Shown here one piece after another: positions 1 through 64,000 of a DNA stretch of 64,000 bases. Made by a program: the position numbers and the translations under genes. How positions within the stretch are numbered: the stretch's first letter is position 1; the number at the start of each line of letters is the position of its first letter. The DNA comes from Thauera sp. JM12B12. Lineage in GTDB: Bacteria > Pseudomonadota > Gammaproteobacteria > Burkholderiales > Rhodocyclaceae. The notes below the pieces were generated by a model. That model was given only the letters and a program-made list of their open reading frames with translations, made no database searches and was not told the origin of the DNA. Location of the stretch: positions 620,001 to 684,000 of the forward strand of contig NZ_CP154859.1 of the NCBI RefSeq assembly GCF_039614725.1, in the 5' to 3' direction.

Positions 1-87
1 CCGGCGGCCGATGTCGGCGCGCTGGGTCTCTGCCCGAAGTTGCAGCCTCTGCTTGCGCAATGCGAGTTCGACGTGGCGGGCGTCCAT
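1..87 (-). CDS. YqjK-like protein, N-terminal fragment
   Basis: The ATG lies at 85-87 on the minus strand and the frame stays open to the window edge, giving 29 residues rich in Arg, Gln and Leu (start MDARHVELALRKQR). Such short basic helical starts are typical of YqjK, which is encoded after YqjD and YqjE in many proteobacteria, and here the two upstream genes are exactly those. The family has no established biochemical role. Only the N-terminus is visible, so the assignment rests mainly on gene order. Confidence 0.55.
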   Translation of the reverse strand, partial: MDARHVELALRKQRLQLRAETQRADIGRR

Positions 88-100
88 GCGCGGGGTGCCT

Positions 101-493
101 TCAGTCGGGCTTTTTCAGGGCGTCGCGATCGCGCGCGAGCTCGGCGAGGCTGGCCGAGAACAGCTTCGTGCCGCTGCGGAAGGCGCGCGCCGCGTTGCGC
201 GCGGCGAGCAGCCCGCCGCCCAGGCAGATCGCGGTCGCGAGACCGAGCGCGAGCAGGCGGTGCTCTTCCCAGAACAGCACGGTCAGGAAGATCATCAGGA
301 ACACCAGCCCGAAGCCGAGCAGCAGCCCGGCCAGCACGGTGTTGAGCGCGAGGCCGGCGAGGCGGAGCTTCTCCTCCTGAAGCTCGACTGCGAGCAGTTC
401 GAGCCGCGTCTGCACCGTCTGCAGGCCGGCATCGACGATGCCGTGCAGGCTTTCGGCCAGACGCGGTCTGGGCGCCCTGGGGTCGGCGCTCAT
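101..493 (-). CDS. YqjE-type phage holin family membrane protein
   Basis: A 130-residue protein. An amphipathic N-terminal helix (about residues 10-45) is followed by two hydrophobic segments (about 48-72 and 78-98) and a charged C-terminal tail. This is the layout of the YqjE / holin-X family of small inner-membrane proteins. They are often linked to stress-induced ElaB/YqjD proteins and are not true phage lysis holins. It sits 4 nt after the ElaB-like gene and just before the YqjK-like gene, so the three probably form one operon. The function is unknown; the family call is fairly safe. Confidence 0.75.
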   Translation of the reverse strand: MSADPRAPRPRLAESLHGIVDAGLQTVQTRLELLAVELQEEKLRLAGLALNTVLAGLLLGFGLVFLMIFLTVLFWEEHRLLALGLATAICLGGGLLAARNAARAFRSGTKLFSASLAELARDRDALKKPD

Positions 494-497
494 CGAC

Positions 498-809
498 TCA
501 GCGGCGGCTGACCAGGAGGCCGAGCAGGAAGGCGACGCCCGCGGCGACGCCGACCGACTGCCAGGGGTGGTCGTGCACGTAGTCGTCGGTGGCGCGCGCC
601 GCCTTCTGGCCGGAAGCGACGATCGCGGCTTCGGCGTCGGCGAGTCGGTCCTTGGCGATCGCCACGCGGCTGTTGATGCGCGCGCGCAGGTCGTCGAGCT
701 TGCCGCCTTGCTGGTCGGCGGTGAGCTTGAGGAGTTCCTCGGCGTCCGAGATCAGCGACTTGAGGTCGTCCACGAGCTTGTCCTTGGAGGGGTGCTGGGT
801 CGTTGCCAT
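498..809 (-). CDS. DUF883 / ElaB-YqjD family protein
   Basis: A 103-residue protein with a long heptad-like amphipathic helix (about 8-70) and a single C-terminal membrane anchor (about 83-101) ending in Arg-Arg. This is the signature of the ElaB/YqjD/DUF883 family, inner-membrane anchored proteins reported to bind ribosomes in stationary-phase E. coli. It is first in the probable yqjD-yqjE-yqjK operon; the 250 bp upstream separates it from the divergent thioredoxin-like gene and must hold both promoters, though no strong consensus promoter is visible there. Confidence 0.8.
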   Translation of the reverse strand: MATTQHPSKDKLVDDLKSLISDAEELLKLTADQQGGKLDDLRARINSRVAIAKDRLADAEAAIVASGQKAARATDDYVHDHPWQSVGVAAGVAFLLGLLVSRR

Positions 810-1060
810 GGTGGTTCTCCTGTCGGTGGTTCAAAGGGGGGACTGTATCCAGGCCTGCTTCAAGCCTAATCCTCGTCGTCGGCGATCGCAATGAACGATG
901 CGTAAGGGGATGCTGTTCTCCTCGCGCGTCGGCACAGGGGGTGCGCGGGGCGCCAAGGCTTGGCAGAATCGGGGCCTCGCATGCGGTTGCGCCTGCTGCC
1001 TCGGTCGAGGTTGCGGCGCGGACCGTTGACGGACACCACGCTTGCCGAAAAGGTTGCCTC

Positions 1061-1567
1061 ATGATCCGCACACTCGCCTCGATCCTCTGCCTCGGTTTCG
1101 CCGCCGCCACTGCCCATGCCGCCGAGGGTATCGACACCGAGGCCTTCTTCGCGGCGGGCTTCACCGGCCTCGACGGAGAGAAGGTGGCGATGGAGCAGTT
1201 CCGTGGGCGACCGCTGGTGGTCAATTTCTGGGCGCGCTGGTGCGCGCCGTGCCGCGAGGAGATCCCGGAGCTTGCGAAGCTGCGTGCCGAGCAGGCGGCG
1301 GACGGTATCGAGGTGATCGGCGTGGCGATCGAGGAGGTCGGCAAGCGCGAGGCCGTGAAGGCGTTCGCCGCGACCTACGCGATCAACTACCCGGTCGTGC
1401 TCGCCGGGCGGGAGGGGATGTCCCTGATGAAGGCGCTCGGCAATCCCCAGGCGGGACTCCCGTTCACGGTCTACATCGGGCGCGACGGCAAGCCCGCGGG
1501 CAGCAAGCTCGGGCTCCTGCGCCGTGCCGAACTCGAGGCTGCGGCGCAGCGCCTGCTCGCACGCTGA
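1061..1567 (+). CDS. TlpA-like periplasmic thiol:disulfide protein
   Basis: 168 residues. A Sec signal peptide (about 1-20, ending AHA) precedes a thioredoxin fold with the redox motif WCAPC (Cys61 and Cys64), followed by the AhpC/TSA-type strand order of the TlpA/ResA/CcmG group. These proteins act in the periplasm, usually as reductants for cytochrome c maturation or metal-centre assembly. The cis-proline region reads GLPFTVYI. The ATG at 1061 was chosen because it begins the signal peptide; upstream in-frame starts only add non-signal sequence. It converges on xthA and stands alone, so its partner is unknown. Confidence 0.85.
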   Translation: MIRTLASILCLGFAAATAHAAEGIDTEAFFAAGFTGLDGEKVAMEQFRGRPLVVNFWARWCAPCREEIPELAKLRAEQAADGIEVIGVAIEEVGKREAVKAFAATYAINYPVVLAGREGMSLMKALGNPQAGLPFTVYIGRDGKPAGSKLGLLRRAELEAAAQRLLAR

Positions 1568-1625
1568 GCGTCGGTGCGTGTGGCTACGGGCCGCCGTGGC
1601 CGCGCGCCGCACGCTTCGTCCGCGC

Positions 1626-2408
1626 TCAGATCGTCCAGTCGTAATCCACCGTCAGCGGGGCGTGGTCTGAGAAGCGCTCCGCCTTGTAGACCGCCGCGCT
1701 GCGCGCGCTCGCCGCGAGCCCCGGGGTGGCGACCTGGTAATCCAGCCGCCATCCGACGTTCTTCGCCCACGCCTGGCCTCGGTTCGACCACCACGTGTAG
1801 CAGGCGTCGGTGGCCTCCGGGTGCAGGCGGCGATAGACGTCGATCCAGCCCTGCTCGTCGAAGAGCCGGCTCAGCCAGGCACGCTCCTCGGGCAGGAAGC
1901 CCGAGTTCTTCTGGTTCGACTTCCAGTTCCTGAGGTCGGCCTCGCGGTGGGCGATGTTCCAGTCGCCGCACACCACGACCTCCTGGCCGCTCTGGAAGAG
2001 CTGGTCCATGTGCGGCAGGAAGCGGTCCATGAAGTCGAACTTCACCTGCTGACGCTCTTCCGAACTGGAGCCGGAGGGCAGGTACAGCGACACCACCGAC
2101 AGCTTGCCGAAATCCAGCTGCAGGAAGCGGCCCTCGGCGTCGATGTCGGCGATGCCCAGGCCTTCGACCACGCGGTCGGGTGCGTGTCGGCTGTAGATGC
2201 CGACCCCGCTGTAGCCCTTCTTCTCGGCATGGTGGAACCAGCCCCGCAGCCCGGCGGGCGCGCGCATCGCATCGTCGAGGTCGCCGGCCTGCGCCTTGAG
2301 CTCCTGCACGCAGACGAAATCGGCGTTCTGTGCGGGCAGCCAGTCGAGCAGACCCTTGCGGCAGGCCGAGCGGATGCCGTTGAGGTTGAGGGAGATGATG
2401 CGTAACAT
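1626..2408 (-). CDS. xthA: Exodeoxyribonuclease III
   Basis: 260 residues, full length for the XthA/ExoA branch of the exonuclease-endonuclease-phosphatase fold. It is a cytoplasmic base-excision repair enzyme with AP endonuclease and 3'-5' exonuclease/phosphatase activity. Visible motifs are the N-terminal SLNLNGIR, the metal ligand Glu in VQELKAQ, the GDWNIAH strand and the C-terminal [10 protein letters not shown] with the catalytic His. It is divergent from pyrE with only 23 bp between the start codons, so the two promoters must overlap or reach into each other's coding sequence. This gene pair is common in betaproteobacteria. Confidence 0.93.
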
Positions 2409-2431
2409 GGACGGCCTCCAGTATCAGCTGC

Positions 2432-3094
2432 TTGGCAGCCCAAAAAGCCGTGGATTTTAGCCGGGATTTCATCGCCCTCGCCTGTCGCAAGGGTGTGCTG
2501 CGCTTCGGCGCTTTCGTGACCAAGGCGGGACGCAACTCGCCGTACTTCTTCAACGCCGGGCTGTTCGACGACGGCGCCTCGTTCCGTGAGCTGTGCGGCT
2601 ACTACGCGCGCACGATCCGCGCCTCGGGCGTGGCCTGCGACATGCTGTTCGGGCCGGCCTACAAGGGCATCCCGCTCGTTGCCGGCACCGCGATCCGCCT
2701 CGCCGAGGACGGCCTTGACCTGCCCTTCGCCTTCAATCGCAAGGAGGCCAAGGACCACGGCGAGGGCGGCACGCTGATCGGGGCGCCGCTCAAGGGCCGC
2801 GTGCTGATCCTGGATGACGTCATTTCTGCCGGTACCTCGGTGCGCGAGTCGGTCGAGCTGATCCGGGCCGCGGGCGCGACGCCGGCCGGTGTGGTGATCG
2901 CGCTCGATCGCATGGAGCGCGGCAAGAGCGCGCTGTCGGCGGTGCAGGAGGTGAGGGAGACCTTCGGCATCCCGGTGGTGGCGGTGGCCACGCTCGAGGA
3001 CCTGATCGCCTACCTGGCGGACAGCCCCGAGCTCGCCGCCAATCTCGACGCGGTCAGGGCCTATCGGGAGCAGTATGGGATTTCCGCGCGCTGA
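2432..3094 (+). CDS. pyrE: Orotate phosphoribosyltransferase
   Basis: 220 residues. It joins orotate to PRPP, making orotidine-5'-phosphate in de novo pyrimidine synthesis. The PRPP loop [13 protein letters not shown] is intact and the N-terminal [13 protein letters not shown] strand is typical. The start is uncertain: TTG at 2432 gives the usual family length, while GTG at 2450 would begin MDFSRDF and fits many homologues equally well; there is no in-frame ATG. The 3' end overlaps the next gene by 20 nt, suggesting translational coupling. Confidence 0.93.
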
Positions 3095-3752
3095 CCTTGG
3101 GTTGCTCGGCTTCGCCGCCTGCCTGCTGCTGGCCGTTCAGGCCATGCCGGTGGCCGCCCAGCAGGCCAGGCAGAAGACCATCTACTGCTGCGATGTCGGG
3201 GGCCAGCCCGTGTGCGGCGATATCCTGCCGGCCGCCTGCTATGGGCGGGCCTATCGCGAGATGAGCCCCTCCGGCGTCGTCCGGCGGCATGTGGCCGCGC
3301 CGCTGACCGCCGACGAGATCGCCGCGCGGGCAGCGCTCGAGCGCGAACGCCGAGCCGAGGAGGCCGATCGTCTGCGCCGGCTGCGCCTCGACCAGGCCCT
3401 GCTCGAGACCTACCGCAACCTCGAGGACCTCGATCGCCGCCGTGACCGCGAGCTGCGCGACCTGGACCGCAGCATCAGCCAGCTGCGCGCGCGCGAGAGC
3501 GAGCTCATCGAGCGCCAGCGCGCGCTGATCTCCGAGGCCACGCACACCGAGAAGAGCGAGGTCGCCGCCAGCCTCGAGGCCGACATCCGCGTGCTCGACA
3601 GCGAGATCGTCACCCAGTCCTCGATCATCTCGGCCAAGCTGCGCGAGCGCAACGCCGTGGTCGAGCGCTTCGAGGAGGATCGCGGGCGCTACCTCGAGCT
3701 CACCGCCGGCGATAACCCCGAAGCCCGCCGCGCGGTGCTGGAGCGTCGCTGA
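3075..3752 (+). CDS. Secreted coiled-coil protein with DUF4124-like N-terminus
   Basis: 225 residues. A hydrophobic signal segment (about 8-28, ending VAAQQ) is followed by a short Cys-containing stretch ([15 protein letters not shown], with a later AACYG) resembling the DUF4124 domain of periplasmic proteins. From about residue 80 to 205 there is an almost continuous Arg/Glu/Leu-rich coiled coil. The start overlaps the end of pyrE. The protein is probably periplasmic and oligomeric. Function is unknown; position next to pyrE gives no clear hint. Confidence 0.7.
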
Positions 3753-3786
3753 GCCGGGCTGCCCGGGCTCTGCACGGCTGCCGAGG

Positions 3787-5880
3787 ATGCCGAATCCGGA
3801 CCGCCTGACGGACAGGGAGCGCACGGGGGTGAAGGTGCGTGCGGCCTGCCCGCACGACTGCCCCGACACCTGCGCCATGGAGGTCACCGTCGCCGACGGA
3901 CGCGCGGTGAAGATCCGCGGCGCCGCCGACATGCCCTTCACCAACGGCGCGCTGTGCACCAAGGTCGCGCACTACCTCGAGCGCGTGTATTCCGACCAGC
4001 GCCTGCTGCACCCGATGAAGCGCGTCGGCCGCAAGGGCGAGGGCCGTTTCGCGCGCATCTCGTGGGACGAGGCGCTCGACATCATCGCCGCCAGGTACCG
4101 GGAGATCGCCGCCGACGACCCGCGCGCGATCCTGCCCTACAGCTACGCCGGCACCATGGGCCTGGTGCAGGGCGAGAGCCTGGACCGGCGCTTCTTCCAC
4201 CGGCTGGGCGCGTCCTTGCTCGATCGAACGATCTGCGCCGCGGCCGGGGCGCACGGCTGGAAGGCGACGGTGGGGGCGATGATCGGCGCCGATCCGGAGG
4301 CGGTCGCCGAGGCCCGGCTGATCCTGATCTGGGGCGGCAACCCCGTGGTGTCAAACGTGCACGGCTGGCGCTACCTGCAGGAAGCCAGGCGGCGCGGCGC
4401 GAAGCTGGTGTGCATCGACCCGCGGCGCTCCGAGACCGCGGCGAAGTGCGATCAGCATCTCGCGCCGCTGCCCGGCACCGACGGCGCGCTGGCGCTGGCG
4501 ATGATGCAGGTGCTGATCGAGCGCGGCCTGCTCGACCATGACTACGTTGCCCGTCACACCCTGGGTTTCGACGCCCTCGCCGACCGCGTGCGCGCCTTCA
4601 CGCCCGAGTGGGCGGCGCCGCTCACCGGCCTGGATGCGGCGCAGATCCGCACTCTGGCGCTCGAGTATGGTGCGACCCCGCGCAGCCTCATCCGCCTGAA
4701 CTACGGCCTCAACCGCTGTGCGGGCGGCGGCATGGCGGTGCGCAACGTCGCCTGCCTGCCCGCGCTGACCGGCGCCTGGCGCCACGCCGGCTGCGGCGCG
4801 CTGCTGTCGACATCGGGCAACTTCCCGGTGGATCACGCGGCGCTGCAGCGGCCTGATCTCTACCCGGACGCCGGGCGTTATCCGCCGCGCACGCTCAACA
4901 TGTCCTTCATCGGCGAGGTGCTGCTCGAGACACGCGATCCGCCGGTGCGGGCGATCCACGTCTATAACTCGAACCCGGTGGCGGTGGCGCCCGACAGCAA
5001 CCGCGTGCGCGCCGGCTTTGCGCGCGAGGACCTGTTCTGCGTCGTGCACGAGCAGTTCCAGACCGATACCGCAGACTACGCCGATATCCTGCTGCCGGCG
5101 ACCACCCAGCTCGAGCATCGTGACGTGCATTCGACCTACGGCCATGTCTACGCGGTGGACAACCGGCCGGCGATCGCGCCGCTCGGCGATGCGCGCTCCA
5201 ACACCGAGGTCTTCCGCGCGCTCGCGCGCCGGCTCGGCTTCGGGCATGCGGCGCTGTACGAGTCCGACGAGACGATCGCCGCCGCGGCCTTCCGCGCGGG
5301 CGACGCGCGCGCGGCCGGGCTGGCCGAAGGCATGCAGGCGAAGGGCTGGGCACGCCTCGCCCTGCCGCAGCCCTTCGCGCCCTTCGCCGACGGCGGTTTC
5401 CGCACGCCCTCGGGCAAGTGCGAGTTCTTCTCCGCCGCGCTCGCCGGCGAGGGGCTCGATCCCTTGCCCGCCTGGCATCCGCCGGCGGAGTCGGTGGTCA
5501 GCAACCCGGGCCTTGCCGCGCGCTACCCGCTGGCGCTGATCACGCCGCCGGCGCGTAACTTCCTCAACTCCAGCTTCGCCAACCTGCCGCGCTTTCTCGA
5601 CAGCGAAGGCGAGCCGAGGGTGCTCATCCACCCCGACGACGCGGTGGTGCGTGCCATCGTCGATGGCCAGAACGTGCGCATCCACAACGACCGCGGCGCC
5701 TTCCGGGCGCGCGCCGTGCTCAGCACCGACGTGCGGCCGGGCGTCGTATGTGCGCCTTCGGTGTGGTGGCCCAAGCTGTCTCCGGGCGGTACAAACGCCA
5801 ATGCGGTGACCTCGTCGGCTCGCACCGACATGGGCGACGGACCGGTCTTCTACGACTGTCTGGTCGAGGTCGGTGCATGA
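3787..5880 (+). CDS. Molybdopterin-dependent oxidoreductase, single-subunit DMSO reductase family
   Basis: 697 residues. An N-terminal [4Fe-4S] site is formed by Cys21, Cys25, Cys29 and Cys57 (CPHDCPDTC then ALC). The molybdopterin domain follows (GESLDRRF, WGGNPVVSN, LPGTDGALALAM), then a C-terminal molydopterin-dinucleotide-binding domain (about 585-697, with LNSSFANLP). Cys150 in the segment DRTICAAAG is a plausible Mo/W ligand. There is no Tat signal, so it is likely cytoplasmic. The substrate cannot be told from sequence: formate, polysulfide and hydroxylase-type relatives share this layout. A GTG at 3829 is an alternative, shorter start. Its stop overlaps the sirtuin start. Confidence 0.87.
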   Translation: MPNPDRLTDRERTGVKVRAACPHDCPDTCAMEVTVADGRAVKIRGAADMPFTNGALCTKVAHYLERVYSDQRLLHPMKRVGRKGEGRFARISWDEALDIIAARYREIAADDPRAILPYSYAGTMGLVQGESLDRRFFHRLGASLLDRTICAAAGAHGWKATVGAMIGADPEAVAEARLILIWGGNPVVSNVHGWRYLQEARRRGAKLVCIDPRRSETAAKCDQHLAPLPGTDGALALAMMQVLIERGLLDHDYVARHTLGFDALADRVRAFTPEWAAPLTGLDAAQIRTLALEYGATPRSLIRLNYGLNRCAGGGMAVRNVACLPALTGAWRHAGCGALLSTSGNFPVDHAALQRPDLYPDAGRYPPRTLNMSFIGEVLLETRDPPVRAIHVYNSNPVAVAPDSNRVRAGFAREDLFCVVHEQFQTDTADYADILLPATTQLEHRDVHSTYGHVYAVDNRPAIAPLGDARSNTEVFRALARRLGFGHAALYESDETIAAAAFRAGDARAAGLAEGMQAKGWARLALPQPFAPFADGGFRTPSGKCEFFSAALAGEGLDPLPAWHPPAESVVSNPGLAARYPLALITPPARNFLNSSFANLPRFLDSEGEPRVLIHPDDAVVRAIVDGQNVRIHNDRGAFRARAVLSTDVRPGVVCAPSVWWPKLSPGGTNANAVTSSARTDMGDGPVFYDCLVEVGA

Positions 5881-6662
5881 CGACGCCGGCTGCAGCCCTC
5901 GACGCCGCTGCCGCCATCCTCGGGGGGGCGCGCCGCATCCTGTTCGTCACCGGGGCGGGCATCTCCGCCGACTCCGGGTTGCCCACCTATCGCGGCATCG
6001 GCGGGCTTTACCACGACCGTCTCACTGCGGAAGGTCTGACCATCGAGGAGGCGCTCTCCGGCGAGATGATGGCGACCCGGCCGGACATCGCCTGGCGCTA
6101 CATCGCGCAGATCGAGGAAAGCTGCCGGGGCGCTCGCCCCAACGCTGCCCACCGCCTGATCGCCGCCCTCGAGGAGGAGCGCGACATGGTGTGCGTGCTC
6201 ACGCAGAACGTCGACGGCCTGCATCGCGCGGCCGGCACGCGCACGCTCATCGAGATCCACGGCACGGTGCATCGCCTGCACTGCATGGATTGTCACCACG
6301 GGCGCAGGGTGCCCGACTACGCCGGACTGCAGATTCCGCCCGAGTGCCCGCATTGCGGGGGGCTCATGCGCCCCGGGGTGGTGCTCTTCGGCGAGGCGCT
6401 GCCGGACGCGGCGATCGATCGCCTCGAGCATGTGCTCGCGGATGGCGTGGACGCCGTGGTGTCGATCGGCACCACCAGCGTGTTTCCCTACATCGCCGGG
6501 CCGGTGGTGTGGGCGGCGCGCCGCGGCGTCCCCACGATCGAGATCAATCCGGGCGATACCGCGGTGAGCAGGATCGTCGACCACCGCCTGCGCATGCGTG
6601 CCGCCGAGGCCTTGCCGGAACTGTGGCGGCGCATGCATCCGTGCGACCCGGCCGAGGATTGA
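5877..6662 (+). CDS. SIR2-family NAD-dependent protein deacylase
   Basis: 261 residues. It removes acyl groups from lysines using NAD+. Motifs include TGAGISADSGLPTYRG for NAD binding, TQNVDGLH, the catalytic His in EIHGT, and a four-Cys zinc site (CMDC and CPHC). The ATG at 5877 overlaps the TGA of the molybdoenzyme gene in an ATGA junction, so the two are translationally coupled. That arrangement suggests the sirtuin regulates the oxidoreductase or its pathway, as sirtuins do for acyl-CoA synthetases, but this is inference. A bidirectional terminator follows at 6715-6748. Confidence 0.92.
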   Translation: MTTPAAALDAAAAILGGARRILFVTGAGISADSGLPTYRGIGGLYHDRLTAEGLTIEEALSGEMMATRPDIAWRYIAQIEESCRGARPNAAHRLIAALEEERDMVCVLTQNVDGLHRAAGTRTLIEIHGTVHRLHCMDCHHGRRVPDYAGLQIPPECPHCGGLMRPGVVLFGEALPDAAIDRLEHVLADGVDAVVSIGTTSVFPYIAGPVVWAARRGVPTIEINPGDTAVSRIVDHRLRMRAAEALPELWRRMHPCDPAED

Positions 6663-6714
6663 GCCCGGGCGGCCGGACGCCATGCCCGACGGCGTGGGCT
6701 GCGGGTTGACGAAG

Positions 6715-6748
6715 AACGGGCCGGGGACTCACGTCCACCGGCCCGTTT
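6715..6748. terminator. Bidirectional intrinsic terminator
   Basis: A 10-bp stem AACGGGCCGG / CCGGCCCGTT with a 13-nt loop lies between the convergent sirtuin and FAD/Fe-S oxidoreductase genes. The plus strand ends in a short T run and the minus strand in TTC, so it can serve both directions, though the U tract is short. Confidence 0.7.
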
Positions 6749-6767
6749 GCGAACGGCGGCGCCGCCG

Positions 6768-9700
6768 CTACAGCAGCACGCGCTCGATGCCGCCGTTGTT
6801 GGCCTTGGCGACGTAGTCCGGCAGCCAGTTGTCGCCCAGCAAGTGCTTGGCCAGTTCGACCACGATGTAGTCGGGCTCGATGCCGCCGGCGTCGTTGGCG
6901 TAGCGGTGCATGCCCTGCAGGCAGCTCGGGCAGGAGGTGAGCATCTTGACCTTTGCGTTCGGGTCGCCCTCGCGCAGGGCGGCTGCGCCTTTCTCGATCT
7001 CTTCCTGCTTGCGGAAGCGCGCCTGGGTCGAGATGTCGGGGCGCGCGACCGCGAGCGTGCCCGACTCGCCGCAGCAGCGGTCCGAGAGATCGACGCGCGT
7101 TCCCATCAGCTCGTTGGCCACCTTGATGCCCGAATGGACCTTCATCGGCGTGTGGCAGGGCTCGTGGTACATGTACTTCACGCCGCTGACGCCCTCGAGC
7201 CGGACGCCCTTCTCCATCAGGTACTCGTGGATGTCGAGCAGGCGGCAGCCGGGGAAGATCTTCTCGAATTCGTACTTCTGCAGCTGGTCCATGCAGGTGC
7301 CGCAGGACACGATCACGGTCTTGATGTCGAGGTAGTTCAGCGTGTTGGCGACGCGGTGGAAGAGCACGCGGTTGTCGGTGGTGATCTTCTGGCCCTTGTC
7401 TTCCTCGCCGGCAGCGGTCTGCGGATAGCCGCAGCACAGGTAGCCCGGCGGCAGAACGGTCTGCGTGCCGACGTGATAGAGCATGGCCTGGGTGGCCAGG
7501 CCGACCTGGCTGAACAGGCGCTCCGAGCCGCAGCCCGGGAAGTAGAACACCGCCTCGGAGTCGCCGTTGGCCTTCTGCGGGTCGCGGATCACCGGGATGA
7601 CCTTGTCGTCCTCGATGTCGAGCAGCGCACGGCTGGTCTTCTTGGGCAGGTTGCCGGGCATCGGCTTGTTGATGAAGTGGATCACCTGCGCCTTGATCGG
7701 CGCCTTGCCGAGCGTGGCCGGCGGCGTCTTCACCTGCGGCTGGACGAGGCCGAACCGCTTGCCGAGGTCGTGCGCCCAGCGCTGCGCCTTGTAGCCCCAG
7801 TCCATCATGCCGACGCGCATCGCCTTGATCGTGGTCGGATCCTTGATGGTCAGGAAGGCCATGGCCGCTGCCTTGCCCGGGTTGAACGACTTCTTGCCCT
7901 GCTTCCTGAGCAGGTTGCGCATCTTGATCGACACGTCGCCGAAGTCGATGTCCACCGGACAGGGCTTCTCGCACTTGTGGCAGATCGTGCAGTGGTCGGC
8001 CACGTCCTCGAACTCGGCCCAGTGCGCCAGCGACACGCCGCGACGGGTCTGCTCCTCGTACAGGAAGGCCTCGATCAGCAGCGAGGTGGACAGGATCTTG
8101 TTGCGCGGCGAATAGAGCAGGTTGGCGCGCGGCACGTGGGTGGAGCACACCGGCTTGCACTTGCCGCAGCGCAGGCAGTCCTTGATGTCGTGGGCGATGT
8201 CGCCGACGTCGGTCTGCTCCATGATGATGGACTCATGGCCCATGAGGTTGAAGCTGGGGGTGTAGGCGTTGTCGAGGTTGCCGCGGATCGGCCCCTTGCG
8301 CATCAGCTTGCCGCGGTTGAAGCGGCCCTCCGGGTCGACCTTCTCCTTGTACGCCCAGAAGTTCGCCATCTCCTCGTCGGTGAGATAGTCGATCTTGGTG
8401 ATGCCGATGCCGTGCTCGCCGGAGATCACGCCATCGAGGCTGCGCGCCAGCGCCATGATGCGGTCGACCGCGCGGTTGGCGGTCTGCAGCATCTCGTAGT
8501 GGTCGGAGTTGACCGGCAGGTTGGTGTGCACGTTGCCGTCGCCGGCGTGCATGTGCAGGGCGACGAAGACGCGGCCGCGCAGGATCTCCTTGTGGATCTC
8601 CTGAATGCGCGCGAGCACCGGCGCGAACACGTTGCCGTCGAAGATGTTGCGCAGCTGCGGGCGCAGCTCCTGCTTCCAGGACACGCGGATCGAGTAGTCC
8701 TGCAGGCGGTGGAAGAGGCGGGGGGCGTCGGCGCGGTTGGACAGCTCGCCCGCCACGATGCCGTATTCGCCGAACTGCGCTTCGGCTTCGGCGAGCGGCA
8801 GGTCGAGGTTGTCGAGCAGCCACTGCCAGCGCCCGCGCACGGCGGCGATCTGGTCGAGCGCGGCCTGGCGGCGGTCGCCGAGCAGCTCCTCGCTGGCAAC
8901 ATCGGCGTCGCCCGCGTTGAGCGGCAGTTCGCCCTGCAGGAACTCGGTGAGCGCATCGCAGAGCGCGATCTTGTTCTGCGTCGACAGCTCGATGTTGATG
9001 CGCTCGATGCCGTCGCAGTATTCGCCCATGCGCGGCAGCGGGATGACCACGTCCTCGTTGATCTTGAACGCGTTGGTGTGGCGCGAGATCGCCGCGGTGC
9101 GGCTGCGCTCGAGCCAGAAGCGCTTGCGTTGCTCGGGGCTCACGGCGATGAAGCCTTCCGAGCCGCGCGCGTTGGTCATGCGCACCACCTCGGAGGCGGC
9201 CCGCATCACCGCGTCCTCGTCATGGCCGACGACGTCGCCGATCAGCACCATCTTCGGGCGGCCGTGGCGTTTGGCCTTGGTGGCGTAGCCCACCGCCTTC
9301 ACGTAGCGCTCGTCCAGGTGCTCGAGGCCGGCGAGCTGCACGCCCGCGGCGTGCCCGCCGCCGCCGGGCTTGAAGAAATCGGTGATCTCGACGATCGCCG
9401 GTACCGCCTCGCGCACCTGGCCGAAGAACTCCAGGCACACCGTGCGCGTCACCGGCGGCATCTTGTGCAGCACCCAGCGCGCGGCGACGATGAGGCCGTC
9501 GGTGCCTTCCTTCTGCACGCCCGGCACGCCGCCGAGGAACTTGTCGGTGACGTCCTTGCCCAGGCCGACCTTGCGGCAGGCTGCGCCGGGCATGGCGAGG
9601 ATCTCCTCGCCGAGCGGGGCGTTGGTGAGGCCGTCGGAGCGGCGCAGGCGGAAGCGTACGGTCTCCTGCTCGTGGATCTTGCCGAAGTTGTGATCGAGGC

Positions 9701-10646
9701 GTTCGACCTCCAGCCAGTTGCCGTCGGGCGTGACCATCTTCCACCACGCCAGGTTGTCGAGCGCCGTGCCCCACAGCACGGCCTTCTTGCCACCGGCGTT
9801 CATGGCGATGTTGCCGCCGATGCAGGACGCGCTCGCCGAGGTCGGGTCGACCGCGAACACGCGCCCGGCGAGCGCGGCGGCTTCCGACACGCGCTCGGTG
9901 ACCACGCCGGCGCCGGTGCGGATCGTGGGGTAGGGGTCGGCCATCGGGCCGTCGATGCCCGGCAGCACGGTGGGCTCCACCGCGCTCATGGCGAGCAGCT
10001 TCTCGGTGTTGATCACCACCGAGCTGGCGTCGAGCGGCACCGCGCCGCCGGTGTAGCCGGTGCCGCCGCCGCGCGGGATGATGGTCAGGCCGAGCGCGAT
10101 GCACTCGCGCACCAGCGGCGCCATCTCTTCCTCGGTGTCGGGGTAGAGCACCACGAAGGGGTACTCGACGCGCCAGTCGGTGGCGTCGGTGACGTGCGAG
10201 ACGCGGGCGTGGCCGTCGAAGCAGATGTTGTCGCGGCGGGTGTGCTTCGTCAGCGCCTTGAGTACCGCCTTGCGGCGGCGCGCGGTGTCGTCGAACCAGC
10301 GCTCGAAGTTGGACACCGCCTCGCGCGCGCGGGCGATCAGCAGCGCCACGCGGTCGTTGCCCTGGCGGCGCTTGTCGACCTCGTTGAGGCGGTGATCGAG
10401 CGCACCGATCAGGGCCTCGCGGCGTTCCCGGCTGGTGAGCAGGTCGTCCTCGAGGTAGGGGTTGCGGCGCACGACCCAGATGTCGCCGAGCACCTCGTAC
10501 AGCATCCGCGCCGAGCGGCCGGTCACGCGTTCGGTGCGCAACTCGTCGAGCACCGACCAGGCTTCCGTGCCGAGCAGGCGGATGATGATCTCGCGGTCGG
10601 AGAACGAGGTGTAGTTGTACGGGATTTCGCGCAGGCGTTGGCTCAT
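6768..10646 (-). CDS. Giant FAD-binding / Fe-S (CCG-domain) oxidoreductase, DUF3683 type
   Basis: 1292 residues. In order: an N-terminal DUF3683-like region (about 1-170); a PCMH-type FAD-binding domain containing [14 protein letters not shown] (about 190-400); an FAD-linked oxidase C-terminal domain ending [11 protein letters not shown] (about 580-790); two ferredoxin-type clusters ([11 protein letters not shown] and [11 protein letters not shown], about 850-930); and two LldE/GlpC-like CCG repeats (PGCGSERL...CCGYP and HEPCHTPM...CCGESG). This is the D-lactate/glycolate dehydrogenase superfamily, with all electron-transfer parts in one chain, probably feeding the quinone pool. ATG 10646 ([11 protein letters not shown]) is preferred; upstream in-frame sequence is non-coding in character. 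The substrate is unknown. Confidence 0.88.
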
Positions 10647-10849
10647 GGGACTACCGGTAAGCGGCTGCTGGGGAATGGACCATTCTAGCGAACCGCAGTG
10701 CACCATGCAGCAAAAATCAAGACCTTAACAAGGGCGTGGATTAAGGCCTGGCGCGCTTTTCGCGGGCTCATGCACGGCGCGCCGCAGTGCGCGGCGCGCC
10801 GCTTCCGACACGTGAGGGCCGGGCTGCGCCGCGGTCGCGGGGCGCGGGC

Positions 10850-11200
10850 TCAGCGCGCGGCCGTGAGGGCGATCTCTATGCGCCAGCCCGGGTCGACCAG
10901 GCCGGCGACCTGCACGCACGCGCGCGAGGGCGCGCTCCCCGGCGGGATCCAGGCGTCCCACACCGCGTTCATTGCCGCGCAGTCGGCCAGGTCGGTCAGG
11001 TAGATCGTGGCCATCAGGATGCGCGAGCGGTCGCTCCCCAGCCGCTGGAGCTGGCGGTCGATGCTGTCGAGCACCTCGCGCGTCTGGGTGGCGATGTCGG
11101 TGGCGCTGGTCGCGGGGACCTCGACGAGGTGGATGACGCCGGCGTGGATGACGGCGTCGGCGTAGCGGGCGGTGACGCCGTGACGTTCGATGTCTGACAT
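10850..11200 (-). CDS. RidA (YjgF/UK114) family protein
   Basis: 116 residues, the usual size of the trimeric Rid family. RidA hydrolyses reactive enamine/imine intermediates; other subgroups have unknown ligands. Visible landmarks are the central ILMATIYLTDLAD strand-helix and the C-terminal GWRIEIALTAA. The canonical catalytic motif of RidA (PxARxxVE) is replaced by DPGWRIEIA, so this is likely a Rid subfamily other than archetypal RidA, and imine deaminase activity should not be assumed. It is separated from the FAD gene downstream by about 200 bp, which contains a self-complementary CGGCGCGCCG repeat at 10774-10802. Confidence 0.82.
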   Translation of the reverse strand: MSDIERHGVTARYADAVIHAGVIHLVEVPATSATDIATQTREVLDSIDRQLQRLGSDRSRILMATIYLTDLADCAAMNAVWDAWIPPGSAPSRACVQVAGLVDPGWRIEIALTAAR

Positions 11201-11257
11201 GAGGGGGCTCCGGTGAGGGTTCTGGAAGCGCGCGAGTATAGGCCAGCGCGGAGGCGG

Positions 11258-11659
11258 TCAGCTCAGCGCCCAGGCGAGCGCGGCGTAGCGCAAGCCCTTG
11301 CCGAGCGCCATCCACGCCAGGCAGGCGAACCAGTTCAGGCGCAGCACGCCGGCAGCGGCGCACAACGCGTCGCCGATCAGCGGTACCCATGACAGCACGA
11401 GCGCGAGGCTGCCCCAGCGCTTCACGATCGCAAGCCGTGGCGTGAGCTCCTTGCGCGGCACCAGCCGGCCGAGCAGGTAGGTGCTCATGCCGCCGGCCGT
11501 GTTGGCGGTGGTGGCAGTGACGAGGGCCGCGAGCGAAAGCTCGGGACGCAGCACGACCACGCCGGCGAACACCGCCTCGGAGCCGCCGGGGAGCAGGGTC
11601 GCGGCGAGAAAGGCGGAGAGCGCGAGGCCGCCGAGCGTCGCCAGGTCGCTGCTCACCAT
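11258..11659 (-). CDS. YqaA-like small inner-membrane protein (VTT/DedA-like)
   Basis: 133 residues with three to four hydrophobic segments (about 8-30, 38-60, 85-105, 112-130). It carries the motif GSEAVFAG and a glycine-rich ANTAGGMSTYLLGR loop typical of YqaA, a short relative of the DedA/SNARE-associated (VTT) membrane proteins. DedA proteins are linked to lipid flipping and envelope homeostasis; YqaA has no proven role. It lies 57 bp upstream of the RidA gene on the same strand, so co-transcription is possible. Confidence 0.77.
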   Translation of the reverse strand: MVSSDLATLGGLALSAFLAATLLPGGSEAVFAGVVVLRPELSLAALVTATTANTAGGMSTYLLGRLVPRKELTPRLAIVKRWGSLALVLSWVPLIGDALCAAAGVLRLNWFACLAWMALGKGLRYAALAWALS

Positions 11660-11791
11660 GATGCGGCCTGCTCGGATCGGACTCGGGGTGCAGGGGTCTT
11701 TCGCGAAATGACGAATGGATTGACGGGAAATAATGCCATATGCAAAATCCGGATACGCATTCCGCGTAAAACGTGATCAGGGAGAGAATCG

Positions 11792-12250
11792 ATGAAGAGC
11801 ATCGTCGGCGCCGTGTGCGCCACCCTTGCCGTGCTGGCGCTGACCCCCTCGCAAGCCTGGGCCAATCCGCAGCACGAGCGCATGAAGCGCTGCAACGCCG
11901 AGGCGCGGGAACAGGTACTGAAGGGGGACGCGCGCAAGGCGTTCATGAGCACCTGCCTGCGCGGGAAGCACGACGCAGCGGCACCCGCAGCGCCGGCTGC
12001 AGCCCAGCCCGCGCTAGCGCCGGCCACGGGCGCCGGTCCGGAGGCGTCCGCGGCGGCCGTCTCGGCTGCGGCGTCCCCGCTCGCGGCTTCGGCTGGCGTT
12101 GGCGGCGCCGCAGCGCCCGCGCTTGCCGCCGCGGATGCGCCTTCCGTCGATGACACGGCGCGCACCAAGGCCTGCAACCAGTCGGCGACCGAGCAGTCGC
12201 TGCGCGGCGCCAAGCGCAAGGCCTTCATCGCCGAATGCCTCAAGGGCTGA
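11792..12250 (+). CDS. PsiF-repeat secreted protein
   Basis: 152 residues. A signal peptide (about 1-24, ending AWA) is followed by two PsiF repeats (about 27-60, RMKRCNAEAREQVLKGDARK; and about 120-152, KACNQSATEQSLRGAKRK). They are joined by an Ala/Pro/Ser-rich linker of about 60 residues. Each repeat keeps the Cys pair and the KxRKAFxxxCL ending. PsiF was found as phosphate-starvation inducible in E. coli; its molecular role is unknown. No PHO box was recognised upstream. Confidence 0.85.
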   Translation: MKSIVGAVCATLAVLALTPSQAWANPQHERMKRCNAEAREQVLKGDARKAFMSTCLRGKHDAAAPAAPAAAQPALAPATGAGPEASAAAVSAAASPLAASAGVGGAAAPALAAADAPSVDDTARTKACNQSATEQSLRGAKRKAFIAECLKG

Positions 12251-12332
12251 GCAGCCGCCGGGTCGAGATCGAGCGCGCGTCGCGGCCTCGCCGCGGTGCC
12301 GCTCGGCTGTCGCGTGCGCCGAGCGCGCACGC

Positions 12333-13226
12333 TCACACGATGTCGAAGAACACCAGGTCGCGCTCGACCTCGTCCGCAGAAAAGCCGCAGCCGAGGCGGC
12401 CGGGGCGATTGAGCACGATGTGGTCCTGTTTGATGTGGCGTTCGGGCTGGCCTTCGATCGCGACGTAGGTGCCGTTGGTGCTGTGATCGAACAGCACGAA
12501 CCCTTCTCGACGGCGTTCGATGCGCGCATGCTGGCGCGACGCGCGCGGGTCCATGATGCTCACGTCGTTGGCGAGCTCGCGGCCGAGCAGCAGCACCGGG
12601 CGCAACTCCTCCACGAACAGCACGTCCGCCTGGTGGCGCAGGCGAAGCCGGGTGCTCAAGCGGGCAGCGCCGGGAATCGAGGTCACCAGGCCGCTGCGAT
12701 GGCCGAGCGCATAGACCGGCCACTCCAGGCTGGCCCATTGCGGGCCGCTCAGCGGCTGCGCGCCGACCAGCGCGCGCGTGGCGCTGCTCGCCACCATCAC
12801 CGCCGTCCCCGAAACCAGGCCCTGCTCCGGTTCGCACAGGCCGGCGAGCTGGCGCGCGCGTTGCACGCCGTCGCCTCCGGGCTCGACGCGCTCGGCACCC
12901 ACGCCGTTCGCCTCGCCCTCGACGATCCCGTAGTGCAGGCCGAGGCGCACCGGTTGGTGGGCGCCGCGCAGCGGAGGCAGGTTGCGGATGCGCTGCTGCG
13001 CGTCGCTGGCGGCCTGGATGCCGGCGTCGCTGCGGTCGAAGACCGCCACCGTCTGCGCAGGCTCCGATGTCAGGATCCGTCCGCCTTGCGCCGCGATCGC
13101 GCGCTCGATGCGGTTCGCGCAACGTTCGGCGGCATGGCGCGCTTCCTCCTCGCCCAGCCGGTCGGCAAGGGCGCCGTCCCAGTGGTGCAGGGCGACGAGG
13201 ACACAGAGGTTCTTTCGCTCGGACAT
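12333..13226 (-). CDS. Degenerate nucleotide-cyclase-like domain fused to FHA domain
   Basis: 297 residues from ATG 13226; a TTG at 13271 would add 15. Residues 1-170 resemble a class III adenylate/guanylate cyclase fold (helix AERCANRIERAI, strand PVRLGLHYGIVEGEA, then GVQRARQLAGL), but the metal-binding aspartates and substrate residues of active cyclases are not evident. The C-terminal 100 residues are an FHA domain with VLLLGRE, SRQHARI and HSTNGTY, which bind phosphothreonine. It probably works as a cytoplasmic signalling adaptor for Ser/Thr phosphorylation. No kinase is encoded nearby. Confidence 0.8.
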   Translation of the reverse strand: MSERKNLCVLVALHHWDGALADRLGEEEARHAAERCANRIERAIAAQGGRILTSEPAQTVAVFDRSDAGIQAASDAQQRIRNLPPLRGAHQPVRLGLHYGIVEGEANGVGAERVEPGGDGVQRARQLAGLCEPEQGLVSGTAVMVASSATRALVGAQPLSGPQWASLEWPVYALGHRSGLVTSIPGAARLSTRLRLRHQADVLFVEELRPVLLLGRELANDVSIMDPRASRQHARIERRREGFVLFDHSTNGTYVAIEGQPERHIKQDHIVLNRPGRLGCGFSADEVERDLVFFDIV

Positions 13227-13349
13227 CGATGACGGTTCCGGTTGGTCGCAGCGAATGGTGCGCTTGTTCAATGATGGTCAGGCGATGCGCGTGCCGCAAG
13301 GACGTTCATCCGCAGCGCGTACCTGCGCTCGCGCCCTGGGGGCGTCGAA

Positions 13350-14291
13350 TCAGTCCGCTGCTTCGCCGGGGCGGAACAGGCGCACCGTCTCGGCGCGCGC
13401 GGCGGTCGGCAACTCGATCGGATCGAAGGCGGTGTCGCCTTCCTCCACCACGGTCTGCTGCGTGAGGCCGACGAAGTCGAACAGGCGCGCATCGGCCAGG
13501 TGCGAGGGCACGACGTTCTTCAGGGAGGTGGCGAGCGACTCGATGCGCCCGGGGTAGTCGCGCGCCCAGCCCTGCAGCATGGCCTTGATCTGCTTGCGCT
13601 GGGCGTTCTCCTGCGAGCCGCACAGGTTGCACGGGATGATCGGGAAATCCATCGTGCGCGCGAAGCGGGCGATGTCGGCCTCGGTACAGTAGGCGAGCGG
13701 GCGGATCACCACGTGGTTGCCGTCGTCGCTGACCAGCTTTGGCGGCATGGCCTTGATCTTGCCGCCGAAGAACATGTTCAGGAACAGCGTCTCGAGCATG
13801 TCGTCGCGGTGGTGACCGAGCGCGATGCGGGTGGCGCCGATCTCCTTCGCGGTGCGGTAGATGATGCCGCGGCGCAGGCGCGAGCACAGCGAGCAGGTGG
13901 TCTTGCCCTCGGGGATCTTGTCCTTGACGATCGAGTAGGTGTCCTCGGTGACGATGCGGTACTCGACGCCGATGGATTCGAAGTAGGCCGGCAGCACGTG
14001 GTCGGGGAAGCCGGGCTGCTTCTGGTCGAGGTTCATCGCCACGATCCGGAAGTCCACCGGCGCGCGCTCGCGCAGCGCGAGCAGGCAGGACAGCAGGGTG
14101 TAGGAGTCCTTGCCGCCGGAGACGCACACCATCACGGTGTCGCCGTCGCCGATCATGTTGTAGTCGCCGATGGCCTCGCCGACGCCGCGCTCGAGCTTCT
14201 TCTTCAGGCGCAGGAAGGTGTTGGAAAAGCGGGCGTCGGCGCCGGCCGCGGCGGGCGCAAGGGTTTCGGCGGGGGCGGGCACGGCAGTCAC
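13350..14291 (-). CDS. ttcA: tRNA 2-thiocytidine(32) synthetase TtcA
   Basis: 313 residues. It thiolates cytidine 32 of certain tRNAs using ATP and an iron-sulfur cluster. The PP-loop SGGKDS lies at residues 58-63, and the two cluster/catalytic pairs are CSLC (Cys133, Cys136) and CNLCGSQ (Cys221, Cys224), all conserved. The first 20 residues are Ala/Pro-rich and poorly conserved in type. It lies about 120 bp downstream of the FHA gene on the same strand and 135 bp from the pteridine reductase gene. Confidence 0.95.
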
Positions 14292-14426
14292 GGTCGGGGC
14301 TCGTCGGCAAGGATCACGCGCGGATTATCCCAGAAACGAGCGTCTCGATTGGCACGCGATCGGTTTGCGCGCGCCGGGCGTGCAGGCGCGTTGTGCGTTG
14401 TCCGGGTGTGCCGGGGCGCCCGCAGG

Positions 14427-15200
14427 TCACAGGTGCGCGCTGCGCCCGCCGTCCACGGCGATGATCTGGCCGGTTATGTAGGGCGCATCGAACATGAGGA
14501 AGCTCACCGTGCGCGCGATGTCGGCGGCGCTGCCGACGCGCTTGAGCAGGGTGTGGGCGATGATGCGCTCGCGCTCGGCGGGCGGGAATTGCCCGTCCTC
14601 CGGCCAGTCGATCGGACCCGGGGAGACGCCGTTCACCCGCACCGCGGGTGCGAGCTCGATCGCCAGCGCGCGCGTGAGCGCGGCGAGTCCGCCCTTGGCG
14701 GCGCTGTAAACCGGATAGCGTTCGAGCGGCCGTTCGGCGTGGATGTCGACGATATTGACGATCGCGCCGCGGCCGCTCGACCCGAGCGCGGGGGCGAGCG
14801 CCTGCGACAGGAACAGCGGCCCCATCAGGTTCGAGCCGATGAGCTCGTCCCACGCTGCGCGGTCGATCCGCCCCACCGGTGTGGGGAAGAAACTCGAGGC
14901 GTTGTTGACCAGGCCGTCGAGCCGGCCACCGCTGCGCTCGAGGACCTGGGCGGCGATCTCGTCGGCGGCGCCGAAGCGCGCGAGGTCGCCGCCGACGGTG
15001 AAGGCCGAGCCTGGACGTTCGGCGTCGAGCGCGGCCGCCAGCGTCAGCGCGGCGTCGGCGCTGTGGCGGTAATGCAGCGCGATGCGCGCGCCGCGGGCGT
15101 GCAGCTGGCGCGCAATCTCTGCGCCGACGCGGCGTGCGGCACCGGTGACGAGGATCAGGGGGGCTTCGTCGGCAAGCGTGGCGGGAAGGGGAGGGGGCAT
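14427..15200 (-). CDS. Pteridine reductase, short-chain dehydrogenase family
   Basis: 257 residues. The NADPH site TGAARRVGAEIA has the double Arg that marks pteridine reductases among SDRs; NNASSFFPTPVG and the active-site YPVYSAAKGG with its Tyr-x3-Lys follow. It reduces dihydrobiopterin/dihydrofolate-type pterins (PTR1/FolM-like). ATG 15200 is chosen because GGAG lies about 6 nt upstream; the GTG at 15212 is an alternative. It is divergent from the MidA-like methyltransferase, a pairing often seen near ttcA in betaproteobacteria. Confidence 0.85.
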   Translation of the reverse strand: MPPPLPATLADEAPLILVTGAARRVGAEIARQLHARGARIALHYRHSADAALTLAAALDAERPGSAFTVGGDLARFGAADEIAAQVLERSGGRLDGLVNNASSFFPTPVGRIDRAAWDELIGSNLMGPLFLSQALAPALGSSGRGAIVNIVDIHAERPLERYPVYSAAKGGLAALTRALAIELAPAVRVNGVSPGPIDWPEDGQFPPAERERIIAHTLLKRVGSAADIARTVSFLMFDAPYITGQIIAVDGGRSAHL

Positions 15201-15254
15201 CGGTTTCTCCACGACGCTCCGGCGCTCGATCGGGTGTTGGGCCGAGCCTGCCGT

Positions 15255-15260
15255 TACAAT
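15255..15260 (+). promoter_or_regulatory. Possible -10 element of the MidA-like gene
   Basis: TACAAT lies 33 nt before the ATG and is followed by CGCGAAC. Almost the same block stands before argS (TATAATCGCG) and before the cobalamin-binding-like gene (TACAATCGCA). No good -35 box is visible at the usual distance, so this is only suggestive. Confidence 0.35.
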
Positions 15261-15293
15261 CGCGAACTCTTCTCCATGTCGGGTTGAACGTTC

Positions 15294-16469
15294 ATGTCTT
15301 CATTGCCTCAGCCGTCCGCCGAAGCGCTCGCCCAGAGCGCACGCCTGCTCGAACGCATCGAGACGGAGATCGCGGCCGCGGGCGGCTGGATTTCGTTTGC
15401 CCGCTACATGGAGCTCGCGCTCTATGCGCCGGGACTAGGCTATTACAGCGGCGGCGCCCGAAAGTTCGGTCCGGGCGGCGATTTCATCACCGCGCCCGAG
15501 CTTACCCCGCTTTTCGGTCAGGCGCTGGCCGTCCAGGTCGAGCAGGTCATGCACGCCAGCGCGCCGGCGCTGATCGAGGTCGGCGCCGGCACCGGCCTGC
15601 TGGCCGCGGATCTGCTGCTCGAGCTTGAACGTCGCGGCTGCGTGCCGGACAGCTACGGGATCCTCGAGGTCTCCGGTGAGCTGCGCGCACGCCAGTTCGA
15701 CACGCTGGCGGAGAAGGTGCCGCACCTGGCGGGACGGGTGCGCTGGCTCGACGCCCTGCCCGAGCGCTTTTCCGGTGCGGTGGTGGCCAACGAGGTGCTC
15801 GACGTGATGCCGGTGCACCTGCTGGTGTCGACCGCCGACGGCCTGGCCGAGCGCGGCGTGGCCTTCGAAGCTGACACGGCGGGCGTGCGCCGGCTGTGCT
15901 GGGCCGATGTGCCGGCGGCGGGCGCGGTGCGCGAGGCCGGGTTGGCGCTGAATCTGCCCGCCCCCGCCGGCGGCGAGTACGTGACCGAGCTCAACCTTGC
16001 CGGCGCCGCCTGGGTGGCGGCCTGGGCAGATCGGCTGCAGGCGGGCGCCCTGCTGCTGATCGATTACGGGTATCCGCGTGCCGAGTACTATCTGCCCTCG
16101 CGTTCGGGCGGCACCCTGCTGTGCTACTACCGCCACCATGCCCACGGCGACCCCTTCCTGTGGCCGGGGCTCAACGACATCACCGCCTTCGTCGACTTCA
16201 CCACGGTAGCCGAAGCCGGCCATGAGGCGGGGCTGACGGTGGCGGGCTACACCACGCAGGCGCAGTTCCTGTTCAACTGCGGCGTCCTCGACTGCCTGGC
16301 CCGGCGGGGCCCGCAGGAGAGCGCGGACTACATCCGCGCGGCGCGCGCGGTGCAAAGGCTCACCGCGCCGCAGGAGATGGGCGAGCTGTTCAAGGTGCTG
16401 GCGCTCACGCGCGGCCTCGACGCGCCGCTGCTCGGTTTCGTGCGCGGCGACCGCCTGCACGCGCTCTGA
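15294..16469 (+). CDS. MidA-like SAM-dependent methyltransferase (DUF185)
   Basis: 391 residues. It belongs to the NDUFAF7/MidA family: ISFARYMELALYAPGLGYYS at the N-terminus, the SAM loop LIEVGAGTGLLAADLL, the VVANEVLDVMPVH segment, and IDYGYPRAEYY with the C-terminal HDP-like region replaced by AHGDPFLWPGLNDIT. The eukaryotic relative methylates an arginine of complex I subunit NDUFS2. A role in bacterial complex I is plausible but unproven. It converges with the alpha/beta hydrolase gene 18 bp away. Confidence 0.87.
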   Translation: MSSLPQPSAEALAQSARLLERIETEIAAAGGWISFARYMELALYAPGLGYYSGGARKFGPGGDFITAPELTPLFGQALAVQVEQVMHASAPALIEVGAGTGLLAADLLLELERRGCVPDSYGILEVSGELRARQFDTLAEKVPHLAGRVRWLDALPERFSGAVVANEVLDVMPVHLLVSTADGLAERGVAFEADTAGVRRLCWADVPAAGAVREAGLALNLPAPAGGEYVTELNLAGAAWVAAWADRLQAGALLLIDYGYPRAEYYLPSRSGGTLLCYYRHHAHGDPFLWPGLNDITAFVDFTTVAEAGHEAGLTVAGYTTQAQFLFNCGVLDCLARRGPQESADYIRAARAVQRLTAPQEMGELFKVLALTRGLDAPLLGFVRGDRLHAL

Positions 16470-16487
16470 GGCGCGCCCGCCCTCCGC

Positions 16488-17291
16488 TCAGAGGTTGCGC
16501 TCGCCGAGCCAGTCGGCGATGCGGATCGCCACCTTTTCCCAGTCGCGCTCGAGCATCATGCCGTGGCCCAGGCCGGGGAAGATCTCGGCCTGGCGGCCAT
16601 AGGTGAGCGCGGTCATGTGCACCTGGTCGGGCGGGATGAGGGCGTCGTGTTCCGCGCCGAGGATCAGCATCGGCGAGCGATGCATGCGCGCGGGCTGCGG
16701 CAGGTTGAACAGCGACATGTCCCAGATCGCACGGTGCGACTCGGGCTGGCTGAGGCGGTAGTAGCGCAGCAGGTCGCTCGGCGACACCGGCTGGTGGAAG
16801 AGCGCCTCGCGCAGGCTGTCGATGTTCACATCGTTGCCCGACATGATGTTGTTGAGGTCGGCGAGCAGGTTCGGGCGCTTGAGCATGAGGCCGAAGGCCG
16901 AGCCCATCAGCCCCTGCGGCGGCACCGCCGACATCAGCACGGTGGCCGGGGCGTCGTACTGCTCGAGATATTTCTGCACCACCATGCCGCCCATCGAGTG
17001 GCCGATCAGCACCGGTGGTGCGGGGAGCTTGGCGGCGACCTCGGCGACGTCGCGCACGTAGTCGTCGAGCGAATAGGCGTCGAGCAGCTCGCGCCGCCGG
17101 CTCCTGCCGTGACCTGAGAGCGACACCGCGTAGGCGGCCCAGCCGCGACGCGCGAACCAGGGCAGGAAGTGCTCTTCCCAGCACCACGCCGAGACGTAGG
17201 CCCCATGGATGAAGAGCAGCGGACGTTCATGGGCGGCGTGCTCGGGGGCGTGACACAGCACCTCGAGCTCGCCGAAGCGGGTTGCATTCAT
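16488..17291 (-). CDS. Alpha/beta hydrolase
   Basis: 267 residues. The fold is clear from the oxyanion strand [15 protein letters not shown] (about 25-38), the nucleophile elbow GHSMGG with Ser99, and late acid/His segments ([10 protein letters not shown] and GLGHGMMLE). There is no signal peptide, so it is cytosolic. The substrate cannot be inferred; esterase or lipase-like activity is likely. Its ATG overlaps the stop of cca by 4 nt (ATGA), which makes it the fourth gene of a tight minus-strand run SDR-GST-cca-hydrolase. Confidence 0.83.
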
Positions 17292-18508
17292 TTGATGTCC
17301 TTGTCCAGGGCCTTGACCGCGGCCACGCGGGCGGCGTGCAAAGCCTGCGGGATCTGCGATTTTTCCGTGCAGTTGCGTGCAATTGTACCCGCATCGACCG
17401 CACGCACTGCCGCCAGCGCGGCCGGCCAGCGTGTCAAAGGTCTCGTCGCCGCGGCGATCGCGCCGATGCGCCCCGCCTGGTCGCAGGCGGCGGCCTCGAG
17501 CATGAGCAGGAAGCGTTCCGGGCGGCGCAGGCCGTCGCAGCGCTCGATCAGCCTGACCATGGTCTCCGGGCGCAGCTCCGCGGCGCGGGCGAGGATGCCG
17601 TGCTCGCGCGCCACCATCTCGGCGAGGTCGCGGCAGTCGGTGGGCGCCTTGAGGCGCTCCGACACCTCGCGCGCACGCCGTGCGCTGGCCGCCTCGTGGC
17701 CGTAGTGGTGGGGCAGCAGGTGCGCGGGGGTGTCGGCCTTGCCGAGATCGTGCAGCAGGCAGGCCCAGCGTACCGCGAGCGGTTGTGCGCTGGCGGCCGC
17801 GGCGTCAATCACCTGCAGCACGTGCTCACCGGTGTCGATCTCGGGGTGGTGTTTCTCCGGCTGGGGCACGCCGAACAGGCGGTCGAGTTCGGGCAGCAGG
17901 CGAGCGAGCGCGCCACAGTCTCGCAGCGCGCGGATCATGCGCGAGGGGCGCGCCTCCATCAGTCCGCGCGCCAGCTCCTGCCACACGCGCTCGGCGACCA
18001 GGTGGTCGATCTCGCCGGCGGCGACCATCTGTCGCATCAGCGCCAGGGTCTCGGGCGCCACGGTGAAATCCGTGAAGCGGGCAGCGAAGCGGGCCACGCG
18101 CAGGACGCGCAGCGGGTCCTCGGCGAAGGCCGGCGACACATGGCGGAACACGCGCGCGGCGAGGTCGCGCTGGCCACCGTAGGGATCGATCAGCGTGCCG
18201 TCCTCGGCGCGCGCGATCGCGTTGATGGTGAGGTCGCGGCGCAGCAGATCCTCTTCCAGCGTCACCTCGGGCGCGGCGTGGCAGACGAAGCCGGTGTAGC
18301 CGTGGCCGGACTTGCGCTCGGTGCGCGCGAGCGCGTACTCCTCGTTGCTGTCCGGATGCAGGAACACCGGGAAGTCGCGCCCGACCGGGCGGAAGCCGCG
18401 CGCGCGCATCTCTTCCGGGGTGCTGCCGACGACGACCCAGTCGCGGTCCTTGACCGGCAGCCCGAGCAGGGCGTCGCGCACCGCCCCGCCGACGATGTAG
18501 GCCTGCAT
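17288..18508 (-). CDS. cca: Multifunctional CCA-adding enzyme with HD domain
   Basis: 406 residues, close to E. coli Cca (412). It adds or repairs the 3'-CCA of tRNA. Motifs are [11 protein letters not shown], the catalytic aspartates in [17 protein letters not shown] and DPLRVLR in the nucleotidyltransferase/RNA-binding half, and [11 protein letters not shown] in the C-terminal HD phosphohydrolase domain (about 225-330). The start ATG shares one base with the GST stop (TGATG). The C-terminal tail after the HD domain is Ala-rich. Confidence 0.95.
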
Positions 18509-19152
18509 CAGCCGTAGAGGTCCTCTTCCGGGATCGATTCGGTCTCGGCGCGCGCCGCGGCGGTCCAGTCCTGCATGTGCGGATTCGCGAGCAGCGTGGC
18601 GAGGTATTCGCCGGCAGCGCCCGCGGGCTTGACACCATAGGTCTGGAAGCGGAAGGCGACCGGGGCGAAGGCGGCATCGGCGAGGCTGAAGCGCCCGAAC
18701 AGGTAGGGGCCTTCCTTGGCGAAGCGGGTGCGGCAGTCTTCCCAGATCGCCACGACGCGCGCGATGTCGGCATCCACCTCGGGGCTGTGGCCGAAGCCGG
18801 TGTAGTCCTTGCGGATGTTCATCGGCATGCGGCTGCGCAGGTTCTGGAAGCCCGAGTGCATCTCGGCGGTCACCGCGCGGGCGACGGCGCGGGCCGCGGC
18901 GTCGGCGGGCAGCAGGGCGGGGTTCTTCTCGGCGAGGTACTCGCCGATGGCGAGCGAATCCCATACCGCGAGGCCGTGGTCGATGAGGCAGGGCACCTTG
19001 CCCGAGGGCGAGTGCGACAGGATGCGCTCGCGGCTGCCGGGGATGAACAGCGGAATGCGGATTTCCTCGAAGTGGAAGCCGCCCTCGCGCGCAGCCAGCC
19101 AGGCGCGCAGGGACCAGGACGAGTAGTTCTTGTTGCCGATGATGAGCTTCAT
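18508..19152 (-). CDS. Glutathione S-transferase family protein
   Basis: 214 residues. The N-terminal thioredoxin-like half has [16 protein letters not shown], with a possible catalytic Ser, and the GSH-binding [19 protein letters not shown] (cis-Pro then Ser). The C-terminal half is all-helical. The [18 protein letters not shown] motif is the conserved N-capping box of GSTs. It may detoxify electrophiles, but many such bacterial GSTs have unknown substrates. It is coupled to cca through a one-base stop/start overlap. Confidence 0.87.
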
Positions 19153-19182
19153 CGTGTGCTCCGGGTCACGTGGTTGGGAGGT

Positions 19183-20139
19183 TCAGCGCCGCGCCTGGCG
19201 GCGGAAGGGGTAGTAGAAGGCGCGCGGGCCGGCCTCGCCGAGCCAGGCGGGGGCGACCGCCTCGAGCGCGGTGGGGGGCATGCCGAAGGGCAGGGGCGTG
19301 CCGCTGGCGACATTGTCCACGCGCATCGAGCGCACGTTGTCACGGCTCATCAGGGGCTGCGGGGCAAGCTCCATCAGGCGGGCCTGCAGCATGCCGATGC
19401 CCTCGGGCAGGGCGATCACCGGGCGCGGCTTGCCGACCAGGGACGAGACGTACTCCACGAGCTGGCGCAGCGTGTAGACCGTGGGGCCGGCAAGCTCGAA
19501 GGTCTGACCGGCCGCCTCGCTGCGGATCAGGCTCTGCCACGCCGCCTCGGCGACGTCTTCCACATACACCGGCTGAAAACGGCAGCTGGCGCCGGCGAGC
19601 GGCAGCACCGGGAACAGGCGCGCGAGGTCGGCGAACAGATTCAGGAAGCTGTCCCCGCGACCGAAGACGACCGAGGGGCGCAGGATGGTCCAGTCGATCT
19701 CCGGGCCGGCGGCGCGGATCGCGACCTCGCCGGCGGCCTTGGAGCGCTGATATTCGGAGGGGGCGTCGGCACCGGCGCCGAGGGCGCTGATGTGCACCAG
19801 GCGCGCCACGCCGGCCGTCCGGCAGGCGGCGACGATCTTCTGCGGCAGCTCGACGTGGGCGCGGGCGAAGTCCGGACCGAAGGGCGAACCCGGGCGCGAG
19901 TGCAGCACGCCGACGGTGTTGATGACCGCGTCCGCGTCCTCGAACAGCCGGGTGAGCGCCGACGGATCATGCACGTCGGTCTCCACGACGTCGACGTTCG
20001 GGAGCAGCAGCACGTGGCCGGCGCGGCTGCGGCGGCGGGTCGGGATGAGCACCTTGACGCCTGCTTCGCACAGGCGGTTGGCGATGGCGCTGCCGATAAA
20101 GCCGGAGCCGCCGACGATGACGACGCGTTTCGGATTCAT
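19183..20139 (-). CDS. NDUFA9-like atypical short-chain dehydrogenase
   Basis: 318 residues. An N-terminal Rossmann motif VVIVGGSGFIGSAIANRL binds NAD(P)H; INTVGVLH, VHISALGA and SEYQRSKAAGE follow, with the YxxxK replaced by the atypical YQRSK arrangement. This matches the complex I NDUFA9 subunit / extended SDR family, whose bacterial members act on sugars or have unknown substrates. It is first of the probable four-gene run leading into the GST and cca genes, 30 bp upstream of the GST. Confidence 0.82.
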   Translation of the reverse strand: MNPKRVVIVGGSGFIGSAIANRLCEAGVKVLIPTRRRSRAGHVLLLPNVDVVETDVHDPSALTRLFEDADAVINTVGVLHSRPGSPFGPDFARAHVELPQKIVAACRTAGVARLVHISALGAGADAPSEYQRSKAAGEVAIRAAGPEIDWTILRPSVVFGRGDSFLNLFADLARLFPVLPLAGASCRFQPVYVEDVAEAAWQSLIRSEAAGQTFELAGPTVYTLRQLVEYVSSLVGKPRPVIALPEGIGMLQARLMELAPQPLMSRDNVRSMRVDNVASGTPLPFGMPPTALEAVAPAWLGEAGPRAFYYPFRRQARR

Positions 20140-20193
20140 GTATGGACTCTTGGCGGGTGATTGATGGTTTTGTGAAGCGTCCAGCCCGTGAGC

Positions 20194-22134
20194 TTACTCG
20201 CTGGCAGGCGTCGGCGCGATCGTGCCGAGCCGCGCCTTGAGCGACTGCGGCCGCTTTTCCAGCATCGCCGAGTAGATGACCGCGTTGGCGAGCACCTTCT
20301 TGACGTAGTCGCGGGTTTCGTCGAAAGGGATGGTCTCGGTGTAGATCGCCCCTTCGAGCGGCTGCAGGTCGCGCCAGCGCTTGGCGCGTCCGGGTCCGGC
20401 GTTGTAGCCGGCGCTTGCCAGCACCGGGTGCGCGTCGAGGTCTTCCATAATGATGCGCATGTAGCTGGTGCCGAGCAGCACGTTGGTATCGGGGTCGTTC
20501 AGCAGGCCGTCGTGGTAGCCGGACAGGCCGATCCTGTTGGCCACCCACTTGCCGGTGGCCGGCATCACCTGCATCAGGCCGCGCGCGCCCACGCTCGAAC
20601 GCGCGGGGATCACGAAGCGGCTCTCCTGACGCATCAGGCCATACACCCAGCCCAGGTCCAGCCCTTGCGCGCGCACCTGGGGTTCGATGCGATCGCGGTA
20701 GGGGGTCAGGAAGCGCAGCTCGAAGTTGCTGCGCGGGTTGGCGAGCTCGGCCGTATTGATGGCGCGGTCGTAGAGCTCGTGGCGCAGCGCGAGGTGGGCG
20801 GCACCGATGCGGAACTGTTCGTCGCGCTCGCGTACGCCCCACACCCATTCGCGCAGCGCCTCGGTGCGCAGGTCGAGCTGGTAGAGCGCGAGCGCACGGC
20901 GCAGGCTGGGATCGCGCTCGGCTTCGTCGAGCTTGGCGCGCGGCAGCGGCGGGGTGGCCGGCGGCGGCATGAAGGGCTGGCCGAGCTCCTCGGCGGCGAG
21001 CATGCCGTAGAAATGCGCCTCGCCGGCGATGCGCACGAACAGGGAATCGGCGGCGTCGCGATTGCCGGCGGCGGCATCGGCGCGGCCAAGCCAGTAGATC
21101 CACTCCGGCTGCTCGCGCTCGTCGGCGGGCAGGGCCGCGATCGCGTTGCGCACCTCGCGCCAGTCCCGTGCGCGCAGTGCCGCGCGCACCCGCCAGGCGC
21201 GCTGCTGCGCGGTCATCTCGATGTCGCCGGCGGCCGCATAGAGGGCGCCCGCCTCGGGCAGGCGGTCGATGGCCGCATGCATCGCCATCACCAGATTGGC
21301 GTAGCTGCGCTCGTCGGCAGTCAGGCGGTCCTGGATGCGCAGCAGGCGCAGGCGCGCAGCCGGGATGTCCTCGCGTGCGAGGCGGGCCAGGGCGACGAGG
21401 GCGAGCTCGCGGCCGGCGCGGGTCACGGCGAAATTGGGCGGCAGGCGGTCGAGCCAGGGGGCCGGGGAGCGGATCGCCTGATCGAGATCGGCCTGGCTGG
21501 GCGCGCTCCCCGCCGGGAGCATGGACAGGCTGGCGAGCGCGGCGGCGGGGCTGCGCGTATCGACCTGACGGCGGATGCGCTGCCACACCTGGTCCTCGCT
21601 GACCTGCCCGCTGCTCACCGCGCTGCGCAGTGCGAGGTCGCAGGCGGCGTGGGCCTCGGTGAGGCCGGCCCACTGTTGGGCGACCTCGTCGAGCGCGCTG
21701 CGGTCGCCGCTGAGGATGCGCGCCGTCCACGCGGAGCAGCGCAGCTCGCCGTCGGGGTTCCGCAGGGCGGGGTAGAGGCGCAGGAAACCGGGCCAGTCGC
21801 CATCCTCGGCCATGCGGCGCAGCCAGTCGGCGCGCAGGCGCTCGGCGAGATTGCTGCCGGCTTCCTCGGCAAGAAAGGCTTCGAGCGCGGCGACCGGAAC
21901 GGGCTCGGGGCGGGCGAGCAGGTTGACGAGCAGCCAGTAGCGCGGATACGGATCGAGAACGTGGTCCTCGCGCACCGCGGCGAGGCGCTCGAGCGTGGCG
22001 CGGTCGCCCTTGCGCAGGGCCTCGCGGGCGGTGACGATACGGTCGGCGCCGGTTTCGCTGCCGAGCTGTGCGGATACGCCCGCGGGAAGCAGTAATGTTG
22101 CAGCGAACAATGCTGCCCCGAATGCCTTTCTCAT
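20194..22134 (-). CDS. slt: Soluble lytic murein transglycosylase (Slt70-like)
   Basis: 646 residues from ATG 22134, placed after a GGAG at good distance; ATG 22152 would add six residues. A signal peptide (about 1-22) precedes a long alpha-superhelical U domain made of TPR-like pairs (about 25-440). The C-terminal GH23 domain has MRQESRF with the catalytic Glu, SVGARGLMQVMPATGKWVA, and SAGYNAGPGRAKRW. It cleaves peptidoglycan to anhydromuropeptides in the periplasm. The length matches Slt70 (645). It is divergent from the formyl-THF cyclo-ligase gene by 42 bp. Confidence 0.93.
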   Translation of the reverse strand: MRKAFGAALFAATLLLPAGVSAQLGSETGADRIVTAREALRKGDRATLERLAAVREDHVLDPYPRYWLLVNLLARPEPVPVAALEAFLAEEAGSNLAERLRADWLRRMAEDGDWPGFLRLYPALRNPDGELRCSAWTARILSGDRSALDEVAQQWAGLTEAHAACDLALRSAVSSGQVSEDQVWQRIRRQVDTRSPAAALASLSMLPAGSAPSQADLDQAIRSPAPWLDRLPPNFAVTRAGRELALVALARLAREDIPAARLRLLRIQDRLTADERSYANLVMAMHAAIDRLPEAGALYAAAGDIEMTAQQRAWRVRAALRARDWREVRNAIAALPADEREQPEWIYWLGRADAAAGNRDAADSLFVRIAGEAHFYGMLAAEELGQPFMPPPATPPLPRAKLDEAERDPSLRRALALYQLDLRTEALREWVWGVRERDEQFRIGAAHLALRHELYDRAINTAELANPRSNFELRFLTPYRDRIEPQVRAQGLDLGWVYGLMRQESRFVIPARSSVGARGLMQVMPATGKWVANRIGLSGYHDGLLNDPDTNVLLGTSYMRIIMEDLDAHPVLASAGYNAGPGRAKRWRDLQPLEGAIYTETIPFDETRDYVKKVLANAVIYSAMLEKRPQSLKARLGTIAPTPASE

Positions 22135-22176
22135 GCCTGATGACGCCTCCATTGCGGGCCTACCATACCACAAGCC

Positions 22177-22770
22177 ATGACCGCATTTTCCCCACCCGAG
22201 CCCGACTATGCTGCAAAGCGCAAACAACTCCGCGAGCACGCCCTCAAGCTTCGCCAGGCCGTCCCTGCCCAGCGTCGCGAGGCGCTGACCGAGCGCCTCG
22301 TCGCGCATCTCGACGGTCTCGTCGAGACGCTCGCACCGCGCTCGATCGGGTTCTGCTGGCCCTATCGCGCCGAGCCGGACCTGCGCGCATGGGTGGCGGA
22401 CTGGCTCGCTGCCGACGGCGGGCGCGTGGCTGCCCTGCCGGTCGTCTTGGAGCGACACGCGCCGATGGTGTTCCGGCGCTGGCGGCCCGGCGTGCCGATG
22501 CCGCTCGACCGCCACGGCATCCCGCATCCGGCCGAAGGCGAGCCGGTCAGTCCCGAGGTGCTGCTGATCCCGCTCAACGCCTTCGATCCGCGCGGCTATC
22601 GCATCGGCTATGGCGGTGGCTACTTCGACCGCACGCTGGCGTGCATGCAGACGATCGCGGTGGGGGTGGGCTTCGAGATCGGGCGGGTGCCGGACACCCA
22701 CCCGCAGCGGTACGACCGCCCGATGCAGTGGGTGGTCACGGAAGCCGGCGTGATGCAGCCGCGCGCGTGA
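22177..22770 (+). CDS. 5-formyltetrahydrofolate cyclo-ligase
   Basis: 197 residues. It converts 5-formyl-THF to 5,10-methenyl-THF with ATP. Diagnostic motifs are KRKQLREHALKLR at the N-terminus, the central PLNAFDPRGYRIGYGGGYFDRTL loop, and the C-terminal QWVVTEAGV. This is the ygfA/fau family. No 6S RNA (ssrS), which often precedes ygfA elsewhere, is visible: the 42-bp upstream gap is too small. It converges with ilvA 18 bp away. Confidence 0.92.
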   Translation: MTAFSPPEPDYAAKRKQLREHALKLRQAVPAQRREALTERLVAHLDGLVETLAPRSIGFCWPYRAEPDLRAWVADWLAADGGRVAALPVVLERHAPMVFRRWRPGVPMPLDRHGIPHPAEGEPVSPEVLLIPLNAFDPRGYRIGYGGGYFDRTLACMQTIAVGVGFEIGRVPDTHPQRYDRPMQWVVTEAGVMQPRA

Positions 22771-22788
22771 CTGCGCGCCACGCGTGAA

Positions 22789-24312
22789 TCAGCTGCCGGA
22801 CAGGAACAGGCGATAGGCGGGGTTGTCGCCCTCGGCGACGTATTCGTAGCCGAGGCGCTGCAGGAAATCGTCGAATGCCACCTTGTCAGCGGGCGGTACC
22901 TGCATGCCCACCAGCACGCGGCCGAAGTCCGAACCGTGGTTGCGGTAATGGAACAGCGAGATGTTCCAGTCCGAGCGCAGGTTGGAGAGGAAATTCATCA
23001 GCGCGCCGGGGCGCTCCGGGAACACGAAGCGATACACCACCTCGTTCTCCGCCTGCGGCGCGCGCCCGCCCACCATGTAGCGCACGTGGGTCTTGGCGAG
23101 CTCGTCGTCGGTGAGGTCGAGGGCGGGCAGTTCGTGGCGCTCGAGCATCTCGACCAGGCGGGCGACCTCGTTGCGGTTGTGGACGGTCACGCCGACGAAG
23201 ATGTGGGCCTGATGCGGGTCGGCGTAGCGGTAATTGAACTCGGTGATGTTGCGGTTGCCGAGTACGCTGATGAACTTCTTGAACGAGCCCGGCTTCTCCG
23301 GGATGGTGACCGCCAGCACGGCCTCGCGCTGCTCGCCGAGCTCGGCGCGCTCGGCGACGAAGCGCAGGCGGTCGAAGTTCATGTTCGCGCCCGAGGCCAC
23401 CGCCACCAGGTTCTTGTCGCGCAGCTTGTTGCGGCGCACGTACTCCTTGGCGCCGGCCACGGCGAGCGCGCCGGCGGGCTCGAGGATGGAGCGCGTGTCC
23501 TCGAACACGTCCTTGATCGCCGCACAGATGGCGTCGTTGTCGACCACGATCATCTCGTCGACATACTGCTGGCAGAGGCGGAAGGTTTCGGCGCCGACCT
23601 CCTTCACCGCCGCGCCGTCGGCGAAGATTCCCACCTGATCCAGGCTGACCCGCCGGCCCTGGGCGAGCGACTGGGTCATGGCGTCGGCGTCGACCGCCTC
23701 GACGCCGATGATCTTCGTCTCCGGTCGCAGGCGCTTGATGTAGGCCGCCACGCCCGCGATCAGCCCGCCGCCGCCGACGCAGCAGAACACGGCATGGATC
23801 GGCTTGGGATGCGCGCGCAGGATCTCCATGCCCACGGTGCCCTGGCCGGCGATCACGTCGGGGTCGTCGAAGGGGTGGACGAAGGTGAGCTTCTCGGCCT
23901 TCTCCAGCTCGAGCGCGTGGGCGTAGGCGTCCGAATAGGACTCGCCGGCGAGCACGACCTCGCCGCCGCGCGCCTTCACGGCGTCGATCTTGATTGCCGG
24001 CGTGGTGCTCGGCATCACGATCACCGCACGCACGCCCAGCTTGGCCGCCGACAGCGCCACACCCTGGGCGTGATTGCCGGCCGAGGCGCAGATCACGCCG
24101 CGCTTGAGCGCCTGGGGCGAGAGCTTGGCCATCTTGTTGTAGGCGCCGCGGATCTTGAAGCTGAACACCGGCTGCATGTCCTCGCGCTTGAGGAAGATGC
24201 GGTTGTGGGCACGGGCCGAGAGATTGGCCGCGAAGTCGAGCGGCGTCTCGATCGCGACGTCGTACACCTGTGCGTTGAGGATGCGTTCCAGGTAATCCGT
24301 GGGGGAGATCAT
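22789..24312 (-). CDS. ilvA: Threonine ammonia-lyase, biosynthetic
   Basis: 507 residues. It is the first step of isoleucine synthesis, turning L-threonine into 2-oxobutanoate. The PLP lysine is Lys53 in FSFKIRGAYNK; the phosphate loop GGGGLIAGV is intact. Two C-terminal ACT-like domains (about 325-400 and 420-505) give the length of the long, isoleucine-feedback-regulated form rather than the catabolic TdcB. It lies downstream of hprK, with a 102-bp gap that carries no recognisable terminator. Confidence 0.95.
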   Translation of the reverse strand: MISPTDYLERILNAQVYDVAIETPLDFAANLSARAHNRIFLKREDMQPVFSFKIRGAYNKMAKLSPQALKRGVICASAGNHAQGVALSAAKLGVRAVIVMPSTTPAIKIDAVKARGGEVVLAGESYSDAYAHALELEKAEKLTFVHPFDDPDVIAGQGTVGMEILRAHPKPIHAVFCCVGGGGLIAGVAAYIKRLRPETKIIGVEAVDADAMTQSLAQGRRVSLDQVGIFADGAAVKEVGAETFRLCQQYVDEMIVVDNDAICAAIKDVFEDTRSILEPAGALAVAGAKEYVRRNKLRDKNLVAVASGANMNFDRLRFVAERAELGEQREAVLAVTIPEKPGSFKKFISVLGNRNITEFNYRYADPHQAHIFVGVTVHNRNEVARLVEMLERHELPALDLTDDELAKTHVRYMVGGRAPQAENEVVYRFVFPERPGALMNFLSNLRSDWNISLFHYRNHGSDFGRVLVGMQVPPADKVAFDDFLQRLGYEYVAEGDNPAYRLFLSGS

Positions 24313-24414
24313 GGCCGGCCAGTGCGCTGCTGTAAAGCGGTCGACGGTAACAGCCGCGGCCGGCGAGCCGCAAGTGCGCTGCCGCTCGGTAACAGCCCCG
24401 CGGACGCGGCGCGT

Positions 24415-25362
24415 TCAGGCGGCGCTGTCGTCCTCGGCCTTGCGCAGCGCGCGCATCTGGCGCTCGATGAACTCCTGCGTGGAGTCGATGCCGCGCAGTT
24501 GCAGGATGGTCGACCGTACCGCGGCCTCGAGCAGGACCGCCAGGTTGCGTCCGGCGGCGACCGGCAGCACCACGCGCGCGATGCTCACGCCGAGGATGTC
24601 CTGCGTCTCCTGCTGCAGTGGCAGCCGGCAGGGATCGTCCGGGCCGGGCTGGCGGCGGTCCAGATGGCAGATCAGGCGCAGGCGCATCTTCCTCCTGCAT
24701 GCGGTCTCGCCGAAGATGGTGCGGATGTTGAGCAGGCCGAGGCCGCGCACCTCGATGAAGTCCTGCAGCATCTCGGGGCAGCGCCCTTCGAGCACGGTGG
24801 GGGCGACGCGCGAAAACTCCACGACGTCGTCGGCGACCAGTCCATGGCCGCGCGAGATGAGCTCCAGGCCGAGCTCGGACTTGCCTGCACCCGAGTCACC
24901 GGTTATCAGCACGCCGACGCCGAGCACGTCCATGAACACGCCGTGCAGGGACACCTTCTCGGCGAGTTCGCGCGACACGTACAGGCGCAGCTGGTCGATG
25001 ACGCTGGCCGAAGGGTGGCGGGCGGTGAACAGCGCCACGTCGTGCGCCTCGCAGATGCCGTGGATGATGTTTGGCACCTCGCAGCCATCGGCGACGATGA
25101 TCGCGGGCGGGCGGGCGGAGAGGATCTCGTTGAGGTGGCGTGCCACCTTCTCGTTGGACTGACGTTGCGCCCACGCCAGCTCTGCGGTGCCGAGCACCTG
25201 CAGGCGGGTGGGGTGAATCAGGTTGAGGTGGCCGACGAGGTCGGCCGGCCAGATGCGCTCCTCGCCGACCGACAGCCGCGCGTCGAGGCGGCCGCTGACG
25301 TGGCTGAGGCTCAGGCTGTCGCGGTGCGCCTCATACAGCCGCGCTACGCTGGTTTGCCGCAT
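24415..25362 (-). CDS. hprK: HPr kinase/phosphorylase
   Basis: 315 residues from ATG 25362, the normal HprK length. It phosphorylates and dephosphorylates a serine of HPr-type PTS proteins. The Walker A loop GDSGAGKS is at 155-162; the signature [17 protein letters not shown] follows, as does the C-terminal helix. The start lies 32 nt inside ptsN, a strong coupling overlap. No sugar PTS permease is nearby, in line with the regulatory PTS-Ntr role proposed for betaproteobacteria. An adapter rapZ, often next in the cluster, is absent; ilvA follows instead. Confidence 0.95.
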
Positions 25363-25816
25363 CGGCGTCCCACTTGAGGAACATCTGGTGGATGTGGGCG
25401 CTGTCGGGTGCGCTCTGCAGGGCTTCGCGGAACTCGCGATCACTGAACATCTGTGCCAGCTCCGACAGGAGCTGCAGATGCGTCTCGTTGGCCTGCTCGG
25501 GGACGAGGAGTACGAAGAGCATGCTCACCGGCCGCCCGTCGGGGGCGTCGAACTGCACCGGGGTCGCCAGGCGCAGGAACGCACCGGCGGCCTCCTTCAG
25601 GCCCTTGATCCGCCCGTGCGGGATCGCGATGCCCTGGCCCAGACCGGTCGAGCCAAGCCGCTCGCGGGTGAACAGGCTGTCGAACACGGTGCTGCGGGCG
25701 ATGCCCTGGTTGTTCTCGAACAGCAGGCCAGCCTGCTCGAAGACGCGCTTCTTGCTGCTCGCGTCGAGATCGACCACCACATTGGACAGTGGCAGGAGTT
25801 GGGATATGAGGCTCAT
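25331..25816 (-). CDS. ptsN: PTS IIA-Ntr regulatory protein
   Basis: 161 residues of the EIIA-fructose/mannitol fold. The phosphorylated histidine is His67 in [11 protein letters not shown]. It takes phosphate from NPr/HPr and regulates potassium transport and nitrogen/carbon balance instead of moving sugar. It sits in the classic rpoN cluster, 139 bp after hpf and overlapping hprK by 32 nt. Confidence 0.94.
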
Positions 25817-25955
25817 TCGCAGGTTGGCTCGCGCAACGCCCGGGATTTCGGGACTGCCGCGCAGGGCGGGCAGACGGTCCGGGGCGAGTGGAGATCGCGT
25901 CGTGAAAACGCGCGCATTATAACCACACCCCGGACGTGGGGCTGCAACGCAGGCG

Positions 25956-26279
25956 TCAGGCTTCGGGGGTCTGGTGCTTCAGCGTCTCGTGGTTGTGGTC
26001 GGACTGCTTCTGCTTGTACTTCTGCACCTGGCGGTCGAGCTTGTCCGTCATCGCGTCGATGGCGGCATAGAGATCGGCGTCGTCGCTCTCGACGAAGAGG
26101 TCCTTGCCGCGCACGTGGAGGGTGACTTCGGCCTTCTGCTTGAGCTTCTCGACCGAGAGGATCACGGAGACGCTGGTGACGTTGTCGAAGTGACGAATGA
26201 CGCGGTCGAGCTTGGTGGTCACGTAGTCGCGGATGGCGGGGGTGACTTCCACGTGGCGCCCGGTGATGTTGAGATTCAT
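25956..26279 (-). CDS. hpf: Ribosome hibernation promoting factor, short form
   Basis: 107 residues. It binds the ribosomal 30S decoding centre in stationary phase and promotes 100S dimers. The N-terminus MNLNITGRHVEVTPAIRDYV and the basic KLDRVIRHFDN helix are typical, and the length matches the short (HPF/YfiA) class lacking the dimerisation C-terminal domain. It lies 17 bp downstream of rpoN, the conserved gene order in proteobacteria. Confidence 0.94.
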   Translation of the reverse strand: MNLNITGRHVEVTPAIRDYVTTKLDRVIRHFDNVTSVSVILSVEKLKQKAEVTLHVRGKDLFVESDDADLYAAIDAMTDKLDRQVQKYKQKQSDHNHETLKHQTPEA

Positions 26280-26296
26280 GGTAACTCCTGTTGTTG

Positions 26297-27754
26297 TCAG
26301 ATGGATTTGCGCAGACTGACCGGCGGGATATTGAGGGACTCGCGGTATTTGGCGATCGTCCGCCGCGCGACCACGATACCCTGCTGGCCCAAAACTTCCG
26401 CAATCTTGGCGTCGGACAGCGGCTTCTTGCTGTCTTCGGCATCCACCAGCTGGCGGATCAGCGCCCGAATCGCCGTCGAGGATGCAGCTCCACCGGTGTC
26501 GGTGGCGACATGACTGCCGAAGAAATACTTGAGTTCGAACACGCCACGCGGGGTCGCCATGTACTTCTGCGTGGTGACGCGCGAGACGGTGGATTCATGC
26601 AGCTCGAGCTGGTCCGCGATCTCCCGGAGGGTGAGTGGCCGCATCGCCACGTCCCCATGATCGAAGAACTGCCGTTGCTGGTCAACGATGGCCTGGGATA
26701 CGCGCAGGATGGTGTCGAAACGCTGCTGCACGTTCTTGATCAGCCAGCGTGCCTCCTGCAGCTGGCCGCCGAGTCCGCCGCCCTGGCCGCGGTTCTGCTG
26801 CAGCAGGCTGGCGTACAGGCGGTTGATGCGCAGGCGCGGCATGGCGTCGTGGTTGAGCGTGACCGTCCACCGCCCGCGCAGCTTGCGCACGACGACGTCG
26901 GGCAGCACGTAGCGCGTCTCGGTGTTCGAGTAGCGCGAGCCGGGGTGGGGGTCGAGGCTGCAGATCAGCGCCTGCGCGGCACGCAGGGCGTCGTCGTCGC
27001 AGCCGGTGAGCTTCTTGATGCGGGCGAAGTTGCGGTCGGCGAGAAGCTCGAGGTGCCGCGTGGCGATGTCGAGGGCGAGCGCGCGGATCGGCGAGTCGGG
27101 CAGCGTGCGCAGCTGCAGCGCCAGGCATTCCTGCGGGCTGCGGGCGCCGATGCCGGCGGGCTCGAGGTTGTGCACGTGGTGGAGGGCGATGGTGAGCTCG
27201 TCGAGATCGACCTCGGACTCGGGCGGCAGCAGTTGGAGCAGGTCCTCGAGCGGCTGGTGCAGGTAGCCGTCGTCATCGAGTGCCTCGATCAGGAAGCGCA
27301 CCAGGGCGCGGTCGCGGTCGCTGAGCGGCGACAGCGCCACCTGCTGGTCGAGGTGTTCGCGCAGGGATGTGCTCGCGGCCTGCAGATCCTGGTAGTCGAC
27401 ATCGTCGTCGTCGCTCTCGCTGCGGCTGGATGCGCCGGTGCCGACGTTGGACCAGTCGATGCCTTCGTCCTCGCTGCTGCCCTCGCCGCCCTCGCGCGAC
27501 GCGCTGTCGGCCGGGGGCGATTCGGCGGCGCTCTCGCTGCTCGACTCGCGTTCGGACGAGGGTGTGGGGGGCGGGCTCGGAGCGAAGTCCGCGCCGTCGC
27601 CGTCCTCGCGTTCGAGCATCGGGTTCTCGAGCAGGATGCGCTCGATCTCCTGGTTGAGCTCGATCGTCGACAGCTGCAGCAGCTTGATCGACTGCTGCAG
27701 CTGCGGGGTCAGCGTGAGGTGCTGGGAGAGCTTGAGCTGGAGACTGGGCTTCAT
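26297..27754 (-). CDS. rpoN: RNA polymerase sigma-54 factor
   Basis: 485 residues. Region I is Gln/Leu-rich (LTLTPQLQQSIKLLQLS), an acidic, Ser/Glu-rich region II lies at about 50-125, and region III ends in the RpoN box ARRTIAKYRE near the C-terminus. It directs transcription from GG/GC (-24/-12) promoters and needs an AAA+ activator. A sigma-54-like promoter with a close match occurs in this window at 56619-56634, before the PEP-CTERM gene. It is 22 bp after lptB. Confidence 0.96.
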   Translation of the reverse strand: MKPSLQLKLSQHLTLTPQLQQSIKLLQLSTIELNQEIERILLENPMLEREDGDGADFAPSPPPTPSSERESSSESAAESPPADSASREGGEGSSEDEGIDWSNVGTGASSRSESDDDDVDYQDLQAASTSLREHLDQQVALSPLSDRDRALVRFLIEALDDDGYLHQPLEDLLQLLPPESEVDLDELTIALHHVHNLEPAGIGARSPQECLALQLRTLPDSPIRALALDIATRHLELLADRNFARIKKLTGCDDDALRAAQALICSLDPHPGSRYSNTETRYVLPDVVVRKLRGRWTVTLNHDAMPRLRINRLYASLLQQNRGQGGGLGGQLQEARWLIKNVQQRFDTILRVSQAIVDQQRQFFDHGDVAMRPLTLREIADQLELHESTVSRVTTQKYMATPRGVFELKYFFGSHVATDTGGAASSTAIRALIRQLVDAEDSKKPLSDAKIAEVLGQQGIVVARRTIAKYRESLNIPPVSLRKSI

Positions 27755-27776
27755 CGCGTCGGTCCGCTGCGTGCGC

Positions 27777-28499
27777 TCACAGGCGGAAGTGCTCGCCGAG
27801 ATAGACCTGGCGCACGCGCTCGTTGTCGATGATCTCGGTGGGCTGGCCGCTGGCGAGCACGCGGCCTTCGCTGATGATGTAGGCGCGATCGCAGATGCCG
27901 AGCGTCTCGCGCACGTTGTGGTCGGTGATCAGCACGCCGATGCCGCGCTCCTTGAGGAAGCGGATGATCTTCTGGATGTCGATCACCGCGATCGGATCCA
28001 CGCCGGCGAAGGGCTCGTCGAGCAGGATCAGGCGCGGGTCGGTGGCCAGCGCGCGCGCGATCTCGCAGCGCCGGCGTTCACCGCCGGAGAGCGAGATCGC
28101 GGTGTTGTTGCGCAGGTGGTGGATGCCGAGTTCGTGCAGCAGTTCGTCGAGGCGCTCGCCCACCTGGCGCTTCTCCAGGTTCTGCAGCTCGAGCACGGCC
28201 TGGATGTTCTCGGCCACCGTCAGCTTGCGGAACACGCTCATTTCCTGCGGCAGGTAGGACAGGCCGAGTCGCGCGCGAGCGTGGATCGGCAGGTGGGTGA
28301 GGTCCTTGCCGTCGAGGGTGATCTGGCCGCCGTCGGCGCGCACCAGGCCGACGATCATGTAGAAGCAGGTGGTCTTGCCGGCACCGTTGGGACCGAGCAG
28401 GCCGACCACCTCGCCGGAGCCGACCTCGAAGCCGACGTCGTGCACGACGGTGCGCGCCTTGTAGCGCTTTTGCAGGCCGGCGACCTTAAGCAGACTCAT
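27777..28499 (-). CDS. lptB: LPS export ABC transporter ATPase
   Basis: 240 residues. The ATPase drives LptFG extraction of lipopolysaccharide from the inner membrane. Walker A is GPNGAGKTT (36-44), the signature [15 protein letters not shown], and Walker [13 protein letters not shown]. In most proteobacteria lptC-lptA precede it; here recX does, so the usual kdsC-lptC-lptA part of the cluster has been moved elsewhere. Its start overlaps the recX stop by 14 nt. Confidence 0.95.
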
Positions 28500-28935
28500 C
28501 GTAGGGCTCTTTCAGCAGCTTGCGGATCAGGTCGGGCGCGAAGCCGCGGGTTTGCAGGAAGCGCGCCTGGCGAGCCCATTCGCGGGCGTCGGCGGGCGGT
28601 TCGGTGAAGCGGCTGCGCAACACGGTGCGGGCACGCTCCGCTTCCGATTCTACGCACTCGCCAGCGAGCGCCGCGTCGATCAGGTCACGCTCGATGCCGC
28701 GCCGGGCGAGCTCGCTGCGCAGCCGGCTGGTGCCGAAGCGCGCCGCCTTGCCGCGCACGAAGGCCTCGGCATAGCGGCTGTCGGACTGCAGGCCGAGTTC
28801 GCCCATGCGTTCGATGACCGCCTCTATCTCGTCGGCGTCGCCATGGGCGGCGAGCTTCCTCGCCAGCTCGGCCCGCGAGTGGTCACGCCGGGCGAGGTGG
28901 CGGAGGGCGCGTTCGCGCAGGCTGGGCTCGCCCAT
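28486..28935 (-). CDS. recX: RecA regulator RecX
   Basis: 149 residues from ATG 28935 ([24 protein letters not shown]). The three-helix repeats of RecX are visible, including [35 protein letters not shown]. RecX binds RecA filaments and moderates recombinase and coprotease activity. It lies 16 bp after recA and overlaps lptB by 14 nt, so SOS-induced transcription from recA could continue into lptB and the rpoN operon. Confidence 0.93.
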
Positions 28936-28951
28936 GCTCGACGCGCGGCAG

Positions 28952-29989
<1,038 letters not shown>

Positions 29990-30075
29990 GGAAATGCGTC
30001 CTGTAAGTTGAGCCGATTATGGCACAAAGATTGCAGGCGTGCGGGCCTGCCTCGTGCATGGCGCCAGTCTAAGGC

Positions 30076-30091
30076 CTGTATGAAAGAACAG
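30076..30091 (-). promoter_or_regulatory. LexA (SOS) box upstream of recA
   Basis: CTGTATGAAAGAACAG matches the CTGT-N8-ACAG LexA operator of beta- and gammaproteobacteria exactly at both half-sites. It is centred about 95 nt upstream of the recA start, where a promoter would be expected, so recA is very likely SOS-regulated. Confidence 0.88.
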
Positions 30092-30184
30092 GCAAAGATT
30101 TTTCGCGCCGCGCTTCCGCGGGCGCGCGCCAGTGCCGCGTGGTTATGCCAAAAGAATAGCTGCCGCGCAAGCGCGGGAGCGCCG

Positions 30185-30682
30185 TCAGCGCTGCTGCGCG
30201 GCCAGCTGGAGGATGCCGTCGAGCGCGCGGATGACCGTCTGCCGACGCACCGCGGCGCGGTCGCCGGGAAACCGTGCGGTGATGGTCCGGGTAGGCTGGC
30301 CGTGGACGGCCCAGCCGATGCAGACCATGCCGACCGGCTTGGTCGCGGTGCCGCCGCTCGGGCCGGCGACGCCCGAGACCGCCACGGCGCACTGCGCGAG
30401 GCTGCGGGCCAGGGCGCCCTCGGCCATCTCGCGCACGGTCGCCTCGCTGACCGCGCCATGGGTGGCGAGCGTCGCGGTCGCCACCCCGAGCATGTCCGCC
30501 TTGGCCTCGTTGGAGTAGGTGACGAAGCCGCGGTCGAACCAGGCCGAGCTGCCGCTTACCGCGGTGATCGCTTCGGCGATCCAGCCGCCGGTGCACGACT
30601 CGGCGGTGGCGAGCCGCCAGCCACGTGTTGCCAGGGCGGTGCCGACCCGGGCGGCGAGGATGTCGAGTTCGGTGTCGGTCAT
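30185..30682 (-). CDS. Nicotinamide-nucleotide amidase (CinA C-terminal / PncC family)
   Basis: 165 residues, the stand-alone CinA C-terminal domain. It hydrolyses NMN to NaMN and ammonia for pyridine nucleotide salvage. The diagnostic N-terminal LATAESCTGGWIAEAIT, the central FVTYSNEAKADMLGV, and AVSGVAGPSGGTATKPVG are present. It is third in thiL-pgpA-cinA, 4 bp after pgpA, and is next to recA, the gene order that gave the family its competence/damage-inducible name. Confidence 0.92.
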   Translation of the reverse strand: MTDTELDILAARVGTALATRGWRLATAESCTGGWIAEAITAVSGSSAWFDRGFVTYSNEAKADMLGVATATLATHGAVSEATVREMAEGALARSLAQCAVAVSGVAGPSGGTATKPVGMVCIGWAVHGQPTRTITARFPGDRAAVRRQTVIRALDGILQLAAQQR

Positions 30683-30686
30683 CGGT

Positions 30687-31169
30687 TCAGACTCCGATCA
30701 GACTGACCAGGATGGCGAGCGCGAGCAGGGTATAGCCGGCCGCGACGAGGTCGTCGAACATCACGCCGAAGCCGCCCTTGAAGCTGCGGTCGGCCCAGCG
30801 CACCGGCGGCGGCTTGACGATGTCGAAGAAGCGGAACAGCGCCACTGCCGTCGCCTGCCAGAGCACGGTCTTGGGGGCGAACAGGAGCACCAGCCAGGTT
30901 GCGACCATCTCGTCCCAGACGATGCCGCCATGGTCGGGCACGCCGAGCGCGCGGCCGGTGCGCTCGGCGGCGAGCACACCGGCGACGAAGAGGCTGACGA
31001 GCAGGGCGAGGAACACGAACTCCGACAGCGGCGTGCGGATCAGCGGGTACAGCGCCCATGCCAGCAGCGTGCCCATCGTGCCCGGCGCCCATGGCGACAG
31101 CCCGGACCCGAAGCCGAGCGAGATGAAGTGGGCGGGGTGACTCATCATCAGGCGGAGGGTGGGGCGCAT
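30687..31169 (-). CDS. pgpA: Phosphatidylglycerophosphatase A
   Basis: 160 residues. It dephosphorylates phosphatidylglycerophosphate to phosphatidylglycerol at the inner membrane. The N-terminal SLGFGSGLSPWAPGTMGTLLAW, the metal-binding IVWDEMVATWLVLL and the C-terminal GGFGVMFDDLVAAGYT, with hydrophobic segments between, define the PgpA family. The start at 31169 adds a short charged lead before the first helix. It lies between thiL and cinA on the same strand. Confidence 0.93.
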   Translation of the reverse strand: MRPTLRLMMSHPAHFISLGFGSGLSPWAPGTMGTLLAWALYPLIRTPLSEFVFLALLVSLFVAGVLAAERTGRALGVPDHGGIVWDEMVATWLVLLFAPKTVLWQATAVALFRFFDIVKPPPVRWADRSFKGGFGVMFDDLVAAGYTLLALAILVSLIGV

Positions 31170-31234
31170 GGTGGTATCGGGGGTCGTATGCGGGAGGCGG
31201 TCGCCGCCCAGGCGGGGTGCCGAGCGTGTGCGTG

Positions 31235-32194
31235 TCAGCAGAAGTGATCGTAGCCCGTGCGGGCGCTGCGTACGAGCGTGCCGTCGGCCTCGTGCAGCCG
31301 GAGCTCACCCGCCTCGGCGGTCAGCTCGCCGATGCGGTGCAGTGCCAGCCCGAGGCGCAGGGCGAGCGCCTCCACCTCGGCGCGGCATGCGGCCGGCGCG
31401 GTGAACAGCAGTTCGTAGTCGTCACCGCCGCCGAGCAGGCTGCGCCGGGCGAGCGCAGGGTCGGCTCCGGTGGCGACCAGCGCAGGCAGTGGTAGCGCGG
31501 CCACGTCGATGCGGGCGCCCGTGCCCGAGGCCTCCAGGATGTGGCCGAGATCGCCGAGCAGGCCGTCGGAGACGTCCAGCATCGCGGAGGCCAGCCCGCG
31601 CAGCGCCAGGCCCAGCGCGACACGCGGCTGCGGGCGCTGCAGCGCGGCGATGCAGGTCGCGTGACCCGCTGGCGACAAGGCGGTCTCGCCCCGGAGCGCG
31701 GCGAGGCCGAGCGCGGCCCGGCCGGGTTGCCCCGATACCCACAGGTCGTCGCCGGGGCGCCCGCCCGCACGCGTGATCGCTGCGCCCTGCGGAACTTCGC
31801 CGAGCAGGGTCACCGACAGCGTGAGCGGCCCGCGCGTGGTGTCACCGCCGGCGAGGTCGATGTCGTGCGCGCCGGCGCAGGCGAAGAAGCCGCGCGCGAA
31901 GGCGGCGATCCAGGCTTCGTCCGCGACCGGGAGCGCGAGCGCGAGGAAGGCCCAGCGCGGACGTGCGCCCATCGCAGCGAGGTCGGAGACGTTGACGGCG
32001 AGCGTCTTCCAGCCGAGGTCCTCGGGGTCGGTGTCGGCGAAGAAATGGGTGCCGGCCACCAGCATGTCGGTCGTCACCGCGAGCTGCGAGCCGGGCTGGG
32101 CGCGCAGCAGCGCGGCGTCGTCGCCGACGGCGAGGTCGGTGTGGCGGGGGGCGCGGGTGAAGTGGCGCCGGATCAGGTCGAACTCGGAGGGCAT
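31235..32194 (-). CDS. thiL: Thiamine-monophosphate kinase
   Basis: 319 residues. It phosphorylates thiamine monophosphate to thiamine pyrophosphate. Motifs of the PurM/ThiL superfamily include AVGDDAALLR, VTTDMLVAGTHF, VNVSDLAAMGARPRWAF, AGGDTTRGPLTLSVTLLG and LLGGGDDYELLFT. It is the first gene of the minus-strand run thiL-pgpA-cinA. Upstream lies a block of degenerate REP repeats and then ubiT. Confidence 0.94.
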   Translation of the reverse strand: MPSEFDLIRRHFTRAPRHTDLAVGDDAALLRAQPGSQLAVTTDMLVAGTHFFADTDPEDLGWKTLAVNVSDLAAMGARPRWAFLALALPVADEAWIAAFARGFFACAGAHDIDLAGGDTTRGPLTLSVTLLGEVPQGAAITRAGGRPGDDLWVSGQPGRAALGLAALRGETALSPAGHATCIAALQRPQPRVALGLALRGLASAMLDVSDGLLGDLGHILEASGTGARIDVAALPLPALVATGADPALARRSLLGGGDDYELLFTAPAACRAEVEALALRLGLALHRIGELTAEAGELRLHEADGTLVRSARTGYDHFC

Positions 32195-32529
32195 TGCGAG
32201 GTGCGGCGCCGGGAGCGGGGGCCGGAGTGGGGACGGGCGCCTAGCTTACCGCACACGCGGCAGCGCACGGATCGTCCATGCACGCGTAGCGGGGCGATCG
32301 CGGCGAGCGGCGCCGCACCGCATGGCAGCGGGCTGGCCCGCGAAAGTGCTGGCTCCGGTCTGCATTCGCGGACAAGCCCGCTCCCACAAGGAACCTGCCC
32401 GCAGCGGTTCAGGATGCACCATTCGCGGGCAGGCCCCTCCTGCAAAGCCTGCCTGAAGCGGTTCAGGGGGCTCCATGCGCGAGCAGGTCCGCCCACGTCA
32501 TCCGTAGGCAGCTCTTGCGCAGACGCGGC
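32195..32529. other. Intergenic stretch with degenerate REP copies
   Basis: A 335-bp gap between thiL and ubiT without a credible gene. It contains three decayed REP-like elements (see the repeat at 32326-32445) and the phrase GCAGCGGTTCAGGATGCACC partly repeated as GAAGCGGTTCAGGGGGCTCC about 55 nt later. No strong promoter or terminator was recognised. Confidence 0.6.
32326..32445. repeat. Degenerate REP elements
   Basis: An inverted pair is formed by a copy starting GCAGCGGGCTGGCCCGCGAA at 32326 and a minus-oriented copy at 32365-32387 (TTCGCGGACAAGCCCGCTCC then CAC). A third, weaker copy begins TTCGCGGGCAGGCCCCTCC at 32422. They differ from the clean copies elsewhere in the window at a few bases, suggesting older insertions. 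Confidence 0.65.
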
Positions 32530-33063
32530 TCAGCGCCGCCCGGCGAGCCTGTTCTTGAGCGCGTCCCAGTCGACCGCGTCGAGCGTGTTCTTCACCAGCA
32601 GTCCGAGCTCGGTGTCGCCTTCCATGCGCAGGCGGCGGCTGAAGAACAGTGTGTCGGGGTCCTCCTCGCGCAGCGCCAGCGCGATGAAGTCGCGGGTGGT
32701 GGCGGAGATGACGAGGTCGGGCTTCGTGCCCGTGGGCGGGCTGGCGCGGCGGAAGCCCGTCTCGGTGAGGCTGAAGTCGAGCGTCAGTCCGGCATCGAGC
32801 ACGCGCATCTGCAGGTGGCGTCCGCTCAGCGGCTCGAGGGTGTCGCGCGGCAGGATGCGGCCCAGCGCGAGGTTGAGCGCGAGCGTCAGGGCATGGGTGG
32901 GCGGCTGCTGCGGCAGGCGGGCGACGAGCCTGGCCAGCGCCGCGGGCACGGTGAAGTCGGGAACGCGGAAGGCCTCCAGGCGTTCGCCGATGCGCTGGCG
33001 CAGGCTGCCGGGGAGCAGCGCGGCGGGCAGGGGCGGACGGGGGAGCGAGGGCAGGGCGGGCAT
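32530..33063 (-). CDS. ubiT: Ubiquinone anaerobic biosynthesis accessory factor UbiT (SCP2 domain)
   Basis: 177 residues with a sterol-carrier-protein-2 fold in the second half (about 75-165; SGRHLQMRVLDAGLTLDFSL, ATTRDFIALALREEDPDTLFFSRRLRMEGDTELGL). UbiT binds hydrophobic ubiquinone intermediates and, with UbiU and UbiV, is needed for ubiquinone synthesis without oxygen. The neighbours upstream are ubiV and ubiU, which makes the assignment firm. Two REPINs separate it from ubiV. Confidence 0.92.
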   Translation of the reverse strand: MPALPSLPRPPLPAALLPGSLRQRIGERLEAFRVPDFTVPAALARLVARLPQQPPTHALTLALNLALGRILPRDTLEPLSGRHLQMRVLDAGLTLDFSLTETGFRRASPPTGTKPDLVISATTRDFIALALREEDPDTLFFSRRLRMEGDTELGLLVKNTLDAVDWDALKNRLAGRR

Positions 33064-33125
33064 GTTCGGTCTCCGAAAGCGGGGCAGGGAGGGCAGCGAG
33101 ATCCCTTATGTGGGAGCAACTCTCT

Positions 33126-33193
33126 GCGGGAGCGGGCTTGCCGGCGAATGTCGCAAGATCAAGCGCCGCTTTCGCGGCCAAGGCCGCTCCCAC
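33126..33193. repeat. REPIN (inverted REP pair) 1
   Basis: A plus-oriented REP at 33126-33148 (core GGAGCGGGCTTGCCGGCGAA) faces a minus-oriented REP at 33171-33193 (core TTCGCGGCCAAGGCCGCTCC), with 22 nt between. The pair can fold as one long hairpin in the ubiV-ubiT spacer. Confidence 0.85.
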
Positions 33194-33217
33194 GCGGCGG
33201 GGTGGCGCGATGCCGGT

Positions 33218-33285
33218 GTGGGAGCGGGCTTGCCCGCGAACTGGCGACGACCCCGCGCGCCATTCGCGGCCAGGTCCGCTCCCAC
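33218..33285. repeat. REPIN (inverted REP pair) 2
   Basis: A plus REP at 33218-33240 (core GGAGCGGGCTTGCCCGCGAA) and a minus REP at 33263-33285 (core TTCGCGGCCAGGTCCGCTCC) are separated by 22 nt. The right end is 3 nt from the ubiV stop, so the hairpin would form at the 3' end of the ubiV message. Confidence 0.88.
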
Positions 33286-33288
33286 GGT

Positions 33289-34200
33289 TCAGGCGGCGAT
33301 GTACTGCTCGACGCCGGCACGACCGTGCCAGAAGCCGTTGCACGGCGCCTCGACCATCAGCGGGCGGCTGGCGGCGAGTGCGGCAGCCGGTGCCTGATGG
33401 CCGTCGAGCGCAGCGCGGAAGAGCTCGATGATGGCGCGGGTGTGCGCGCCCTGCGGGCTGATGCGCAGCACCTCCGCGCTCTTCTGTACCGCGGGCAGGT
33501 CGCCGAGCAGGTTGTGCACCCGCGCCGACTGGGTCTGCACGCCGTTCAGGGTCAGGAAGGGCTCGCCCTCGCGGGTGCGCAGCGTGATGCCGTCCATGAT
33601 CGACAGGCAGCGGAACTCGCAGGTGTCCTTCTGCAGGTTGAAATGGCGGGCGGTGAAGCAGCGCGCCGAGTGCGCCAGCGGCAGGCGGCCGTAGGCGAAG
33701 ACCTCGGTCTCGACCGGCGCCGGCAGCGCGGCGCGCACCTCGGCCAGTGCCGCGCCCGCGAGCTCGGGGGCGACCGCCCAGCGCGTGGCGCCAGCGTCGA
33801 TCATCAGCTGCAGCGTGCTCGGGTTGAAGAGGTTCAGCGTCGGGCCGGCGACCCAGTTCCTGACGCCGGCCTCGGCGAGCAGGCGCACGGCACCCATGTC
33901 GTTGGCCTCGACGCGGAAGCCGGGCTCGCCCTCGGCGCTCTGGCGCACGATGCGGCGCATCACCTTGAGGTCGGATTCGGATTCGATCAGGCCCTGGGTG
34001 CTGATCACCACTTCCTTGCCGGCGGCGGCGAGCACCTCGCCGACCTCGAGCCAGTCCTCGAGGCGCAGTTCGTGGCGGCGCGAGCACACCGTCTCGCCGA
34101 GATAGACGGTGTCGAGCGGCGCGTCGGCCATGTCGGCGTAGAAGTCGAGCACGCTCTGGTGGGGCCAGTAGTAGAGCAGGGGGCCGAGGGCGATTTTCAT
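33289..34200 (-). CDS. ubiV: Oxygen-independent ubiquinone hydroxylation protein UbiV (U32 family)
   Basis: 303 residues from ATG 34200 (MKIALGPLLYYW). UbiV forms a complex with UbiU that hydroxylates the ubiquinone ring without O2, using prephenate as oxygen donor in E. coli. The [4Fe-4S] ligands are Cys39, Cys181, Cys194 and Cys198, matching the spacing in E. coli UbiV. It lies between ubiU and ubiT, 120 bp after ubiU. ATG 34215 is a less likely alternative start. Confidence 0.94.
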   Translation of the reverse strand: MKIALGPLLYYWPHQSVLDFYADMADAPLDTVYLGETVCSRRHELRLEDWLEVGEVLAAAGKEVVISTQGLIESESDLKVMRRIVRQSAEGEPGFRVEANDMGAVRLLAEAGVRNWVAGPTLNLFNPSTLQLMIDAGATRWAVAPELAGAALAEVRAALPAPVETEVFAYGRLPLAHSARCFTARHFNLQKDTCEFRCLSIMDGITLRTREGEPFLTLNGVQTQSARVHNLLGDLPAVQKSAEVLRISPQGAHTRAIIELFRAALDGHQAPAAALAASRPLMVEAPCNGFWHGRAGVEQYIAA

Positions 34201-34320
34201 GGGGGCGGTTCTCATCTCAATGGCATGTCGCCACGGTGCCGCTGCGCGCATCGGGGGCGCGTCGAGCGGGCGCGGCGATCGGGTTGTGCACGGCAGGCTG
34301 GGGCGTGATCGAGCAGTCGC

Positions 34321-35337
34321 TCACTTCCACGGCCGGTAGTAGGCGCCCAGCGTGTGGCTCTGGCCTTCGGAGACCTTGTTGAGCTCGGCCATCCACGCCG
34401 GCAGCACGGCAAAGCCTTCGGCGCCGCCGGCCTTGAGCTTGTCGAGCGCGGCGCGCCACACCTTGGTGACCTGGGCGACGTAGGCCGGGCTGCGCTGGCG
34501 GCCCTCGATCTTGATCGCGCGGATGCCGATGCGGGCGAGCTCGGGGAGCAGCTCGAGGGTGTTGAGGCTGGTGGGTTCCTCGAGCGCGTAGTAGGTCTCG
34601 TCGTTGACCTCGAAGCGGCCCTTGCACAGCGTCGGGTAGCCAGCGCGCTCGCCGTCGGCGAAGCGGTCGATGAGGATGCCGTTCAGCCGCGTCTCCATGC
34701 CGCGCGGGGTGTCTTCCCAGCGCACGTGCTTGCCTGGCGAGCAGGCGCCGTTGCAGTTGGGCGATGCGCCGGTGGCGTAGGCCGACAGTGCGCAGCGGCC
34801 TTCCACCATCACGCACAGGCCGCCGAAGCCGAAGACCTCGATCTCGACCGGGGTGTGGGCGATCACGCTCTCGACCTGTGCCATCGACAGCACGCGCGGC
34901 AGCACCGCGCGCTGGATGCCGAAACGCTCATGGTAGTAGTTGATCGCTTCGTAGCTGGTGGCGGAGCCCTGCACCGAAAGGTGCAGGCGCAGCTGCGGGT
35001 GCGTCTTCGCGGCGTAGGCCATGAGGCCGGGGTCGGCGAGGATCAGCGCGTCGACGCCGAACTCGGCGGCGCGGTCGATGGCCTGCGTCCAGCTCGACCA
35101 GTTGGCGGTCTGTGGGTAGGTGTTGAGCGCGAGCAGCACCTTCCTGCCGCGGGTGTGGGCGTAGGCGATGCCCTCGCGCATCTGCGGCGGATCGAAGTTG
35201 AGGCCGGTGAAGTTGCGCGCGTTGGTGGCGTCCTTGAAGCCGAGGTAGACGCAGTCGGCGCCGTGATCGACGGCGGTCTTGAGGGCCGGCAGGCTGCCGG
35301 CGGGGCAGACGAGCTCGATCGGGTGAGGCACGGTCAT
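34321..35337 (-). CDS. ubiU: Oxygen-independent ubiquinone hydroxylation protein UbiU (U32 family)
   Basis: 338 residues from ATG 35337. The N-terminus IELVCPAGSLPALKTAVDHGADCVYLG is typical of peptidase-U32-fold proteins. Cluster ligands are Cys175 and Cys182 (GGLCVMVEGRC), then Cys195 or Cys199 (PNCNGAC) and Cys238. First gene of ubiU-ubiV-ubiT. Possession of this set suits a facultative denitrifier that needs ubiquinone under anoxia. A REPIN lies in the 205-bp gap upstream, leaving little room for a promoter on the symporter-proximal side. Confidence 0.95.
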   Translation of the reverse strand: MTVPHPIELVCPAGSLPALKTAVDHGADCVYLGFKDATNARNFTGLNFDPPQMREGIAYAHTRGRKVLLALNTYPQTANWSSWTQAIDRAAEFGVDALILADPGLMAYAAKTHPQLRLHLSVQGSATSYEAINYYHERFGIQRAVLPRVLSMAQVESVIAHTPVEIEVFGFGGLCVMVEGRCALSAYATGASPNCNGACSPGKHVRWEDTPRGMETRLNGILIDRFADGERAGYPTLCKGRFEVNDETYYALEEPTSLNTLELLPELARIGIRAIKIEGRQRSPAYVAQVTKVWRAALDKLKAGGAEGFAVLPAWMAELNKVSEGQSHTLGAYYRPWK

Positions 35338-35446
35338 GGCGGACGGAATCCGGGGCAAAAAACGCCGCAACCATAAACGAGGCCGGCGGCGCCCGCGTTG
35401 ATCGTCATCAAACGCAGGCGCCCACTTCAAGGTGCCGCTGGTTTTC

Positions 35447-35512
35447 GTGGGAGCGGGCTTGCCCGCGAACAGTGCGCTCGACGCCCTTATTCGCGGGCAA
35501 GCCCGCTCCCAC
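35447..35512. repeat. REPIN (inverted REP pair) 3
   Basis: Two identical REPs in opposite orientation: 35447-35469 (core GGAGCGGGCTTGCCCGCGAA) and 35490-35512, with a 20-nt spacer. The 23-bp arms are perfect complements. It sits between ubiU and the symporter gene and may act as a 3' mRNA-stabilising hairpin for the symporter transcript. Confidence 0.9.
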
Positions 35513-35542
35513 AGAGCCCGGGGCCTCCCACAGGGCTCGGGG

Positions 35543-37003
35543 TCAGCGATGCGTGTGGTAGGTGCCCGCCGCGGCGTGGTGCCCGCCCATATGCGGGCGA
35601 TGGTGCGGCTTCGGGCCGAGCAGGCCGCCGACCAGCATGCCGAGCGTGCTTGCCGCCAGGCCGTAGAGCTGGGGTTCGATGTCGCCTTCGGGGACGAAGA
35701 GCTCGAACAGGATCCAGGTGGAGAGGCCAAGGATGATCGCGAGCGCCGCGCCCAGGTTGTTGGCGCGCTTCCAGAACAGTCCGGCGGCGAGCGGTACGAA
35801 GGCACCGGCGAGCGTCACGCGGTAGGCGTTCTCGACCATGTGGTGGATGCTGGCCTCGGTGGTGGTGGCGTACCAGGTGACGAAGATCGTGAAGATCACC
35901 ACGGTCACGCGCGTGCTGAGCAGGAAGGCGCGGTCGCTCATCCCGGGAATGAAGCCGCGCAGCACGTTCTCGGAGAAGGTCACCGAGGGCGCCAGCAGCG
36001 TGCCCGACGCGGTAGACATGATCACCGACAGCAGCGCGCCGAAGAAGATCACCTGGGCATAGAAGGGCATGTACTGCAGGATCAGGGTGGGCAGGATGAG
36101 CTGCGAGTCCTGCTCCATCAGGCGCGCGACCATGGCGGGGTCGATGATGTTGGCGGTGTAGGCGAGGAACAGCGGCACCGCGGCGAAGAAGAAGTAGCTC
36201 ACGCCGCCGAGCGTGGTGCCCCACACCGCGACCGTCTCGTTCTTCGACGAATTGACGCGCTGGAACACGTCCTGCTGCGGGATCGAGCCGAGCGCCATGG
36301 TGGCGAAGGCGGCGAACCAGGCGACCATGTCCACCAGGTCGAGCGTGGGCAGGAACTCGAACTTGCCTTCCGCGGCGGCCTTGCTGATCACGTTCTCGAA
36401 GCCGCCCGCCATGTCGCCGGCGATCCAGCTCACCCAGACCAGGCCGATCACGATCACGATCATCTGCACGAAGGTGGTCATCGCCACCGACCACATGCCG
36501 CCGAACAGGGTGTAGACCAGCACCACGCCGGCGCCGATCAGCATGCCCTGGTTCATGCTCACCAGGTCGCCCGACAGCACGTTGAACACCAGGCCGAGCG
36601 CGGTCACCTGCGCCGCCACCCAGCCGAGGTAGGACAGCACGATGCAGATCGACAGCACCAGCTCGGTCGTGCGGTTGTAGCGCATGCGGAAGAAGTCGCC
36701 CAGCGTGAGCAGGTTCATGCGGTACAGCGGGCGGGCGAAGATGAGGCCGAAGAGGATCAGGCAGGCCGAGGCCCCGAGCGGGTCGGAGATCAGGCCGCGG
36801 AAGCCTTCCTCGATGAAGGTGGCGGAGATCCCGAGCACGGTCTCGGCGCCGAACCAGGTGGCGAACACCATGGCCAGCACGATGATCATCGGCAGGTTGC
36901 GGCCGGCGGTGATGTAGTCACGCGCGTTGTGCACCCGGGTGGCGGCATACAGGCCGATGCCGATGGAGACGACGAGATAGGCGACGACAAGCCAGAGCAG
37001 CAT
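35543..37003 (-). CDS. Sodium:solute symporter (SSS family) with His-rich tail
   Basis: 486 residues from ATG 37003, with about 13 transmembrane segments of the LeuT-like SSS fold (PutP/PanF relatives). Landmarks are TAGRNLPMIIVLAMVFATWFGAETVLG near the N-terminus and the central SIPQQDVFQRVNSSKNE. The C-terminal cytosolic tail PHHRPHMGGHHAAAGTYHTH holds seven histidines in about 20 residues and could bind metal. The substrate is unknown; the gene upstream makes an arginine/ornithine-degrading enzyme, so an amino-acid substrate such as arginine, ornithine or proline is an attractive guess. Confidence 0.87.
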   Translation of the reverse strand: MLLWLVVAYLVVSIGIGLYAATRVHNARDYITAGRNLPMIIVLAMVFATWFGAETVLGISATFIEEGFRGLISDPLGASACLILFGLIFARPLYRMNLLTLGDFFRMRYNRTTELVLSICIVLSYLGWVAAQVTALGLVFNVLSGDLVSMNQGMLIGAGVVLVYTLFGGMWSVAMTTFVQMIVIVIGLVWVSWIAGDMAGGFENVISKAAAEGKFEFLPTLDLVDMVAWFAAFATMALGSIPQQDVFQRVNSSKNETVAVWGTTLGGVSYFFFAAVPLFLAYTANIIDPAMVARLMEQDSQLILPTLILQYMPFYAQVIFFGALLSVIMSTASGTLLAPSVTFSENVLRGFIPGMSDRAFLLSTRVTVVIFTIFVTWYATTTEASIHHMVENAYRVTLAGAFVPLAAGLFWKRANNLGAALAIILGLSTWILFELFVPEGDIEPQLYGLAASTLGMLVGGLLGPKPHHRPHMGGHHAAAGTYHTHR

Positions 37004-37125
37004 GATTAGGCCCTTCGTGATGGCGCATCCGCGCGCGGTGAGCGAAAAAAGAGGGCGCGAGTTTAACAACAGAAGGGCGTCGCCGGGGGCGCGAATCGCA
37101 CGCCAAGGGCTTGATCGCTCGCGAT

Positions 37126-39312
37126 TTATTGCATGTGCGCAACGGTCGCGGCGGCGTCGGCGGGCACGAGCGCGCGCAGCGTGTCGACGATGCGGCTCGC
37201 CGCCTCGTCGAGCGTGGCCTCGTCGATCACCAGCGGCGGCGCCAGGCGGATGACGTTGTCGTTGGTGTCGCGGGTGGCGATGCCGCGTGCCAGCAGGCGT
37301 TCGGCGACCTCGCCGGCGTCGGCCAGCGCGGGGTCGAGGGCCAGGCCGATGAGCAGGCCGCGGCCGCGCACCTCGCGCACGCAGGGCAGGGCGGCGGTGC
37401 GCAGGCGTGCGATCAGGCGCTCGCCGAGGCGCTCGGCGCGCTCCCAGGGGCGGGTCTCGGTGAGCAGCGCGAGCACCTCGGTGCCCACCGCGGCGGCGAG
37501 CGGGTTGCCACCGAAGGTCGAACCGTGGTCGCCGGGGCCGAACACGTCCATCACCCGGCGGTCGGCGAGGAAGGCCGACACCGGCAGCAGGCCGCCGCCG
37601 AGCGCCTTGCCCAGGATCAGCCCGTCCGGGCGCACGCCCTCATGGTCGCAGGCGAGCAGCCGGCCGCTGCGGCCGAGCCCGGTCTGCACCTCGTCGGCAA
37701 TCAGCAGCACGTCGTGGCGGCGGCAGAGCTCGGCGCAGCGCGACAGGTAGCCGGGCGGCGGGACGACGATGCCGCCCTCGCCCTGGATCGGCTCGACCAG
37801 GAAGGCGGCGGTGTCGGGGGTGATCGCGGCCTCGAGGGCGTCGGCGTCACCGAAGGGCACGCGCTCGAGCCCGGGCGGGAAGGGGCCGAAGCCGTCGCGG
37901 TAGTGGTCGTTGGCCGACAGCCCGACGATCGCGATCGAGCGACCGTGGAAGTTGCCGTCGCAGGCGAGGATGCGCGCGCGCTCGGGGGCGATGCCCTTGA
38001 CCTTGTAGCCCCACTTGCGCGCGGCCTTGAGCGCGGTCTCGACGGCCTCCAGTCCGGTGTTGACCGGCAGCGCGCGCTCGTAGCCGAAGGTGGCGCACAG
38101 GCGCTCGAGGAAGATCGGCAGGCGGTCGCTGGAGAAGGCGCGCGAGGTCAGCGCCAAGCGCTGCGCCTGCGTCACCAGCGCGTCGACCAGGCGCGGATGG
38201 CTGTGGCCGAAGCTCACCGCCGAGTAGGCGCTCATCATGTCGAGGTAGCGCCGGCCGTCGGTGTCCCACAGCCACACGCCCTCACCGCGCTGGAACACCG
38301 CAGGCAGCGGCGCGTAGTTCGCGGCGCCGAAGCGATGCTCCTTCGCGCGCAGCCAGGCGGTGCCGGGGCCGAGCGCGGCGCAGGCGAACTCGGCGATCCA
38401 GTCCGCGCTGCGCTGGTCGGGGTCGAGATCGGGGCGGTACTCGACGATCTCGAGCGCGATGAAGTCCGCGCAGGCGCGCAGGCTCAGCAGCGTGTCCGCC
38501 AGCACGCGCGGGTCGAGACCGCCGGGCTCCGGGCAGGTGACGGCCGGCAAGGCCTGGGGGTCGAGCGCGTCGAGGTCGAGGCTGAGGCCGAAACCGGCAT
38601 CGGGGTCGGCGCGCGCGATCGTCATCGCGTCGCAGAACACCGCCGGCAGACCGCGTGCGCGCACCTCGTCCATCGTGAACACCCGCAGCCCGAGGCGTTC
38701 GACCAGGGCCTGCTCCTCGGGCTCCCAGGCGCGTGCGCCGATGATGCAGGTGCGCGCCGGATCGAGCTGAGGGCCGGGGATCCCGGTCAGTGCGGCGTGA
38801 CCCAGGCCGAGCAGCGCTGCGAGCGGCATGCCGTGGATGTTGCCCGAATGGGTGGTGGCGTCGGTGTGGCTGTCGAGGTGGGCGTCTATCCAGATCAGCC
38901 CGGGCGCGCGCCCGCGTCGGCGGCCGATGCCGCGCCAGGTGCCGGCGGCGATCGCATGGTCGCCGCCGATGACGAGCGGGAAGCTGTCGCCTGGCAGCGC
39001 CGCGACCTGGTCGGCGAGCCGGTGGGCGAAGTCGGCGTTGGCGGTCATCCGCACGCGCATGTCGCCCGCGGGGGGCGCTGCGCCGGCCGTGCCCGCGGCG
39101 GGGCCGGTGGCGCGCTCGGCCGCGCTCGGCTGCAACGTTGCCGTCCATTCCACCGTCGGGCCGATCGCCGCCAGGCGGTGGACGAGGCCGCCGCGCTGCA
39201 GGGCGGCCGGCGCAGCGGCCGAACCCGCGTGCGGCGCGCCGAGTGCCGATGCGGCGCCGATGATCCGAATCTGTGTGTGGGGTGCCCGCAGGGCGCCGAG
39301 TGTCGTCGTCAT
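37126..39312 (-). CDS. Arginase-ornithine aminotransferase fusion protein
   Basis: 728 residues made of two enzymes. Residues about 15-318 are an arginase/ureohydrolase: GGDHA (His119), DAHLD (Asp143, His145, Asp147), LDLDALD (Asp246, Asp248) and Glu291 supply the two-Mn site. Residues about 325-728 are a class III PLP ornithine aminotransferase: VNTGLEAVETALKAARKW, the DEVQTGLGR loop, and the PLP lysine Lys569 in LGKALGGGLLPVSA. Together they would turn arginine into urea plus glutamate-semialdehyde. Compared with rat arginase I, Asn130 is His149 and Asp183 is Glu197 in the substrate pocket, so guanidino specificity needs testing. The frame is continuous, with no internal stop or restart. 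Confidence 0.88.
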   Translation of the reverse strand: MTTTLGALRAPHTQIRIIGAASALGAPHAGSAAAPAALQRGGLVHRLAAIGPTVEWTATLQPSAAERATGPAAGTAGAAPPAGDMRVRMTANADFAHRLADQVAALPGDSFPLVIGGDHAIAAGTWRGIGRRRGRAPGLIWIDAHLDSHTDATTHSGNIHGMPLAALLGLGHAALTGIPGPQLDPARTCIIGARAWEPEEQALVERLGLRVFTMDEVRARGLPAVFCDAMTIARADPDAGFGLSLDLDALDPQALPAVTCPEPGGLDPRVLADTLLSLRACADFIALEIVEYRPDLDPDQRSADWIAEFACAALGPGTAWLRAKEHRFGAANYAPLPAVFQRGEGVWLWDTDGRRYLDMMSAYSAVSFGHSHPRLVDALVTQAQRLALTSRAFSSDRLPIFLERLCATFGYERALPVNTGLEAVETALKAARKWGYKVKGIAPERARILACDGNFHGRSIAIVGLSANDHYRDGFGPFPPGLERVPFGDADALEAAITPDTAAFLVEPIQGEGGIVVPPPGYLSRCAELCRRHDVLLIADEVQTGLGRSGRLLACDHEGVRPDGLILGKALGGGLLPVSAFLADRRVMDVFGPGDHGSTFGGNPLAAAVGTEVLALLTETRPWERAERLGERLIARLRTAALPCVREVRGRGLLIGLALDPALADAGEVAERLLARGIATRDTNDNVIRLAPPLVIDEATLDEAASRIVDTLRALVPADAAATVAHMQ

Positions 39313-39447
39313 CGCACACCTCCCGTCCGCGGCTCTCGTCGTGCCGCCGCTGGTGAAGGGTTCGACGGGGCGACGGTTGAATCGTTCAGACGTCGACGGC
39401 GGCGGCCGCCGCGGTGGCGCTGCCGGAGCGCGCCGGCCGGGCGAGGG

Positions 39448-40977
39448 TCAGCCGAGCAGGCGGTAGAGTTCCAGCCCGAGCAGCGTCATCGCCACCGCGC
39501 CGATCAGCAGCAGCAGGCGTCCCTGCGTGCGCTGGCTGGCGGCGAGCTCGTCAAGGCGCTGCTGCTGCGCGCTCTGGTGACGGGTGGACTCGGTCAGCGC
39601 GTGATGCACCAGGCGCGGCAGCTGCGGCAGCGTGCCGGCCCAGGCCGGGGCTTCTTCCTTGACGCCGCGCACCAGCGCGCGCACGCCCATGCGCTCGTCC
39701 ATCCAGCGCTCGAGGAAGGGCTTGGCGGTCTTCCACAGGTCGAGCTCGGGGTCGAGCTGGCGGCCCAGGCCCTCGATGTTGAGCAGGGTCTTCTGCAGCA
39801 GCACGAGCTGGGGCTGCACTTCCATCTCGAAGCGGCGCGCGGTCTGGAACAGGCGCAGCAGGGTCTTGCCGAAGGAGATGTCCTTGAGCGGCTTGTCGAA
39901 GATCGGCTCGCACACGGTGCGGATGGCGGCCTCGAACTCGTCGACGCGCGTCTTCGCCGGCACCCAGCCGGCCTCGATGTGGGCGAGCGCCACGCGGCGG
40001 TAGTCGCGCTTGAAGAAGGCGAGGAAGTTCTGCGCGAGGTAGTTCTTGTCCACCTCGTTGAGCGTGCCCATGATGCCGAAGTCGAGCGCGATGTAGCGCC
40101 CGTCCTGGTGCACGAAGATGTTGCCCGGGTGCATGTCGGCGTGGAAGAAGCCGTCGCGGAACACCTGGGTGAAGAAGATCTCCACGCCGGCGCGCGACAG
40201 CGCCGAGAGGTCGGTGCCCTGAGCGAGCAGCGCCGGCGTCTGCGAGATCGGCACGCCGCGCATGCGCTCCATCACCATGACCTTGCTGCCGCACCAGTCC
40301 CAGTAAACCTCGGGCACGATCAAGAGCGACGAGTCCTTGAAATTGCGCCGCAGCTGCGAGCAGTTGGCGGCTTCGCGCATGAGGTCGAGCTCGTCGTGCA
40401 GGTACTTGCTGAACTCGGCCACCACCTCGCGCGGCTTGAGCCGCCGGCCTTCCGGCCAGATCTTCTCCAGCAGCACCGCGGCGACCTCGAGCAGCGCGAG
40501 GTCGTGCTCGATCACGCGCTCGATGCCCGGGCGCAGCACCTTGACGGCGACCTCGGTGCCATCGGGCAGGCGGGCGAAATGCACCTGCGCCACCGAGGCC
40601 GAAGCCACCGGGGTGCGCTCGAAATCGTCGAACACCGTGTCGATCGGCTTGCCGTAGAAGCCTTCCAGCACCGCCAGCGCCTGCTCGGTGGGGAAGGGCG
40701 GCACGCGGTCCTGGAGCAGGGCGAGCTCGTCGGCGAGGTCGGGCGGCAGCAGGTCGCGCCGGGTCGACAGCATCTGGCCGAACTTGACGAAGATCGGCCC
40801 GAGCGACTCGAGCGCCTGGCGCAGGCGCGCGCCGCGCGACTCGGAGAAGGTGCGCCAGAAGAAGACCTTGTGCCAGATGTGCGCCAGCCGGCCGCTGCTG
40901 TCGGCGTCGAGCACCATGCGGTCGAGGCCGAAGCGCAGGCTGACGGAGACGATCTTGGCGAGGCGGAAGAGGCGCAC
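39448..40977 (-). CDS. ubiB: Ubiquinone biosynthesis ATPase/kinase-like protein UbiB
   Basis: 509 residues from GTG 40977 (reads [17 protein letters not shown]); no ATG precedes the conserved start. ABC1/ADCK family: the KxGQ motif in [15 protein letters not shown], the Ala-rich loop [20 protein letters not shown] and DFGIMG. Two C-terminal hydrophobic stretches (about 465-508) anchor it in the inner membrane. It supports coenzyme Q synthesis, probably by ATP-driven extraction of lipid intermediates. It is not next to ubiE/ubiJ as in E. coli, but the window holds four ubiquinone genes in 9 kb. Confidence 0.93.
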
Positions 40978-41061
40978 GGTGGACGGCCGGATGAAGCAAA
41001 GCGCGGACTTTAGCCCGAAAGCGGCGCCGATGGAACGCGCGCCCGTGCGGCTGGTGTCGAT

Positions 41062-41128
41062 GGGGGAGCGGGCTTGCCCGCGAACGGGGCGTCTCATGCG
41101 CAGCATTCGCGGGCAAGCCCGCTCCCAC
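41062..41128. repeat. REPIN (inverted REP pair) 4
   Basis: A plus REP at 41062-41084 and a minus REP at 41106-41128 with the core TTCGCGGGCAAGCCCGCTCC; the spacer is 21 nt. A shortened relative (GGGCTTGCCGCGAAAAGCGC) follows at 41170-41189. The block sits between the divergent ubiB and argS starts. Confidence 0.9.
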
Positions 41129-41226
41129 GGGGCTGGCGCTCGCGGCGGGGCCAGGCTCCTTGCGCGCACGGGCTTGCCGCGAAAAGCGCGCTCACATCCT
41201 CGCCGGGGCGCGACCGTGCGTTCCGC

Positions 41227-41232
41227 TATAAT
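41227..41232 (+). promoter_or_regulatory. Likely -10 box of argS
   Basis: A perfect TATAAT, 28 nt before the argS ATG. The matching -35 region (CGGGGC) is poor, so the assignment rests on the -10 alone. Confidence 0.5.
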
Positions 41233-41260
41233 CGCGCGTTTCGAATTCATTCCGAGTGCC

Positions 41261-43024
41261 ATGAGCGCCGATCCCAAAGTCCTGTTGTCCGACCTGCTGA
41301 AGTCCGCCCTGAAGAGCGTGGCGCCTGACCTGGCCGACACTCCGATCCTGCTGGAGCGCCCGAAGCAGGCGAGCCACGGCGATTTCGCCACCAACCTCGC
41401 GCTGCAGCTGGCCAAGCCGCTCAAGCGCAACCCGCGCGACCTCGCCAACCTGCTGCTCGCCGAGCTGCCAGCCTCGAAGCTGGTCGCCAAGGCCGAAGTC
41501 GCCGGCGCGGGCTTCATCAACTTCACCCTCGCCGCCGACGCCAAGACCGCGGTGGTGGGCGAGGTGATGGCCAAGGGCGCGGACTTCGGCCGCGGCGCGG
41601 CCAAGGGTGTAAAGGTCCAGGTGGAGTTCGTGTCGGCCAACCCGACCGGCCCGCTGCACGTCGGCCACGGTCGCGGTGCGGCCTACGGCGCTTCGCTGGC
41701 GGACGTGCTCGCCTTCGCCGGCTACGATGTGACGCGCGAGTACTACGTCAATGACGCCGGACGCCAGATGGACATCCTGGCGCTGTCGACCTGGCTGCGC
41801 TACCTCGCGTTCTTCGGCATCGAGATCCCCTTCCCGCCCAACGCCTACCAGGGCGACTACGTGATCGACATGGGGCGCGGGATGCGCGACGCCCACCAGG
41901 ACCGCTTCGCCCAGGTCACGGTCGAGCAGATCCTCGCCGGCACCCCCGGCCTGCCGCCTGCCGAGCGCAAGGACGACGAGGCCAAGCAGCAGCGCGAGCT
42001 GCACCTCGACGCGCTGATCGCCAACGCCAAGCGCCTGCTCGGCGAGGACTACCCGTGGGTGCATGGCTTCGCGCTCAACGAACAGCTCGGCGATGGCCGC
42101 GAGGATCTGCAGGAGTTCGGCGTGCGCTTCGACAAGTGGTTCTCGGAGCAGAGCCTGTTCGACACCGGCCTCGTCGAGCGTGCGGTGACCCAGCTCGAGA
42201 AGGCCGGCCACATCTACGTTCAGGACGGCGCGAAGTGGTTCCGCTCCACCGCCTTCGGCGACGAGAAGGACCGCGTCGTGCAGCGCGAGAACGGGCTGTA
42301 CACCTACTTCGCCTCCGACATCGCCTACCACCTCAACAAGTACGAGCGCGGCTTCGACCGCATCATCGACATCTGGGGTGCCGACCACCACGGCTACATC
42401 CCGCGCGTGAAGGGCGCCATCGCCGCGCTCGGCCTGGCGCCGGAAAAGCTCGAGGTCGCGCTGGTGCAGTTCGCGGTGCTCTATCGCGATGGCCAGAAGA
42501 CCTCGATGTCCACCCGCTCGGGCGAGTTCGTCACCCTGCGCGAGCTGCGCCGCGAGGTCGGCAACGACGCCTGCCGCTTCTTCTATGTGCTGCGCAAGTC
42601 CGACCAGCACCTCGACTTCGACCTCGACCTCGCCAAGAGCCAGAGCAACGAGAACCCGGTGTATTACGTGCAGTACGCCCATGCCCGCGTGTGTTCGGTG
42701 CTCAACCAGTGGGGCGGCGAGGCGGCCGAGCTGGCGGGGGCCGATCTCGGCCTGCTGCAGAACGAGCGCGAACTCGCGTTGTGCGCGCGCCTCGCCACCT
42801 TCCCCGAGCTGGTGCAGAACGCCGCCGCCGACTATGCGCCGCACCAGATCGCCTTCTACCTGAAGGACCTCGCCGCCGATTTCCACAGCTGGTACAACGC
42901 CGAGCGCATGCTGGTCGAGGACGAGGCGGTCAAGCTCGCCCGTCTCGCGCTCGCTGCGGCGGTGCGCCAGGTGCTGGTCACCGGCCTGAAGATGCTGGGC
43001 GTGTCCGCGCCCGAGTCGATGTGA
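41261..43024 (+). CDS. argS: Arginyl-tRNA synthetase
   Basis: 587 residues. It charges tRNA-Arg with arginine. The N-terminal Add-1 tRNA-binding domain (about 1-110) is followed by the HIGH motif as HVGHGR in [15 protein letters not shown], the class-Ia core, and the KMSKS equivalent as KTSMSTRSG, a variant that ArgRS enzymes tolerate. The C-terminal DALR anticodon domain covers about 460-587. ATG 41261 fits the family length and follows TATAAT. It starts a run argS-SPOR-dsbA-pilZ. Confidence 0.97.
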
Positions 43025-43040
43025 TGCAGGGAGTGCAATC

Positions 43041-43676
43041 GTGAGTCGAGACCGCAAGCCCGCCCGCAAGCCTGCGCGCGCGCCCGCGAAAAGCGCCGGC
43101 GGCACGCTCATCGGCATCTTCATCGGTCTCGTGTTCGGTGCGCTGATCGCGGCCGGTGCGGCGTGGTATTTCACCCGCGCCAACCCCTTCCAGCCGGCGC
43201 CGGTCGCGCCGCGCGTGCAGGCTCCGGCCGACCAGGGCCCCGCGGCCCTGCCGGGCAAGCCGGGCGATCGGCCGGTGGTCAAGCAGGACTTCGAGTTCTA
43301 CAAGATTCTGCCGCAGGGCGACAACGTGCCCTCTCCGGCGGCGCAACAGGGCGCATCGGCGGCCCCGTCCGCGCAGGTTCCGCAGCAGCAGCCGCCCGCG
43401 CCAGTGGCCGAGGTGTCGCCGCAGCCGGTGCAGCGCGGCTCCGAGCGGCTCTACCTGCAGGTGGGCTCGTTCGAGAACCCGAGCGAGGCCGACAACTTGA
43501 AGGCGCGTCTGGCGCTCTCCGGCATCCAGGCGAGCGCGCAACGCACGCAGCTGCCGGACGGGCGGGTGGTGCACCGCGTGCGCGTGGGGCCCTTCGCCAA
43601 GCCCGAGGACATGAACCCGATGCGCTCGCGGCTGGCGGAGGCAGGCTTTGCCGCCTCGGTGAGCCGCAACCCCTGA
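43041..43676 (+). CDS. SPOR-domain membrane protein (FtsN-like)
   Basis: 211 residues. A basic cytosolic start (RKPARKPARAPAKSAG), one transmembrane helix (about 18-42), a Pro/Ala/Gln-rich periplasmic linker, and a C-terminal SPOR domain (about 132-211; LYLQVGSFENPSEADNLKARL, HRVRVGPFAKPEDMNPMRSRL). SPOR domains bind denuded peptidoglycan at the septum. The layout is that of FtsN-type division proteins placed after argS in many proteobacteria. It is 16 bp after argS. Confidence 0.88.
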   Translation: MSRDRKPARKPARAPAKSAGGTLIGIFIGLVFGALIAAGAAWYFTRANPFQPAPVAPRVQAPADQGPAALPGKPGDRPVVKQDFEFYKILPQGDNVPSPAAQQGASAAPSAQVPQQQPPAPVAEVSPQPVQRGSERLYLQVGSFENPSEADNLKARLALSGIQASAQRTQLPDGRVVHRVRVGPFAKPEDMNPMRSRLAEAGFAASVSRNP

Positions 43677-43773
43677 GCCTGATGGCCCGTGCCGTTCTGG
43701 ATGGGAACGCCGGCGCGCCGGCCGCGTCACAGCAAGCCCGTAACATCGCAACACCTAGCCAACGGAGTACTGC

Positions 43774-44409
43774 ATGAACCGTCGTGATGCCCTCAAGCTG
43801 GCCGGCCTGGCCCTCGTCCTGCCGGCTTCCGGCGCCGCGTGGGCGAACAGCGGCACCTACCAGGTGCTCAACCCCGCGCACAAGGGCGACGATCCCTCGA
43901 AGATCGAGGTGATCGAGTTCTTCCACTATGGCTGCCCACATTGCCGCGACTTCGACCCGCTGGTCAGCGCATGGAAGAAGCTGCTGCCGGCCGACGTCGT
44001 TTTCCGCCCGGTGCCGGCGGTGTGGAACAACCCCCAGCTCGCCGGGCTGGCGCGCCTCTACTACGCGGCCGAGATCTCCGGCGAGCGCGACAAGCTGCAG
44101 TCGGCGATCTTCGCCGCCGTGCAGGACGAGAAGCGCCCGCTGTTCAACGAGGAGCAGGTGCGCGAGTGGGTGACCGGCAAGGTCGCCGATCCGGCCAAGT
44201 TCATCGAGACCTACAAATCCTTCGGCGTCGGCTCGCTGGTGCAGCGCGCCGACCAGCTCGCGCGCGCGATGAAGATCCAGGGCGTGCCCTCCGTGGTCGT
44301 CGATGGCAAGTACCTGACCTCGGCGTCGATGAGCGGCAGTCACGAGAACACCCTCAAGGTGGCCGAAGAGCTGATCGAGCGCGCGCGCAAGGAGCGCGCG
44401 GTCAAATGA
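43774..44409 (+). CDS. dsbA: Thiol:disulfide interchange protein DsbA
   Basis: 211 residues. The signal peptide starts MNRRDALKLAGLALVLP, so a Tat-type twin-Arg signal is possible though Sec export is usual for DsbA. The active site is Cys54-Pro-His-Cys57, with the cis-Pro loop GVPSVVV. It oxidises cysteines of newly exported proteins in the periplasm. Its stop overlaps the start of the PilZ gene (ATGA). The secreted proteases here contain few cysteines and are not obvious clients. Confidence 0.94.
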   Translation: MNRRDALKLAGLALVLPASGAAWANSGTYQVLNPAHKGDDPSKIEVIEFFHYGCPHCRDFDPLVSAWKKLLPADVVFRPVPAVWNNPQLAGLARLYYAAEISGERDKLQSAIFAAVQDEKRPLFNEEQVREWVTGKVADPAKFIETYKSFGVGSLVQRADQLARAMKIQGVPSVVVDGKYLTSASMSGSHENTLKVAEELIERARKERAVK

Positions 44410-44843
44410 GCCCGCAGGACGCCCGCCACGCAGCGTCGGAGGAGGCAGCGGCGGACAGCGCCGAGCGCCGGCGCATCCAGCGCTTCCTGGCGCTGCGTCG
44501 CGGCGAGCCCTGGTTCTGGGTCGTCATCGACGGCGAACGCATCCCGCTGCGCGACGTGTCGGTCGATGGATTCGCGATCACCGCCGAGGCTCCGCCGGCG
44601 GCGGGCGAGCCCTTCGACTTCGTGCTCCAGCGCGAGGGCGTGCCCGACCAGATCCGTGGCCGCGCGCAGTCGGTGAACTTCATCGCGGCGTCCGCGCAGG
44701 CGGGTTGCCGCTTCCTGACGCTCGAGGGTGATGGTGCCGAGCGCCTGCGCGACTGGCTGATTGCGCTCGTGATCATGAACGCCAGCGTGCGCATCAGCGA
44801 GAAGGACGCGGCGGCGATCGTCGCCGGTCCCTCGCTGATCTGA
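44406..44843 (+). CDS. PilZ-domain protein
   Basis: 145 residues. A basic RRRIQRFLALRRGE stretch (the RxxxR c-di-GMP arm) is followed by the diagnostic DVSVDGFAI (the D/NxSxxG motif), then the six-stranded barrel segments EPFDFVLQREG and GRAQSVNFIAASAQAGCRFLTLEG. The PilZ fold binds c-di-GMP, so this may be an effector in the same second-messenger network as the riboswitches at 51.4 and 53.6 kb. Its target is unknown. ATG 44406 overlaps the dsbA stop. Confidence 0.8.
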   Translation: MSPQDARHAASEEAAADSAERRRIQRFLALRRGEPWFWVVIDGERIPLRDVSVDGFAITAEAPPAAGEPFDFVLQREGVPDQIRGRAQSVNFIAASAQAGCRFLTLEGDGAERLRDWLIALVIMNASVRISEKDAAAIVAGPSLI

Positions 44844-44852
44844 TCGTCCATC

Positions 44853-44885
44853 CCGGCGCAGGGGCGCAGCCCGCCCCCGCGCCGG
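44853..44885. terminator. Possible GC-rich hairpin between convergent genes
   Basis: CCGGCGCAGGGG pairs with CCCCCGCGCCGG around a 9-nt loop between the PilZ and TRAP permease stops. There is no U tract on either strand, so it may only slow RNA polymerase or protect 3' ends. Confidence 0.4.
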
Positions 44886-44903
44886 CGTGCCGCGCGGCCC
44901 GGA

Positions 44904-47522
44904 TCAGCTCCGGACGCGCTCCGCTTCCCTGCGCCGCTGCCGCGGCTTCTGCATTGCCCACACCAGCGCCAGCAGGGCGAAGGCGGGGAGATACATCCAC
45001 TCCTTGTCGGGACGCTCGCCCGAGGGCAGCTCGATATTGACGATGTTGAAGCCCTGCTCGAGGCCGAGCTTTTCCGCCGGGCTGCCGAAGCGCACCGCCG
45101 CCACCTGCACCTGGTCGCCGAGCGCCATCACGGTGAGGCCCATCGCGCCCAGGCGTTCGCGCGCGCTCGCGGCCTTCTCGCCCAAGGGCAGCAGCACGCC
45201 CTTGGCGATGTCCTCGCCTTCCAGGCTCATGCCCTCCACCCACACGCGCAGGTTGCCGTTGCGCGGTGCCTCCTCGACCAGGCGGGTGAGCTCGGTCGGC
45301 GGCACCTCCTCGAAGGGCGGGTAGAGCATGTCCATCCAGAAGCCCGGTCGGAACAGCGTGAAGGTCACCAGCAGCAGGATCAGGGTCTCGTGGATGCGGT
45401 TCTTCGCAATGAAGAAGCCCTGCGTGGCGGCGGCGAACATCATGCTTGCCACCGTCGCGCTGACGATGGTCATCACCAGGTGGAAGGTGTCGCTGATGCC
45501 GATCAGCAGGATCTGCGTGTTGAAAATGAACATGAAGGGCAGGATCGCCGTCCGCGCGCTGTAGCCGAAGGCGGTGAGGCCGGTGCGCATCGGCTCGCTC
45601 TTGGCGATGCCCGCCGCCGCATACGAGGCCAGGCCGACCGGCGGCGTCACGTCGGCCATCAGGCCGAAATAGAACACGAACAGGTGCACCGCGATCAGCG
45701 GCACCAGCAGGCCGGACTGCGCGCCCAGTTCGACGATCACCGGCGCCATCAGCGTCGACACCACGATGTAGTTCGCGGTGGTCGGCAGACCCATGCCCAG
45801 GATCAGGCAGATCACCGCGACCAGGATCAGCATGATCATCAGGTTGCCGCCCGAGAGTAGCTCGACCAGCTCGGTCATCGCCAGGCCGATGCCGGTCAGC
45901 GTCACGGTGCCGACGATCACGCCCGCGGTCGCGGTCGCGATCGCGATGCCGATCATGTTGCGTGCACCGGTGATCAGGCCGGTGAAGAGGTCGGAGAAGC
46001 CTTGCCGGGCCGCCTCGCCCAGGTTGCCCGTGCGGCGGAAGAGGGCGAACAGCGGACGCTGGGTGACGAGGATGAACATCAGGAAGAGGGTTGCCCAGAA
46101 TGCCGACAGCGCCGGCGAGAGCTGCTCGACCATCAGGTTCCAGATCAGCGCCGCCACCGGCAGCAGGAAGTGCAGGCCGGACTTGAGCGTGGGGCCGATC
46201 TCGGGCAGGTATTCCATCTTCTCGTCGGGCTTCTCCATGTGCAGCTCGGGGTACTGCGCCGCGAAACGGACGAGCGCGACATAGGCGCCGAGCATGAGCA
46301 GGCCGACGACGATGAAGGCGCCCTCGCCGAAGGCGGTCTTCATCCAGCCGAAGCCCCAGTAGATGATCGCCGACAGGATCACCAGCCCGGACACCGTCAT
46401 CAGCGTGGTGATCAGCGTGCGCTGCCAGGGCAGCGGCTCGCGCCGCGGCAGGCCCTGAAGGTCCATCTTCAGCGCCTCGAGGTGCACGATGTAGTAGAGC
46501 GCGATGTAGGAGATCAGCGCCGGCAGGATGGCGTGCTTCATCACCTGCACGTAGCTGATGCCGACGTACTCGACCATCAGGAAGGCCGCGGCGCCCATCA
46601 CCGGCGGCATGAGCTGGCCGTTGACCGACGACGCCACCTCGACCGAGGCCGCCTTGTCGGCGCGGTAGCCGACACTCTTCATGAGCGGGATGGTGAAGGT
46701 GCCGGTGGTGACCACGTTGGCGATCGACGAGCCCGAGATGAGACCGGTGCTGGCCGAGGCCACCACCGCCGCCTTCGCCGGGCCGCCGCGCATGTGGCCG
46801 AGCAGCGCGATCGCCGACTTGATGAAGTAGGCGCCGGCGCCGGCGGTCTCGAGCAGCGCGCCGAACAGCACGAAGAGGAAGATGAAGCTGGTCGACACCC
46901 CGACCGCCACGCCGAACACGCCCTCGGTGGTCAGCCACATGTGGCTCATGCCCTTTGACAAGGACGCGCCGCGGTGGGCAATCACGTCGGGCATGTAGGG
47001 GCCGAAGAAGATGTAGACGAGGAACACCGCGGCCAGGATCACCATCGGCAGGCCGAGCGCGCGGCGCGCCGCCTCGAGCAGCAGGATCATGCCGATCACC
47101 GCCGCCACCAGGTCCATGTCGGTCGGCGTGCCGGGACGTTCGGCAAGCTCCTTGTAGAACAGGAACAGATAGGCCGCACAGAAGGCGCCCACGGCGGCGA
47201 ACACCCAGTCCTGGATCGGCACGTAGTCGCGTGGCGAGCGCTTGAGCGCCGGGTACGCGGCAAAGGCGAGGAAGATCGCGAAGCCCAGATGGATGGCGCG
47301 CGACTCGGTGTCGTTGAACACGAACACGCCCAGCGAGAAGGGCAGGGGCGAGGCGATCCAGAGCTGGAACAGCGACCACGCCAGCGCCACCACGAGCAGC
47401 AGCTGCGCGGTCAGTCCGGTGGGCTTGCGGCCGCCGGTGTCGGCCTCGGCGACGATCTTCTTGAGCTCTTCGTCGGACAGCTCGAAGCTGGCCTTGTCCT
47501 TGTTTTCGTCCGGGCGGGTCAT
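44904..47522 (-). CDS. TRAP transporter fused permease (4TM-12TM) with DUF3394
   Basis: 872 residues. Small (DctQ-like, about 30-180) and large (DctM-like, about 190-690) permease parts are fused, as in TAXI-type TRAP systems. Signature stretches are GLISGSSIANVVTTGTFTIPLMK, VNGQLMPPVMGAAAFLMVEY and GLPTTANYIVVSTLMAPV. The C-terminal approx. 150 residues form the DUF3394 module of this subfamily, ending with a last TM helix. It imports an organic acid or amino acid with Na+. It lies downstream of its binding protein gene across an intrinsic terminator. Confidence 0.93.
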   Translation of the reverse strand: MTRPDENKDKASFELSDEELKKIVAEADTGGRKPTGLTAQLLLVVALAWSLFQLWIASPLPFSLGVFVFNDTESRAIHLGFAIFLAFAAYPALKRSPRDYVPIQDWVFAAVGAFCAAYLFLFYKELAERPGTPTDMDLVAAVIGMILLLEAARRALGLPMVILAAVFLVYIFFGPYMPDVIAHRGASLSKGMSHMWLTTEGVFGVAVGVSTSFIFLFVLFGALLETAGAGAYFIKSAIALLGHMRGGPAKAAVVASASTGLISGSSIANVVTTGTFTIPLMKSVGYRADKAASVEVASSVNGQLMPPVMGAAAFLMVEYVGISYVQVMKHAILPALISYIALYYIVHLEALKMDLQGLPRREPLPWQRTLITTLMTVSGLVILSAIIYWGFGWMKTAFGEGAFIVVGLLMLGAYVALVRFAAQYPELHMEKPDEKMEYLPEIGPTLKSGLHFLLPVAALIWNLMVEQLSPALSAFWATLFLMFILVTQRPLFALFRRTGNLGEAARQGFSDLFTGLITGARNMIGIAIATATAGVIVGTVTLTGIGLAMTELVELLSGGNLMIMLILVAVICLILGMGLPTTANYIVVSTLMAPVIVELGAQSGLLVPLIAVHLFVFYFGLMADVTPPVGLASYAAAGIAKSEPMRTGLTAFGYSARTAILPFMFIFNTQILLIGISDTFHLVMTIVSATVASMMFAAATQGFFIAKNRIHETLILLLVTFTLFRPGFWMDMLYPPFEEVPPTELTRLVEEAPRNGNLRVWVEGMSLEGEDIAKGVLLPLGEKAASARERLGAMGLTVMALGDQVQVAAVRFGSPAEKLGLEQGFNIVNIELPSGERPDKEWMYLPAFALLALVWAMQKPRQRRREAERVRS

Positions 47523-47552
47523 GAGCAGCCCCTCTCAGGTTCGTGACGGAGA

Positions 47553-47585
47553 CAAAAAACGGCGGGGACCAGGGGTCGCCGCCGT
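47553..47585 (-). terminator. Intrinsic terminator/attenuator between TAXI binding protein and permease
   Basis: On the minus strand ACGGCGGCGACC pairs with GGTCCCCGCCGT (one mismatch), then a run of six T. It follows the binding-protein gene and precedes the permease gene, so only part of the transcripts would read on, giving more binding protein than permease. Confidence 0.82.
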
Positions 47586-47632
47586 CTGTGCAGCAGTAAC
47601 CGGCGTCCGCGGACAGACGCCGGGCGGCGGGA

Positions 47633-48601
47633 TTACATCCAGCCCTTTTCCTTGTAGTACTTGACCGCGCCCTCATGCAGCGGCGCCGACAGGCCGTCCT
47701 TGATCATGTGCTTGGGATCGAGGTTGGCGAAGGCCGGGTGCAGCTTCTTGAAGTCCTCGAAGTTCTCGAACACCGCCTTCACCAGCGTATAGACGGTGTC
47801 GGCCGGCACCTTGGAGGAGGTCACGAAGCTCGCCACCACGCCGAAGGTGTCGGTCGCGTCCGGGTTGTTGGCGTAAAGGCCGCCCGGGATCTGCACCTTG
47901 GCGAAGTAGGGGTGCTCGGCGACCAGCTTGTCGACCGCCGCGCCGGTGATCGGCACCAGCTTGGCGCCGCAGGTCGTGGTCGGGTCCTGGATGTTGGCAG
48001 CCGGGTGGCCGACGACGTAGGCGAAGCCGTCGATCTTGTTGTCGCACAGCGCGGCGCTGTGCTCGTCGGGCTTGAGCTCGGACACCAGCGAGAAGTCGCT
48101 CTCCGCCATGCCCATCGCCGGCAGCAGCATCGCCATCGTCGCGCGCTGGCCCGAACCCGGGTTGCCGACGTTGAAGCGCTTGCCCTTGAAGTCCTCCATC
48201 TTGGTGATGTTGGCTTCCTTGCGCGACAGCACGGTCAGCGGCTCGGGATGCAGCGCGAACACCGCGCGCAGGTCGGTCACCGGTCCGCCGTCCTTGAACT
48301 GGGCCTCGCCCTTGATCGCGTTGTACTGGACATCGGACTGCGCCACGCCGAAGTCGAGCTCGCCCGCCTTGATCGTGTTCACGTTGTACACCGAGCCGCC
48401 GGTGCTCTCGACCGAGCAGCGCAGGCCATGCTGGGCGCGGTCCTTGTTGATCAGGCGGCAGATCGCGCCGCCGGCCGCGTAGTAGACGCCGGTCACGCCG
48501 CCGGTGCCGATGGTGACGAACTTCTGCTGGGCCTGCGCGGGCGCAGCGCCCAGGGTGCCGACGAGTGCGAATGCAGCGGCCAGAGCGGTCAGTTTCTTCA
48601 T
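47633..48601 (-). CDS. TAXI family TRAP transporter solute-binding protein
   Basis: 322 residues from ATG 48601. Signal peptide about 1-25 ([14 protein letters not shown]), then the TAXI hallmark [51 protein letters not shown] and the central [14 protein letters not shown]. It binds substrate in the periplasm for the fused permease. Ligands of this family include glutamate and dicarboxylates, but pocket residues do not settle it. It is divergent from the cobalamin-binding-like gene. Confidence 0.93.
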
Positions 48602-48833
48602 GGAGTTCTCCTGTGAGTGAATCGACACGAGTGAGGGTGGCGTGAATGCTCGCGCAGTGCGCGTTGCAGCACGAAGGGGGCGATGACCATCCCTGCGCGG
48701 ACCTCGTTCAAACCAGTGGCAGAGCTTTGCACAAAATTCGGCATGGCGGCACCCGGGATTTCCCCGAGGGCGCGCCACTGCGTGCTTGTGCTGGGTGGGG
48801 CAGGCGAGCCGCGAGTGCGGTGCAGGGGCGCGC

Positions 48834-48839
48834 TACAAT
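48834..48839 (+). promoter_or_regulatory. Possible -10 element of the BtuF-like gene
   Basis: TACAAT, 28 nt before the ATG and followed by CGCAAGC, the same block as before the MidA-like gene. No clear -35 and no cobalamin riboswitch is visible in this 266-bp divergent gap. Confidence 0.35.
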
Positions 48840-48867
48840 CGCAAGCTTCCTCACCGACCTCAAGCAT

Positions 48868-49704
48868 ATGGAATCGCACGAACCGCAGGGTGCAGCCGAC
48901 CCGCTGGTCGATGCCGCAGGACAGCGGCACCGGCGCGCAGGCAATGAGGCGCGCATCGTCTCGCTGGTGCCGTCCCTCACCGAACTCCTCTTCGACCTCG
49001 GCTTGGGTGAGCACGTGGTCGGGCGCACCGGCTTTTGCGTGCATCCGCGCGAAGCCCTGCGCACCGTGCCCAAGGTCGGCGGCACCAAGGACGTGAAGCT
49101 CGAGCGGGTGCGCGAGCTCGCGCCCACCCACGTGCTGGTCAACATGGACGAGAACCGGCGCGAGACGGTGGATGAACTCGCCGCCTTCGTGCCGCACATC
49201 GTCGTCACCCACCCCAACACGCCGCAGGACAACCTCGGCCTGTTCGCGCTGCTCGGCGGCATCTTCGGCGCCGAGGCTGCCGCGGCCCGGCTGGCCGAAG
49301 ACCTGCGCGCAGCCCTCGCCGAGGCCGCCACGCTGCGCAAGACGCTGCCCGACGAGCGCGTGCTCTACCTCATCTGGCGCGAGCCGTGGATGACCATCGC
49401 CCGCGACACCTACATCGCCGCCACGCTCGCCGCCGTCGGCTGGCACACCCTGCCTGCGGTGGAGGGCGGCGAGACCGGCGCGGCGCGCTATCCCGCATTC
49501 GACTGGGATGCGCCGTGGATCGGAAGCGTCGAGCGCGTGCTGCTGTCGACCGAACCCTACCGCTTCCGCGCGTCCCATGTGGACGAGGTCGAGGGCCTCG
49601 CCGCGCGTCCGGCGCTGCTGGTCGATGGCGAGATGGTGTCGTGGTACGGCAGCCGGGCGGCGATGGGGCTGCGCTGGCTGTGCGCGTTGCGGCGCAGCCT
49701 CTGA
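48868..49704 (+). CDS. Helical-backbone metal receptor, BtuF-like (cobalamin-binding-type)
   Basis: 278 residues. The type III periplasmic-binding fold is seen in ARIVSLVPSLTELLFDLGLGEHVVGRTGFCVHP, KVGGTKDVKLERVRELAPTHVLV, and the C-terminal lobe from about 170. It resembles BtuF and related metal-chelate receptors but has no signal peptide: the first 30 residues are polar, so it may be cytosolic or start further upstream. No ABC transporter genes accompany it. It ends 1 bp from the stop of the convergent Fic gene. Confidence 0.8.
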   Translation: MESHEPQGAADPLVDAAGQRHRRAGNEARIVSLVPSLTELLFDLGLGEHVVGRTGFCVHPREALRTVPKVGGTKDVKLERVRELAPTHVLVNMDENRRETVDELAAFVPHIVVTHPNTPQDNLGLFALLGGIFGAEAAAARLAEDLRAALAEAATLRKTLPDERVLYLIWREPWMTIARDTYIAATLAAVGWHTLPAVEGGETGAARYPAFDWDAPWIGSVERVLLSTEPYRFRASHVDEVEGLAARPALLVDGEMVSWYGSRAAMGLRWLCALRRSL

Positions 49705-49705
49705 C

Positions 49706-51082
49706 TCACTGGCGGTGAGCCGCCTTCCACGCTTCGAACTCGGACGGACGCAGGCCGTAGCGTGCCAGCACGCCTTCGTGTAGCCGCCGCAGCTCTTCGA
49801 TGATCAGTGCCTGAACCTCGGGCTGCGCGTGCGCCGGAACCTGCCGCGCCACGGCTTGCCGGATGGTGTCGAGCGGGTCAAGTTCCGGATGCGTGACGAC
49901 CTCACGCAGGGTCACCTTGATGACGTCGCGCCACGCCAGGCGCAGGGGGTCGGGCTCTGCCAGGTCCTGCTTGATGGCCAGGTATTCCTGCGTCGAGCGC
50001 TCATAGGCCCACACGTAAAGATCGCGCAGCAGCTCGACGCGCGTCATTTCATACACGCCAAGCGTTGCGCGGCTGTACGCCTGCTCCGGCACGTCCAGAA
50101 AGGTCAGCGGACACAGGTTGGCGCGGAACAGCGGCAGGTTCGCTGCGAGCCGGGAGCTGCGCTTGTTGATGTCGGCAAAGGGCTGCAGATACGGCAGGTG
50201 CACCATCATGAAGAAGGACTGCTCGAAGGGGTCGATGATGCTGTTGGCCTTGGCGAGCAGCGTGTCCAGCGCGTCCTCGATCTGCTTCGGCGTCGTCAGC
50301 GGCCGGTACACGCTCTGGCCGATATCCACCGCGTGCTGACGAATCCGACCTTCATCGGCAGGGTTGGGCAGCAGGTTCTCGGCCAGCACGCCATGCAGGT
50401 TCATCAGCAGGTAGCGGTTGAATTCGGCGCTGTCGACGTTCTCGACCAGCAGCTCGATCGCCGCCTTGTGGTTCAGGATCATCTGCGTTTCGATCGCCGC
50501 CTTGCCGCGTGCGGCCTTGCCGTGCTCGATGAGCTCGCGCGTGTCGAGGCGCGAGTAGGTGTTGCCTTCGAGGCGGCTCGACGCCCAGGACAGATCGATC
50601 AGCAGCCGGTTGAGGATGCCGCGGCTGTAGGTGCCTGCAGGCGCATCGAGCGCTGCAGTCCGCCCCATGCTGTGCAACTGGCGACGCAGCGACTCGGGCA
50701 GATACCAGGTCTCGTTCGGGCGGTAGGCGTCCAGGAAGTCTCGCTGATAGCCCACGGGCCTGCGCGCCTCCGGGGGCTGGTTGATGTAGTCGAGGATGTC
50801 CTGGCTGTCCGCCGACAGCGGGATGAAGCGCGGAAAAGTGTCGGCTCCGACTGCGCCGCCGGGCTGGTCGCCTGTGCGCCCGTGGTAGCGGTCGCCCACG
50901 AAATAGCGGCGGGCCCTGCCTTCGCCTTGAGCGCTGACCTTGCCCTCGTCGATCAGCTTCGCGGTCAGGCGCTGTGCCGTGCGTCGCGCAATGTCGGGGT
51001 GTCGCGTGAGCAGTTCTGCCAGTGTCAGTCCTTCGTCGGAAGACTGGATGCTGTTCAGCAGGGTCGAGGTGGAGGACGTCAT
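49706..51082 (-). CDS. Fic-domain protein with winged-helix N-terminus and non-canonical active site
   Basis: 458 residues from ATG 51082; ATG 51106 and TTG 51145 are alternatives but would run into the repeat array. Residues about 10-65 look like a winged helix (LTLAELLTRHPDIARRTAQRLTAKLIDEGKV). An inhibitory-helix motif SSRLEGN (168-174) precedes the Fic core. The active-site loop reads QPFADINKRSSR (300-311) where canonical enzymes have HPFxDGNGRxxR: the catalytic His is Gln300 and both glycines are replaced. Classic AMP transfer is therefore doubtful. Joined to a DNA-binding domain, it may be an autoregulator. It is the first gene of the accessory segment. Confidence 0.85.
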   Translation of the reverse strand: MTSSTSTLLNSIQSSDEGLTLAELLTRHPDIARRTAQRLTAKLIDEGKVSAQGEGRARRYFVGDRYHGRTGDQPGGAVGADTFPRFIPLSADSQDILDYINQPPEARRPVGYQRDFLDAYRPNETWYLPESLRRQLHSMGRTAALDAPAGTYSRGILNRLLIDLSWASSRLEGNTYSRLDTRELIEHGKAARGKAAIETQMILNHKAAIELLVENVDSAEFNRYLLMNLHGVLAENLLPNPADEGRIRQHAVDIGQSVYRPLTTPKQIEDALDTLLAKANSIIDPFEQSFFMMVHLPYLQPFADINKRSSRLAANLPLFRANLCPLTFLDVPEQAYSRATLGVYEMTRVELLRDLYVWAYERSTQEYLAIKQDLAEPDPLRLAWRDVIKVTLREVVTHPELDPLDTIRQAVARQVPAHAQPEVQALIIEELRRLHEGVLARYGLRPSEFEAWKAAHRQ

Positions 51083-51087
51083 GATGC

Positions 51088-51171
51088 TGGCGCGGTTCGA
51101 AATCATTGTGGCGCAATTCTGGCGCAGTTCTGAAAATTGCGCCAATCCTGATGCGCGATTTGGCGCAGTTC
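51088..51171. promoter_or_regulatory. Phased 11-bp repeats upstream of the Fic gene (putative operator)
   Basis: The sequence TGGCGCAGTTC or a close variant occurs at 51088-51098 (GG for AG), 51109-51119 (AA for AG), 51120-51130 and 51161-51171, plus an inverted copy AAATTGCGCCA at 51134-51144. The direct copies are offset by 21, 32 and 73 bp, close to whole turns of B-DNA, so bound proteins would sit on one face. Copies at 51109 and 51135 also form a TGGCGCAATT/AATTGCGCCA palindrome. Confidence 0.75.
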
Positions 51172-51440
51172 AAGCCGTCCCGTCGATGCCCGGCACGCCT
51201 CCCGGCCCGGCCGGCAGGATGCGCCGATGACGCTGTTCTGGCGCACCGCCTGAAACCCGCGCCATGCCGTCGTTTGCGCGTAAATCACTGTTGCAACGAG
51301 AAAAAGATCACGAAACCCCTAAAGGTTTACGGGGGCCGGCCGTTGACCCCACCAAGCGGCTATGGAATCGTAACAGCCATTAACAGCCGCCAAATTTGCT
51401 GCACTGAACAAGTACCATCCGCGCCGGATTTGAATCACCG
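51172..51440. other. Intergenic stretch before the first riboswitch
   Basis: 269 bp with no credible gene. It must hold the promoter for the first protease and may hold part of the Fic promoter. It is AT-richer near 51290-51330. I see no convincing sigma-70 or sigma-54 promoter. Confidence 0.5.
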
Positions 51441-51531
51441 CCGCGGCCTGAAAAAGGCAAACCCGTCGAAAGTCGGGGACGCAAAATCACCGGTCTACAA
51501 GGCTAGCGCCTCATGACAGCGGGATTGCCAG
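51441..51531 (+). ncRNA. Cyclic di-GMP-I (GEMM) riboswitch, copy 1
   Basis: The aptamer core reads GGCAAACCCG, a GAAA tetraloop (51468-51471), GGGGACGCAAAATCACCGG, then TCTACAAGG and GCGGGATTGCC closing P1 with GGCAA (51456-51460 with 51525-51529). These are the conserved blocks of the GEMM-I family: the GNRA loop, the GACGCAAA segment, CACCGGTCTA as variant of CACGGGYCUA, and the 3' GGUUGCC-like strand. It binds c-di-GMP. The P1b stem has one U-U mismatch (51466/51473). It lies about 100 nt before the first protease. Confidence 0.93.
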
Positions 51532-51571
51532 GAAAGTGACGCTGCCCTGTCAGGGACAAGCGCTGCTGTGT

Positions 51572-51626
51572 CTCCACGCGATCTCGAGGTCGAGCCCAAG
51601 GGCCGGGAACCGGAAAACGCATGGAG
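51572..51626 (+). promoter_or_regulatory. Putative expression platform sequestering the protease 1 Shine-Dalgarno
   Basis: CTCCACGCG (51572-51580) can pair with CGCATGGAG (51618-51626) at eight of nine positions; the latter contains the GGAG that serves ATG 51633. An alternative pairing CGCTG (51561-51565) with CAGCG (51517-51521) reaches back into the aptamer, which could make the two folds exclusive. No terminator with a U run lies in the leader, so translational control is favoured. Confidence 0.6.
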
Positions 51627-51632
51627 TCACAG

Positions 51633-53393
51633 ATGAACACGTCCGCTTCCCTTCGCAAGCCTGTACTTGCTTCCCTGGTTGTCGCCCTCGGTGCGGCCTT
51701 CATTCCTGCTCAAGCCGTTGCTGCTGAAGAAGCGCAATGGGTCCCTGGTCGCCTGCTGGTGCAACCGCGTGCGGGCCTGTCGGAAGCGGAGTTCGACAAG
51801 ATCATCAAGCCGCACGGCGGCAAGCAGGTCGGGAAGATCGAAGGGATCAACGTGCGTGTGATCCAACTCCCGCCGCAGGCCTCGGAGAAGGCGGTGGAGG
51901 CGCTGCTGAAGAACAACAAGCATCTGAAGTTTGCCGAACGGGACAGGATCGTGCCGCAGGACACGACCAACGACCCGTACTTTGGCAACGCGTGGCATCT
52001 TCCGAAGATTGGAGCGCCGACAGCCTGGGCTACGGGTACCGGTGCCGGTGTCACGATTGCGATCCTCGATTCGGGGATTGACAGCAAGCATCCCGACTTG
52101 GCCGGGAAGGTCCTTCCGGGCTGGAATTTCTACGATGGGAACTCGGATCTGACCGACGTGACCGGTCACGGCACACAGGTCGCCGGTACGGCGGCTGCGG
52201 CGAGCAATAACGCAACCGGTGTCGCTTCGATTGCCGGGGGGGCAATGATTCTTCCCGGTCGCATTGCGAGCACGACCGGTAGCGCATCGTTCAGCACGAT
52301 GGCGAAAGGGGTGACTTGGGCGGCCGACCAGGGGGCACGCTTGGCGAACATCAGTTACGGCGGTGCGCGGAGTTCGTCGACGGTGCAAAGCGCCGGGCAG
52401 TATCTCAAGAGCAAGGGTGGGCTGCTGGTGGTGTCGGGCGGTAACAGCGGCGCGGAGGAAATCATTGCGGCCAGCGATGCGCTGATTGCGGTTTCTGGTA
52501 CGACGAGCACCGATGCGAAGGCGAGCTGGTCCAGCTTCGGCAGCTACATTGATGTGGCGGCACCGGGTGCGGGGATCTGGACGACGAACAGGGGGGGCGG
52601 CTACGGGTCCATTTCCGGAACTTCCATCGCCAGTCCTGCGACCGCGGGTGTTCTGGCGCTGATGATGGAAGCGAACCCGAAGCTGGGGCCCGATGATCTG
52701 ACGAAGCTGCTGTTCTCGACCGCGGTCGATCTGGGAACGGCTGGGTACGACAAGTACTTTGGTCACGGACGGGTCAACGCGGCCGCTGCAGTACAAGCGG
52801 CCGCAACGGCCACCGTCTCTGATACGAGTGCGCCCACGGTCAGCGTGAGCGGGCTGGCTGCCGGGGCGACGGTATCGGGTCTAGTGGCCGTCGGCGTCAG
52901 CGCCACCGACAACGTCGGCGTGAGTCGAGTCGAGCTCCTGGTCAACGGCAGCCTGCTCGCGACCGATATTTCCTCGCCCTACGGATTCAGTTGGGACTCC
53001 ACCAAGACGCCGGACGGAACTGCAACGCTCACGGCGCGCGCCTACGACGCGGCTGGAAACTTCACGGCGAAGTCGCTGAGCGTCACAGTCGCCAACAGCA
53101 GTGCCAAGACTACGGCTGCGGATACGGTTGCACCAGTGGCCGCGATTACCAATCCGGTCGGCGGAGGTCGGGTAAATGGCACGGTGAGCGTGAATGGGTC
53201 TGCCAGTGATGATGTCCGTGTAACTCAGATGCGCCTGTACATCGATGCCAAATTGGTGAGCACGGTCACTGGGAATAGCCTCAGCTACCGCTGGAACACC
53301 AAGAAGGTTGCGGCGGGAACGCATACGATTACGCTCGATGCGTTCGATGCGGCAGGGAATCGAGGTACGCGCAGCATCACGGTCACACGGTAA
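51633..53393 (+). CDS. Secreted subtilisin-like serine protease with Ig-like domains, copy 1
   Basis: 586 residues. Signal peptide about 1-30 (ends AQAVA), propeptide-like region (about 35-115; WVPGRLLVQPRAGLSEAEF), then the S8 domain with Asp146 (AILDSGID), His179 (GHGTQVAGT), oxyanion Asn271 and Ser331 (GTSIASPATAG). Two Ig-like domains follow, about 400-486 and 495-586. There is no PEP-CTERM, autotransporter or T1SS repeat signal, so it is probably released or matrix-bound. ATG 51633 has GGAG 6 nt upstream; ATG 51621 lies inside that signal. Translation or transcription should respond to c-di-GMP. Codon use is less GC-rich than that of its neighbours. Confidence 0.93.
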   Translation: MNTSASLRKPVLASLVVALGAAFIPAQAVAAEEAQWVPGRLLVQPRAGLSEAEFDKIIKPHGGKQVGKIEGINVRVIQLPPQASEKAVEALLKNNKHLKFAERDRIVPQDTTNDPYFGNAWHLPKIGAPTAWATGTGAGVTIAILDSGIDSKHPDLAGKVLPGWNFYDGNSDLTDVTGHGTQVAGTAAAASNNATGVASIAGGAMILPGRIASTTGSASFSTMAKGVTWAADQGARLANISYGGARSSSTVQSAGQYLKSKGGLLVVSGGNSGAEEIIAASDALIAVSGTTSTDAKASWSSFGSYIDVAAPGAGIWTTNRGGGYGSISGTSIASPATAGVLALMMEANPKLGPDDLTKLLFSTAVDLGTAGYDKYFGHGRVNAAAAVQAAATATVSDTSAPTVSVSGLAAGATVSGLVAVGVSATDNVGVSRVELLVNGSLLATDISSPYGFSWDSTKTPDGTATLTARAYDAAGNFTAKSLSVTVANSSAKTTAADTVAPVAAITNPVGGGRVNGTVSVNGSASDDVRVTQMRLYIDAKLVSTVTGNSLSYRWNTKKVAAGTHTITLDAFDAAGNRGTRSITVTR

Positions 53394-53620
53394 ATTAGGC
53401 GGTCATCCTGCACCATGCGGCAAGGGCTTCCATCTTCAGTTGGGCAAAGGTCTCTATCGCAACTCAGGGCTGTGCACTAGCAAGTCTCCAATGCGGTAGA
53501 ACAGTCGTCCGCAGAAAACGCTGAGATCCTGAATGGCGAAGGCATCGGTCAGATCGTGCTGGCTTGATGTCTTCCAATAAGCAGTATTCGCGTCGACGCC
53601 CGTCACCAAGGTGCGAGTCG
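53394..53620. other. Spacer between the protease copies
   Basis: 227 bp that lacks an intact gene. On the minus strand it keeps a 54-codon open fragment (53454-53618). No intrinsic terminator for copy 1 and no clear promoter for copy 2 were found, so readthrough from copy 1 into the second riboswitch cannot be excluded. Confidence 0.55.
53454..53618 (-). pseudogene. Possible remnant C-terminal coding fragment
   Basis: A minus-strand frame encodes a protein-like stretch (RTLVTGVDANTAYWKTS, then DAFAIQDLSVFCGRLFYRIG and GDLLVHSPELR) ending at TAG 53454. It is cut off on its upstream side at the boundary of the duplicated unit. I do not recognise the family. It may be the tail of a gene interrupted when the second protease copy was inserted, or a chance frame. 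Confidence 0.35.
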
Positions 53621-53711
53621 CCGCGGCCTGAAAAAGGCAAACCCGTCGAAAGACGGGGACGCAAAATCACCGGTCTACAAGGCTAGCGCCTCATGACAGC
53701 GGGATTGCCAG
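53621..53711 (+). ncRNA. Cyclic di-GMP-I (GEMM) riboswitch, copy 2
   Basis: Same aptamer as copy 1 at an offset of 2180 bp and nearly base for base. The visible difference in the core is A at 53653 where copy 1 has U, which turns the P1b U-U mismatch into a U-A pair below the GAAA loop. P1b is therefore fully paired here, so copy 2 may be the more stable aptamer. Confidence 0.93.
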
Positions 53712-53751
53712 GAAAGTGACGCTGCCCTGTCAGGGACAAGCGCTGCTGTGT

Positions 53752-53806
53752 CTCCACGCGATCTCGAGGTCGAGCCCAAGGGCCGGGAACCGGAAAACGC
53801 ATGGAG
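53752..53806 (+). promoter_or_regulatory. Putative expression platform sequestering the protease 2 Shine-Dalgarno
   Basis: Same arrangement as copy 1: CTCCACGCG (53752-53760) opposite CGCATGGAG (53798-53806). The whole 100-nt leader is identical between the copies. Confidence 0.6.
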
Positions 53807-53812
53807 TCACAG

Positions 53813-55561
53813 ATGAACACGTCCGCTTCCCTTCGCAAGCCTGTACTTGCTTCCCTGGTTGTCGCCCTCGGTGCGGCCCTCGTTCCTGCTCAAGCCGTTG
53901 CCGCTGAAGAAGCGCAATGGGTCCCCGGCCGCTTGCTGGTGCAACCGCGTGCGGGCCTGTCGGAAGCGGAGTTCGACAAGATCATCAAGCCGCACGGCGG
54001 CAAACAGGTCGGGAAGATCGAAGGGATCAACGTGCGTGTGATCCAACTCCCGCCGCAGGCCTCGGAGAAGGCGGTGGAGGCGCTGCTGAAGAACAACAAG
54101 CATCTGAAGTTTGCCGAGCGGGACATGATCGTGCCGCAGGACACGACGAACGACCCGTACTTTGGCAACGCGTGGCATCTTCCGAAGATTGGAGCGCCGA
54201 CAGCCTGGGCTACGGGAACCGGTGCCGGTGTCACGATTGCGATCCTCGATTCGGGGATTGACAGCAAGCATCCCGACTTGGCCGGGAAGGTCCTTCCGGG
54301 CTGGAATTTCTATGATGGGAACTCGGATCTGACCGACGTGACCGGCCACGGCACGCAGGTAGCGGGTACGGCGGCCGCGGCAAGCAATAACGCAACCGGT
54401 GTCGCGTCGATTGCCGGGGGGGCGATGATTCTTCCCGGTCGCATTGCGAGCACGACCGGTAGCGCATCGTTCAGCACGATGGCGAAAGGGGTGACCTGGG
54501 CAGCCGATCAGGGCGCGCGCCTGGCGAACATTAGCTACGGCGGTGCGCGGAGTTCGTCGACGGTGCAAAGCGCCGGGCAGTATCTCAAGAGCAAGGGTGG
54601 GCTGCTGGTGGTGTCGGGCGGTAACAGCGGCGCGGAGGAAATCATTGCGGCCAGCGATGCGCTGATTGCGGTTTCTGGTACGACGAGCACCGATGCGAAG
54701 GCGAGCTGGTCCAGCTTCGGCAGCTACATTGATGTGGCGGCACCGGGTGCGGGGATCTGGACGACGAACAGGGGGGGCGGCTACGGGTCCATTTCCGGAA
54801 CTTCCATCGCCAGTCCTGCGACCGCGGGTGTTCTGGCGCTGATGATGGAAGCGAACCCGAAGCTGGGGCCCGATGATCTGACGAAGCTGCTGTTCTCGAC
54901 CGCGGTCGATCTGGGAACGGCTGGGTACGACAAGTACTTTGGTCACGGACGGGTCAACGCGGCCGCTGCAGTACAAGCGGCCGCAACGGCCACCGTCTCT
55001 GATACGAGTGCGCCCACGGTCAGCGTGAGCGGGCTGGCTGCCGGGGCGACGGTATCGGGTCTAGTGGCCGTCGGCGTCAGCGCCACCGACAACGTCGGCG
55101 TGAGTCGAGTCGAGCTCCTGGTCAACGGCAGCCTGCTCGCGACCGATATTTCCTCGCCCTACGGATTCAGTTGGGACTCCACCAAGACGCCGGACGGAAC
55201 TGCAACGCTCACGGCGCGCGCCTACGACGCGGCTGGCAATTTCACGACCAAGTCGCTGAGCGTCACTGTGGCGAACACGGCTGACACGCTTCCCCCGTCC
55301 GTGACGATTGCAAACCCCGTTGACGGCACCTCGCTGTCCGGGCTGACAAGCGTGTCTGTAAAAGTCGATGCGATCGACAACATTTCCGTCAAGACGCTTT
55401 CACTCTATATCGACGGGAAACTGGTCAGCACGGCAACAGGCGGTGTTCTGAGCTACAGCTGGAATATCCGCAAGCTTGCGGCGGGTACCCACGAAATCCG
55501 TGCCGAAGCCCTTGATTCCGCAGGGCTGAAGGGTACGAAGATGGTCTCGGTGGCGCGATGA
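53813..55561 (+). CDS. Secreted subtilisin-like serine protease with Ig-like domains, copy 2
   Basis: 582 residues, near-identical to copy 1 up to the end of the first Ig-like domain. Changes seen there are FIPAQ to LVPAQ at the signal peptide, Arg105 to Met in AERD(R/M)IVPQD of the propeptide, and Ala to Thr near NFT(A/T)KSL. The catalytic Asp, His and Ser are unchanged. The C-terminal domain (about 490-582; PPSVTIANPVDGTSLSGL, LAAGTHEIRAEALDSAGLKG) has the same fold as in copy 1 but a clearly different sequence, so the two proteases may bind different surfaces. A terminator follows at 55698. Confidence 0.93.
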   Translation: MNTSASLRKPVLASLVVALGAALVPAQAVAAEEAQWVPGRLLVQPRAGLSEAEFDKIIKPHGGKQVGKIEGINVRVIQLPPQASEKAVEALLKNNKHLKFAERDMIVPQDTTNDPYFGNAWHLPKIGAPTAWATGTGAGVTIAILDSGIDSKHPDLAGKVLPGWNFYDGNSDLTDVTGHGTQVAGTAAAASNNATGVASIAGGAMILPGRIASTTGSASFSTMAKGVTWAADQGARLANISYGGARSSSTVQSAGQYLKSKGGLLVVSGGNSGAEEIIAASDALIAVSGTTSTDAKASWSSFGSYIDVAAPGAGIWTTNRGGGYGSISGTSIASPATAGVLALMMEANPKLGPDDLTKLLFSTAVDLGTAGYDKYFGHGRVNAAAAVQAAATATVSDTSAPTVSVSGLAAGATVSGLVAVGVSATDNVGVSRVELLVNGSLLATDISSPYGFSWDSTKTPDGTATLTARAYDAAGNFTTKSLSVTVANTADTLPPSVTIANPVDGTSLSGLTSVSVKVDAIDNISVKTLSLYIDGKLVSTATGGVLSYSWNIRKLAAGTHEIRAEALDSAGLKGTKMVSVAR

Positions 55562-55697
55562 GATAAGCGTAACTTCTTGGTCGCGTCAGCGTGCGTTGAT
55601 ACGGATTTGTTGCTCGTATTGCGTTCCGCTTAGTCCCTGCTCGGCTGGTGGCAAGGCTTTGCAGCGCACTTCGATGTGATTGATGGTTCGACAAAAG

Positions 55698-55725
55698 AAA
55701 CAAGCCCCATCTCGGGGGCTTGTTT
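55698..55725. terminator. Bidirectional intrinsic terminator
   Basis: AAACAAGCCCC / GGGGCTTGTTT with a 6-nt loop between protease 2 and the convergent PEP-CTERM gene. Both strands provide a T-rich side, so it serves both genes. Confidence 0.9.
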
Positions 55726-55764
55726 GAACCTCGAATCAGATTTGGACTCGTCTGACGAAAGCCT

Positions 55765-56556
55765 TCAGGCGGCGTTCCACTTGCGGCGCGAGGCCCACAG
55801 TCCAAGAAGACCGCCGCCAATGAGCAGCAGGCTACCCGGTTCCGGAACGGTCTCATCGTCACCGTCGCCATCACCGCCGCTTTCTGCGTCGTGGGAGAAG
55901 GGCGCGGACCAGGCCACATCAACGTCGTCCACTATTTTGCATTGTCCTTTATCATCCTCAGTGCAGATCTTTCTGTTGTAGAGATCGAAGTGCAGAGCCA
56001 AGGTTTCATCAAGTCCCGAAATGTCGATCTCGAACGCCCGGTAGAGCATGTTCTTGGCCGCTGGAGAAATTGGCCCCTGACCAGTGTCATCGACATCGGC
56101 CGTGTCGTACTCGCCGGAGGTTGCTGCGCCCGTGAAGTTAAAGGCGTACTCAAAAAAGTATGTGTCAAAGATGTCGTGATCGGGTAAATCACCCGGATCA
56201 GCGAGTTGCGTCGCTGCTGATTCGAGAGGCGGCACGCCAAACACCATATCGTCGGTCACATCAACAGTGACTGCAGCGCCACCGTTATATTTGAAGGTGA
56301 AGAAACCAAAGTCGCCGCCGATCGTGGTTTTCGGGGTAATGGCCATGGAGAGGGCGTATGTGTCCCCTGCGGCATTCTGGGTACTTTCTTGCAGATATGT
56401 GTAGAGAGTGAATGGATTGGTGGTCGCTACAACCGTCTCGGTCGTAGTGTTGTACTCACCGTTAAAAATATCTAGCTGCAGCTGCGGGACGGCGTGCGCT
56501 GCAGTTGAGAAGGCAAGGCTGACCGCTGCAGCGAGTGTCAAATACGAAGTTTTCAT
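55765..56556 (-). CDS. PEP-CTERM sorting-domain protein (choice-of-anchor type)
   Basis: 263 residues from ATG 56556. Signal peptide about 1-22; a beta-rich body (YNTTTETVVATTNPFTLYTYL onward); an acidic Gly/Asp linker; then the exosortase signal VPEPGS (237-242), a hydrophobic helix LLLIGGGLLGLWA and the basic end SRRKW. Exosortase cleaves and anchors such proteins in organisms that make extracellular polysaccharide. It resembles the choice-of-anchor N group. The body has few cysteines. A sigma-54 promoter lies 63 nt upstream of the start. The gene is clearly more AT-rich than the housekeeping genes around it. Confidence 0.9.
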   Translation of the reverse strand: MKTSYLTLAAAVSLAFSTAAHAVPQLQLDIFNGEYNTTTETVVATTNPFTLYTYLQESTQNAAGDTYALSMAITPKTTIGGDFGFFTFKYNGGAAVTVDVTDDMVFGVPPLESAATQLADPGDLPDHDIFDTYFFEYAFNFTGAATSGEYDTADVDDTGQGPISPAAKNMLYRAFEIDISGLDETLALHFDLYNRKICTEDDKGQCKIVDDVDVAWSAPFSHDAESGGDGDGDDETVPEPGSLLLIGGGLLGLWASRRKWNAA

Positions 56557-56906
56557 GATGGCGTCTCCCGCGAGAGTGTAGTGGCCTGGTCGAAACGGGC
56601 CAAGCTTGATTTCAACCAAGCACTTCCCGTGCCATTTCTTTAAGTAACTGATTTATCGTTAGTAAATTTTGTGACTTCGCTCGTTTCTTAATTGAGTGTA
56701 AAGAAATCCGACATTGGGTTGGAGCCGGGTCATTCGCGTGCAGTAAGCTCGGCTCGCGGCATCGACGTGTGCGCAGTGCCGAGAACAAGCGCGCCGGAAA
56801 GTCATGCAGCTTGCTGAACGCTAGCCTCGAGATAGGGGGGGAGGTCTGACCGTCGAGATGGGGAGGGTGGCTGCACCCTGCATTCCGGTCAGCTTGGGCG
56901 CAGGCG
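56557..56906. other. AT-rich intergenic stretch with the PEP-CTERM gene promoter
   Basis: 350 bp. The part at 56640-56705 (TTAAGTAACTGATTTATCG onward) is strikingly AT-rich for this genome. It holds the sigma-54 promoter at 56619-56634 and would suit an enhancer site for an EpsR/PrsR-type activator upstream. No gene was recognised. Confidence 0.55.
56619..56634 (-). promoter_or_regulatory. Sigma-54 promoter of the PEP-CTERM gene
   Basis: TGGCACGGGAAGTGCT fits the -24/-12 consensus TGGCACG-N4-TTGCT at every position except one (G for T next to the -12 GC). It lies about 63 nt before the ATG. RpoN is encoded in this window. Sigma-54 control by PrsK/PrsR is known for PEP-CTERM genes in related bacteria. 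Confidence 0.8.
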
Positions 56907-57410
56907 CTACGACCGGCTCCATGGCGGTGGTGACACGAAACGCTCGGGTGTCAGGATCATGAAGCGGTCTCGTATCGCGCGGTGACGTGCCAGTTTCAGC
57001 AGGGCCTTGTCGCGTGTTAGCAGATGGGTGGCTTGGTCCAAAAGTGCGATCTCGAGAAACTTCTGGTCATCTGCGTCCTGACAACGAGGTAGCGAGATGA
57101 GCTTTTCTGACGCGATCCACTCAAGACGGTCGTCCGGTCGGGGCAGTAGGGACTCGAAGTGTGCATGTATGTGTTGTTGCGACGCTTCATTCAGAGCGAA
57201 TTGCCGGTAGGCAAGCACGCTTCGCAGCTCATCCAGGGCGTCGGGGCGGCTGCAAAGCCGGCAGTTTCCCGCCTCGATCCACTCCCGCAACGCCTCCAGC
57301 TTCGGATCGCGAAACATCCACAGCGCCAGCACCGTATTGGTGTCGAGCACGAGGCGAGGGCGGTCGTCCCTTGAGTCATCCCCGTTCTGGGGCGTAAGAA
57401 TTTCCGACAC
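56907..57410 (-). CDS. PIN-domain protein (putative TA-type toxin, PIN family)
   Basis: 167 residues from GTG 57410. The PIN nuclease acids are visible: Asp23 in LVLDTNTVLAL, Glu in DALDELRSVL, Asp-Asp in CQDADDQKF and Asp in LLTRDKALL. These coordinate Mg for RNA cleavage. The family matches the stand-alone PilT/PIN toxin group, but no antitoxin gene is next to it. The frame is open to GTG 57467, but that codon lies in the phaC terminator hairpin, so the later GTG is preferred; TTG 57425 is another option. Confidence 0.78.
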   Translation of the reverse strand: MSEILTPQNGDDSRDDRPRLVLDTNTVLALWMFRDPKLEALREWIEAGNCRLCSRPDALDELRSVLAYRQFALNEASQQHIHAHFESLLPRPDDRLEWIASEKLISLPRCQDADDQKFLEIALLDQATHLLTRDKALLKLARHRAIRDRFMILTPERFVSPPPWSRS

Positions 57411-57448
57411 TATCCCACCGTTCAATCCATTGAGTACCCCGTTAACGC

Positions 57449-57475
57449 AAAAAACGGGGAGGGTCACCCCTCCCC
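57449..57475 (-). terminator. Intrinsic terminator of phaC
   Basis: On the minus strand a perfect stem GGGGAGGG / CCCTCCCC with a 4-nt loop is followed by G and six T, just after the phaC stop. Confidence 0.92.
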
Positions 57476-57493
57476 GCTCCTACCCATCAACGC

Positions 57494-59317
57494 TTAAGCC
57501 GCAGCCTTGACGTCAACACGCGCCTTGACGAAGCTGCCCGGCGCGTCTTCCAGCGCCTTCAGCTTGCCCTTGGCGGGGTCGCGCGGGTCGACCTGCGCGG
57601 CGTCGTGCCCGGTGACCCAGGCCTGCCAGTCGGTCCACCACGAGCCCGGGTTCTGCTGGGCGCCCTCGAGCCAGGCTTCGCCGGTTTCGGGCAGCTTGGC
57701 GGCCGGGTTGACCCAGTAGCCGTACTTGTTGGCCGCCGGCGGGTTGACGATGCCGGCGATGTGGCCGGAACCACCCAGCACGAAGCGCACCGGGGCGGTG
57801 AAGCGGCGGGCGCCCATGTAGGTGCTCTTCCACGGCGCGATGTGGTCTTCGATGGCCGAGATGAAGTAGCACGGCACCTTGATCTTGGTGAGGTCGATCG
57901 GGGTGCCGTCGATCTCGATGCCGCCCGGCTCGACCAGGCGGTTTTCCATGTACATGCTGCGCAGGTAGAAGCTGTGCATCGCGGCCGGCATGCGGGTGGA
58001 GTCCGAGTTCCAGTACAGCAGGTCGAACGGGAACGGGTCCTTGCCCATCAGGTAGTTGCTGACCACGAACGACCAGATCAGGTCGTTCGAGCGCAGCATG
58101 CTGAAGGTGCCGGCCATTTCCGAGCCTTCCAGGTAACCGCGCTCGAACATCTTCTTCTCGAGGCTGGAGACCTGGCCTTCGTCGATGAACACGCCGAGCT
58201 CGCCGGGTTCGGTGAAGTCGGTCATGGTGGTGAAGAAGGTGGCCGAGGCGATGCGCTTCTGGCGCTTGGCGGCGAGGTAGGCGAGCGTGGTGGCGAGCAG
58301 CGTGCCGCCCAGGCAGTAGCCGGCGGCGTTGACTTCCTTCTCGCCGGTCTGCTGTTCGATGGCGTCGAGCGCGGCGATCACGCCTTCCTTGACGTAGGCG
58401 TCGAAGCTCTTGGCAGCCAGGTGCTCGTCCGGGTTGACCCAGGAGATCACGAACACGGTGTGGCCCTGGTCCACGCACCACTTGATGTACGAGTTCTTCT
58501 CGCGCAGGTCGAGGATGTAGAACTTGTTGATCCAGGGCGGCACGATCAGCAGCGGCTTCTTCAGCACCTTGTCGGTGCTGGGGGTGTATTGCAGAAGCTG
58601 CATCATCTCGGTCTGGAACACGACCTTGCCCGGCGTGGTGGCGACGTTCTTGCCCAGCTCGAAGGCCGTGGTGTCGGTCATCTTGACGCGCAGGTTGCCG
58701 CCGCCTTCCTCGACGTCGCGCAGCAGGTTGTTGAGGCCCTTGAGCAGGTTCTGGCCGTGGCTCTTGACCGTCTCGCGGAAGACTTCGGGGTTGGTGATCG
58801 CGAAGTTGGACGGCGACAGGGCGTCGATGTACTGGCGGGTGTAGAAGGTGACCTTCTTCTGCGTCTGCTCGTCGAGACCGTCGACGCCGCTGACGGTGTC
58901 ATGGATGTGACGGGCGGCGATGAGGTAGGACTGCTTGATGAAGTCGAACAGGAAGTGCTCTTCCCATTCCTCGTCCTTGAAGCGCTTGTCGGTCTTCTCG
59001 GGAGCGGCGACCGGGGCGGCGCTGAGGCCGGCGACGCGCATCATCGAGTGCTGCCACAGCGAGAAGTAGTCCCACACCAGGTTCATCTGCGCCTGGGCGA
59101 GCTTGTACGGGTTGGCCAGCAGCTTGGCCATCATGTCCATGAAAGCCTGGGCGATGCCGAGCTCGTCGGCGGGGGTGGAAACGCCCTTCTTGAGCTGGCG
59201 ATGGACGTGGTCGCTGATCAGGTGCGAGGCGCGGCGGGCGACTTCGGCGTAGGTCTTGGCGACTTCCTGCGGGTCGGGCAGATCGCACTTGGGCGTTTCG
59301 TTGCTGGGTGCAGCCAT
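57494..59317 (-). CDS. phaC: Class I poly(3-hydroxyalkanoate) synthase
   Basis: 607 residues. It polymerises 3-hydroxyacyl-CoA into PHA granules. The lipase-like box GYCLGG has catalytic Cys335; the Asp and His of the triad lie in SAIEDHIAPW and GGSGHIAG near the C-terminus. The length and N-terminal domain (about 1-210) fit class I synthases acting without PhaE/PhaR. It lies 36 bp downstream of an MBL-hydrolase gene with which it probably shares a transcript, and ends in a strong terminator. Confidence 0.96.
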   Translation of the reverse strand: MAAPSNETPKCDLPDPQEVAKTYAEVARRASHLISDHVHRQLKKGVSTPADELGIAQAFMDMMAKLLANPYKLAQAQMNLVWDYFSLWQHSMMRVAGLSAAPVAAPEKTDKRFKDEEWEEHFLFDFIKQSYLIAARHIHDTVSGVDGLDEQTQKKVTFYTRQYIDALSPSNFAITNPEVFRETVKSHGQNLLKGLNNLLRDVEEGGGNLRVKMTDTTAFELGKNVATTPGKVVFQTEMMQLLQYTPSTDKVLKKPLLIVPPWINKFYILDLREKNSYIKWCVDQGHTVFVISWVNPDEHLAAKSFDAYVKEGVIAALDAIEQQTGEKEVNAAGYCLGGTLLATTLAYLAAKRQKRIASATFFTTMTDFTEPGELGVFIDEGQVSSLEKKMFERGYLEGSEMAGTFSMLRSNDLIWSFVVSNYLMGKDPFPFDLLYWNSDSTRMPAAMHSFYLRSMYMENRLVEPGGIEIDGTPIDLTKIKVPCYFISAIEDHIAPWKSTYMGARRFTAPVRFVLGGSGHIAGIVNPPAANKYGYWVNPAAKLPETGEAWLEGAQQNPGSWWTDWQAWVTGHDAAQVDPRDPAKGKLKALEDAPGSFVKARVDVKAAA

Positions 59318-59353
59318 GTGGGTAGGGCTCCTGTTGTTTGGATCGGGGCGGGC

Positions 59354-60397
59354 TTATCGGCAAGGGGTGAAGCGGATCAGGCCGTTCGCGTCGACCTGCC
59401 TCGACAGTGCTCCCTGACTCTCGAGGTGGTTGAGGTGGGCGATGGCCTCCCCCATTGCGAACATGACCTGGTGGGTATCGAGCGCGCGTGGAAAAAGCGT
59501 CGGCAACAACTCGGACGCAGTGCTCGGCGTGTGGCAGGCAGCCAGCAGCACCTCGCAGCGCTCGCGATGATGCTCGACCAATTGATCCACTCTTGATCGA
59601 ATACCCTTGAAAGGTTTGCCGTGGGATGGTAGCACGAGCGTGTCGTCGGGAATGTTGCACAAATCCCGCAAGGAGCGCAGAAACCATCCCAGTGGATCAT
59701 CATTGGGCGTTGCGGCGTAAACGCTGACGTTGGTCGAGATGCGCGGCAGCAGCATGTCGCCCGAGATGAGCACGCCGAGCGCGGCGCAGTACAGGCTGGC
59801 GTGCTCGGGCGCGTGGCCGAAGCCGACGATGATGCGCCAGTCGTGGGTGCCGATGCGCACCTCGTCGCCGGCGAACAGGCGGTGGTAGCGCGCGGGTACC
59901 TCGGGGGCGCCGAGGCGGTAGGCGTTGCCGCGGGTGGCGAGGGCGTCGTGGCGGCTGTCGTCCAGGCCGTGGCGGCGGAACTGGTCGAGCATGTCGGGGA
60001 TGCAGTAGCCCGGAAGCTGATTCCACACCGCCTGCGCGGCGAAGAATTCGCCCTGCGTCATGTGGATCGGGGCGCCGTCGCGGGCGGCCAGCCAGGTGGC
60101 GAGGCCGATGTGGTCGGGATGGTGGTGGGTGACGATGATGCGCGACAGCGGGCGGCCGTCGGCGGCGAGCACGGCCTCCCAGGCGGCGCGCGTGTCGGCG
60201 GTGGCGTAGCCGCAGTCGATGACCACGACGCGGTCGCCGTCGTCCAGCAGCCAGAGGTTGATGTGGTCGAGCGCGAAGGGCAGGCGCATGCGCACCCAGC
60301 GCACGCCGGGCGCGACCTCGACGGTGTGCGCGTGCTCGGGCAGGGCCTCGATGGGGTAGTGAAGGGCAGGGTGCGAGGGGCTGGGGGGTGCGCTCAT
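59354..60397 (-). CDS. MBL-fold metallo-hydrolase
   Basis: 347 residues. The metal motif HHHPDH is in IIVTHHHPDHIGLATWL; the later His and Asp ligands lie in GFGHAPEHAS and LISGDMLLPRIS. It resembles glyoxalase-II-like thioester hydrolases of the LACTB2/RHOD-less type, and a C-terminal winged-helix-like tail (about 275-347) is present. With phaC downstream, hydrolysis of an acyl thioester in PHA metabolism is plausible, but the substrate is unknown. ATG 60397 is divergent from the MerR gene. Confidence 0.85.
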   Translation of the reverse strand: MSAPPSPSHPALHYPIEALPEHAHTVEVAPGVRWVRMRLPFALDHINLWLLDDGDRVVVIDCGYATADTRAAWEAVLAADGRPLSRIIVTHHHPDHIGLATWLAARDGAPIHMTQGEFFAAQAVWNQLPGYCIPDMLDQFRRHGLDDSRHDALATRGNAYRLGAPEVPARYHRLFAGDEVRIGTHDWRIIVGFGHAPEHASLYCAALGVLISGDMLLPRISTNVSVYAATPNDDPLGWFLRSLRDLCNIPDDTLVLPSHGKPFKGIRSRVDQLVEHHRERCEVLLAACHTPSTASELLPTLFPRALDTHQVMFAMGEAIAHLNHLESQGALSRQVDANGLIRFTPCR

Positions 60398-60562
60398 GTG
60401 TTGTCCTGAGTCGGGGGCGGAGCGGGCGGGGCGAGGATCGCATTGCCCAAAACCCGGGAATCTGCTTAACTTCCGTCCGATTTTCGAGTTATCAGTAAAT
60501 AAAACAATGAATTGCGTCCGGTGATACGGCATTGTGCCGGCGGCCGGGGGCGGCGACCGAGC

Positions 60563-61006
60563 ATGTCCAACGAAGAAACCTACACCATTACCGAACTCGC
60601 TCGCGAATTCGACATCACCCCGCGCGCCATCCGCTTCTACGAGGATCAGGGCTTGCTGACCCCCGCTCGCGCCGGGCGCGCTCGCGTCTACACCAAGGCC
60701 GACCGCACCCGACTCAAGCTCACGCTGCGCGGCAAGCGCCTGGGCCTCTCGCTCGCCGAGATCCGCGAGCTGCTCGACATGTACGGCGGCGTGCGCAACT
60801 CCGCACCGCAGCTGCAGCGCTTCCTCAACGTGCTCGCCGTGCGGCGCGCTGCCATGGAGCAGCAACGCCGCGACATCCAGGCCGTGCTCGAGGAGATCGA
60901 CATGCTCGAGCGCCAGTGCCAGGCCCTGCTCGGCGACAACGCCGAAGGCGCCGCCGAAGCCCGGGCCGAACTCGCCCGCCGCATCGACCGCGCCAGCGTG
61001 GGGTGA
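60563..61006 (+). CDS. MerR-family regulator (LiuR-like)
   Basis: 147 residues. The N-terminal winged helix YTITELAREFDITPRAIRFYEDQGLLTPAR is followed by the wing RVYTKADRTRLKL and a long dimerisation coiled coil (about 80-125). It lacks the metal-binding cysteines of MerR/CueR. LiuR-type regulators control branched-chain amino acid and fatty-acid degradation in proteobacteria, which fits the thioesterase and thiolase downstream. A palindrome in the spacer to the next gene is the likely operator. Confidence 0.87.
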   Translation: MSNEETYTITELAREFDITPRAIRFYEDQGLLTPARAGRARVYTKADRTRLKLTLRGKRLGLSLAEIRELLDMYGGVRNSAPQLQRFLNVLAVRRAAMEQQRRDIQAVLEEIDMLERQCQALLGDNAEGAAEARAELARRIDRASVG

Positions 61007-61037
61007 CGCGGCGAGGCTTGCCTTTTTTCGGGGCTCA

Positions 61038-61055
61038 GTTTACGTTGACGTAAAC
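61038..61055. promoter_or_regulatory. Palindromic MerR-type operator
   Basis: GTTTACGTTGACGTAAAC is a perfect dyad (8-bp arms, 2-bp centre) in the 88-bp spacer between the MerR gene and the thioesterase gene. It has the TTTACG-type arms I associate with LiuR sites; a further ACGTTAAA overlaps its right side. Confidence 0.72.
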
Positions 61056-61094
61056 GTTAAATCAACACCAGCCGTGCCACGAGGAGGTCCGACG

Positions 61095-61562
61095 ATGCGA
61101 TCCGAGATGCCGCAGTTCCAGCCCCGCGACCCGGGCTACGCCGAACGCGTGCGGGCGAGTTTTGGCCTGCAGCAGGCGATGAGCCTCATCGGCGCGGAGC
61201 TCGCGTTGCTCGAGCCCGGCTACGTCGAGATCCATCTGCCGCACAAGCCCGAGATCACCCAGCAACACGGCTTCATCCACGGCGGGGTGGTGGGCATGAT
61301 CGCCGACTCGGCGGCCGGCTACGCGGCCAACACCCTCACGCCCGCCGATGCCAGCGTGCTCACCGTCGAGTACAAGATGAACCTCGTCGCCCCCGCCGAC
61401 GGCCAGCGCCTGGTGGCGCGTGGCGAGGTGGTGCGCCCGGGGCGCACGCTGATCGTCACCCGGGCCGACGTGTACGCGATCCGCGACGAGCAATGGACCT
61501 TGTGCGCGATCATGCAGCAGACCATCATGGCCATGCACGGCAAGAAGGAGCGCGAGGGCTGA
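61095..61562 (+). CDS. PaaI-family hotdog thioesterase
   Basis: 155 residues. The hotdog fold is shown by QQHGFIHGGVVGMIADSAAGYAA, with the active-site HGG, and VEYKMNLVAPADGQRLVARGEVVRPGRTL. It hydrolyses acyl- or aryl-CoA thioesters. The ATG at 61095 has an exceptionally good GAGGAGG eight bases upstream; a GTG at 61074 is much less likely. It is probably controlled by the MerR palindrome just before it and forms a unit with the downstream genes. Confidence 0.9.
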   Translation: MRSEMPQFQPRDPGYAERVRASFGLQQAMSLIGAELALLEPGYVEIHLPHKPEITQQHGFIHGGVVGMIADSAAGYAANTLTPADASVLTVEYKMNLVAPADGQRLVARGEVVRPGRTLIVTRADVYAIRDEQWTLCAIMQQTIMAMHGKKEREG

Positions 61563-61615
61563 GCTGCGCGCGCCGCCATGCCCCCTCCCGCATCCATCCA
61601 ACGTTGAGCCGGCCC

Positions 61616-62755
61616 ATGACGACACTGCGCCCATTGTCCGCATCCGACACCAAGGAACTGGAGCAGGTCCGCCAGTTCTTCCGCAACTACGCCGCCTGGC
61701 TCGGCGTCGACCTGAGCTACCAGGGCTTCGCCGACGAGGTCGCCAACCTGCCCGGAGCCTACGGCGAAGCCGACGGCCGCCTGTTCTACGCCGAGATCGG
61801 CGGCCAGCCGGCAGGCTGCGTCGGCATCCGCCGCTTTTCCGAAGGCGTGTGTGAGATGAAGCGTCTCTATGTCGACCCTGCCGCCCGTGGCCAGGGCGTC
61901 GGCCGCAAGCTGGCGCTGGAGGCGATCAAGGCCGCGCGCGCGCTCGGCTACCGCCGCATCCTGCTCGACACCGTCCCGGCGATGCGCATCGCGGTGAAGC
62001 TCTACCGCGAGCTCGGCTTCAAGGAAGCGCCCGCCTACTACCCGTCGCCGGTCGAGGGCACGATCTTCCTCACGCTCGATCTGGAGAACTGGTCCGAGGA
62101 CGAGGTCAACAACGAGAACCTCTTCCACCTCTTCGACTACAACCTGGCGTGGTCGCGTCAGATGCAGCAGATCGACCCCGGCTTCTTCGAGAAGCTGTCG
62201 CACCTGCAGAGCCCGGAATACCTGTGGATCGGCTGCTCCGACTCGCGCGTGCCGGCCAACCAGATCGTCGGCCTGCTGCCGGGCGAGGTCTTCGTGCATC
62301 GCAACGTGGCCAACGTCATCGTGCATACCGATCTCAACGCGCTGGCGGTCATCCAGTACGCGGTCGATGTGCTGAAGGTCAAGCACATCATGGTGGTCGG
62401 CCACTACGGCTGCGGCGGCGTCAAGGCAGCGCTCGAGCGCGCCCGCGTCGGCCTGGTCGACCTCTGGCTGCGCCACGTGCAGGACGTGCACCTGCGCCAT
62501 GTGCAGTCGCTCGACAACCTGCCGTCCGAGCTGCGCCACGATCGCCTGTGCGAACTCAACGTCATCGAGCAGGTGGCCAACGTGGCGCAGACCGTGGTCG
62601 TGCAGGATGCCTGGCGGCGCGGCCAGAACCTGACCGTGCATGGCTGGATCTACGGCCTCAAGGACGGTCTCATCCGCGATCTGGGCGTGAATGTCAGCCG
62701 CCCGGACGATCTCATGCCGCGCTATGCCGCGGCCCTCGAAGCGCTCGGCAACTGA
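61616..62755 (+). CDS. GNAT acetyltransferase-beta carbonic anhydrase fusion
   Basis: 379 residues in one unbroken frame. Residues 1-160 are a GNAT domain with the acetyl-CoA loop RGQGVGRKLA (91-100) after MKRLYVDP. Residues about 165-379 are a beta-class carbonic anhydrase: zinc ligands Cys207, His263 and Cys266, the Asp209/Arg211 dyad in CSDSRVPA, and HYGCGG. The junction ENWSEDEVNNENLFHLF contains no start codon, so the parts are truly fused. The CA half makes bicarbonate; the acetyl acceptor is unknown. It lies between the thioesterase and thiolase genes. Confidence 0.92.
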   Translation: MTTLRPLSASDTKELEQVRQFFRNYAAWLGVDLSYQGFADEVANLPGAYGEADGRLFYAEIGGQPAGCVGIRRFSEGVCEMKRLYVDPAARGQGVGRKLALEAIKAARALGYRRILLDTVPAMRIAVKLYRELGFKEAPAYYPSPVEGTIFLTLDLENWSEDEVNNENLFHLFDYNLAWSRQMQQIDPGFFEKLSHLQSPEYLWIGCSDSRVPANQIVGLLPGEVFVHRNVANVIVHTDLNALAVIQYAVDVLKVKHIMVVGHYGCGGVKAALERARVGLVDLWLRHVQDVHLRHVQSLDNLPSELRHDRLCELNVIEQVANVAQTVVVQDAWRRGQNLTVHGWIYGLKDGLIRDLGVNVSRPDDLMPRYAAALEALGN

Positions 62756-62792
62756 GCGCACCGCTTAATCACGCATGCAACAGGAGAGCTTC

Positions 62793-64000
62793 ATGTCCGA
62801 CCCCGTCGTCATCGTTTCCGTCGCCCGTACGCCGCTCGGCGGCTTTCAGGGTGACCTGTCCAGCCTGACCACGCCGCAGCTCGGTGCAGTCGCCATCAAG
62901 GCGGCGGTCGAGCGCGCCCGTCTCTCGCCCGAACAGGTGCAGGAAGTGATCATGGGTTGCGTCTTGCCCGCCGGCCTCGGCCAGGCGCCCGCCCGCCAGG
63001 CCGCCCTCGGCGCCGGCCTGCCGCTGTCGGCCGGCTGCACGACCATCAACAAGGTGTGCGGCTCGGGCATGAAGGCCACCATGCTGGCGCACGACCTCAT
63101 CCTCGCCGGCAGCAACGAGGTCATGGTCGCCGGCGGCATGGAGTCGATGTCCAACGCGCCCTACCTGCTGCCCAAGGCGCGCGCCGGCTATCGCCTCGGC
63201 CACGGCCAGATGTTCGACCACATGTTCCTCGACGGCCTCGAGGACAGCTACTCCAGGGAGAACAAGGGCCGCCTGATGGGCACCTTCGCCGAGGACTGCG
63301 CCAGCCACTTCGATTTCACCCGCGAGGCCCAGGATGCGTTCGCGATCGCGTCGACGACGCGCGCGCAGGCCGCGATCAACAACGGCGACTTCACCTGGGA
63401 GGTGGTCCCGGTCACCGTGTCGGGCCGCAAGGGCGATGTCGTGGTTGACAAGGACGAGCAGCCGCTGAAGGCGCAGATCGACAAGATCCCCGGCCTCAAG
63501 CCGGCGTTCAAGAAGGACGGCACCGTCACCCCGGCCAACTCGAGTTCCATCTCCGATGGCGCCGCCGCGCTCGTGCTGATGCGCAAGTCCACCGCCGACA
63601 AGCTCGGCCTGAAGCCGGTCGCGACCATCGTCGGCCACGCCACCCACGCCCAGGAGCCGCAATGGTTCACCACCGCTCCGGTGGGCGCGATGCAGAAGGT
63701 GCTGGCCAAGGCCGGCTGGCACGCCGACGACGTCGATCTGTGGGAGATCAACGAAGCCTTCGCGGTCGTCACCATGGCGGCGATGCACGAGATGAAGCTG
63801 CCGCATGACAAGGTCAACGTAAACGGCGGCGCCTGCTCGCTCGGCCACCCGATCGGTGCATCGGGCGCGCGCATCCTGATCACCCTGATCGGCGCGCTGC
63901 GCAAGCGCGGCCTCAAGCGCGGCGTCGCCAGCCTGTGCATCGGCGGCGGCGAAGCCACGGCGATGGCGATCGAGGTCGATTCGTCGGTGGCCTGCGGCTA
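62793..64000 (+). CDS. Acetyl-CoA C-acyltransferase (thiolase), 3' end at or past the window edge
   Basis: At least 402 residues. It cleaves or forms acetoacetyl/3-ketoacyl-CoA. The nucleophile is Cys89 (TINKVCGSGMKA); GHPIGASGAR supplies the catalytic His and SLCIGGGEATAMA the second Cys. The frame reaches the edge in TA, which may be the first two bases of the stop, so the gene is probably complete or nearly so. Sequence fits PhaA/AtoB-like and FadA-like members; with phaC nearby and the LiuR-like regulator, either PHA synthesis or leucine/fatty-acid degradation is possible. Confidence 0.92.
   Translation, partial: MSDPVVIVSVARTPLGGFQGDLSSLTTPQLGAVAIKAAVERARLSPEQVQEVIMGCVLPAGLGQAPARQAALGAGLPLSAGCTTINKVCGSGMKATMLAHDLILAGSNEVMVAGGMESMSNAPYLLPKARAGYRLGHGQMFDHMFLDGLEDSYSRENKGRLMGTFAEDCASHFDFTREAQDAFAIASTTRAQAAINNGDFTWEVVPVTVSGRKGDVVVDKDEQPLKAQIDKIPGLKPAFKKDGTVTPANSSSISDGAAALVLMRKSTADKLGLKPVATIVGHATHAQEPQWFTTAPVGAMQKVLAKAGWHADDVDLWEINEAFAVVTMAAMHEMKLPHDKVNVNGGACSLGHPIGASGARILITLIGALRKRGLKRGVASLCIGGGEATAMAIEVDSSVACG

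Follow-up and report, generated by a model that had tools for sequence, protein, structure and literature searches.

Tandem S8 subtilases with class I c-di-GMP aptamers beside a PEP-CTERM gene in Thauera and its relatives

Introduction

In Thauera sp. JM12B12, two genes for secreted-type S8 subtilases lie in tandem, each behind its own class I c-di-GMP aptamer, and the pair adjoins a gene for a PEP-CTERM protein. Comparison of genomes indicates that the pairing of aptamer and protease is old and runs through the Thauera family, instead of being peculiar to the window genome; here, the window is the whole stretch of 64,000 nucleotides that was analysed. The reading that we prefer, tentatively and with slightly less than even confidence, is that the two aptamers set translation of the proteases, that the proteases cut or release the neighbouring PEP-CTERM protein and that a shift in c-di-GMP would in this way remodel the surface of the floc or biofilm. 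The aptamers, the gene order, the conserved neighbourhood and the mosaic nature of the two copies, on which this reading rests, are observed directly.

Results

The tandem locus

The main elements of the locus, in window coordinates, are the following.

51447..51533, plus strand: class I c-di-GMP aptamer a (RF03167 72.1 bits; RF01051 81.6 bits)
51633..53393, plus strand: secreted-type S8 subtilase, copy a, 586 aa (PF00082 E 1.4e-45; catalytic residues)
53627..53713, plus strand: class I c-di-GMP aptamer b (RF03167 74.5 bits; RF01051 85.4 bits)
53813..55561, plus strand: secreted-type S8 subtilase, copy b, 582 aa (PF00082 E 1.4e-45; core as in copy a, tail 0.51 identical)
55698..55725, minus strand: terminator-like hairpin between copy b and the convergent PEP-CTERM gene (consensus scan, 11 pairs)
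55765..56556, minus strand: PEP-CTERM protein, choice-of-anchor N family (PF07589 31.4 bits; NF038141 136.6; TIGR02595 24.3)
56619..56634, minus strand: sigma54-like site before the PEP-CTERM gene (1 mismatch to TGGCACNNNNNTTGCW)

The original prediction of two tandem S8 proteases, each about 100 nt behind one class I aptamer, is borne out by the RF01051 covariance-model search that it proposed, and both aptamers lie above the gathering threshold of 35 bits. Their predicted location was right and their 5′ end was about 6 nt off. The betaproteobacterial host is likewise supported by the named relatives, Thauera and Aromatoleum, and the PEP-CTERM protein was correctly placed beside the proteases.

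Both subtilases contain the Pfam domains Fervidolysin_NPro-like (prodomain) and Peptidase_S8, followed by two stretches of Big_7 (Ig-like), and D144, H178, N268 and S329 are intact in the motifs of both proteins, which together with PF00082 assigns them to Peptidase S8. The catalytic domain is like that of thermitase-like S8 subtilases (the nearest solved relative of copy a is thermitase, 1thm, E 1.4e-55), whereas the C-terminal Ig-like tail and the riboswitch leader set the window proteases apart. The likely starts are the ATG at 51633 for copy a and the ATG at 53813 for copy b, each behind a GGAG and each some 100 nt from the aptamer end. The signal peptides of both proteins were read by eye, and export would probably follow this route.

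Divergent from copy a lies a gene for a Fic-domain protein (49709-51145, minus strand), which is kept in place in genome G012 (96% identical). On the other side, a gene for a PIN-domain protein (56910-57467, minus strand) has the PEP-CTERM gene as one neighbour and that of a class I PHA synthase (57497-59317) as the other, and relatives of the PIN-domain protein occupy a like position in G012 and G026.

A PEP-CTERM neighbour of changing sequence

The window neighbour belongs to the PEP-CTERM proteins by PF07589 (31.4 bits, cut-off 20.7), and its other two scores exceed the cut-offs of 40 (NF038141) and 16 (TIGR02595). The window genome holds five PF07589 matches and one exosortase. The consensus scan that gave the hairpin between the two convergent genes returned 8 terminator-like sites against 4.8 expected. 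No riboswitch precedes the PEP-CTERM gene among the Rfam matches above gathering score in the window.

The PEP-CTERM motif was sought at 27 protease loci with a purpose-made pattern. All 24 testable loci have a PEP-CTERM protein as their downstream neighbour, 17/17 in the Thauera family with Aromatoleum and 7/7 in Roseateles, Mitsuaria and Rubrivivax; G023 and G027, in which contig ends truncate the protease gene, are excluded from this count. Of two metagenome bins, SZUA-592 has no PEP-CTERM neighbour, and the one in Bin_57_9 lies upstream of the protease. Of the 24 neighbours, 23 exceed a curated cut-off of NCBIfam, either that of the PEP-CTERM domain or that of a PEP-CTERM family, and the neighbour in G113 is just under (Pfam 19.4, cut-off 20.7). 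The gap from the protease match to the PEP-CTERM open frame is below 600 bp in 22/24. In Rubrivivax benzoatilyticus the PEP-CTERM gene starts roughly 200 bp after the protease, the measured gap being an open-frame artefact, and in G025 two ORFs fill a gap of 2.4 kb. Motif matches left uncounted are a second PEP-CTERM gene in G020 and three chance-like matches (one in G004, two in L052).

Compared without their last 40 residues, the 24 neighbours form 8 groups that BLASTP does not connect at E 1e-4. The neighbour is convergent with the protease in 16 loci and on the same strand in 8. As the neighbour changes in group and orientation and not in sorting class, the protease most likely works on or with the PEP-CTERM sorting class, as judged from sequence comparison. 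The constancy of the neighbour also strengthens the earlier idea that the proteases may trim adhesins or matrix, and the neighbour is a candidate substrate. The link is also present in seven loci that have no riboswitch and is, therefore, no argument for c-di-GMP control in itself. Because the link is kept in loci that lack the riboswitch, the most economical history would be that the protease–partner pair came first and riboswitch control later, or that the riboswitch was lost elsewhere. At eight protease loci from other families in the order, examined with 1.5 kb flanks, the PEP-CTERM motif is present in two and a purpose-made aptamer pattern in none.

A sigma54-like site (at most 2 mismatches, within 300 bases before the open frame) precedes 13/17 partners from the Thauera family and Aromatoleum, versus 1/7 of the others. 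Nine of the 17 are at or below 5% of simple shuffles, and over the whole window the pattern shows no enrichment (17 matches against 28.7 expected).

The same neighbourhood evidence, a PEP-CTERM protein in 24/24 loci and 8 groups, would also suit a protease that matures or activates its neighbour, or aids its entry into the matrix, and that is switched ON so that high c-di-GMP builds flocs. A class I switch that acts in the ON direction with no terminator is described for Vc1 of V. cholerae (PMC4744006), and several processed bands are reported for the PEP-CTERM protein PepA of Aquincola (PMC9850573). We consider such maturation rather unlikely; sorting cleavage is expected from the exosortase itself.

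Spread of the riboswitch–protease pairing

Twenty aptamers were found in 17 of 29 genomes of the genus, and 13 of these 20 precede an orthologue of the window protease. Two others precede a second S8 that is about 36% identical, two (in G002 and G004) a metalloprotease-like protein and three another gene. In G002 and G004 (L015 and L131:4424-6397), the protein behind the aptamer is Peptidase_M11-like (43.1 and 48.1 bits, cut-off 21), and the M6 model gives 42.4, under its own cut-off. No orthologue of the window S8 was found in either genome, and this aptamer is their only class I aptamer. A different c-di-GMP-I aptamer, of 59.5-62.3 bits, is common to G019, G017 and G009 (L018, L019 and L020; 1501-1587 or the reverse). 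The protein behind it begins MTLLSRLYTYRATEARSPTEDF, and the copy in L019 (G017) has no Pfam match.

In 150 genomes of the Thauera family there are 143 aptamers, of which 140 are above the cut-off. Sixteen precede a relative of the window protease, always on the same strand (100 S8 genes counted) and at a distance of 101 to 870 nt from its first matched base. These 16 pairs include the two of the window genome and all six other matches with at least 53% identity. The pairing runs through the family and is not peculiar to the window genome; the search for it in relatives that had been suggested gave 13/20 aptamers in the genus and 16/143 in the family. Two protease loci of Aromatoleum have the aptamer. 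Nine more distant relatives of the protease, seven from Roseateles, Mitsuaria or Rubrivivax and two from metagenome bins, have no aptamer at gathering score.

A census of the genes behind the family aptamers took in 128 of the 143 and gave an ORF for 125 (L078, L213 and L218 gave none). Eleven aptamers were treated separately (two in the window, that of G002 and eight of the 16 pairs); G056:C55, at a contig end, and three matches under the cut-off also lie outside the census. Its Pfam figures rest on the 25 commonest families of each half and are lower bounds, and for at least one locus the chosen ORF was out of frame (L084, which the protease-pair search shows to be an S8). The commonest gene in this census encodes DUF1631 (at least 20/125; L068-L095, L151-L250), and HDOD proteins stand behind at least 9/125. 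Reprolysin-like models match at least 13/125 (the highest single-model counts are 8 and 5 per half), and HExxHxxGxxH occurs in 11/125 proteins. S8 accounts for at least 7/125, all in the first half; it is outside the best 25 families of the second. With the 16 pairs, two more S8 proteins (L087, L161) and the reprolysin-like matches, at least 31/143 aptamers precede an S8 or reprolysin-like protein, and thus proteases of several families are a recurring target of the family aptamers.

This breadth could also mean that the subtilases are general secreted scavenging proteases in a wide c-di-GMP hydrolase regulon and that the PEP-CTERM neighbour reflects inherited gene order with no working link. 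Consistent with this, other protease families stand behind aptamers (the reprolysin-like proteins, the S8 proteins and the M11-type proteins of G002 and G004), and a PEP-CTERM neighbour is missing in 10/10 of the remaining S8 loci with a riboswitch (G112 with little flank). Plain inheritance, however, fails to explain why the neighbour of the window-type protease varies in group and in orientation and yet stays PEP-CTERM, and scavenging is unlikely for this reason.

The aptamers and their ligand

An Rfam cmscan of the window gave aptamers a and b as its sole matches above gathering score, and no third RF01051 match exists in the 4,171,389-base Thauera genome by covariance-model search. The top Rfam label of both is RF03167 (c-di-GMP-I-GGC; gathering threshold 59 bits), which both pass, and the RF01051 bits of both are higher. 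In the Rfam alignment, the RF03167 consensus has a G after GACGC where both aptamers have an A. This G is, we take it, what "GGC" in the name refers to.

The ligand-contact check covered the equivalents of G20 and A47, with residue numbers and spacing as given for Vc2 and Vc1 in PMC4744006. In 20/20 aptamers of the genus, G and A occupy these positions with a spacing of 27 nt. Since the RF01051 bits are higher and both contact residues are canonical, c-di-GMP is the expected ligand of aptamers a and b. The genome has 41 GGDEF matches, 40 of them above the Pfam cut-off.

Of the 87 aptamer bases, a single one distinguishes the copies, T at 51473 and A at 53653. The T creates a U-U mismatch in P2 beside the GAAA loop of aptamer a, and the folding energy of the aptamer piece is -8.7 kcal/mol for copy a, which lacks one P2 pair, versus -12.7 kcal/mol for copy b. 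By this weakening of P2, the copies may respond at different levels of c-di-GMP. That the aptamers bind another cyclic dinucleotide, or have decayed and no longer regulate, might be read from the variant label and the weakened P2 of aptamer a, but is very improbable given the RF01051 scores, the canonical contacts and the retention of aptamers before orthologues across genera.

Leaders and the expression platform

Folding of the leaders predicts a helix that covers the ribosome-binding site of each copy.

51566..51580, plus strand: strand predicted to pair with the ribosome-binding site, copy a (leader folding)
51619..51632, plus strand: ribosome-binding-site strand (GGAG), copy a (P(unpaired) 0.00 vs 0.34 in shuffled leaders)
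53746..53760, plus strand: strand predicted to pair with the ribosome-binding site, copy b (folding; leader equal to that of copy a over 99 nt)
53799..53812, plus strand: ribosome-binding-site strand (GGAG), copy b (P(unpaired) 0.00 vs 0.34 in shuffled leaders)

For 19 orthologue leaders, the predicted unpaired value of the ribosome-binding site averages 0.12, compared to 0.35 in shuffles. The value is 0.10 or less in 9/19, and 7/19 are at or below 5% of their own shuffles while 12/19 are above. The hiding helix is built from different letters in each species, such as TCCATGC with GCATGGA in G015 and TTCCTCGCGT with ACGCGAGGAA in G127. In the window, the consensus scan of the coding strand gave no terminator-like site between aptamer and start, and there is no T-run terminator. 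The hidden ribosome-binding site and the lack of a terminator-like site point to control at translation. A sigma70 scan of 51200-56800 gave 0 sites.

Equilibrium folding with the aptamer forced, or with P1 and P3 forbidden, gave no coupling between aptamer and ribosome-binding site in 11/11 leaders; the mean unpaired value changes by at most 0.03 and the site stays hidden. As it is hidden alike in all 11, no switch emerges from the folding model, which does not tell ON from OFF. By-eye inspection found no competing helix beside P1 that is common to all leader types.

A mosaic pair

The regions upstream of the two copies are of different types.

51347..51446, plus strand: A-type upstream region of copy a (local alignment scores 81-149 with G026, G012, G013, G027 and G025a)
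53527..53626, plus strand: B-type upstream region of copy b (scores 43, 48 and 54 with G015, G016 and G025b)

For these alignments the shuffled 95% point is 21 and the shuffled maximum 27. The upstream region of copy b is weakly like that of G023 (score 22) and scores 12-20 against six A-type stretches. Compared in 60-base steps, the two copies have an identity of about 0.3-0.5 upstream; it rises to 0.88-1.00 over the stretch that begins with the aptamer and takes in the core, and drops to 0.39-0.65 in the final part. The 99-nt leaders are identical. A second species, G025, has the same order, A type first and B type second, with a core that is 0.90 and a tail that is 0.61 identical at the protein level; in contrast to the window pair, the leaders of its two copies are unlike each other.

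In the core tree, the window copies (G000a and G000b) group with P0002 and P0004 (SH-aLRT support 100), and G025a groups with G025b (99). The tail tree, in which 13/23 inner branches lack resolution, joins G000a to P0002 and G000b to P0004 (support 99 for each) and separates the two G025 tails. A fresh duplication is rejected, because copy b combines a B-type upstream region, as in G015, G016 and G025b, with the leader of copy a and because G025 has the same order with its alike cores and unlike tails. The simplest account of these sequences is an older pair in which gene conversion would keep the core, and here the RNA element too, alike, whereas promoters and tails have remained different. 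Thus, the duplicated module of the original prediction stands as a tandem pair and not as a simple duplication: aptamer, leader and core appear homogenised and promoters and tails differ. We consider an assembly artefact unlikely: the genome is a single contig, the sequences that flank the two copies differ, and other assemblies contain a close relative of each copy (P0002 and P0004).

Discussion

The known system that most resembles this locus in its logic is that of Clostridioides difficile, where a class I riboswitch precedes the gene for a secreted protease, Zmp1/PPEP-1, which adjoins a sorted surface-protein gene (CD2831, CD3246; PMC6366702, PMC6447587). According to these sources, the class I switch lowers the protease at high c-di-GMP, and the protease releases the surface protein CD2831. 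The Thauera locus has the same three parts, a class I switch, a protease gene and an adjoining gene for a sorted surface protein. It has no M-type Pro-Pro endopeptidase and no sortase substrate: PPEP-1 is a zinc protease that acts in a sortase-anchored system, whereas here an S8 subtilase stands with PEP-CTERM and exosortase. C. difficile uses a transcription terminator, in contrast to the Thauera leaders with no T-run terminator between aptamer and start, and a class II switch on the adhesin, in contrast to the lack of an Rfam match before the Thauera partner. By analogy, the locus would resemble the PPEP-1/CD2831 circuit without being a member of that system, since protease family, anchor and, judging by the leader, control mode differ.

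Two further systems share single parts. The Vc1 riboswitch of gbpA in Vibrio cholerae is also a class I aptamer with a long 5′ leader that lacks terminator control, and it has the same contact residues (PMC4744006); unlike the Thauera aptamers, it controls a chitin-binding adhesin and no protease. PepA of Aquincola is an RpoN-dependent PEP-CTERM protein involved in floc formation (PMC9850573). PepA and its kin have the same sorting signal as the window partner, and the sigma54-like site before 13/17 partners is a further likeness. In contrast, the window partner is of the choice-of-anchor N type and scores 28.2 with the PepA model (cut-off 80), and the available part of PMC9850573 mentions no protease partner for PepA.

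In the preferred reading, c-di-GMP would bind the aptamer and the leader would then alter access to the ribosome-binding site hidden by the downstream hairpin. The protease would be exported via its signal peptide and act on the exosortase-sorted partner, which is probably expressed from a sigma54-type promoter of its own. We infer ligand binding, gating, direction, export route and substrate. The two copies, which share sensor and catalytic core and differ in promoters and tails, would serve different times or different partners. As to direction, we lean slightly towards OFF, with little protease at high c-di-GMP and release when the level falls; the ground for this is the analogy with PPEP-1 and nothing else. 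Class I switches of other species act in both directions, and a review among the sources named above (PMC6366702, PMC6447587) cautions that direction is not transferable from one species to another.

It is also conceivable, although we regard it as somewhat doubtful, that the subtilase sits at a fixed address beside an exchangeable PEP-CTERM protein, that it was captured by the riboswitch in the Thauera family, as a Gram-negative release module, and that it was doubled in some Thauera to give one sensor and core with two promoters, two tails and two c-di-GMP thresholds. Bacteria in flocs could then free whichever exosortase-sorted protein occupies the slot, and the weakened P2 of copy a would provide for the two thresholds.

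Within the literature covered, at the level of titles and abstract beginnings and mostly outside subscription journals, no c-di-GMP riboswitch before subtilases and no protease–PEP-CTERM pair is reported. We find the wider family pattern of greater interest than the duplicated module. PEP-CTERM proteins are described as helping to bind the flocs of sewage bacteria (PMC9850573), and Thauera is termed a floc former (PMC3684757). For the Thauera family, the conserved protease, the changing PEP-CTERM gene and the c-di-GMP aptamer supply a concrete enzyme, a candidate substrate and a signal for the turnover of such proteins. If this is true, Firmicutes and Betaproteobacteria would have arrived at the same protease/surface-protein logic with different parts. 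The proteases likely cut or release the neighbouring surface-type protein as cells shift between clumped and free life.
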